This document shows positions 1 through 33,925 of a stretch of DNA of 33,925 nucleotides, piece by piece. A model generated the notes under the pieces. That model did not search any database. It had not been told where the DNA came from and was given only the letters and a program-made list of their open reading frames with translations. The DNA is taken from positions 1 through 33,925 of the forward strand of contig JANQPM010000019.1 of the NCBI GenBank assembly GCA_028289465.1, given 5' to 3'. This stretch comes from Lysobacterales bacterium (GTDB lineage Bacteria > Pseudomonadota > Gammaproteobacteria > Xanthomonadales > SZUA-36). Positions within the stretch are counted from its first letter, which is position 1. Each line of letters opens with the position of its first letter. Both the position numbers and the translations under genes were made by a program.

Positions 1-267
1 CCGGGGCGTGACGGTACCGATTTCGATAAAGCCGAAGCCGAGCCCGGCCAGCGCATCGATGAAGTCGCCGTTCTTGTCCAGTCCGGCGGCCAGCCCGACC
101 GGGTTCGAAAAGCGGATACCCATCGCCTCGACCGGCATCTCGCGGGTCGAACACAGCCATCGGTTTGTGCCCAGCCTGGCGCCGAACTTCAGTCCTTCGA
201 GCGCCAGGTCATGGGCCAGTTCGGGGGGGGCGGCAAACAGCGCCTGTCTGAGTAGCCTATAGATCAA
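1..267 (-). CDS. pyrD: Dihydroorotate dehydrogenase (quinone), N-terminal part, cut by window edge
   Basis: The reverse strand encodes the first 89 codons of class 2 dihydroorotate dehydrogenase, the membrane-associated flavoenzyme that oxidises dihydroorotate to orotate in pyrimidine synthesis. The helical N-terminus ([17 protein letters not shown]) and the FMN-barrel opening ([19 protein letters not shown], then [11 protein letters not shown]) match the family closely. No ATG lies at the expected start. A TTG at 265-267 gives [11 protein letters not shown], which aligns with the usual MYYPFVRKALF beginning. This start overlaps the last codons and stop of the aldehyde dehydrogenase gene by 11 bases, which suggests translational coupling. 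The rest of the gene lies outside the window. The product is confident; the TTG start is inference. Confidence 0.88.
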
Positions 268-1774
268 ATTTGATGCCCTGGGCCAGCGGCAGGTCGCTGC
301 CCCAGTTGATCGTGTTGGTTTGCCGGCGCATATAGGCCTTCCACGAATCGGAACCCGATTCCCGGCCGCCGCCGGTCTCCTTTTCACCGCCGAACGCGCC
401 GCCGATTTCGGCCCCGGAGGTACCGATGTTGACATTCGCGATACCGCAGTCGGAACCAGCTGAGGATAAGAACGCCTCGGCGTTGCGGATATCGTTGGTG
501 AAGATGGCCGAGGACAGGCCCTGCGCGACGCCGTTTTGCATCGCGATGACATCGTCGATCGAACCGAACGGAATGACGTACAGAATCGGCGCGAAGGTTT
601 CGCTTTGTACGATGTCCCAGTGGTTTTCCGCTCGAACGATAGCCGGTTCGACGAAATACCCGGGCCGGTCAATGCGCCGGCCGCCGGCCAGTATTTCGCC
701 GCCGGTATTCTCAGCGGCGGTCAGTGCAGCCTCGAAGCGTTGCACCGCCGCTTCGTCGGTCAGCGGGCCCATCAAGGTGTCGGCATCCAGCGGGTCGCCG
801 ATACGCACCTGCCGGTATGCTTTTACCAGTGCTTCGGTGACTTCGTCCAGCATCGATTCGTGCACGAACAGGCGCCGCGTGGAGGTGCAGCGCTGACCCG
901 CCGTGCCGACCGCGCCAAACACCACGGCCGGAATTGCCAGCTTCAGATCGGCGCTTCGGTCGATGATCAGTGCGTTGTTGCCGCCGAGCTCCAGCAGGCT
1001 GCGGCCCATTCTGGCGGCCACCCGGGCGCCGACCTGCTTGCCGATCGCGCAGGAGCCGGTGAACGACATCAGGTCGACCCGGGTGTCGCCCACAAAGCGT
1101 TCCGCCAGGCTATGACCGTGCTCCATGAAACTGAGAAAAATAGGGGGGAAACCGGCATTTTCCAGCGCGTCGTTGCAGATTTTCTGCACCGCCACGCAGC
1201 ACAGCGCGCCTTTGGGCGATGGCTTCCAGACCGTCGCGTTACCACAGATCGCGGCCAGAAAGGAATTCCAGGACCAAACGGCAACCGGGAAATTGAAGGC
1301 CGAGATCACGCCGACCAGACCCAGCGGATGCCACTGCTCGTACATTCGATGCTGCGGGCGTTCCGAATGCATCGTGTAACCATATAACATACGCGACTGG
1401 CCGACGGCGAAGTCGCCGATATCGATCATTTCCTGAACTTCGCCGTCGCCTTCGGCCTTGATTTTGCCCATTTCCAGGCTGACCAGGCTGCCGAGCGGGT
1501 CTTTGAAACGGCGCAGCGCATCGGTGACCAGCCTGACCGCTTCGCCGCGTCTCGGCGCCGGCACACTGCGCCAGTACTGGAACACCTTGCGGGCCGTTTC
1601 GATGACCCGTTCATAGTCGGCTTCCGATGCGGAGTGGACGCGGGCGATCACCTCGCCGGTGGTCGGGTTGATCGATTCGATAACACCCGCATCGGTGGTG
1701 CTCGACCATTCGCCGTCGCCGAAGTAGGCGCCCGGGTTGACTGCTTCGATGCCAAGTTGCTTGAGAAAATCCAT
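257..1774 (-). CDS. amaB: Aldehyde dehydrogenase family 7 (alpha-aminoadipic semialdehyde dehydrogenase type)
   Basis: This 505-residue protein is an NAD(P)-dependent aldehyde dehydrogenase of the ALDH7 (antiquitin) family. In bacteria these enzymes commonly oxidise alpha-aminoadipate semialdehyde in lysine catabolism. The general-base Glu262 lies in [11 protein letters not shown] and the nucleophile Cys296 in [12 protein letters not shown]. The antiquitin C-terminal block ([18 protein letters not shown], then [20 protein letters not shown], then LPLAQGIKF) is intact. Length is normal for the family. The upstream side is repeat DNA and the downstream end overlaps pyrD, so the two probably share a transcript, although their pathways have no obvious link. 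The family is certain; the physiological aldehyde is inferred from family knowledge only, and the gene symbol is tentative. Confidence 0.88.
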
Positions 1775-1828
1775 GAATGATGGCCTTTGCGCTGATTCGG
1801 TGGTTTATAACCGCTTATTATCGCATTC

Positions 1829-2097
1829 CTGGGAGCCGCAGGCGACCCGCCGGAGCGGGCGCCGTGACGCATGGCTTCTTGCGCGTTGCGCAAACCGCCA
1901 GGCTTCCCTTGGCTTGCTCTCCCGGTGGGGTGAGTGAGCAATGCGTGCGGCACCAAAGGGGTTGCGTCTTCGTTCTACGTTGTCTTGCGGTTTTCGTCCG
2001 CACGCGCTTAACGGTTCCGTCAGAAGGCTTCTTCGCTATCGCGAAACCGCCATCTGACTCCACCTACGCTACGAAAGAAGCGGGTGCAAGGCACCTT
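1829..2097. repeat. Intergenic mosaic element, copy A
   Basis: This non-coding block shares its order of segments with the copy at 29758-30193. It begins with GGGAGCCGCAGGCGACCCGCC (the tail end, preceded by TTATTATC at 1815-1822) and finishes with GAAGCGGGTGCAAGG then CACCTT (the head end). It contains hairpins at 1873-1899 (stem TTGCGC/GCGCAA) and 2026-2051 (TTCGC/GCGAA), each flanked by GGCTTC and AACCGCC. It lies between the start of the ALDH gene and the rpoE promoter. Short open frames cross it, but none resembles a protein. Reported from direct comparison of the copies within this window. Confidence 0.8.
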
Positions 2098-2345
2098 CTC
2101 TTTGCTGCGCATCCCTGTAGCGGAACTATCGCTGGCCGATTCGGTCCGATCGAAGCAATGTCCGAAGGCGCTGTATGCGGTACTTCGGCGAATGCTGCGA
2201 TACCCGGTTTTTCGGGTCAGGGCAGCAGTGCAAGCGCGGCCGCGGCTCTTGCAGTTCGACTGTGGACTGGGAAGGTGGGCATGATATCCTTCCCGCTTCG
2301 CGCGTACCGGCGGATCGGTGCGTTAAAACAACGTTAAAAATCGTA
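2098..2345. other. Intergenic stretch without a recognisable gene
   Basis: Between the repeat element and the rpoE promoter no credible gene is visible. Two small structures can be seen: a hairpin ACCCG/CGGGT with a GTTTTT loop at 2202-2217, and an adjacent direct repeat CGTTAAAA-CAA-CGTTAAAA at about 2321-2339. Either could belong to the rpoE control region, but I see no further support. Confidence 0.4.
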
Positions 2346-2371
2346 GAACTTAACGGTCTGGCCGCGGTCTA
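2346..2371 (+). promoter_or_regulatory. Probable sigma-E (RpoE/AlgU) promoter of the rpoE operon
   Basis: GAACTT at 2346-2351 and TCTA at 2368-2371, separated by 16 bases, match the sigma-E promoter pattern (GAACTT, 16 bases, TCTRA-like). It lies 46 bases upstream of the rpoE start codon. In relatives rpoE/algU drives its own transcription from just such a site, so autoregulation is the natural reading. Confidence 0.7.
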
Positions 2372-2417
2372 GCATTGTGTGGTCGGCCTGGCCGTTTGAA
2401 GGACAAGGCAAGCCCTG

Positions 2418-3002
2418 ATGGGCGAAACACAGGTTGACCAAATACTGGTAGAGCGGGTCCAGAAGGGCGACAAGCGGGCCTTTGATGTACTGGTGCAGAA
2501 ATATCAGCACCGCATCATCAGTTTGATCTCACGCTATGTCTCCGATTCCGGCGATGCGATGGACGTAGCGCAGGAAGCGTTTATCAAGGCCTACCGGGCG
2601 ATCGGCAAGTTCCGCGGCGACAGTGCGTTTTATACCTGGCTGTACCGCATCGCGATCAATACCGCGAAGAACTTTCTGGTTGCGCAGGGCCGCCGCCCTC
2701 CCGCATCGGATATCGATGCCCAGGAGGCCGAGCAGTTTGCCGGCGATACCCGCCTGAAGGACCGGGGTTCGCCAGAGCATGAATTGCTGCGCGAGGAGAT
2801 CGAACAAACGGTTTATTCGACCATCGCCGCGCTACCGGAAGATTTGCGTACCGCGATTATGCTGCGGGAAATGGAAGGCATGAGTTACGAAGAGATCGCC
2901 ACAACGATGGAATGCCCCATCGGAACCGTGCGATCGCGAATTTTCAGGGCACGTGAAGCCATTGACGAAAAATTAAGGCCGCTGATAGATGGCCGGCGTT
3001 GA
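2418..3002 (+). CDS. rpoE: RNA polymerase sigma factor RpoE (AlgU, sigma-E)
   Basis: This 194-residue ECF sigma factor directs transcription of envelope-stress genes. Region 2 is at about residues 15-90 (LVQKYQHRIISLISRYVSD, then DVAQEAFIKAYRAIGKFRG, then AFYTWLYRIAINTAKNFLV). Region 4 with its helix-turn-helix is at about 135-188 (MEGMSYEEIATTMECPIGTV, then RSRIFRARE). The sequence is close to E. coli RpoE and Pseudomonas AlgU throughout. AAGGA lies about 14 bases before the ATG. The stop codon shares one base with the first ATG of the anti-sigma gene, so sigma factor and inhibitor are probably made in step. The sigma-E-type promoter immediately upstream implies self-activation. Confidence 0.97.
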   Translation: MGETQVDQILVERVQKGDKRAFDVLVQKYQHRIISLISRYVSDSGDAMDVAQEAFIKAYRAIGKFRGDSAFYTWLYRIAINTAKNFLVAQGRRPPASDIDAQEAEQFAGDTRLKDRGSPEHELLREEIEQTVYSTIAALPEDLRTAIMLREMEGMSYEEIATTMECPIGTVRSRIFRAREAIDEKLRPLIDGRR

Positions 3003-3736
3003 TGGTCTGGTATAGGGATAACATTAAGATCAGGCACAAGTCAGTGAAGCAGGAAACATTAGAACTTCTTTCAGAGTTTATGGATGGCGAGGGCCATCGC
3101 GACGCCGGCCGGTTTATGGCCAAGCGTCTGGTGGCCGATGAATCGTTGCAGGCCAGCTGGTCGCGCTATCATCTGGTCAGAGATTGCATCAGGAACCGCG
3201 GCCAGGCTTTGGCGGCTGCCGGCCTGAACGACAAAGTGTCGGCAGTGCTCGCACAGGATGATGTGGCGGCGGCAAATACCGTGCGCGGCATGCCGGGCTG
3301 GGTGAAATCGCTGGCCGGTGGCGCGGTCGCTGCCAGCGTGATGCTGACCGCGATATGGTACGTGCAAAGCAATGAAACACCGACAGCAGACGGTGTTGCC
3401 GTCCAGGAACCGGCAGATTTCGTGACGCCGGGGTCCCCACTGGGCGCGGCAATGACACCGGCACCACGGCCGGTCAGTCAAGGCAGCGTCGGTCAAGCGC
3501 CGCTGGCAACGGACAGCCGGAACCGGACCAGCCGGCTGAACGAATACCTGCTGCGGCATAACCAGGCGGTGGCCGGAAACGGCCGGGGCGGTTTTGTGTT
3601 CCTGGTGCCTATCGTTTCTTCGCAAAACGCAGCCGCCACAAATGAAGCCGCGGATATGGAACGGAATGACGCTGCCGCAAACGACAAGGAACCTGACGCG
3701 CCGACGTCAGAAGAGGGTGCCCCGGATTACCGATGA
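3002..3736 (+). CDS. rseA: Anti-sigma-E factor RseA (MucA)
   Basis: This inner-membrane anti-sigma factor binds RpoE on its cytoplasmic side and is degraded in steps under envelope stress. The N-terminal anti-sigma domain begins at ETLELLSEFMDGEG and includes a WSRYHLVRD motif. One membrane helix follows at about residues 103-121 (SLAGGAVAASVMLTAIWYV). The periplasmic C-terminal domain (LNEYLLRHNQAVAG, then GFVFLVPIVSS) resembles the RseB-binding part of MucA. The ATG at 3002 overlaps the rpoE stop by one base; an in-frame GTG at 3044 would give a start closer to typical RseA (MKQETLELL) and cannot be excluded. The stop overlaps the next ATG (ATGA). The acidic C-terminal tail, rich in Ala, Asn and Asp, is longer than usual. 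Confidence 0.92.
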   Translation: MVWYRDNIKIRHKSVKQETLELLSEFMDGEGHRDAGRFMAKRLVADESLQASWSRYHLVRDCIRNRGQALAAAGLNDKVSAVLAQDDVAAANTVRGMPGWVKSLAGGAVAASVMLTAIWYVQSNETPTADGVAVQEPADFVTPGSPLGAAMTPAPRPVSQGSVGQAPLATDSRNRTSRLNEYLLRHNQAVAGNGRGGFVFLVPIVSSQNAAATNEAADMERNDAAANDKEPDAPTSEEGAPDYR

Positions 3737-4719
3737 AACGCTGTAGTGGATTACTTGCGGCCCTGTGTCTGCTAACCATTGCCGGCACGCTGGCGAATGC
3801 CGATTCGGCGACCGTTCACGATTGGCTGCAACGCATGGCCGATGCGATGCAGACCGCCGATTACCAGGGCACTTTCGTCTATGTGCATGATGGTGAACTG
3901 GAATCCATGCGCATTACCCATGTTCACGATGACAGCGGCAGCCGCGAGCGCCTGGTATCGGTCACCGGCGCATTGCGCGAAATCGTGCGCGAGAACGACG
4001 AGTTGCGCTGCGTTTTTCCGGATAACCAGACCATGCTGGTGGATGCATCCGCCGGTGCGCCGCTGGTACCGCTGATTCCGTCCGAAGAACTGCGCCGGCA
4101 GAACGGCCAGTACCGGTTTACGCTGGGATCGCGTGCCCGCGTGGCCGGCCGTGATGCGCAGCAACTAGTGATTATGCCGGTGGACGAATTCCGCTACGGC
4201 TACGAGTTATGGGTGGATGTGGAATACGGCGTATTGCTGAAATCCATATTGCGCGAGGCGGAGAACCGGGTTGTCGCAAAACTGATGTTCACCGATATCC
4301 GTTTCGGTTCGGCGGTCGATATCGCCGAACTCCGGCCGCAGTCTTCGCCCGAACGGTTTGTCTCGGTGCCGATGGGAGTGCCGGCCGGCGAGCCGGCCAG
4401 CATCGGTGAGCCGCCGCGCTGGCATGCATCCCGGCCGCCGCCCGGTTTCAAGCTGGCAGGCCATCGCCACGTCAAAGATTCGGTCGACGGCCGCGCGCCG
4501 CGGCGGGTTTACGAACACCTGGTTTACAGCGACGGACTGGCGTCGGTGTCGATCTACGTCGAGACGCTGCCGGCGGGTCAGTCTTCGGTTTCCGGTTTCA
4601 CCCGGGTCGGTGCGATGAATGCGTATTCCCGGCAACGCGATAACCTGTTGATCACAGCTATCGGCGAGGTGCCGAATGCAACTCTGCAGCGCTTTGCCGA
4701 TCAACTGGTTCAAGAGTAA
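3733..4719 (+). CDS. rseB: Sigma-E regulatory protein RseB (MucB)
   Basis: This 328-residue periplasmic protein binds the periplasmic part of RseA and protects it from cleavage; it is known to sense mislocalised lipopolysaccharide or lipoproteins. A signal peptide occupies about residues 1-23 (hydrophobic LLAALCLLTIAGTLANA). The large LolA-like N-terminal domain begins WLQRMADAMQTADYQGTFVY and includes EYGVLLKSILREAENRVV. The smaller C-terminal domain follows from about residue 235 (HLVYSDGLASVSIYVETLP). The start overlaps the rseA stop by four bases (ATGA), indicating coupled translation. Its downstream neighbour is a 358-base repeat element rather than rseC directly, which is unusual because rseB and rseC normally sit close together. 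Confidence 0.95.
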   Translation: MKRCSGLLAALCLLTIAGTLANADSATVHDWLQRMADAMQTADYQGTFVYVHDGELESMRITHVHDDSGSRERLVSVTGALREIVRENDELRCVFPDNQTMLVDASAGAPLVPLIPSEELRRQNGQYRFTLGSRARVAGRDAQQLVIMPVDEFRYGYELWVDVEYGVLLKSILREAENRVVAKLMFTDIRFGSAVDIAELRPQSSPERFVSVPMGVPAGEPASIGEPPRWHASRPPPGFKLAGHRHVKDSVDGRAPRRVYEHLVYSDGLASVSIYVETLPAGQSSVSGFTRVGAMNAYSRQRDNLLITAIGEVPNATLQRFADQLVQE

Positions 4720-4720
4720 T

Positions 4721-5078
4721 TTAAGGAGTCTTGCGTCCGCTTCTTTCGCCTGACGGCGAAAACCGCAACCGCAAGACGGCATGGGTTTGTATGGATTCCT
4801 GCCTCTGATTCGCTGCGCGAACCAACCGGCTGGAATCGGCGGAGTCTTGCGCCCGCTTCTTTCGCCTGGCGGCGAAAACCGCAACCGCACGCCCTGCGGC
4901 CTCCCAGTCCGGCTTCTTTCCTTTGGAAAACCGCCAGACTGTCCAGCCTGGGCTACGGCATGGGTTTAATGGATTCCTGCCTTCGATTCGCTTCGCGAAC
5001 CAACCGGCCGGAATCGGCGGAGTCTTGTGTCCGCTTCTTTCGCCTGACGGCGAAAACCGCAATCGCAAGATACCTTAA
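4721..5078. repeat. Intergenic mosaic element, copy E, bounded by inverted ends
   Basis: The stretch opens with TTAAGGAGTCTTGCG (4721-4735), directly after the rseB stop, and closes with its near-exact inverse CGCAAGATACCTTAA (5064-5078, 13 of 15 matching). Inside are three copies of the head module, GGAGTCTTGCG..CGCTTCTTTCG..CGAAAACCGCAA, at about 4724-4775, 4840-4888 and 5019-5070. Two copies of the linker ATGGGTTT..ATGGATTCCTGCC also occur. Six hairpins lie at 4739-4766, 4807-4827, 4855-4882, 4911-4935, 4985-5005 and 5033-5060. It splits rseB from rseC and contains no gene. Confidence 0.85.
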
Positions 5079-5090
5079 TTCGGACAGTCG

Positions 5091-5576
5091 ATGATTGAAC
5101 AGCAGGGGATTGTTACCGCGGTCGGGAATGGTACGACCACCGTCACGCTGGGACCTGCCCAGGGTTGCGCGATATGCGAGAAAGGGCAGGGGTGCGGTGC
5201 CGGTATCTTTGCCAGATGGCTGCCGCAGACTCCGATGAGCCTGCCATTTACCGGATATCGCGGGTACCGGGTGGGCCAGGTTGTCAGAGTTGGCATACCG
5301 GGGGTACTGGTATTGCGTTTGGCCTGGCTCAGCTATGGTATGCCGCTGCTGGCGGCGTTGGCGGCCGCGGCGTTGACTCAGTATTTTCTGACTGCGGGCT
5401 CGGGCGGCGGTCTGACCGATTTGCTGGTATTGCTGGCCGCGCTGGCAGCGGGCTATTTCGTTTTGCGCTTAAACAGCCGCCGCCGCGGACTGGCAATCAG
5501 TACCCGTTCGGTGGTTCTTTTGGCTGCCGACAACCGCTCGTCGAGCAAATCAAACGCTTGCTACCGTAAGTATTGA
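5091..5576 (+). CDS. rseC: RseC/MucC-family sigma-E regulatory membrane protein
   Basis: This 161-residue protein matches the RseC/MucC family, inner-membrane proteins that modulate sigma-E signalling. In some bacteria they are also linked to electron transfer to the SoxR-reducing system. The N-terminal cytoplasmic part carries a cysteine cluster at Cys26, Cys29 and Cys35 (GCAICEKGQGCGAG), as the family typically has. Two membrane helices follow at about residues 73-101 and 108-127. The ATG follows the repeat element by 12 bases, and no strong ribosome-binding sequence is visible. Its stop TGA falls at 5574-5576, immediately before the palindrome at 5578-5589 and the possible mucD promoter. 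Confidence 0.88.
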   Translation: MIEQQGIVTAVGNGTTTVTLGPAQGCAICEKGQGCGAGIFARWLPQTPMSLPFTGYRGYRVGQVVRVGIPGVLVLRLAWLSYGMPLLAALAAAALTQYFLTAGSGGGLTDLLVLLAALAAGYFVLRLNSRRRGLAISTRSVVLLAADNRSSSKSNACYRKY

Positions 5577-5602
5577 ACTTTTCGAAAAGAACCCCTTCTC
5601 TA
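5575..5602 (+). promoter_or_regulatory. Possible sigma-E-type promoter for mucD, with palindrome
   Basis: GAACTT at 5575-5580 and TCTCTA at 5597-5602 are spaced by 16 bases, a weaker version of the site in front of rpoE. The perfect 12-base palindrome CTTTTCGAAAAG (5578-5589) overlaps it. Do-type proteases are classical sigma-E targets, so a promoter here is plausible, but the -10 part is poor. Confidence 0.35.
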
Positions 5603-5652
5603 TTCAAGTAGTCAAATGACGCGGCATTCTGCATCGGCGGGAATTCCCGTGT

Positions 5653-5703
5653 AGTAGAAACCCATAGTGGAAACCGCCAGTAGAAACAGTAGTAGAGTGA
5701 AAC
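5653..5703 (+). repeat. Short phased repeats AGTRGAAAC upstream of mucD
   Basis: AGTAGAAAC (5653-5661), AGTGGAAAC (5666-5674) and AGTAGAAAC (5679-5687) follow one another at exactly 13-base steps. A looser fourth copy, AGTAGAGTGAAAC, occurs at 5691-5703. A perfect palindrome CGGGAATTCCCG (5638-5649) precedes them. The array ends 18 bases before the mucD start codon. Its role is unknown; it could be a binding array or part of the mRNA leader. Confidence 0.6.
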
Positions 5704-5721
5704 TGCTTTTATCGAGGTGAA

Positions 5722-7158
5722 ATGGTGAAGAAACTTCAAATATTAACGACGACCAAGGTTTTCTCGGCGGCCGTCCTGCTGGGGCTGGCCGGCATGCTGC
5801 AGACGGCAGCCGCCGACCTGCCGGATTTTACCGGACTGGTCGAAGAGGCCAGTCCGTCGGTGGTTAACATCACCACCAGTACGTTCGGCCGCGACCGGCA
5901 GCGGTCCGAACAGGAATTACCGGAACTCTTCCGTCGTTTTTTCGATACGCCGTATGAAGAAGATGATGATTCGCAGCAGCGGCGGTTCCGCCAGGAGCGG
6001 CGCAGCGGCGGTTCCGGGTTCATCGTTGACCCGAACGGCTACATCATTACCAATCACCACGTCGTCGACGGCGCCGAAGAAATTCTCGTGCAGCTCGCCG
6101 ACCGGCGAGAGTATGAGGCCACGCTGGTCGGCTCGGATGCGCAGAGCGATATTGCGCTGCTGAAGATCGACGGCGACCGGTTTCCGGCACTGGAAATGGG
6201 CAGTTCCGAGGATCTGAAACTCGGTGAATGGGTGATTGCGATCGGCTCGCCGTTCGGCTTCGAACAGTCGGTAACTGCCGGTATCGTCAGTGCCAAAGGC
6301 CGCAGCAACAATTCTCAACAATATGTGCCGTTCATTCAGACCGATGTGCCGATCAACCGCGGCAATTCGGGCGGTCCGCTATTGAATATGAAGGGCGAAG
6401 TGGTCGGCGTGAACTCCTGGATTCTGAGTTCCAACGGCGGCTTTATCGGGCTTTCGTTCTCCATTCCAATCGAAGTGGCTTCGAATTCCGCCAGCCAACT
6501 GCGGCAATTCGGCCGTGTTTCGCGTGGCCTGCTCGGCGTGAATATCGAGCCGGTCAACCGCGATTTGGCCAAGGTGCTTAATCTCGACCGGCCACGCGGT
6601 GCGCTGGTCAATCGCGTTGAACCGAAGAGCGCCGCCGACAAAGCCGGCGTACAAGTCGGGGATGTCATTCTGGCCTTTAACGGCAAGTCTATCGAGGAGT
6701 TCAGCGATTTGCCGCCATTGGTCGGTGCACTGCGCCCCGGAACCAGCGCTGATCTGGTGATTTCACGTGACGGCCGCCAGCGGGTCTTGCAGACCCGAAT
6801 CGGCGAACGCCAGGAAGAAAATGTGGTACCGGCCAGTCTGGAAGCGGACGACGGCGGTTTCAGCAATTCGTTGGGTGTGATCGTCGAACCGATTCCGGAC
6901 ACTTTGCGCGAACAGTTCGATGATCTCGATGGCGGCGTTGTTGTACGCGAGGTGGAAAGCGAAGCGGCCTGGCGTGCCGGTGTGCGCCCCGGTGATGTGG
7001 TGGTTCGCCTGAACCGCAAGCGCATCGAGAGCGTACGCGATTTCCGGGACTTTGCCGACTCGGTTAAAACCGGTGAAACCATTGCGGTGCTGCTGCTGCA
7101 GCGCGGCGTCCCGAACTTCATCGCCTACACGGTAGAAGCGGAAACCGAAGAAGGCTGA
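5722..7158 (+). CDS. mucD: Do-type periplasmic serine endoprotease (MucD/DegQ/DegP family)
   Basis: This 478-residue periplasmic protease-chaperone degrades misfolded envelope proteins. A signal peptide is present at about residues 1-31 (VFSAAVLLGLAGMLQTAAA). The trypsin-like domain has the full triad: His113 (TNHHVVDGA), Asp143 (QSDIALLKI) and Ser216 (RGNSGGPL). Two PDZ domains follow at roughly 265-360 (GLLGVNIEPVNRDLA, then GVQVGDVILAFNG) and 385-470 (GVRPGDVVVRLNRK). GAGGTGA sits just before the ATG. Its position at the end of the rpoE-rseABC cluster matches Pseudomonas mucD, where it restrains sigma-E activation by removing misfolded signals. A terminator-like hairpin lies 82 bases downstream. 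Confidence 0.96.
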   Translation: MVKKLQILTTTKVFSAAVLLGLAGMLQTAAADLPDFTGLVEEASPSVVNITTSTFGRDRQRSEQELPELFRRFFDTPYEEDDDSQQRRFRQERRSGGSGFIVDPNGYIITNHHVVDGAEEILVQLADRREYEATLVGSDAQSDIALLKIDGDRFPALEMGSSEDLKLGEWVIAIGSPFGFEQSVTAGIVSAKGRSNNSQQYVPFIQTDVPINRGNSGGPLLNMKGEVVGVNSWILSSNGGFIGLSFSIPIEVASNSASQLRQFGRVSRGLLGVNIEPVNRDLAKVLNLDRPRGALVNRVEPKSAADKAGVQVGDVILAFNGKSIEEFSDLPPLVGALRPGTSADLVISRDGRQRVLQTRIGERQEENVVPASLEADDGGFSNSLGVIVEPIPDTLREQFDDLDGGVVVREVESEAAWRAGVRPGDVVVRLNRKRIESVRDFRDFADSVKTGETIAVLLLQRGVPNFIAYTVEAETEEG

Positions 7159-7240
7159 TAGCTTCCTACAATCGGGCAAGTCGTCTTCCGTATAGGTCAA
7201 AGCCGGGCGCTACGGTATAATTCCACCGGTTCTGGCATGA

Positions 7241-7270
7241 GCCACCAGTCCTTGCGGGCTGGTGGCTTTT
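7241..7270 (+). terminator. Rho-independent terminator after mucD
   Basis: GCCACCAG (7241-7248) pairs perfectly with CTGGTGGC (7259-7266) around a 10-base loop and is followed by TTTT. It lies between mucD and lepA. A TATAAT hexamer sits 19 bases upstream of it (7216-7221), so it might instead attenuate a short transcript leading into lepA. Confidence 0.75.
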
Positions 7271-7365
7271 GCTATGGCAGCGCGAGAAAACCTGTCCGGC
7301 CCGCGCCGGGTGGCGTTAGCCAAGTGTGCTAACCCAGACATTAACTGTTGATATTAAATCCGCGG

Positions 7366-9168
7366 ATGAAACAAAGCCATATTCGAAATTTTTCTATCAT
7401 CGCTCATGTCGATCATGGCAAATCGACCCTGGCCGATCGCTTTATTCAGCGCTGCGGCGGTTTGAGCGATCGGGAAATGGCTGACCAGGTGCTGGATTCC
7501 ATGGATTTGGAGCGTGAGCGGGGAATTACCATCAAGGCCCAGAGCGTGACCCTGGATTATCGGGCGGAAAGCGGGGAAACCTATCAACTGAATTTTATTG
7601 ATACGCCCGGGCATGTGGATTTTTCCTACGAAGTTTCACGTTCGCTGGCCGGTTGCGAAGGTGCGCTGCTGGTGGTTGACGCAGCCCAGGGTGTCGAAGC
7701 GCAAAGCGTTGCGAACTGTTATACCGCCGTCGAGCTGGGACTGGAAGTATTGCCGGTGCTGAATAAGATCGACCTGCCGTCGGCCGACCCCGAAAAGGTC
7801 AAGCAGGAGATCGAGGACATTATCGGCATCGAAGCGACCGATGCGCTGGCAGTCAGTGCCAAGACCGGCGAGGGCGTTGACCGGGTACTGGAAGCCCTCG
7901 TCGCGCGCATACCGCCGCCGTCGGGCGACCCCGATGCGGTATTGAAAGCATCGATCATCGATTCCTGGTTCGATAACTATCTTGGCGTTGTCTCGCTGAT
8001 TCGCGTAGTCGACGGCCGGGTCGGCAAGGGCGACAAGATCCGCGTGATGTCCACCGGCCAGGACTACCAGGTGGATCAGGTCGGCGTATTCACGCCCAAG
8101 CGCGAGGTCAGAGCAGAACTCGGTGCCGGCGAAGTCGGTTTCCTGGTTGCCAATGTCAAAGATGTGCACGGCGCACCGGTCGGTGACACGTTGACCAGCG
8201 CCAGGCAGCCGTCGCCGGACCCGCTGCCGGGCTTTCAGGCGGTTCAGCCAAGAGTGTTCTCCGGTTTGTTTCCGACCGCGTCGGACGACTATGCCGACCT
8301 CAGAGAAGCCTTGGAAAAATTGCAGCTTAACGATGCTGCGCTGCATTTCGAACCGGAAACTTCCGAGGCGCTGGGCTTCGGCTTTCGCTGCGGTTTTCTC
8401 GGCATGCTGCATATGGAAATCGTGCAGGAGCGCCTGGAACGCGAATACGATGTGGAGCTGATTACGACATCGCCGACCGTGGTTTACGAGGTTGCACTGA
8501 GCAGCGGAGAAACCATCGAACTGGAAAACCCGGCCAAACTGCCGTCGCAGAACGAGGTTGCGGAGATCCGTGAACCGATCATCGTGGCCAATGTTCTGGT
8601 ACCGCAGGAGTATGTCGGCCCGGTCATCGGCTTGTGTGAGGAAAAGCGCGGGCGCCAGAAGTCGATCCAGTATCTGGGCAACCAGGTGTCGATCAGCTAT
8701 GAACTGCCGCTGGCGGAGGTCGTGCTGGACTTTTTTGACCGGCTGAAATCGGTCAGCCGCGGCTACGCGTCCTTCGACTATCATTTTCAGCGCTTTCAGG
8801 CCGGTCCGTTTGTCCGCGTCGACATCTTGATTAACGGCGACCGGGTGGACGCGCTGTCGTTGATCGTGCATCGCGATCTGGCCGACCGCCGGGGACGGGA
8901 GTTGACCGTACGCATGAAGGATCTGATTCCGCGGCAGATGTTTGAAGTTGCGATTCAGGCTGCGATCGGGTCGAAAGTGATTGCCAGATCCACGGTAAAA
9001 GCCCTGCGCAAGAACGTTACTGCCAAATGTTACGGCGGCGACGTAACCCGTAAGCGCAAGCTGCTGGAAAAGCAGAAAGCCGGCAAGCGGCGGATGAAAC
9101 AGGTGGGCAGCGTGGAAATTCCTCAGGAAGCGTTTCTGGCGGTGTTGAAAACCAATGACGGTAAATAA
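7366..9168 (+). CDS. lepA: Elongation factor 4 (LepA), ribosomal GTPase
   Basis: This 600-residue translational GTPase acts on stalled or mis-translocated ribosomes. GTP-binding motifs are visible: AHVDHGKST at residues 13-21, [16 protein letters not shown] (G3) and [10 protein letters not shown] (G4). The EF-G-like domains follow, and the LepA-specific C-terminal domain ends [18 protein letters not shown] chose the ATG at 7366 ([20 protein letters not shown]), which gives the family's usual length. An in-frame TTG at 7348 would add six residues not seen in relatives. No strong ribosome-binding sequence is visible. It precedes lepB as in most gammaproteobacteria, but the stop codon is followed at once by repeat copy F. 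Confidence 0.97.
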
Positions 9169-9208
9169 AGGAGTCTTGCGCCCGTTCCGGCGGGTCGCCA
9201 GTGGCTCC
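9168..9208. repeat. Intergenic mosaic element, copy F (internally deleted)
   Basis: AAGGAGTCTTGCGCCCG, the head end of the element, starts on the last base of the lepA stop codon. It is joined directly to CGGCGGGTCGCCAGTGGCTCC, the tail end. The roughly 100 bases that separate these two ends in copies C and D are missing. This remnant therefore shows where both ends of the element lie. Confidence 0.7.
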
Positions 9209-9252
9209 GTTGTCGGCCAAGCTTGCGACTACTGCTGCAACTAGGAAATTAA

Positions 9253-10062
9253 ATGAGTTTTGATTTTGCATTGATATTGAGCGTTGCGACCCTGGTCACC
9301 GGTGTGATCTGGCTGCTGGATTCGCTGCTGTTCCGAAAAGCCAGGTTGGCGCGCGCGAACGCGCCGCAATCGGATCCGGTTCTGGTGGATTGGTCCCGGT
9401 CGTTGTTTCCGGTTTTGCTGATCGTTTTGCTGTTCCGGTCCTTTCTGTTCGAGCCGTTCAAGATTCCGACCGGCTCGATGATACCGACCCTGCTGGAAGG
9501 CGATTTTATTTTGGTTAATAAATTTCACTATGGCTTGCGTCTGCCGGTACTGAATACCAAGTTCGTCGAGCTCAATGTGCCCGATCGCGGCGACGTCATC
9601 GTCTTTCGCAAGCCCGGGGTTCGCGGCCGCGACGCTGATGCCGGTGTGAATTTCATCAAGCGCGTGGTCGGTCTGCCGGGCGATACTATCGCGTACCGCA
9701 ATAAGCGCCTGTTTATCAACGGCGAGCCGGTTGCAGCGGAATTCGACAAAGAGATGACCGCGTCGGACCTGAAATGCCGCCGGCCGGCATCCCGCACCCA
9801 GCGCTTTGTGGAACAACTGGGCGATGTGCGGCACGCGACCCTGGTACGGCAGAACTACAACGTGCTCCCGGCCGCTTCCTGGATAGTGCCGGAAGATCAC
9901 TATTTCGTGATGGGCGATAACCGCGACAATAGCAACGATAGCCGTGGCTGGGGGTTTGTTCCAGAGAAGAACCTGGTCGGCAAGGCCGTGCGTATCTGGC
10001 TGAATTGGGACTACCAGCGCGGTTGTGCCGATTGGAGCCGGGTAGGTGATCGAATCGAATAA
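9253..10062 (+). CDS. lepB: Signal peptidase I (leader peptidase)
   Basis: This 269-residue inner-membrane enzyme removes signal peptides from exported proteins. Two N-terminal membrane helices are at about residues 4-24 and 50-66. The catalytic Ser75 is in FKIPTGSMIPTL and the catalytic Lys136 in VNFIKRVVGLPGD. The conserved box E (MGDNRDNSNDSRGWG) is complete. AGGA lies a few bases before the ATG. It follows lepA and precedes the DUF4845 gene and rnc, as in Pseudomonas. Copy D of the repeat lies between lepB and the next gene, and copy F between lepA and lepB, so this operon is interrupted twice by the same element family. Confidence 0.96.
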   Translation: MSFDFALILSVATLVTGVIWLLDSLLFRKARLARANAPQSDPVLVDWSRSLFPVLLIVLLFRSFLFEPFKIPTGSMIPTLLEGDFILVNKFHYGLRLPVLNTKFVELNVPDRGDVIVFRKPGVRGRDADAGVNFIKRVVGLPGDTIAYRNKRLFINGEPVAAEFDKEMTASDLKCRRPASRTQRFVEQLGDVRHATLVRQNYNVLPAASWIVPEDHYFVMGDNRDNSNDSRGWGFVPEKNLVGKAVRIWLNWDYQRGCADWSRVGDRIE

Positions 10063-10077
10063 TGACGTTATAGTAAT

Positions 10078-10232
10078 AAGGAGTCTCGCGCCCGCTTCTT
10101 TCGTCCGGTGGACGAAAACCGCAACCGCAAGACAGCGTGCAGCTAATGCGCAACCCCTCTGGTGCCGCTCGCGTTGCTCGCTCACCCAACCGGGGTTGGC
10201 GGGTCGCCTGTGGCTCCACAGTCTGATAATAA
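10078..10232. repeat. Intergenic mosaic element, copy D (full length, head first)
   Basis: This copy begins AAGGAGTCTCGCGCCCGC 15 bases after the lepB stop and carries the hairpin TTTCGTCC/GGACGAAA (10094-10122). It continues CCCCTCTGGTGCCGCTCGCG, TGCTCGCTCACCCAACCGGG and GGCGGGTCGCCTGTGGCTCC, and ends near GATAATAA (10225-10232). Its reverse complement matches copy C (33188-33329) along almost the whole length. It lies between lepB and the DUF4845 gene and holds no gene. Confidence 0.85.
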
Positions 10233-10281
10233 ACAGCCTGCATTCGCTGTGTTTGCAGGTCAAGCTTGACAGGATATCGGT

Positions 10282-10662
10282 ATGAAAGCGGAATACAATA
10301 TCGCACATAAGACGCAAACCGGCATGAGTTTGATCGGATTTGTCTTGCTGGTCGCATTGCTGGTTTTTGTGGCCTATATCGGCATCAAAATCGTGCCGAT
10401 ATACGTTGAATATTATTCCGTGGTCAGTGCGATGAAAGGCGTTCAGGCAGAACCCGATATCGGAGAAAAATCCGCGCGCGAGGTGAAGGAGCTGCTGTAC
10501 CGGCGTCTGGAAATCAGTTATGTGGACAGCCTCGGCCGCGATGCGGTCAAAGTGGTTCAGCGGGGCGGCAAGCGCCTGGAGGTGGATTACGAAGTCCGCA
10601 AGAATATTCTTGGCAACCTGGATGTGGTCACCCACTTCAAGAATGACGTCCTCCTCCGCTAA
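10282..10662 (+). CDS. DUF4845 membrane protein between lepB and rnc
   Basis: This 126-residue protein has one strongly hydrophobic segment at about residues 15-40 (MSLIGFVLLVALLVFVAYIG), preceded by KTQTG. That beginning resembles a type IV pilin-like N-terminus. The remainder (YVEYYSVVSAMKGV and KELLYRRLEISYVD) is predicted to lie outside the cytoplasm. The family DUF4845 regularly sits between lepB and rnc in gammaproteobacteria, and its function is not known. AGGA precedes the ATG at a normal distance. The 3' end overlaps the rnc start by 20 bases, suggesting coupled translation. Confidence 0.85.
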   Translation: MKAEYNIAHKTQTGMSLIGFVLLVALLVFVAYIGIKIVPIYVEYYSVVSAMKGVQAEPDIGEKSAREVKELLYRRLEISYVDSLGRDAVKVVQRGGKRLEVDYEVRKNILGNLDVVTHFKNDVLLR

Positions 10663-11365
10663 GTCGACGCCGGACGACATCGCCAACGGCTGCATCAGAG
10701 AACTGGACTACCAATTTCGCGATCCGGCCTTATTGACCGAAGCGCTGACCCACCGCAGCTACAACAACCGCAACAACGAACGCCTGGAGTTTCTCGGTGA
10801 CGGCGTGGTGAACATGGTGGTCGCCGATTTGTTGTACCGTTCCCGCCCCAATGTACCCGAAGGCGATCTCAGCCGGCTGCGTGCACGCGTGGTGCGTGGC
10901 GATACGCTGGCCGATATCGCCCAGGAACTGCACCTCGGCGACTATCTATTGCTGGGCGAGGGCGAGATGAAGTCCGGCGGTTTTCGGCGGGCATCCATCC
11001 TGGCCGATGTGTTTGAAGCATTGATCGGTGCGATCTACCTGGACCGCGGGTATCAGGCTGCCTATCAGGCGGTAAAAACGATCACTGCGGACCGCATTGC
11101 GGGCTTACCGGATGCCGAGGCGCTGAAGGATGCGAAGACCCGCTTGCAGGAATGGCTGCAGGCCAAGGCTTATGCATTGCCGGTTTATCATTTGATGGAC
11201 GAATCGGGGGCCGAACACGCGAAATGCTTCACCGTCGCCTGTGCGGTGGAAACCGACCACAAGGCCAGCTACACCGCGCGCGGCAGCAGCCGCCGGCGGG
11301 CAGAACAGGCCGCTGCCGCCGAGGCGCTGCGGGCGCTCGGTGCCGGTGAACCGGCACCGAACTGA
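10643..11365 (+). CDS. rnc: Ribonuclease III
   Basis: This 240-residue endonuclease cuts double-stranded RNA, processing rRNA precursors and some mRNAs. The catalytic domain is at about residues 15-155, with NERLEFLGDGVVNMVVADLL and the second acidic motif SILADVFEALIGAIYLDRGY. The double-stranded-RNA-binding domain is at about 160-235 (DAKTRLQEWLQAKAY, then ARGSSRRRAEQAAAAEALR). The signature usually reads LEFLGDS; here the serine is glycine, while the acidic residues are kept. The ATG at 10643 gives a normal length and overlaps the previous gene by 20 bases. Longer starts upstream would only translate that gene in another frame. It is followed by era, the classical rnc-era pair. Confidence 0.95.
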   Translation: MTSSSAKSTPDDIANGCIRELDYQFRDPALLTEALTHRSYNNRNNERLEFLGDGVVNMVVADLLYRSRPNVPEGDLSRLRARVVRGDTLADIAQELHLGDYLLLGEGEMKSGGFRRASILADVFEALIGAIYLDRGYQAAYQAVKTITADRIAGLPDAEALKDAKTRLQEWLQAKAYALPVYHLMDESGAEHAKCFTVACAVETDHKASYTARGSSRRRAEQAAAAEALRALGAGEPAPN

Positions 11366-11400
11366 TGGTGCCGAAACCGGCTTGAGCGGACCGCGTTACG

Positions 11401-12306
11401 ATGAGTCATGAAAACGATCAATCCCGCTGCGGGTATATTGCGCTGGTCGGCAAGCCGAATGTCGGCAAATCAACGCTGTTGAATCATATTATCGGCCAGA
11501 AAATCAGCATCGTCACCGCCAAACCGCAAACCACCCGGCAGCGTATCGCCGGCATCAAGACCGTCGCTCAGGGGCAGGCCGTTTATATCGATACGCCGGG
11601 GATTCATCTGGCAGCCCGGAAATCGCTGAACCGCTATATGAACCGGGTGGCCCGTGCGGCGCTCAGCGATGTCGATGTGGCCGCCTTTCTGGTGGAAGCC
11701 GGGCGCTGGACCCGAACCGACCGGCACGCGTGCAAGGCGGTGCTGCAGGCCGGCATCCCCGCCGTGCTGGTCGTTAACAAGGTCGACCTTCAGAAGGACA
11801 AGTCCGGTCTGCTGCCGTTTGTGGAGGACATCACTCAGGCGCATCGATTCGAACAGGTGTTTCTGATCTCCGCGCTGCAGGGCAAGGGCGTGGTCGATTT
11901 GGAGCGGGCACTGATGGGCCATCTGCCGTTTTCCAAACCCTTTTACGATCAGGACCAGATCACCGATCGCAGCGAGCGCTTTCTGGCCGCAGAGATGATT
12001 CGCGAGCAGTTGATGCTGCGTTTGCACCAGGAGCTCCCTTACGCCCTGACAGTTGAAATCGAGGCGTTTCAACATGATGACGGGCTGACGCGGATCTCGG
12101 CGGTCATCTGGGTCGAACGCGAAGGCCAGAAGCAAATCGTTATCGGAAAAAAAGGCCAGGTGTTAAAACAGGTCGGCGCTGCGGCCAGGGAATCGCTGCA
12201 GGCCCTGTTCGAGCGCCAGGTTTTTCTGCAGCTCTGGGTGAAAGTCAGCCGCGGCTGGTCGGACGATGCCCGGGCCCTGGAGCGTCTCGGTTATAACGAG
12301 AACTAG
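11401..12306 (+). CDS. era: GTPase Era, 16S rRNA and 30S assembly factor
   Basis: This 301-residue GTPase binds the 3' end of 16S rRNA during 30S subunit assembly. Motifs visible are GKPNVGKST (residues 17-25), DTPGIH and NKVDL for guanine recognition. The C-terminal KH RNA-binding domain follows (VIGKKGQVLKQVGAAARESL, then WVKVSRGWSDD). It lies 35 bases after rnc and directly before recO, the usual rnc-era-recO order. The stop codon TAG (12304-12306) is part of the likely ribosome-binding region of recO. Confidence 0.97.
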   Translation: MSHENDQSRCGYIALVGKPNVGKSTLLNHIIGQKISIVTAKPQTTRQRIAGIKTVAQGQAVYIDTPGIHLAARKSLNRYMNRVARAALSDVDVAAFLVEAGRWTRTDRHACKAVLQAGIPAVLVVNKVDLQKDKSGLLPFVEDITQAHRFEQVFLISALQGKGVVDLERALMGHLPFSKPFYDQDQITDRSERFLAAEMIREQLMLRLHQELPYALTVEIEAFQHDDGLTRISAVIWVEREGQKQIVIGKKGQVLKQVGAAARESLQALFERQVFLQLWVKVSRGWSDDARALERLGYNEN

Positions 12307-12315
12307 GTCTTGTCC

Positions 12316-13023
12316 GTGCGCGTGCAACTGGAACCCGCTTACCTGCTGCATATCAGGCCGTACCGTGAGAGCAGTTTACTGCTGGAGGGTCTGACCGACG
12401 GCTACGGCAGGGTGGGGCTGGTCGCGAGCGGCGGCCGGTCGCGCTGGCGCGGTTTGCTGCAGGCTTTTCAACCGCTGCTGCTGTCATGGCGCGCAAAGGG
12501 CGAACTCGGTACGCTGACCGGGGCCGAACGGATCTCGGTACCGGCCGCTACGTTAGGCGGCCAGGCCCTGTACTGCGGCCTGTACATCAACGAACTGCTG
12601 GTTCGCCTGCTGGCCCGGCAGGATGCGCATCCCGGCCTGCTGGCCCAATACCGGGAATGCCTGGGCGGGATTGCCGATACCGCAACGCGCGCTGCGGCGC
12701 TGCGGCGTTTTGAACTGTCCTTGCTGGAAAGCATCGGATTCGCACCGCTGCTGGACAGCGAGGCTGACAGCCAGCGCCCGGTGCAAGCTGAATCCTGGTA
12801 CCGCTATGACCCGGCCTCGGGGCCTACCGAAACCGCTGTCGGCGACGATCCGGACAGGGTTTCCGGCCGCGCGCTGCTGGCGTTGGCCGAAGGGGACTAC
12901 TCCGACCGGCAGACAGTACGGGAAATGAAACCGCTGCTGCAGCGGCTGTTACGTTATCATCTGGGCGACCGGCCGCTGAAAAGCCAGGCTATCCTGCGTT
13001 CCCTGAATACCGGATCGAGGTGA
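12316..13023 (+). CDS. recO: DNA repair protein RecO
   Basis: RecO helps RecR load RecA at single-strand gaps (RecFOR recombination). The N-terminal OB-fold region (LEPAYLLHIRPYRESSLLLE, then GRVGLVASGGRS) and the helical part with CGLYINELLVRLL and AALRRFELSLLESIGF match the family. The C-terminal block ends with LGDRPLKSQAILRSL. Three candidate starts lie close together: TTG 12310, GTG 12316 and GTG 12322. I chose GTG 12316 because AGGT (12305-12308) sits at a suitable distance; this is uncertain by a few codons. The zinc-binding cysteines of some RecO proteins are absent here. Confidence 0.9.
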   Translation: MRVQLEPAYLLHIRPYRESSLLLEGLTDGYGRVGLVASGGRSRWRGLLQAFQPLLLSWRAKGELGTLTGAERISVPAATLGGQALYCGLYINELLVRLLARQDAHPGLLAQYRECLGGIADTATRAAALRRFELSLLESIGFAPLLDSEADSQRPVQAESWYRYDPASGPTETAVGDDPDRVSGRALLALAEGDYSDRQTVREMKPLLQRLLRYHLGDRPLKSQAILRSLNTGSR

Positions 13024-13062
13024 CCTGCCGGCTGGAACGAGAGATCAACTATAGGTGAAGCA

Positions 13063-13782
13063 ATGTTATTAGGCGTCAATATCGACCATGTAGCCACGCT
13101 GCGGCAGGCGCGCGGTACGCGTTACCCGAGCATCGTCCAGGCCGCGTTGACCGCCGAGCAGGGGGGTGCTGATGCGATCACCGTACACCTGCGCGAAGAC
13201 CGCCGGCATATCCAAGATCGTGACATTGCGCTGCTGAGCGAACAGATCAATGGCCGGATGAACCTTGAGATTGCGGTCACCGGTGAAATGCTGGCGATTG
13301 CCGAGCGCTGGAAACCGTCCGATGTCTGCCTGGTGCCCGAACGGCGTCAGGAATTAACCACCGAGGGCGGCTTGAATGTGGCTGGCAATCCCGGCCCGGT
13401 TCAGGTGGCGGTACAGCGTTTGAGCGAGGCCGGAATCCGTGTCTCGCTGTTCGTCGATCCGGATGCCGCGCAATTGGACGCTGCGCAGTCGGTTGGTGCG
13501 CCGGTAGTCGAATTGCATACCGGCGCCTATGCGGACGCTGCCGGTGCCGAGCGGCAGCTTGAACTCGAACGAATCATTGGTGCTGTCGACCACGGTGTCG
13601 GACTCGGACTTCAGATCAACGCCGGACACGGTCTGCACTATTACAATGTGCAGGCGATCGCCGCAATGGATCATATCGTCGAACTGAACATCGGCCATGC
13701 CATCGTTGCACGGGCCGTTTTTTGCGGCCTTTATGAAGCCGTTCGCGACATGAAGGCGCTATTGGTGGACGGGGCTCGCTAG
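13063..13782 (+). CDS. pdxJ: Pyridoxine 5'-phosphate synthase
   Basis: PdxJ closes the pyridoxine ring from 1-deoxyxylulose 5-phosphate and 3-amino-2-oxopropyl phosphate, the last step of DXP-dependent vitamin B6 synthesis. The 239-residue TIM barrel is typical: [20 protein letters not shown] at the start, [35 protein letters not shown], and GHGLHYYNV plus [13 protein letters not shown] at the phosphate site. AGGTGA lies six bases before the ATG. It follows recO as in many gammaproteobacteria, but acpS does not follow. Instead a gene on the opposite strand overlaps its last 24 bases. Confidence 0.97.
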
Positions 13783-14568
13783 CCGGTGCTGCAGTTCGCT
13801 GCAACGGGTCAGGAATTCGAGGTAGTTTCTGGCCACTTCCGATGCGTTTTCATCGCATAGCGAGTCATATAGCATTTGACCGCTGGCCGCCAAAGCCGTT
13901 GCACCGCAATAGGCCGAAGAGGCGATCAGACGGTGGATAAGTTCGGCGGCCTGCGCCCACTCGCCATCCAGCAGACACCGGTCAAGACGGCCGCAGGTCT
14001 GCCGCAGCTCGTCAACAAACAGCCGGCGCAGATGTTGGACCAATTCCTGATCGTCGTTAGCGGCCTTCAGAGCCCGCTGTTCATCCAATACCGGCAGGCT
14101 TCCGGCCGTAGGTGCTTCGTTTTCCGATACTTCGCCGGTCACCCCGTGGTCGATGCGTTCGCGGTAGCTGCCGTTGGAAATCACATGCTGAATACAGGTG
14201 ATCAGCTGATTGCCGCTGACCGGCTTGGTCAGTACCGCATTGAAACCGCCGTCGAGCAGGCGCCGGCCTTCGTCGGCGCGCGCATCCGCTGTCACCGCGA
14301 TGGCCAGTGGGCGATAACCGTTGGCGCGGCCGGCCGCGACGATGGTTTGCAAAGCCTTTAAACCGTCCATTGCCGGCATATGGATGTCCATTAATAGCAG
14401 GTGGGGGCGGTGGCGTTCGGCCAGATGGATGGCTTGCCGGCCGCTTTCGGCCGACAATAGCTGTGGCGCATAATGTTGCAGCACGGACAGCAGAAAGCGG
14501 CGGTTAATCTCATTATCGTCCGTCACGAGAATTCGGGTCTGTGTCAAAAGCTTCACCGTGCTGTCCAA
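13759..14568 (-). CDS. Stand-alone receiver-Hpt protein resembling the BarA/GacS C-terminus
   Basis: This 269-residue protein has a response-regulator receiver domain at about residues 10-130, with acidic pair VTDDNEINR, phospho-acceptor Asp in [13 protein letters not shown], and the conserved Lys in LTKPVSG. A phosphotransfer (Hpt) domain follows at about 175-260, with its His in [18 protein letters not shown]. There is no histidine kinase, membrane segment or output domain. The pair resembles the tail of the hybrid kinases BarA/GacS, and barA adjoins rlmD in E. coli, as here at a few genes' distance. An in-frame stop at 14602-14604 rules out a kinase upstream in the same frame. Translation starts at TTG (14568), or possibly at GTG 14556. 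It converges on pdxJ, overlapping by 24 bases, and diverges from the next gene with a 30-base gap. Confidence 0.82.
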
Positions 14569-14598
14569 AGTAGTTCCGGCTGGATTGAAAAGCCCGCT

Positions 14599-16629
14599 AT
14601 GTTACGAATCATTATGACATGCCTGATGGTGTTCGCCGCGCCCGGTCCGCGGCTGTCGGCAACGGAACTGTCCGGCATCGCCGAACGCGTCTCCATTGCC
14701 GGCTACGAGGTGCGGAAAGTCAGTGTGTCGCTGACCGACGGCCTGACAAGCCTGCAGGTGAGTGCGGACGCCATAGCCGGCCGCGAGCGCGTGCTGCTGC
14801 AGTCACCGGCGCTGGAATGCCAGGGTTTTCTGATAACCGCGAATGCCGTTCGCTGCGACCATGCACGGGTTAGCGCCAGTACCGGCGGGCCCGTAGAGCA
14901 ATTGCGCTGGGAAGGACGGCTGCACCTGGACCGGATCTCGCAAGCACTGAATATGGAAGGCAGCCTGTCCTTGCTGGGTCTGACGCTTCCGCTGTCCGTT
15001 CGCTATTCACCGGACCATGGGCTGAATGCGACGGCAAAGGTCAACGCGGTGGCATTGAAGCCATTAGTCACCGCAATGCGGGTGCCGTCCGATTTGGCGC
15101 TGCAGCGGGGCAGGTTCAGCGGCACTGTGCAGGTTTCGGCGAACGCCGGTGGCGATTGGCGGGGACAGATAGATGGCGGCCTGGCCGGTGTCGATTTCGA
15201 TACGCGGGACGGCTATACGGCCGGCGCCGAGCTCGGCGTTAGGCTACGTGCTGATCTCGGGCCGGCCGGCGAAGGCTGGGAGATCGGGCTGTCCGCCGAG
15301 CGGTTTTCCGGCGAATTGCTGGTCGGCGATTTCTATACCGATCTTGGTGCGACGGCCCTGGCGCTTGAGGCCAAAGTGGATTGGCGGCCTGAGGGTTTCC
15401 GTATACACGAGCTGAGTCTCACCGATGGCGCCAGCCTGCAGTTGGCCGGTCAGGCGGCATTCCGGCGCGAGCCGCTCAGCCTGGAGCGGCTCGGTTTGCA
15501 GCGCGTTGCCGTGGCTTTTCCGGCGGTTTACCAGCGTTATCTGGCCAGCCTGCTTGCGGTATGGACACTCGGCGATCTGGAGACTTCCGGGCAAATTGCA
15601 GGTACTGCGTCCTGGGACCGCCAGACCGGCTGGAATGCCGACCTGGCGCTGGATCGAGTGGCAATCCGCGACCGGGCCGGGCGTTTCGGCATCTCCGGTT
15701 TCAACGGCAGGCTGGTCAGCGCGGCAAATGCGCCACCATCGGCACTGAGCTGGCAGGAACTGGACTTCTACCGCATTCCTATCGGTCCGACAAACCTCGC
15801 ATTACGGTTCGGCCGCGATAGTCTGGCGCTGACTGAGCCCCTGCATTTACCGCTGCTCGGAGGCGAAGTCGGGGTCGATGAATTCGTGCTCATCCGGCCG
15901 GCGAGCCAGGATCGATCGCTGCGCCTGAAGGCGAGGGTTGTGGACGTGGGTATGGCCGAACTCAGCGCGGCGCTGGCCTGGCCGCCGCTTGGCGGAACGC
16001 TAAGCGGCGATATTCCGTCGGTGCATCTGAAGGATGACGTGCTGTCGCTGGACGGCGCACTGGAGTTTCGCGTATTCGACGGACTGATGCGGGCCGAATC
16101 GCTCAGTGTGGAGCGCCCGTTCGGCGTACTGCCGACGGTTGCCGGGTCCATTCATATCGAGCAGCTTGACCTGGAGCAGCTCACCGGCGCGTTTTCGTTC
16201 GGCAAGATCGAGGGTCGCCTGGACGGTGCGATCGAGGAACTGCGGTTGCTGGATTGGCGGCCGGTTGCATTCGATGCGTGGTTTCAAAACAGTGCCGGCG
16301 CCACCGGTCCGAAGCGCATCAGCCAGCGCGCGGTGCAGAATATCGCGGCCATCGGCAGCGGCGGTGCGGTGACCGCACTGTCCGGCGCGGTGTTGAATGT
16401 GTTTGATGATTTCCGTTACCGGCGGCTGGGAATACGCTGCCGTTTGCAGAATAATATTTGCCATATGAGCGGTATCGATTCCAATCAGACGCCGTTTGTG
16501 ATCGTTCAGGGCGCCGGCCTGCCGCGCATCAATGTGCTGGGCTACAACCCGAATGTGGACTGGCCGCAATTGATTGCCGAACTGAAAGCGGCAACGCGCG
16601 GACCCGGCATCAGCTTTGAGGACGGCTGA
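14599..16629 (+). CDS. YdbH-like AsmA-type envelope protein, probable lipid-transport bridge
   Basis: This 676-residue exported protein starts with a signal-type segment (MLRIIMTCLMVFAAPGPRLS). It continues as a long run of alternating beta-strand sequence typical of AsmA/TamB/YdbH proteins. These form hydrophobic grooves thought to carry phospholipids between inner and outer membranes. The C-terminal part (ISQRAVQNIAAIGSGGAVTA, then IRCRLQNNICHMSGI, then GAGLPRINVLGYN) is the most conserved-looking region. Assignment to YdbH rests mainly on the pattern and on the DUF1318 (YdbL-type) lipoprotein gene next door, since ydbH-ynbE-ydbL form an operon in E. coli. I chose ATG 14599 because an in-frame start at 14473 would place 42 non-signal residues in front. 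It could also be another AsmA-like protein. Confidence 0.68.
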   Translation: MLRIIMTCLMVFAAPGPRLSATELSGIAERVSIAGYEVRKVSVSLTDGLTSLQVSADAIAGRERVLLQSPALECQGFLITANAVRCDHARVSASTGGPVEQLRWEGRLHLDRISQALNMEGSLSLLGLTLPLSVRYSPDHGLNATAKVNAVALKPLVTAMRVPSDLALQRGRFSGTVQVSANAGGDWRGQIDGGLAGVDFDTRDGYTAGAELGVRLRADLGPAGEGWEIGLSAERFSGELLVGDFYTDLGATALALEAKVDWRPEGFRIHELSLTDGASLQLAGQAAFRREPLSLERLGLQRVAVAFPAVYQRYLASLLAVWTLGDLETSGQIAGTASWDRQTGWNADLALDRVAIRDRAGRFGISGFNGRLVSAANAPPSALSWQELDFYRIPIGPTNLALRFGRDSLALTEPLHLPLLGGEVGVDEFVLIRPASQDRSLRLKARVVDVGMAELSAALAWPPLGGTLSGDIPSVHLKDDVLSLDGALEFRVFDGLMRAESLSVERPFGVLPTVAGSIHIEQLDLEQLTGAFSFGKIEGRLDGAIEELRLLDWRPVAFDAWFQNSAGATGPKRISQRAVQNIAAIGSGGAVTALSGAVLNVFDDFRYRRLGIRCRLQNNICHMSGIDSNQTPFVIVQGAGLPRINVLGYNPNVDWPQLIAELKAATRGPGISFEDG

Positions 16630-16724
16630 ATGCGGAGCAACCGAAAGGCATTTTCAAGGTCTGATAGGCGTGGGGCCGATAAATATGGTTTTGATAATAT
16701 GACGATGGTGAAGGAACCAAGGAT

Positions 16725-17357
16725 ATGACGAAACACTGGCTGATGACGGTCGGCGCCGTGGCATTGCTGAGCGCTTGTGTGACCATCAATGTGTATTTTC
16801 CGGCGGCCGCTGCAGAACGCGCCGCCGATGAATTTATTCAGGATGTGCTGAGCGATACGGCCAATGGCACCGGTAATGGCGTTGGTAATGGTACTGGCGA
16901 GCTGCTGCCGGCAGCCGCCGCGGATTCGCACTGGCGCGGTCTGGCCTGGATCGGCAGTCTGCCGCTGCGGTTGCTGGCTTCCGATGCACGGGCGCAAGTC
17001 GCGAATATTGATATCAACACGCCGGAAGTTAATGCGATTAAACAGCGTATGGCGGCCCGCCAGCGCTCCGATCTGGCGCTGCTGTTCGACCAGGGTGCAA
17101 TCGGGTTCAGTAATGACGGTTTGATTCGCGTGCGGGACCGGTCGGCGGTTGGTCTGCAGCAGCGCCGGCAATTGGAACGGCTGGTGGCGGAAGAAAACCG
17201 CGATCGCGAGGCGGTTTACCGCGAGATTGCGATTGCCAACGGCCATCCGGAATGGGAAGATGAGATTCGGGCCACATTTGCCCGTCGCTGGGTGTCAAAT
17301 GCCCGCAGCGGGTGGTATTACCAGGACGCCGAGGGTAACTGGGTGCAGAAGTCCTGA
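16725..17357 (+). CDS. DUF1318 (YdbL-like) lipoprotein with YnbE-like N-terminus
   Basis: This 210-residue protein carries a lipoprotein signal peptide ending LLSAC, so Cys18 is the expected lipidated residue. It is followed by VTINVYFPAAAAERAADEF, which resembles the short lipoprotein YnbE in having a strand-forming TIN segment just after the lipid anchor. A Gly/Asn-rich linker occupies about residues 45-58. The C-terminal part from about residue 95 (EVNAIKQRMAARQRSDL, then AEENRDREAVYREIAIANGH, then GWYYQDAEGNWVQKS) is the DUF1318/YdbL domain. AAGGA is suitably placed before the ATG. With the YdbH-like gene 95 bases upstream it forms a counterpart of ydbH-ynbE-ydbL with the last two parts combined; that combination is my inference. 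Confidence 0.75.
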   Translation: MTKHWLMTVGAVALLSACVTINVYFPAAAAERAADEFIQDVLSDTANGTGNGVGNGTGELLPAAAADSHWRGLAWIGSLPLRLLASDARAQVANIDINTPEVNAIKQRMAARQRSDLALLFDQGAIGFSNDGLIRVRDRSAVGLQQRRQLERLVAEENRDREAVYREIAIANGHPEWEDEIRATFARRWVSNARSGWYYQDAEGNWVQKS

Positions 17358-17384
17358 ATTGCCGGCCTGTCGCGAATACGCAAG

Positions 17385-17409
17385 ACCGGGCGCCTGGCGC
17401 TCGGTTTTT
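17385..17409 (+). terminator. Rho-independent terminator after the YdbL-like gene
   Basis: ACCGGGCGC (17385-17393) pairs with GCGCTCGGT (17397-17405), giving nine pairs with one G-U, around a CTG loop. It runs into a series of T residues (17405-17409). It ends the lipoprotein transcript shortly before rlmD. Confidence 0.8.
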
Positions 17410-17437
17410 CGTTATCAGCCGGGGACGATGAAATCGA

Positions 17438-18763
17438 ATGGCGAGACGCAGAAGAAAACCGCTACCGCAGGAACCGGTGGAAGCCGAGATCACCGACCTC
17501 AGTCATAACGGGCGCGGTGTCGCCCGCGTTGCAGACAAAGTGGTATTTATTCACGGTGCATTGCCGGGTGAGACCGTGCGCTTTAAATATACCGCCCGGC
17601 AGCGCCAGTTTGACGAGGGCCGGGTGGTGGATATCGTGCGGCCTTCGGCCGACCGGGTCGAACCGCATTGTCCCCATGCGGAAACCTGCAACGGCTGCGC
17701 GTTGCAGCACCTGCAGCCGGCCCGGCAGATTGAGTTTAAACAGAAAACCCTGGTCGACAATCTGAATCGAATCGGCAAGGTTCAGGCGGAGCGGTTGCTG
17801 GAGCCGTTGGTCGGTACTCAATGGGCGTACCGCCGCAAAGCCCGTCTGAGCGTGCGCTGGGTGGAAAAAAAGCAGCGCGTGCTGGTTGGCTTTCGTGAGA
17901 AGGACGGCCGCTTCGTCGCCGACTGTAGCGGCTGCCCGGTGCTGCATCCGGATATCGGTGAGCGCTTGTCCGAACTCTCCGAACTGATCGGCAGCCTGAG
18001 CGTATACCGGCGCGTGCCGCAGTTGGAGATCGCCTGCGGCGACCAGTGCAGCGCCATCGTGGTGCGCCATATGGATCCGCTGACGGCGGACGATATCGCA
18101 TGCCTGACCGGCTATATGCAGGCCAGCGGATTGCAAATCTACCTGCAGGCCAAAGGACCCGACTCGGTCACACCGCTGCAACCCGGTTTTCCGCCGCTGC
18201 GATTTACGCTGCCGGAGCAGGGCCTGGTGTTTGAATTCGGGCCGCTGAACTTTATACAGGTCAATGCAGACCTGAACCGGCGAATGATTGCGCGGGTGCT
18301 GGATATTATGCAGGCCGGCCCACAGCAGCGGATTCTGGACCTGTTCTGCGGTCTCGGCAATTTTACTTTGCCGCTGGCCCGGCACGCGGGCGAGGTGGTC
18401 GGTGTGGAAGGGGATTCGGCACTGATAGCATTGGCTCGCCATAATGCGCAGCTGAACGATATTCAAAACGTTCGGTACTATGCGGCCGATCTCAGCGAGG
18501 AATCGGATCGGCCGACCTGGTTGGATACGCCGTACGATCAAGTGCTGCTGGACCCGCCCAGAGCCGGTGCGGAATTCATATTGCCGCAGGTGGCGGCGAC
18601 GGGGGCGGCGCGCATCGTCTATGTCAGCTGCCATCCGGCAAGCCTTGCCCGGGACGCGGGTTTGCTGGTACACCAACTGGGTTATCGACTCACCGCCGCC
18701 GGCGTAATGGATATGTTTCCGCACACTGGTCATGTCGAGTCTATAGCAGTGTTTGAGAAATAA
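17438..18763 (+). CDS. rlmD: 23S rRNA (uracil-1939-C5)-methyltransferase RlmD (RumA)
   Basis: This 441-residue enzyme uses S-adenosylmethionine to methylate U1939 of 23S rRNA. An N-terminal TRAM RNA-binding domain is at about residues 10-70. The 4Fe-4S ligands are Cys78, Cys84, Cys87 (CPHAETCNGC) and probably Cys166 (DCSGCPVL). The methyltransferase domain has ILDLFCGLGNFTLPLA for cofactor binding and VLLDPPRAG. The catalytic cysteine is Cys398 in VYVSCHPASLARD. Length and motif order match E. coli RlmD. It starts 28 bases after a terminator, so it probably has its own promoter within or just after that hairpin. Confidence 0.96.
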   Translation: MARRRRKPLPQEPVEAEITDLSHNGRGVARVADKVVFIHGALPGETVRFKYTARQRQFDEGRVVDIVRPSADRVEPHCPHAETCNGCALQHLQPARQIEFKQKTLVDNLNRIGKVQAERLLEPLVGTQWAYRRKARLSVRWVEKKQRVLVGFREKDGRFVADCSGCPVLHPDIGERLSELSELIGSLSVYRRVPQLEIACGDQCSAIVVRHMDPLTADDIACLTGYMQASGLQIYLQAKGPDSVTPLQPGFPPLRFTLPEQGLVFEFGPLNFIQVNADLNRRMIARVLDIMQAGPQQRILDLFCGLGNFTLPLARHAGEVVGVEGDSALIALARHNAQLNDIQNVRYYAADLSEESDRPTWLDTPYDQVLLDPPRAGAEFILPQVAATGAARIVYVSCHPASLARDAGLLVHQLGYRLTAAGVMDMFPHTGHVESIAVFEK

Positions 18764-18798
18764 ATTAATATTAAATAATAATAAGTTACGATTATTTT

Positions 18799-19827
18799 AT
18801 GATAAATAAGATTAATATAGGGCCCGTATTGATCGGCCTTCGCGGCACGGTACTGAGCGACCAGGAACGCGATTGGCTTCGCCATTCGGCGGTGGGCGGC
18901 GTGGTCTTGTTTTCGCGCAACTATGCGGATATCGGCCAACTGCAGCAGTTGATCGACGAGATTCGCCGGGCACGCTCGCCGCGACTGTTGATTGCGATCG
19001 ACCAGGAAGGCGGCCGCGTGCAGCGGCTGCGCTCCGGCTTCACCTCGCTGCCGCCGTTAGGCAGCCTCGGCCGAATGTATGCCGATGACGCGGACAAGGC
19101 CGAAGACTTTGCCTATCGCCACGGCAGAGTAATGGCATCGGAGATGCTTGCTGTGGGTATCGACATGAGCTTCGCACCGGTACTGGATCTGGACGGTGGC
19201 AGCCTGGTGATCGGCGACCGGGCGCTGTCTGCCGATCCGGCCACCGTGGTCAGTCTTGGGCGCTGCTATCTTTCCGGCATGCGGGATGCGGGCATGGCGT
19301 CGACCGGCAAGCATTTCCCGGGTCACGGTTCCGTGCTGCCGGATTCGCATACCGACGATGCCTGCGATCAACGCAGTTTCGAAACGCTGCAACAAACCGA
19401 CCTGCGGCCGTTTGCCGAACTGGCCGGCGAGCTGGATGCATTGATGATTGCGCATGTGGTATACCCCTGTGTGGATCGTTTGCCGGCCGGTTTTTCACGG
19501 GCCTGGCTGCAGACCGTATTGCGGCAGCAAATGGCGTATTCCGGTGTAGTGGTATCCGATGACCTCGGCATGCAGGCGGCCAAGGTGGCCGGCGGACTCA
19601 GGGACCGAAGCGTCGCGGCCATAGATGCCGGTTGCGACCTGATCCTGGTCTGCGATCCGGACGACGTACAGACGCTGCTGGACGACCCCGAAGCGATGCA
19701 CTGGCCGGCCGCAGCCGATATCGTGGAACGCCTGTACGGGCGTCCCGGCGCGAGCCGCAAAGAACTCGCATCGGTACCGGAATTCCGTCACTGGCAGCGT
19801 TCGCTGACCGATTTGCAGGAAGCTTAG
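18799..19827 (+). CDS. nagZ: Beta-N-acetylhexosaminidase NagZ
   Basis: This 342-residue family 3 glycosidase removes N-acetylglucosamine from anhydro-muropeptides in the cytoplasm during cell-wall recycling. Its product pool can influence beta-lactamase induction. The family signature GKHFPGHGSVLPDSHTDD is at residues 170-187, with the mobile-loop His184 as acid/base. The nucleophile is most likely an Asp in VVVSDDLGMQAA. AIDQEGGRVQRL is also conserved. The upstream 36 bases are very AT-rich and contain no clear Shine-Dalgarno sequence, in contrast to neighbouring genes. The next gene begins four bases after its stop. Confidence 0.95.
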   Translation: MINKINIGPVLIGLRGTVLSDQERDWLRHSAVGGVVLFSRNYADIGQLQQLIDEIRRARSPRLLIAIDQEGGRVQRLRSGFTSLPPLGSLGRMYADDADKAEDFAYRHGRVMASEMLAVGIDMSFAPVLDLDGGSLVIGDRALSADPATVVSLGRCYLSGMRDAGMASTGKHFPGHGSVLPDSHTDDACDQRSFETLQQTDLRPFAELAGELDALMIAHVVYPCVDRLPAGFSRAWLQTVLRQQMAYSGVVVSDDLGMQAAKVAGGLRDRSVAAIDAGCDLILVCDPDDVQTLLDDPEAMHWPAAADIVERLYGRPGASRKELASVPEFRHWQRSLTDLQEA

Positions 19828-19831
19828 ACAT

Positions 19832-20971
19832 ATGGAACTGATTCAATACTGGGCATCGTGGCTGTCGAACGCGCTGGGTTTGCCTTCTGGTCTGGCCGGC
19901 CTGATCGTGATACTGGCGGCTATCTTGCTGGTGGACGGATTGCAGCGGCTGCTGATGCGCCATCTGGGGCGGGTGGCCGGGGCTACCCGCAACCCGTGGG
20001 ACGATGCGGTGCATGGCAGTGCGGTGAGGCCGCTGAGCTATCTGATCTGGTTCATCGGGCTGACTTATGTCGCGCAATGGCTGGCGGCTGCCGGAAACAC
20101 CGGGCTTGCCGGTATACCGATTGTCGAACTGCGGCAAATCGGCATCGTTCTGGCATTGGCCTGGTTTTTATGGCGTCTGGTTCGCCGGGTGGAATCCAAT
20201 GTGGTTCAAATGAACCAGGAGCGTGCCAATTCAGCCGGCGCAACGACTATGCATGCACTGAGCCGGGTCGTACGCATCATCATTGCGAGCGGCGTAACCC
20301 TGGTGGTGCTGGACAGCCTCGGTGTCGAAATCGGCGGCCTGCTTGCGGCCGGCGGCATCGGCGGGCTGGCACTGGGCTTTGCGGCCAAAGATCTGCTGGC
20401 CAATTTGTTCGGCGGTCTGAGTATCTTTATGAACCGCCCGTTTTCGGTTGGCGACTGGATCAAATCGCCCGATCGGGAGCTGGAAGGGGTAGTGGAGCGT
20501 ATCGGTTGGCGGCAAACGACCATTCGCCGTTTTGACCGGCGGCCGATATACGTACCGAATTCCATATTCAACAATGTGATCGTGGAAAATCCGTCGCGAA
20601 TGACCCATCGGCGCATCCATGAAGTAATCGGAATCCGCTATGACGATGCGGACAAAATGCCGGCCATCGTCGATGATGTCAAAGCGATGCTGTCGGCGCA
20701 TGACGGGGTCGATCAGAATCAAACGCTGCTGGTCTATTTCAATGCGTTTAACCGATCGTCGCTGGATTTCTTCATCTACTGCTATACCAAGACGACCGAC
20801 TGGGCGCATTACCACGAAGTGAAACAAGACGTTTTGATGACGATCAACCATATCGTTGCAGCCCATGGGGCCGAGTTTGCATTTCCGACCTCGACGGTCA
20901 AAGTGGCCGATTCCGCATCGCCGATTGATCCACACGCGGCAGGGGCCGCTGCCGATGGAGACAGAGCATGA
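19832..20971 (+). CDS. MscS-family mechanosensitive ion channel
   Basis: This 379-residue inner-membrane channel opens under membrane tension after osmotic downshock. Hydrophobic segments occur at about residues 15-35, 65-90, 100-118, 145-165 and 170-185. The pore helix is rich in Gly and Ala (GLLAAGGIGGLALGFAAKDL) and leads into FGGLSIFMNRPFSVGDWI, the hallmark of MscS channels. The cytoplasmic vestibule region follows (RFDRRPIYVPNSIFNNVIVE). Size and extra helices resemble E. coli YnaI more than the three-helix MscS. The ATG lies four bases after the nagZ stop, and its own stop overlaps the next ATG (ATGA), so it belongs to the nagZ-to-phosphorylase transcript. Confidence 0.93.
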   Translation: MELIQYWASWLSNALGLPSGLAGLIVILAAILLVDGLQRLLMRHLGRVAGATRNPWDDAVHGSAVRPLSYLIWFIGLTYVAQWLAAAGNTGLAGIPIVELRQIGIVLALAWFLWRLVRRVESNVVQMNQERANSAGATTMHALSRVVRIIIASGVTLVVLDSLGVEIGGLLAAGGIGGLALGFAAKDLLANLFGGLSIFMNRPFSVGDWIKSPDRELEGVVERIGWRQTTIRRFDRRPIYVPNSIFNNVIVENPSRMTHRRIHEVIGIRYDDADKMPAIVDDVKAMLSAHDGVDQNQTLLVYFNAFNRSSLDFFIYCYTKTTDWAHYHEVKQDVLMTINHIVAAHGAEFAFPTSTVKVADSASPIDPHAAGAAADGDRA

Positions 20972-21531
20972 ATTCCACAGACCCGAAAGCGCTGCTGGCG
21001 CGCTCGAAGCGGGTGATCGAACGGGCTGAGGTCGAGCGCGCGCTGGACCGGCTGGCACAAGACTTGGAAGGCGCTTTTCGCGACCGAACGCCGATTTTTC
21101 TGACGGTGATGAACGGTGGAATGATTCCCGGTTCGTGGCTGGTGACCCGTCTGACGCTGCCGGTGCGCATGGACTATGTCCATGCCACGCGCTACCGCGG
21201 TGCGACCAGCGGTTCCGATCTGGCGTTTCTGGTTCAGCCGCATCTGCCGCTGGAGGATGAGACGGTCATCATCTTCGACGATATCTACGATGAGGGTTAT
21301 ACCCTGGAGGCGATCAAAGACTACTGCATTCGGCATGGCGCGGCCGAGGTCGCCACCGCGGTGCTGGTGCGCAAAGTGCACGACCGCGGCCTGCCTCGCG
21401 ACCAGGTGGATTTTTTCGGTATGGACGTACCGGACGTTTATGTGTTCGGCTGCGGCATGGATGTCCATGAGTACTGGCGGCAGTTGACCGATATCTGGGC
21501 GCTGGACCCGGATACGGATTCCGGTCACTGA
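20968..21531 (+). CDS. hpt: Hypoxanthine-guanine phosphoribosyltransferase
   Basis: This 187-residue purine-salvage enzyme joins hypoxanthine or guanine to phosphoribosyl pyrophosphate. The PRPP-binding loop VIIFDDIYDEGYT lies at residues 100-112. LTVMNGGMIPGSWLVTRL and MDYVHATRYRG are the other family-typical segments. It starts inside the stop of the channel gene (ATGA). The gene that follows makes hypoxanthine from methylthioinosine, so the two enzymes form a short salvage route: phosphorylase releases hypoxanthine and this enzyme returns it to IMP. Base preference between hypoxanthine and guanine cannot be read from the sequence. Confidence 0.9.
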   Translation: MNSTDPKALLARSKRVIERAEVERALDRLAQDLEGAFRDRTPIFLTVMNGGMIPGSWLVTRLTLPVRMDYVHATRYRGATSGSDLAFLVQPHLPLEDETVIIFDDIYDEGYTLEAIKDYCIRHGAAEVATAVLVRKVHDRGLPRDQVDFFGMDVPDVYVFGCGMDVHEYWRQLTDIWALDPDTDSGH

Positions 21532-21537
21532 TCGGTT

Positions 21538-21565
21538 GCCGATACGGTACTGCCAATACGGTACT
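21538..21565 (+). repeat. Tandem 14-base duplication before the phosphorylase gene
   Basis: GCCGATACGGTACT (21538-21551) is followed directly by GCCAATACGGTACT (21552-21565), identical at 13 of 14 positions. The duplication ends just before the GGAGG ribosome-binding sequence of the next gene. It may be a slippage duplication or a two-site operator. Confidence 0.7.
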
Positions 21566-21581
21566 GGAGGACAAGCGGGCA

Positions 21582-22319
21582 ATGAAAAAATGTATCGCGA
21601 TTATCGGCGGCAGCGGCCTGCTGAGCTGGGGTGGCGAAAACCGAATGCACAGCGAAAGCACGCCTTACGGCCCGGCCTCGGCCGCGGTCGAAGTATTCGA
21701 GCGGAACGGTGTGAAGGTACTGTTTCTGGCCCGGCACGGCAAGGCTCATGAGATTCCGCCGCACCGGATCAACTACCGCGCGAATCTGTGGCTGTTAGAG
21801 CAGCTCGGTGCCAGCGCCGTGCTCGGCGTCAATGCGGTCGGCGGCATTACCGAATCGGCCGCACCGGGCCGGCTGATCGTTCCGGACCAGCTTATCGACT
21901 ATACCTGGGGTCGGGAACAGACCTTTGCCGACGGCCTTCAGCAGCCGTTGGACCATATCGAATTCGAACAGCCGTACCAGGGTGCGTTGCGCCGGCTGCT
22001 GCTTGCTGGCGCCAAGCGTCGTGGCATTGGCGTGGTCGAGCGGGGGACGATAGGTATTACCCAGGGTCCTCGGATGGAAACCGCGGCCGAGGTCCGGCGC
22101 CTGCAGCGGGACGGGTGCGACCTGGTCGGCATGACCAGTATGCCGGAAGTGGCGCTGGCCCGTGAACTCGGTCTGGATTATGCCGGTCTTTGCGTATCGG
22201 CAAACTGGGCGGCCGGATTGTCGCCGGAACCGATTTCAATCGCGGCTATCGAACGGGTGCTGGCGGAGAGCATGAAAACGGTCCGGCAGGTGATCGAAGC
22301 GGTCATCGACCGGTTTTAG
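21582..22319 (+). CDS. S-methyl-5'-thioinosine phosphorylase (MTAP/PNP family)
   Basis: This 245-residue enzyme belongs to the methylthioadenosine/purine nucleoside phosphorylase family. It is closest in pattern to the Pseudomonas methylthioinosine phosphorylase, which splits methylthioinosine into hypoxanthine and methylthioribose 1-phosphate. Visible motifs are IIGGSGL near the N-terminus, LARHGKAHEIPPHRINYRAN for phosphate and sugar binding, GVNAVGGI, and GTIGITQGPRMET followed by VGMTSMPEVALARELGL. A strong GGAGG precedes the ATG. Its place directly after hpt supports an inosine-type substrate, since hypoxanthine would feed Hpt. Activity on methylthioadenosine cannot be excluded from sequence alone. 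Confidence 0.88.
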   Translation: MKKCIAIIGGSGLLSWGGENRMHSESTPYGPASAAVEVFERNGVKVLFLARHGKAHEIPPHRINYRANLWLLEQLGASAVLGVNAVGGITESAAPGRLIVPDQLIDYTWGREQTFADGLQQPLDHIEFEQPYQGALRRLLLAGAKRRGIGVVERGTIGITQGPRMETAAEVRRLQRDGCDLVGMTSMPEVALARELGLDYAGLCVSANWAAGLSPEPISIAAIERVLAESMKTVRQVIEAVIDRF

Positions 22320-22322
22320 CTT

Positions 22323-22419
22323 CCCGGTTTAGTCGATCAGGGTTTGGTTGGCCGGGGTTTGGTTAATCGGGGGTTAGTCAATCGCCCAGTCTAATTGATC
22401 ACCCAGTTTAGTCGATCAC
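22323..22419 (-). repeat. Degenerate 17-base tandem repeat at the end of the M48 protease gene
   Basis: On the reverse strand the unit GTGATCGACTAAACTGG (22403-22419) contains the last three codons (Val-Ile-Asp) and TAA stop of the protease gene. It is followed by GTGATCAATTAGACTGG (22386-22402) and GCGATTGACTAACCCCC (22369-22385). Three looser copies of 16, 14 and 16 bases continue down to 22323. The duplicated units lie after the functional stop codon and fill the gap to the convergent phosphorylase gene. Confidence 0.8.
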
Positions 22420-23877
22420 CTTGATTAGCTGGCCTTCCGTGGGTTCGCCACGCGGATACATGCCGTTAATCAGGCGCAACTGCTGTTCGGCATACGCCGG
22501 TACTGCGGCCGTCTTGGCCAGTTCGGCGAATGTCGTGCCTTCTTCCGCACGCACCACTTTCACCTGGGGCGGTTCCGCCAGACTGAATTCTTCCCGCGTC
22601 ATGTGATCGAAACTGAAAATGGTCTTGATGAAATGCGCATCCGATGCAATTTTACTCAGATCGTGGCGGCCGGTGCCGGCGAATACGAAGGCCTGACGCT
22701 TGCGGTTATCCACCACCACTGCTGCCCGGACCGGACGCGGGCCGAACGGCGAGCCCCAACGATCGGCGATCGCAATATAACCCTGCATTCCCGATACGGT
22801 GATGGCCTTGCCGTCGCGCAGACGGGTCAGGCCGAGTTTTCGCTTGATGATATCTTCCGGCGTCATGCTTCTGCCCGGGACCACCCCGAAGACCTGTAGC
22901 GCTGCATTGTTATCCGGTGACAGGGCTTCAATCGTGCCGGGCTTTCCGCCGAGCCGCCATTCGTCCGGAAATTTCATCTTGATCGCAAATTTTGGGTGGT
23001 AGTACCAATTGCCCCGAAAGACGCCGGGCAGGCGTTTCGGCCCCCAGCGCATGCCGTTCAGGCGGTCCAGAAAGGCCTCCGTGTTTTCGTCGAATGGATT
23101 GTCCGACTGGAATTCCGACGCCGCTTCGATGGCTTCCGCAAACCGCTTGTCGTTGTCGGGATGGGTTGCAAACAGACCGTGACCCAGTTCCGGCTCCCGT
23201 CCTTCCAGCCGGGCCCGCTCGATTTCGAATTGCTCGCGGCGTTTTAAGACTTCGACAGTGCGGATTACCGCGTCGGTAGAATAGCCGGCCTTGGCGACAT
23301 ATTTCGCGCCGAGTCCGTCGGCCTCGAGTTCCTGGTTGCGGCTGAAACCGCTGACGATTGCGCCGCCGGCAACGTTGGTAGCCTGGCCGATGGCGGTGTT
23401 GCGAGTGGCCACCGCGGCTACGGCGGAACCGATATTGGCCAGCTGCTGGCTGCGGTTACGCTTGGCGAAGTGGCGCGCGGTCACATGGCCGATTTCATGG
23501 CCGATTACCGATGCCAGCTCGGATTCGGTATTCAGATGGGCCATCAGCCCGCGGGTGATATAGATATAGCCGCCCGGCAAGGCCATCGCGTTGACGTTGT
23601 CCTGATCGACGACCAAAAAAGTCCAGTCCAGATGCGGCCGTTCGCTGAGCGCGGCCAGCTTCTGGCCGATCTCGTTCACATAGGCCTGCAGATCCGGGTC
23701 CGGATATACGCCCATCTGCGCAATCATCTGCCCGTGCAGTTCCTTGCCCAGTTCCTTTTCCTTTTCTTCCGAGACCACAAACGGCACGCTGGGCTGCTGG
23801 GCCGGCACCGTACCGTAGGCCAGCACCAGAATGGCGGCTATCGCAAGTTTTCTGAGAACGGTCGCTTTTTGCATCAT
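22408..23877 (-). CDS. Periplasmic M48-family zinc metalloprotease
   Basis: This 489-residue exported protease has a signal peptide at about residues 1-26 (KLAIAAILVLAYGTVPAQ). The zinc motif HEIGH is at residues 127-131, with the third-ligand region QELEAD at about 182-187. Before it lies NVNAMALPGGYIYITRGLMA, typical of M48 proteases such as BepA and LoiP that act in envelope quality control. The long C-terminal part ends with a segment (TFAELAKTAAVPAYAEQQ, then LRLINGMYPRGEP) common in this bacterial subgroup. Two ATGs lie side by side at the start, with GAGG upstream. The last codons are the first unit of a tandem repeat. Its substrate cannot be told from sequence. Confidence 0.92.
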   Translation of the reverse strand: MMQKATVLRKLAIAAILVLAYGTVPAQQPSVPFVVSEEKEKELGKELHGQMIAQMGVYPDPDLQAYVNEIGQKLAALSERPHLDWTFLVVDQDNVNAMALPGGYIYITRGLMAHLNTESELASVIGHEIGHVTARHFAKRNRSQQLANIGSAVAAVATRNTAIGQATNVAGGAIVSGFSRNQELEADGLGAKYVAKAGYSTDAVIRTVEVLKRREQFEIERARLEGREPELGHGLFATHPDNDKRFAEAIEAASEFQSDNPFDENTEAFLDRLNGMRWGPKRLPGVFRGNWYYHPKFAIKMKFPDEWRLGGKPGTIEALSPDNNAALQVFGVVPGRSMTPEDIIKRKLGLTRLRDGKAITVSGMQGYIAIADRWGSPFGPRPVRAAVVVDNRKRQAFVFAGTGRHDLSKIASDAHFIKTIFSFDHMTREEFSLAEPPQVKVVRAEEGTTFAELAKTAAVPAYAEQQLRLINGMYPRGEPTEGQLIKVID

Positions 23878-23926
23878 TAGATCATTCGCCTCAATGGCTG
23901 AGCCGCTTAAATGGCTGAACAGGCAA

Positions 23927-23956
23927 AGTATACTATCTTTCGTAAATGAGCCGTAA
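23927..23956 (-). promoter_or_regulatory. Possible sigma-70 promoter for the M48 protease gene
   Basis: On the reverse strand TATACT (23927-23932) stands as a good -10 box. TTACGG (23951-23956) is a weak -35 box at 18-base spacing. It lies 50 bases upstream of the start codon. The match is moderate only. Confidence 0.4.
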
Positions 23957-24057
23957 ACAACCCGCCGAAGCCTGCGCTACATACGAAGCGGGTACGGGAT
24001 ACTTGCTATTTCAGACCGATCCGGCGGCCGAAACGTTTCACTATCTATGAAACCGCC
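23955..24057. repeat. Intergenic mosaic element, degenerate copy G
   Basis: CCTGCGCTACATACGAAGCGGGTACGGGATACTT (23970-24003) matches, with several differences, the head region of copy B (30159-30192). A hairpin TTTCA/TGAAA (24036-24052), followed by CCGCC, and outer GGCGG/CCGCC arms (24023-24027, 24053-24057) resemble the hairpin modules of the other copies. It lies between the DUF885 gene and the M48 protease gene. The relation is weaker than for the other copies. Confidence 0.45.
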
Positions 24058-24087
24058 GGACCGAATCAGTTCCGGGCGCCGGCGTGT

Positions 24088-25836
24088 TTATTGCTGTTCG
24101 CGTACCCAGCGGCGCACTTCGTCCTGCAGGATATCCAGCGGCACCGAGCCCAGGGCCAGGATGAAGTCATGAAAATCGCGCAGATCGAAAGCGTCCTGCA
24201 ATGCGCCTTCCGCTTCCCGTCGCAACTGCCAGATGGTGTATTCGCCGAGCTTGTAAGACAGCGCCTGGGCCGGCCAGGAGATATAGCGGTCGATCTCGGT
24301 ATTGACTTCGTGCAGCGACAGCGCGGTATTACCGGCCAGATAATCCACCGCCTGCTCGCGGGTCCAGCGCTTGGCATGGATGCCGGTGTCGATGACCAGG
24401 CGGCACGCGCGCCACATCTCGTAGGTCAGCCGACCGAAATGCTGGTATGGCGTTTCGTAAATATCCGCTTCCACCCCCAGTTTCTCCGCATACAAGGCCC
24501 AGCCTTCGCCATAGGCGGAAATGTAGTCGTTGCGACGAAACGGCGGCTGTTCGGACAATTCCAGCGCAATCGCGCCCTGAAGATGATGCCCGGGTGCGGC
24601 TTCGTGCAGGGTCAGTGCGGGCAGAGTATATAGCGGCCGGTTTTTCAGATCGTAGGTATTCACCCAGTAATAACCGCCGCGGCGTGCGTCGGCCGGCGCG
24701 CCGACGTAGCGGCCGCTGGTGAAAAACGGCGCTATTTCATCGGGCACCGGTGCGATGCCGTATGGCTGGCGCGGCAGGCGTTTGAACAACTGCGGCAGGC
24801 GTCCGTCCATTTTCTTGGCCCAATATGATGCTTCGGCCAACAACTGATGCGGGGTGGTGGCGTAAAACTGGGGGTCACTGCGCAAGAACGCGACAAAGTC
24901 GGCGAAATCGCCGTCGAAGTCCAGTGCGTCGATGATGGCATCCATTTCGGCCCGAATCCGTGCGACCTCGGTCAAACCGATCGCGTGGATTTCATCCGCG
25001 CTTTTCTCGACCGTGGCATAGTGCCGAATCTGTTCCCGGTAGTAGCGCTGCCCGCCCGGAAGCTGGCTCGCACCCAGGGTATCGCGCGCATTCAGCGCAT
25101 AGTCCTTGCGCATAAAGTCCAGCAGCTTGCGGTAGGCCGGAATCACCTCCCGGCCGATGAGCCGGCGGGCCGCAGTGCGCAGCTTTTGTTGTTCGCCGGC
25201 TTCGACAAACGATGGCATCTCAACGAACGGGCGATAAAACGGACTGGCCTCGGCCCGATCCACGATCTGTTGAGCGATCGGTTTGTCGCGCCCTTGCAAA
25301 ATGACTTTGGGCTGCGAGATGCCGCTGGCCAGTCCTTCGCGCATCAGGCCGATATATTCGTCCATGACCGCCGGAATCTCCGCCAGGCGGCTCAGGTAGT
25401 TATGGTAGTCCCTGGTTTCCAGGAACTCCGTATCGTCCGGCAGCCGGGCCCAGCCGATATAGAAGCCCCAGTCGCTGTTGAATGGAATCAAGTAAGCCCT
25501 GGTTTCATAGTTGGCCAGCCGGCTGTGCAGCTGGCGGCGGAAAATGCGGTAGTTAATGCAGCTTTGCCGCGATAGCTGGCGGCAGTCGATTTGGTCCAGC
25601 TCGCGCTGAATTGATTGCCAGAACTCGTAACGCCTTAATTGATCGGCCGGACCGACATGCGCCAGGCGGTGATCGTAGTCTTTGACGCCGGTGCTGCTGG
25701 CCAGGACCGGAAATTCCTGCAGCCGGAACTGCCATTCTTTATCGTACAGCGCCTTGAACCGGGCTTCCGGATCAGCCGCTGTGAATCCGAATGGGAGTAG
25801 CGCGCAAATGAATGAGAGGCCCAGGATATGTTTCAT
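24088..25836 (-). CDS. DUF885-family exported protein, probable zinc metallopeptidase
   Basis: This 582-residue protein belongs to the DUF885 family of exported or surface proteins related to thermolysin-type and carboxypeptidase-like metallopeptidases. A signal peptide occupies about residues 1-20 (HILGLSFICALLPFGFTAA). The family motif LTLHEAAPGHHLQGAIALE contains the HExxxGHH pattern expected to bind zinc; the preceding region (YYWVNTYDLKNRPLYTLPAL) is also typical. I placed the start at the ATG of 25834-25836 because AAGGA lies eight bases before it and the signal peptide begins there; a longer frame would add 18 residues without a site. It begins ten bases after the decarboxylase stop, so the two are in one operon. 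Confidence 0.85.
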   Translation of the reverse strand: MKHILGLSFICALLPFGFTAADPEARFKALYDKEWQFRLQEFPVLASSTGVKDYDHRLAHVGPADQLRRYEFWQSIQRELDQIDCRQLSRQSCINYRIFRRQLHSRLANYETRAYLIPFNSDWGFYIGWARLPDDTEFLETRDYHNYLSRLAEIPAVMDEYIGLMREGLASGISQPKVILQGRDKPIAQQIVDRAEASPFYRPFVEMPSFVEAGEQQKLRTAARRLIGREVIPAYRKLLDFMRKDYALNARDTLGASQLPGGQRYYREQIRHYATVEKSADEIHAIGLTEVARIRAEMDAIIDALDFDGDFADFVAFLRSDPQFYATTPHQLLAEASYWAKKMDGRLPQLFKRLPRQPYGIAPVPDEIAPFFTSGRYVGAPADARRGGYYWVNTYDLKNRPLYTLPALTLHEAAPGHHLQGAIALELSEQPPFRRNDYISAYGEGWALYAEKLGVEADIYETPYQHFGRLTYEMWRACRLVIDTGIHAKRWTREQAVDYLAGNTALSLHEVNTEIDRYISWPAQALSYKLGEYTIWQLRREAEGALQDAFDLRDFHDFILALGSVPLDILQDEVRRWVREQQ

Positions 25837-25846
25837 GCTGTGTTCC

Positions 25847-27217
25847 TTATTCGCTGCCGGTTTCGCGTACCGCGCGCAGTATGGCTTCAATGCTGCGTTC
25901 CACGTCCCGGTCGGTGGTGGCCCAGGAGCAAACGCTGATACGCATCGCCGGCCGGTTCTGCCATACGGTGCCGCCGGCCCAGCAGGTGCCGTCGTCCTGG
26001 ATCGCGGCGATCACCCGGTCGCATTGCCGCTGGTTACCGAATTGCACCAATACCTGGTTCAGTACCACGTCGTTCAGAATAGCGCAGTCGGCGGCTGACA
26101 GGGCCTCGGCAAAGCGCCGGGCCTGGCGGCAGTTGCGCTGGACCATTTCCACCAGGCCCCGCCGCCCGAGCGACTTCAGTGCGGCCCAGACTTCCACGCC
26201 GCGCGCGCGGCGCGATAGTTCCGGCGTGAAGTCGGCCGGATTGCGGTCTTCGCTGTCGGTCGGCAGGTATTCGGCGGTAATCGCCATCGCCGCCTTCAGC
26301 GCATCGGGGTGGCGGGTCAGGGCAATGCCGCAGTCATAGGGCACGTTCAGCCACTTATGCGCATCGGTAGCCCAGGAATCGGCCAATTCCAGGCCCCGCA
26401 CATGAGGCTGAAGCTCCGGCACCGCCCGGGCCCAGATACCGAACGCGCCGTCGACATGCACCCAGGCATTGTTGCCGGCGACCTGGCGGCAAATATCGGC
26501 GACGGGATCGAATGCACCGGTATTCACATTGCCGGCCTGGGTGCAGACGATAGTCGGTCCGTGAATCGCCGGCATCCGGCCGGCCATGATCCGTCCCTGG
26601 GCATCGGTCGGTACGCGCACGATACGGTTCCTGCCCAGACCCAGCATGCCGAGGGATTTCAACAGCGTTGGATGTGCCTCCTCGCCGGCGATTACGGTGA
26701 TTTCAGGTGCGCCGAACAGGCCGTCCGCCTCGACGTTCCAGCCGGCGTCCCGCAGCACCTTGTGGCGTGCGGCGGCCAGTGCGCAGAAATTTGCGACCGT
26801 CGCGCCGGTGACGAACGCCGCGCCCGATTCGCGCGGCAGGTCCAGTAATTCCAGCAGCCAGTTCAGCGCAATCTGTTCCAACAGCGAGGTGCCCGGCGTC
26901 ACCTTCGCCAGCGCGGTGTTCTGGTCCCAGGCGCTGGCCAGCCAGTTGGCGGCCAGCGTGGCCGGCAGCGCGCCGCCGATCACGAAGCCGTAGAATCGGG
27001 GTCCGGCCATCCCCAGGGTTGCCGGAGAAACATAGCGGTCCAGCAGTTGCAGGACTTGCGTCGCGCTGCATCCCCTGTCCGGCAGCGGCTCCAGCAGTTC
27101 GGCCAGTTGCTGTACTGCCGAGCCGGCCGGTGCGACCGGCCGGTGCTGAAGGCCATCGAGATAGTCGGCCGCGATATGCGCGGTATCGGTCAGCAGTTGC
27201 CGTAGCGTATCGGCCAT
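25847..27217 (-). CDS. PLP-dependent decarboxylase (group II amino acid decarboxylase family)
   Basis: This 456-residue enzyme has the fold-type I pyridoxal-phosphate decarboxylase pattern seen in glutamate and aromatic amino acid decarboxylases. The cofactor-binding Lys288 is in WATDAHKWLNVPYDCG, and the Asp that pairs with the pyridine nitrogen is Asp256 in HVDGAFG. FVTGATVANFCALAAAR is the phosphate-side segment and GVEVWAALKSLGRRGL the C-terminal signature. Its N-terminus is complete. The small protein gene upstream ends seven bases before its start, and the DUF885 gene follows at ten bases. The natural substrate cannot be read from sequence; an aromatic or acidic amino acid is possible. 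Confidence 0.88.
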   Translation of the reverse strand: MADTLRQLLTDTAHIAADYLDGLQHRPVAPAGSAVQQLAELLEPLPDRGCSATQVLQLLDRYVSPATLGMAGPRFYGFVIGGALPATLAANWLASAWDQNTALAKVTPGTSLLEQIALNWLLELLDLPRESGAAFVTGATVANFCALAAARHKVLRDAGWNVEADGLFGAPEITVIAGEEAHPTLLKSLGMLGLGRNRIVRVPTDAQGRIMAGRMPAIHGPTIVCTQAGNVNTGAFDPVADICRQVAGNNAWVHVDGAFGIWARAVPELQPHVRGLELADSWATDAHKWLNVPYDCGIALTRHPDALKAAMAITAEYLPTDSEDRNPADFTPELSRRARGVEVWAALKSLGRRGLVEMVQRNCRQARRFAEALSAADCAILNDVVLNQVLVQFGNQRQCDRVIAAIQDDGTCWAGGTVWQNRPAMRISVCSWATTDRDVERSIEAILRAVRETGSE

Positions 27218-27224
27218 CGGCCTG

Positions 27225-27584
27225 TCAGTGGTCGACCCGAATCGGTCCGAGTACGCGCGTCAATTCGCTGGTGTTTCCGGTGACGGAGTCCTTGCGCTCG
27301 AAGTTCACGTTTTCGAAAACCGGACTTTTATAGATATGCTTGCCATTGTGATAGAGCTTGAAATAGAGATCCGGTGTGCGTTCTTCAGGCGAGTCGAAGG
27401 AATGGATATCGGCCACCGCAATCAGTATGCCGGCTTCGCCATTGTCGTCGACCGGCGATTCACCCAGAAAGCCGTCGACCAGCGGATCGTCGTCGTATAC
27501 GCGTACCATCCAGCCGTCACCACCCAGCGGTATGCCGTGCATATTCTGAAACCGTACGATGACTTTGAACAGACCAGAACTCAT
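27225..27584 (-). CDS. Small beta-rich protein of unknown function, first gene of the decarboxylase operon
   Basis: This 119-residue protein has no signal peptide and no membrane segment. It shows alternating strands (VIVRFQNMHGIPLGGDGWMV, then DLYFKLYHNGKHIYKSPVFE) and an acidic loop region (YDDDPLVDGFLGESPVDDNG). This is suggestive of a small beta-sandwich of the transthyretin-like or C2-like kind, but I do not recognise a named family. GGGAG lies just before the ATG at 27582-27584. The same frame stays open far upstream, antisense to the reductase gene, which is a chance effect. It ends seven bases before the decarboxylase start, so the two are surely co-transcribed. Confidence 0.72.
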   Translation of the reverse strand: MSSGLFKVIVRFQNMHGIPLGGDGWMVRVYDDDPLVDGFLGESPVDDNGEAGILIAVADIHSFDSPEERTPDLYFKLYHNGKHIYKSPVFENVNFERKDSVTGNTSELTRVLGPIRVDH

Positions 27585-27610
27585 TCGAATCTCCCATATG
27601 CGTTTAACCA

Positions 27611-27635
27611 AGACCCCGGTAACAGAGACCCCGGT
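27611..27635 (+). repeat. Direct repeat AGACCCCGGT between divergent genes
   Basis: AGACCCCGGT occurs at 27611-27620 and 27626-27635, 15 bases apart, in the short gap between the decarboxylase operon and the fadH-like gene. The spacing places both copies roughly on one side-turn of DNA, so it could be an operator for either gene. No binding protein is suggested by the sequence. Confidence 0.5.
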
Positions 27636-27689
27636 GGCACCGACCCAGACTATCCGGGTGCTTTGCAATGTGCCGAAATTACGGAATAA

Positions 27690-29750
<2,061 letters not shown>

Positions 29751-29757
29751 CGGGGGC

Positions 29758-30193
29758 TATTATCGCGTGGAAGCCGCAGGCGACCCGCCGGAGCGGGCGC
29801 CGTGAAAGCACGGCTTCTTGCGCGTTGCGCAAACCGCCATGCTTCCCCTGGCTTGCGCTCCCGGTTGGGTGAGCGAGCAACGCGAGCGAGACCAGAAGGG
29901 CGAGCGGCACCAGAGGGGTCGCGCCTTCGTTCTGCGTCGTAACCCCGGCTGGACAGTCTGGCGGTTTTCCGAAAGGAAAGAAGCTAGACTGGGAAGCCGT
30001 TAGGGTGTGCGGTTGCGGTTTTCGTCCGCACGCGCTTAACGGTTCCGTCAGAAGGCTTCTTCGCTAACGCGAAACCGCAGTGCAGGTGACTTGGTCGGCG
30101 GTTTTGCCAACGGCAAAGAAGCCGGCCAGCAGGCACCGTTAAGCACGTCTGGCTCCACCTGCGCTACGAAAGAAGCGGGCGCAAGACACCTTA
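29758..30193. repeat. Intergenic mosaic element, copy B (largest, nested)
   Basis: This copy opens with TATTATCGCG and GAAGCCGCAGGCGACCCGCC, and closes with GAAGCGGGCGCAAGACACCTT three bases from the stop of the YciI-like gene. It follows copy A segment by segment but has two extra inserts. One carries the hairpin at 29960-29984 (TTTCC/GGAAA), the other the hairpin at 30097-30123 (TTTGCC/GGCAAA). Further hairpins lie at 29812-29838 and 30054-30078. The arms GCTTAACGGT (30034-30043) and ACCGTTAAGC (30135-30144) form a perfect 10-base inverted repeat that encloses two of the hairpins. No gene is present. Confidence 0.85.
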
Positions 30194-30195
30194 TC

Positions 30196-30510
30196 TTACA
30201 TATCAATCGCTTCGGCCACCTCAACGGTACCGCCGGCCTGCAGAATCGGGCAACCCTTGGCCTTGGCCAGCGCATCGTCAAGGCTGGAAGCCTCGATCAA
30301 ACTGTACCCGCTGGCCGGGTTTGCGCCGCCGTTATCGACCACGCTGCCGTCGGACTGTACCGTGGAAGACATACCGACCGGATTGCCGCCGTCCACCACC
30401 GCACTGCCCATGGAACCGAACCACTGGCCCCAGGCATCCATTATCGCCGCGATTTCCGCGTCGCTTTCCGGCTTGCTGCCGCCGTGATAGACAAATAAGT
30501 ATTTCGCCAT
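30196..30510 (-). CDS. YciI-like (YCII-related) small protein
   Basis: This 104-residue protein starts AKYLFVYHGGSKPESDAEIA and continues with WGQWFGSMGSAVVDGGNPVG and SGYSLIEASSLDDALAKAKG, the pattern of the YCII-related/DGPF family of small dimeric alpha-beta proteins. These are often found near ECF sigma factors or regulators, and their enzymatic role is mostly unknown. AGGAG precedes the ATG of 30508-30510 at good distance, so longer frames upstream are not used. It is divergent from the PucR-type regulator 200 bases away, which could control it. The stop codon is directly followed by the head end of repeat copy B. Confidence 0.88.
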   Translation of the reverse strand: MAKYLFVYHGGSKPESDAEIAAIMDAWGQWFGSMGSAVVDGGNPVGMSSTVQSDGSVVDNGGANPASGYSLIEASSLDDALAKAKGCPILQAGGTVEVAEAIDM

Positions 30511-30691
30511 GTTCGTTACTCCTGGTTGATTCGAATAAACTGCTCTGAATACAGGGATGACCGTCTGTGACGGCCGCCAAGCCCTGGCGAATCGTTCCGG
30601 TGATTGCATCGGCTCGATTCCACGGAATGTAGATTATCAACAGGTAATATCTAAAACATCGGTCAAATCACATCGGTTTTTCTCAATTAAT

Positions 30692-30706
30692 TGTGTAAAC
30701 TGCACA
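30692..30706. promoter_or_regulatory. Possible operator TGTG-N7-CACA at the PucR-type gene start
   Basis: The short inverted repeat TGTG (30692-30695) and CACA (30703-30706) lies five bases before the GTG start of the regulator gene, inside the region shared with the divergent YciI-like gene. It is short and could be chance; no firm promoter boxes are visible around it. Confidence 0.25.
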
Positions 30707-30710
30707 TACT

Positions 30711-31997
30711 GTGAAAGACTATGCCACCAGCGGACTTCGAGCGGCCCTGGCCAGCCTGGTGCGCCACCGGAATGCCAAAAGCCTGGCGCAATACCTCGAT
30801 AAGCACCGCCAGGCCATCGACAAAGAATTGCAACAGACCGTACTGGCCGATATTCCGGCATTTACCGATTCCGGCAATCCGGAGGTCCAGCCGCAGCTCG
30901 CCCGGCACGGGGCCCAACATACTGCCGAGATCATTCGGCTGCTCAACGGCGGCTCCCTGCAGGATTTCGATTTCGTGCGTGAACACGCCGAACGCCGGGC
31001 GGAACAGCGTTTTCCATTGGAAGCCACGCTGCACGCTTACCGCTGCGGCCACAAAATCTATCTGCGCTGGCTCAGGGTCGCGCTCGCCGAAGCCCTGCCG
31101 GACGCGGACAGCTCGCAGCGGCCGATGGCAGAGATCGCCGACTTCACCATGGAATACACCGATACCATCAGCACCGTCGCAACCGGTCATTATCTGTCCC
31201 GGGTCCGGCTGCTGGCCGATGTGGCCGGCGATGAGCGGGCCGAGTTGGTCAGCATACTGTTGGACGGTTACGACGAATCGGACGGACGGGTTGCCAACGT
31301 GCTGCGCCGGGCCGGCTATCTGGATGGGCGAAAAGCGTTTTGCGTCGCGCTGGCGCAATCGGTGGACCCCAGTGAAATGCTGAACCCCGCGCGTGCACGG
31401 CGAATGGCGGATGCGATCGACAAAACCCTGCAGGACGCACCAGGCTGCCGCCATATCGACTTGCGCAATAACCGCGTGATCATGATCTTTGCCGATGCGC
31501 GGCGTGCGTCCGGCTGGACCACGGAAAAATCCTCGCTGGCAAAACGGCTGGTGCCGAAATTGATGATGGTCGGCAATGCAGCCCTGATTGGCATCAGCAA
31601 TGACGTGCCGTCCACATCAAAAGTACCCGCAGCCTACCGCGAGGCCCTGCTGGCGCTGGAAATGGCCGATGTCGGCAACCGGGTAATCTCGTTCGCCGAC
31701 CTGCCGCTGCAGCGCCTGATGGTCCGCTTCGCCGCCGAGCAACTGCAACCGGTGCTGCCGGCCTGGGCAAACACACTGCAAGCAGCCGATAAGAACGGCC
31801 TGCTAATTGAAACCCTGAGAGCCTATGCCGAAGCCGATATGAACGCCCTGAAGGCGGCAGAGCTTCTGCGGATTCACCCCAACACCATCTACGCCCGCTT
31901 TCAACGCATCGAAGATATCACCGGTCTGCTGCCGAAAACGTTCAATGACCTGAATGAACTGCTGATCGCGGCCGATTGCCAGACGATGCGTGTCTAG
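30711..31997 (+). CDS. PucR/CdaR-type transcriptional regulator with RsbRD-like N-terminus
   Basis: This 428-residue protein ends in a PucR-type helix-turn-helix at about residues 365-415 (ADMNALKAAELLRIHPNTIY, then ARFQRIEDITGL). The helical N-terminal part (YLDKHRQAIDKELQQTVLAD, then RRAEQRFPLEATLHAYRCGH) resembles the RsbRD N-terminal domain often joined to PucR helix-turn-helix units. A GGDEF-like middle region typical of CdaR is at about 190-330. The start is GTG at 30711; an in-frame stop lies just upstream and no Shine-Dalgarno sequence is visible. The effector is unknown. It is transcribed away from the YciI-like gene, a common arrangement for a local regulator and its target. Confidence 0.85.
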   Translation: MKDYATSGLRAALASLVRHRNAKSLAQYLDKHRQAIDKELQQTVLADIPAFTDSGNPEVQPQLARHGAQHTAEIIRLLNGGSLQDFDFVREHAERRAEQRFPLEATLHAYRCGHKIYLRWLRVALAEALPDADSSQRPMAEIADFTMEYTDTISTVATGHYLSRVRLLADVAGDERAELVSILLDGYDESDGRVANVLRRAGYLDGRKAFCVALAQSVDPSEMLNPARARRMADAIDKTLQDAPGCRHIDLRNNRVIMIFADARRASGWTTEKSSLAKRLVPKLMMVGNAALIGISNDVPSTSKVPAAYREALLALEMADVGNRVISFADLPLQRLMVRFAAEQLQPVLPAWANTLQAADKNGLLIETLRAYAEADMNALKAAELLRIHPNTIYARFQRIEDITGLLPKTFNDLNELLIAADCQTMRV

Positions 31998-32159
31998 CCT
32001 GCGGGCAACGGCATCCCGCCTGAGAGAATACCCCGTCAGCCAACAGTAAGCCTATAGGGGCGTCGCTGCAGTGATACAGCATACTTCCCGGGGGGCCGCG
32101 AAAACCGAAAGCCGCCCAGCCCGAACTCAACCTGAAGGTGAACAAAGGGGACAGCCATC

Positions 32160-33146
32160 ATGAATGCCGAACATAATCCTTCGCCGAAAAATCCTGAACC
32201 TGCCGAAAACACCGCGACCAACGAAAACACCGGGGCCAACGCTGAAACCGTACCCGGCCCGTCATGGTCGGACAGCCACGAATGGGACAGTGGGAGCGAG
32301 ACATCGGTCGCGCTGCGCAACAACGGCGTATTAACGGAAATCCATAAATCGCAGGGCAACACCGGAATCTGGAATAAGCTCGGGCTGATCAGCAACGGCA
32401 GCGTGACCAAATACGACGCACACAAACACGACTCCGGCTATGCGCCGCGGATCGCCGTCAACAACAACGGCCGGGTCGTGCAGGTGCATAACAACATATT
32501 GGGGGCGGCCGGAAAACTATACTACCGAGTCGGAACGATAAACGATGACAGCACGGATATCGAATGGGGAGACTCCCACCACTATGACAGCGGACAGTAT
32601 GCGGATGTAAGCATTAATGACCATGGCCAGATAGTGGAAGTCCATGCGGACCAGTGGTTGTCAAACGTCTGGTACCACGCCGGAACCATTAACGCAGACA
32701 ATACGATTAGCTGGGGCTCCGCCATCAAGCTGGACAGCGGTACCGCACCCGCAATCGCACTCAACAACAACGGCGATGTTGTCGAAATCCACGTATCACC
32801 GGGCAAGGACGATATGTGGTATAACGTCGGCCGAATCAACGGCACCCAGATCAACTGGATGCGCTCGATATCCACCAAATTCGACGACGGCTACTGGCCG
32901 GCCATCGACATGAATAACCACGGCCAAGTGTACGAGGTACATAACAGCCTGGCCATCGCCAGCGACTACTGGGGCCGGCCTGGCGTGCTGACTGCAAACG
33001 GCATGAACTGGGGCAACGCATCGAAAATCACCACCAACGTCTACCCGTTAAACGGCGTTGCGATTAACGACAATGGAGCACTGATAACAACCTATGCAGG
33101 CAGCATCACCAAGATCAAATACCGCACCGCGCAATGGGCACATTAA
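32160..33146 (+). CDS. Protein of six propeller-like repeats, function unknown
   Basis: This 328-residue protein starts with a disordered-looking segment rich in Asn, Glu, Pro and Thr (residues 1-35) and has no signal peptide or membrane helix. From residue 36 it consists of six repeats of about 49 residues, starting near 36, 85, 136, 185, 233 and 284. Each follows the pattern DSG..P.IAxNNxGxVVEVH, then about 10 residues, then WYxVGxIN and a closing W. Such four-strand repeats suggest a six-bladed beta-propeller, often used for binding sugars or proteins. I do not recognise a characterised relative. AAAGGGGA lies before the ATG. Base composition is lower in GC than the core genes. It might be a lectin-like protein, but this is a guess. 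Confidence 0.75.
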   Translation: MNAEHNPSPKNPEPAENTATNENTGANAETVPGPSWSDSHEWDSGSETSVALRNNGVLTEIHKSQGNTGIWNKLGLISNGSVTKYDAHKHDSGYAPRIAVNNNGRVVQVHNNILGAAGKLYYRVGTINDDSTDIEWGDSHHYDSGQYADVSINDHGQIVEVHADQWLSNVWYHAGTINADNTISWGSAIKLDSGTAPAIALNNNGDVVEIHVSPGKDDMWYNVGRINGTQINWMRSISTKFDDGYWPAIDMNNHGQVYEVHNSLAIASDYWGRPGVLTANGMNWGNASKITTNVYPLNGVAINDNGALITTYAGSITKIKYRTAQWAH

Positions 33147-33187
33147 ACCAGAGAAATTGAAAGAGCGTTATTAACACTTAGCGCAAT

Positions 33188-33329
33188 AGGAGCCGCAGGC
33201 GACCCGCCGACCCCGGTTGGGTGAGCGAGCAGCGCGAGCGGCACCAGAGGGGTCGTGCGTTAGTTGCACGTCGTCTTGCGATTGCGGTTTTCGTCCGCAG
33301 GACGAAAGAAGCGGGCGCTAGACTCCTTC
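33188..33329. repeat. Intergenic mosaic element, copy C (full length, tail first)
   Basis: This copy opens AGGAGCCGCAGGCGACCCGCC, continues CCCCGGTTGGGTGAGCGAGC and GGCACCAGAGGGGTCGTGCG, and ends with hairpin TTTCGTCC/GGACGAAA (33284-33312) and GAAGCGGGCGCTAGACTCCTT. It is the inverse of copy D almost base for base, differing at scattered positions. The outer arms GTCTTGCG (33274-33281) and CGCTAGAC (33316-33323) flank the hairpin. It lies after the propeller-repeat gene. Confidence 0.85.
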
Positions 33330-33613
33330 TATACTACGGCCAGGTTCATTCGGCGATCTGAACGAACCACCAGGTGTCGTCGGCTGCCGGGCAAGGCTCT
33401 CTAGTGCTGGCCATTTATTCAGAACGCGCCTAATAAAATTGACAAGCACTGCTTCCTTACGTGCTGCCTGATGTCTGTGCTAAGGTCTGGCCCTTGATGG
33501 ATAAGGGGCAAGGGCGGGCCGTTTCTATACCTCTCAAAACCCCAACGGACAGCCAACCGCGTTTATGGTCAGTAAGCCATTGACGACGGGCGAAGTACAA
33601 CAGGGGAAAAGGG
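33330..33613. other. Intergenic stretch before the RHS-like gene
   Basis: No gene is visible. A consensus -35 hexamer TTGACA lies at 33439-33444, but no good -10 box stands 16-18 bases after it. A GC-containing imperfect hairpin region (GGCCCTTGATGG, then GGGGCAAGGGCGGGCC) occurs at about 33487-33520. These may belong to the promoter or leader of the next gene. Confidence 0.3.
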
Positions 33614-33925
33614 ATGAAAAAGGGAATTCAATGGGTATTGGTTAGTGCCTTTCTGGCCTTCGGCATCCAGGCGCAAACGGACACCACGATTGATCCCACC
33701 CTGAAAAGCCAGGTCGATCTGCTCAATGAGCTGACCGAACGCCGCCGGGTGAATACTTTCTTTGTCAACGAACAATCGATCTTTCACGGGGCGCAGAAAG
33801 GCTTTGTCAATGTCGGCGCGGGCAATCTCACCTTTGTGCGCCGCGATCTGGTCACCGTCGGCCGGGTGCCGGTGGTGTTGGCCCGCGTCTACGACAGCCG
33901 CTATCGCGGTCCTTCGGATTTTTCT
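33614..33925 (+). CDS. RHS-like exported protein, N-terminal part, cut by window edge
   Basis: The first 104 codons of a gene that continues beyond the window. A signal peptide is at about residues 1-21 (KGIQWVLVSAFLAFGIQAQ). A short helical segment follows (LKSQVDLLNELTERRRVNTF), then VNVGAGNLTFVRRDLVTVGR, PVVLARVYDSRY. This last pattern (a GNL motif, a DL-x-x-x-GR-x-P turn and an RVYDSR segment) resembles the start of the YD/RHS repeat shell found in RHS-family toxins and wall-associated proteins. AGGGGAAAAGGG precedes the ATG. The full length, repeats and any C-terminal toxin lie outside the window, so the family call is tentative. Confidence 0.58.
   Translation, partial: MKKGIQWVLVSAFLAFGIQAQTDTTIDPTLKSQVDLLNELTERRRVNTFFVNEQSIFHGAQKGFVNVGAGNLTFVRRDLVTVGRVPVVLARVYDSRYRGPSDFS

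Follow-up and report, generated by a model that had tools for sequence, protein, structure and literature searches.

How phospholipids get to the outer membrane is not settled, and least is known about what YdbL does. In E. coli, a gene for a bridge-like beta protein (YdbH) is followed by those for a tiny lipoprotein (YnbE), with a TIN motif downstream of its lipidated cysteine, and for a YdbL-fold helper, YdbL itself, of which a crystal structure exists (28oj). AsmA-like proteins are described with an inner-membrane helix (PMC10900882).

Here, a two-gene counterpart from a Lysobacterales bacterium is analysed (assembly GCA_028289465.1, contig JANQPM010000019.1), in which a short anchor segment and a YdbL-like helper share one reading frame. 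The window, i.e. the whole analysed stretch of 33,925 nt, is contig 4 of a 2.95 Mb genome that is 95% complete and consists of 121 contigs. Systems of the kind found here are referred to as type B.

Genomic locus

The features of the locus are listed in Table 1. A preliminary description had reported a YdbH-like gene followed by one lipoprotein that combines a segment with a TIN motif, a Gly/Asn linker and a YdbL-like domain. All of these elements are present, the segment reading CVTINVYFP and the domain belonging to the YdbL (DUF1318) family. The frame of the YdbH-like gene is open over 14473-16629, and the start at 14599 yields a signal peptide. It is separated from the lipoprotein ORF by 95 bases.

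Table 1 Features of the YdbH-like/lipoprotein locus in the window
Feature	Position	Strand	Basis or remark
YdbH-like (AsmA-clan-like) predicted lipid-bridge protein	14599..16629	+	ORF; 676 aa; N-terminal signal peptide MLRIIMTCLMVFAAPGPRLSA
Fused lipoprotein precursor (signal peptide, anchor segment, linker, DUF1318/YdbL-like helper)	16725..17357	+	ORF, PF07027
Lipoprotein signal peptide, residues 1-17, lipobox LLSA↓C18	16725..16775	+	sequence
Anchor segment, residues 18-43: CVTINVYFP and predicted helix	16776..16853	+	conservation; separate gene in split relatives
Variable linker, residues 44-87, weakly hydrophobic at its end	16854..16985	+	pairwise identity
A88-R89-A90, predicted internal signal peptidase I site	16986..16994	+	cut expected between 16994 and 16995
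YdbL-like helper (DUF1318), residues 91-210	16995..17354	+	PF07027
lepB, signal peptidase I	9253..10062	+	NCBIfam TIGR02227, E 1.5e-48

The upstream neighbours are lepA, lepB, rnc, era, recO and pdxJ. On the downstream side there are rlmD and a gene for a beta-N-acetylhexosaminidase. The lepB gene lies 6.7 kb upstream of the fused lipoprotein gene, and its product is the peptidase from which the internal cut in that lipoprotein would be expected. This closeness may be due to chance, as lepB belongs to the common housekeeping cluster lepA-lepB-rnc-era-recO-pdxJ.

Domain organization and conservation of the fused lipoprotein

The lipoprotein of the window has 210 aa. Its lipobox is followed by VTINVYFP, a helix-forming stretch, a Gly/Asn-rich linker (residues 43-60, SDTANGTGNGVGNGTGEL) and the DUF1318 domain, for which PF07027 matches residues 113-209 (E 6.5e-22; 78.3 bits vs a cut-off of 27). 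With a lipobox and a residue other than Asp after the cysteine (LLSA↓C-V), the protein has the hallmarks of an outer-membrane lipoprotein. In E. coli, the residue after the cysteine decides sorting (+2 rule), with Val leading to the outer membrane, and by this rule the window lipoprotein is predicted to be sorted there.

Relatives included the best 80 of 481 confirmed relatives from a scan with the pattern CVTINVYF, and loci from a class survey. Of 150 entries, 9 duplicates were merged, which left 141 fused proteins; 48 of these came from the class survey with the DUF1318 model alone, with no anchor pattern. The remaining 27 of 75 class loci are outside this set and consist of 26 free helpers and a frameshifted locus, L179. 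Named relatives with the lipoprotein are Wenzhouxiangella, Dyella, Rhodanobacter, Lysobacter, Marinicella and uncultured Lysobacterales. Cultured environmental species with the fused gene belong to Dyella, Luteibacter and Rhodanobacter (loci L092, L087 and L121). The lipoprotein is encoded in a single reading frame in 81/81 loci inspected. In L179 (genome G292), anchor and helper of the type-B lipoprotein are in different frames through a frameshift in the linker, with an intact bridge gene alongside; this is either a sequencing error or a natural split.

The lipobox cysteine is invariant in the 141 fused proteins, as are F8 and P9 of the mature chain, and T3 and N5 are kept in 140/141. Within the 80 scan relatives, anchor conservation is biased because the scan pattern was CVTINVYF; the AxA motif described below was part of no pattern. 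Mean pairwise identity (60 rows) is highest in the anchor segment (0.69), lower in the helper domain (0.54) and lowest in the linker (0.21), whose length varies between 26 and 69 residues across the 141 proteins.

The YdbL-like identity of the C-terminal half, proposed earlier, is secure: in addition to the PF07027 match, the DUF1318 domain of a fused relative (L057) has the fold of E. coli YdbL. This fold was read from the relative, with the domain taken from the read-through model introduced below. The alignment with 28oj covers 86 of 87 residues (Z 9.6, rmsd 2.0), and Foldseek gives a probability of 1.00 and a TM by target of 0.78. At the sequence level, 28oj was also found by the family profile (E 9e-7).

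For the anchor segment, a YnbE-like strand had been suggested. An hhalign comparison of the split type-B lipoproteins described below with YnbE gives a probability of 1%; with profiles shorter than 50 residues, the power of such a comparison is low. The family model PF13617 matches neither the window lipoprotein nor, at E<=10, any other protein of its own genome. The similarity of the anchor to YnbE is accordingly not significant, and the likeness consists of the TIN motif, size, gene order and partner.

As a proxy for docking, a read-through chain of the bridge C-terminus and the lipoprotein, both of L057, was modelled (516 residues, mean pLDDT 84, pTM 0.64). The TIN segment (residues 346-352) forms no strand and has low confidence, and none is added to the bridge C-terminus; the helix that follows (354-369) is predicted well. 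The model is compatible with docking or with its absence.

The YdbH-like bridge protein

In hhalign comparisons of C-terminal parts, type-B bridge proteins and E. coli-type YdbH reach probabilities of 74-80% (80% and 74.5%), vs 0.1-6.9%, about 7% at most, for reversed and five shuffled controls. Full-length profiles give 41%. PF11739 (YdbH) matches 15/15 E. coli-type proteins vs 0/38 type-B bridge proteins, and nothing in the genome of the window matches it at E<=10. A direct family search of the window protein for YdbH identity yielded no PF11739 and a sub-threshold DUF748 at best, and was discarded. The label YdbH-like, as used in the preliminary description, is therefore taken in a wide sense, for a putative common ancestry of the C-terminal part, and denotes a distant relative only.

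The AF2 model of the window bridge protein (mean pLDDT 90) consists nearly entirely of beta strands arranged in a long sheet. Among solved structures, it comes closest to a part of apolipoprotein B (9coo, Z 14.6), but loosely, with an rmsd of 14.5 over 302 residues. Otherwise, fold searches with the bridge model gave weak twisted-sheet matches, with no YhdP or TamB among the matches listed; TamB was matched solely by the read-through model (9xdc, Z 7.4). No solved relative of E. coli YdbH was found by sequence.

At the N-terminus, the window protein has a predicted helix of 11 residues followed by SA↓T, as judged from hydropathy and by eye. Its relatives also begin with a signal peptide that looks cleavable, whereas most E. 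coli-type YdbH proteins begin with a long hydrophobic helix. An inner-membrane N-terminal helix was not found in the window protein, and it is not obvious how a type-B bridge that lacks a membrane anchor would make contact with the inner membrane. In fused type-B systems outside the class, bridge ORFs are longer (797-1225 aa). Two of these loci, L240 and L242, have a long hydrophobic helix near the start of the bridge ORF, and 3/4 outside-class bridge ORFs tested match the YhdP model weakly, below the cut-off.

Distribution of fused and free forms

The fused lipoprotein is widespread, well beyond chance. Among 61 related genomes, it has relatives in 25 and the YdbH-like protein is found in 26, with 25 common to both; the additional genome (G002) has a partial match and is 65% complete. 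At the class level (276 gammaproteobacterial genomes), the DUF1318 family occurs in 76 genomes, fused in 50 (including the window genome and the frameshifted case) and free in 26. The type-B YdbH-like protein was detected in 49 genomes, all of them among the 50 with the fused lipoprotein; three weak cross-matches (G159, G234 and G248, E 1e-5 to 1e-4) were left uncounted. True YnbE (PF13617) is encoded in all 26 genomes with free YdbL and in 0/50 fused genomes. Both kinds together were found in 0/276 genomes, and PF13617 occurs in the absence of DUF1318 in a single genome, G280.

The own genome contains one copy of the fused lipoprotein. A separate ynbE had been named as the finding that would speak against the fusion; the lack of a PF13617 match refers to an assembly of 95% completeness in 121 contigs. 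The suggested co-occurrence in genomes lacking ynbE is seen in the class survey, with the YdbH-like protein in 49 of the 50 fused genomes and PF13617 in none. With this near-exact joint presence and absence across 276 genomes, and with two forms of the system that exclude each other, the fused and split forms tie the helper to anchor and bridge much more closely than gene order by itself could.

The sole fused genome without a bridge gene is G097 (L193). Its anchor has decayed to CATTNAYFP, with ADAYA kept before the helper; as the bridge gene is missing, the decay fits loss of the partner in this one case. The two genes are on different contigs in G044, G060 and G045, and in many Wenzhouxiangella loci (L053, L058-L062 and others) the lipoprotein gene does not adjoin the bridge gene. 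For 21/81 lipoprotein genes, no YdbH-like gene was found within the locus; at least 3 of these 21 have <3 kb of upstream sequence.

Split loci and direction of change

In the order of G422 and G611, the halves of the lipoprotein are encoded separately. All 32 typed loci, out of 35 split-order loci fetched (L257, L275 and L291 not typed), carry a stand-alone anchor lipoprotein gene and a DUF1318 gene whose product has a signal peptide of its own, and 31/32 have the type-B YdbH gene in the locus. The split type-B set comprises L237-L239 and L258-L290 except L275. The split anchor reads CVTINIYFP, or CVTVNIYFP in two loci, followed by AAAAEKAADKIIDEVW or close variants. Since these relatives carry anchor and helper as two genes, the fusion is real. 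Together with the lack of a PF13617 match in the own genome, the YdbL fold of the C-terminal half and the co-occurrence of the two genes, this supports the earlier claim that tether and helper are combined in one gene.

For the direction of change, a tree was built from concatenated bridge C-terminus, anchor and helper (88 rows; 11/99 rows under 301 aa excluded). The split rows form one clade (SH-aLRT 99) nested in the fused rows, and fused rows of other classes fall outside. The tree is a quick one without bootstrap, and the branch that nests split inside fused has a support of 91, not 95. A tree of DUF1318 alone was rejected as arbiter, being too short (118 columns) and having many open forks. 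In the simplest history, type B would have started out fused and undergone a single fission later, at the predicted cut site.

A third arrangement occurs outside the class. In L246-L251, a lipoprotein with CGGPLLEVTLVDERTALENQVLGSY or a close variant is fused to DUF1318 and, by eye, has no AxA; these are candidates for a truly tethered helper. A large ORF is located upstream in L247-L251, and that of L248, the sole one tested, matches YhdP weakly. L244 encodes a DUF1318 lipoprotein with neither TIN segment nor AxA site.

A conserved internal [A/V]-x-A site

The linker ends in [A/V]-x-A directly before the helper domain in 141/141 fused proteins, compared with 6.3 expected from linker composition. 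Position -1 is Ala in all 141 and position -3 is Ala in 139 or Val in 2. Position -2 is free, and +1 is Gln (78), Ala (45) or another residue, never Pro. The signal peptidase I substrate pattern (small residues at -3/-1, no Pro at +1) is therefore found in all 141 of them. Inspection by eye also found AxA in 5/5 fused genes of other classes (L240-L243 and L245). The motif is located where the signal peptides of the split helpers end; the boundary rule for split genes required Ala at -1, so no -1 count is given for them. In the L057 model, the site marks the transition from disordered linker to folded domain, with low confidence up to residue 398 and values above 95 from 401.

The stretch before the motif differs from a full signal peptide. 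The net charge of the n-region is -0.2 in fused segments vs +1.5 in split signal peptides, the median hydrophobic run is 5 vs 13, and Asp or Asn occupies position -9 in 86/141 fused segments. Export features thus appear to be lost and signal peptidase I features kept, and the segment is no longer needed for export, since the lipoprotein signal peptide does export. An internal start codon was dismissed as a source of free helper, because the stretch before AxA mostly has no positively charged start region.

Proposed processing and alternative explanations

The locus probably encodes a type-B system of the YdbH-YnbE-YdbL kind, whose precursor would most likely be cut by signal peptidase II and then by signal peptidase I. 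The YdbH-like protein, built as a long beta groove, would dock on a tiny lipoprotein at the outer membrane and be assisted by the YdbL-fold helper. For export, the precursor would use its lipoprotein signal peptide; lipidation would follow, and signal peptidase II would cut at Cys18. A second cut after Ala90, most likely by signal peptidase I, would release the helper to the periplasm, while the anchor would remain as a lipidated peptide of about 73 residues. These products would be the same two that split relatives make from two genes. Of all this, the fusion, the partner link, the invariant [A/V]xA and the YdbL fold are shown at the level of sequence; cleavage, docking and lipid transport are inferred. 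Somewhat more can be said for than against the wider reading, in which a two-in-one precursor cut by two signal peptidases gives rise to an anchor and a free helper and was later split at the cut site in one order.

The precursor is probably cut twice, because the residues read by signal peptidase I are those that are kept. The invariance of [A/V]xA at a domain border where split signal peptides end likewise suggests that the mature products are two, and it argues against the single mature chain assumed in the preliminary description. That the fused protein stays whole, with the helper held at the outer membrane beside anchor and bridge tip, is rather unlikely in view of this invariant motif in an otherwise free linker. 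The best argument for an uncut chain is the weak stretch before the site, which has no good hydrophobic core; being short for a signal peptide and carrying Asp or Asn at -9, it may not be bound by signal peptidase I. The single reading frame in the 81 loci inspected also fits one chain, as do L246-L251, where DUF1318 lipoproteins seemingly devoid of AxA indicate that a tethered helper is tolerated somewhere. A cut would moreover leave a hydrophobic tail on the anchor peptide that could hinder its release to the outer membrane, and the conserved alanines could serve another purpose. In a further view, AxA is merely left over from an ancient gene fusion and has no function today. This would account for its position at a signal-peptide end and for the eroded hydrophobic core, but a relic should decay with the linker, yet the motif is kept in 141/141 fused proteins and in 5/5 fused genes of other classes, and within type B the tree suggests that the fused state came before the split one. 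We consider this view very improbable.

Two further alternatives concern the anchor and the bridge protein. With nearly even chances, slightly on the doubtful side, the anchor is not homologous to YnbE, so that two unrelated tiny lipoproteins serve related bridges. The profile comparison and the missing PF13617 match favour this; the TIN motif, size, gene order and family of partner that both have in common weigh against it, as does the weakness of such short profiles. It is a matter of ancestry and is compatible with the double cut. It is unlikely that the YdbH-like protein is no intermembrane lipid carrier, e.g. a periplasmic or outer-membrane-tethered AsmA-clan protein without inner-membrane contact. 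A cleavable-looking signal peptide where most E. coli-type YdbH proteins have an N-terminal membrane helix, the smaller size (676 vs 879 aa) and the absence of PF11739 in 38/38 would fit such a protein, whereas the long beta sheet of the AF2 model, with part of apolipoprotein B as its best solved likeness, and the strict link with a YdbL-fold helper speak against it. As a whole, the preliminary description holds for the observed arrangement and the gene fusion; the single chain, the YnbE-like strand, its addition to the bridge C-terminus and a YdbH relationship beyond a distant one are unsupported or in doubt.

A double cut, if real, would be a new route from one lipoprotein gene to two envelope proteins in a fixed ratio, and it would argue that the helper has to be free for its action; an uncut chain would argue for the opposite.

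Comparison with known systems

The closest described system is YdbH-YnbE-YdbL of E. coli, whose bridge, tiny lipoprotein and helper genes have counterparts in the window. The window system has two genes in contrast to three in E. coli. Its bridge is shorter, lacks PF11739 and starts with a signal peptide, not a membrane helix, and its anchor, without significant YnbE similarity, is part of a protein with an internal [A/V]xA. The split type-B systems share the YdbH-like family, the CVT[IV]N[IV]YFP anchor and the longer DUF1318 domain with the fused ones. They differ in having separate anchor and helper genes, the helper with a full signal peptide of charged n-region and long core.

With regard to the cut only, LtaS of Staphylococcus aureus is similar: signal peptidase I is reported to cut inside the exported chain, between A217 and S218 and downstream of the membrane part, which frees the extracellular domain (PMC10865820). 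LtaS is a polytopic Gram-positive enzyme, not a lipoprotein, and is unrelated. In the open-licence literature searched, no description of the fusion or of an internal cut was found. New here are the strict internal site, which resembles a processing site, its split counterpart and the near-exact division of genomes between the E. coli type and type B.
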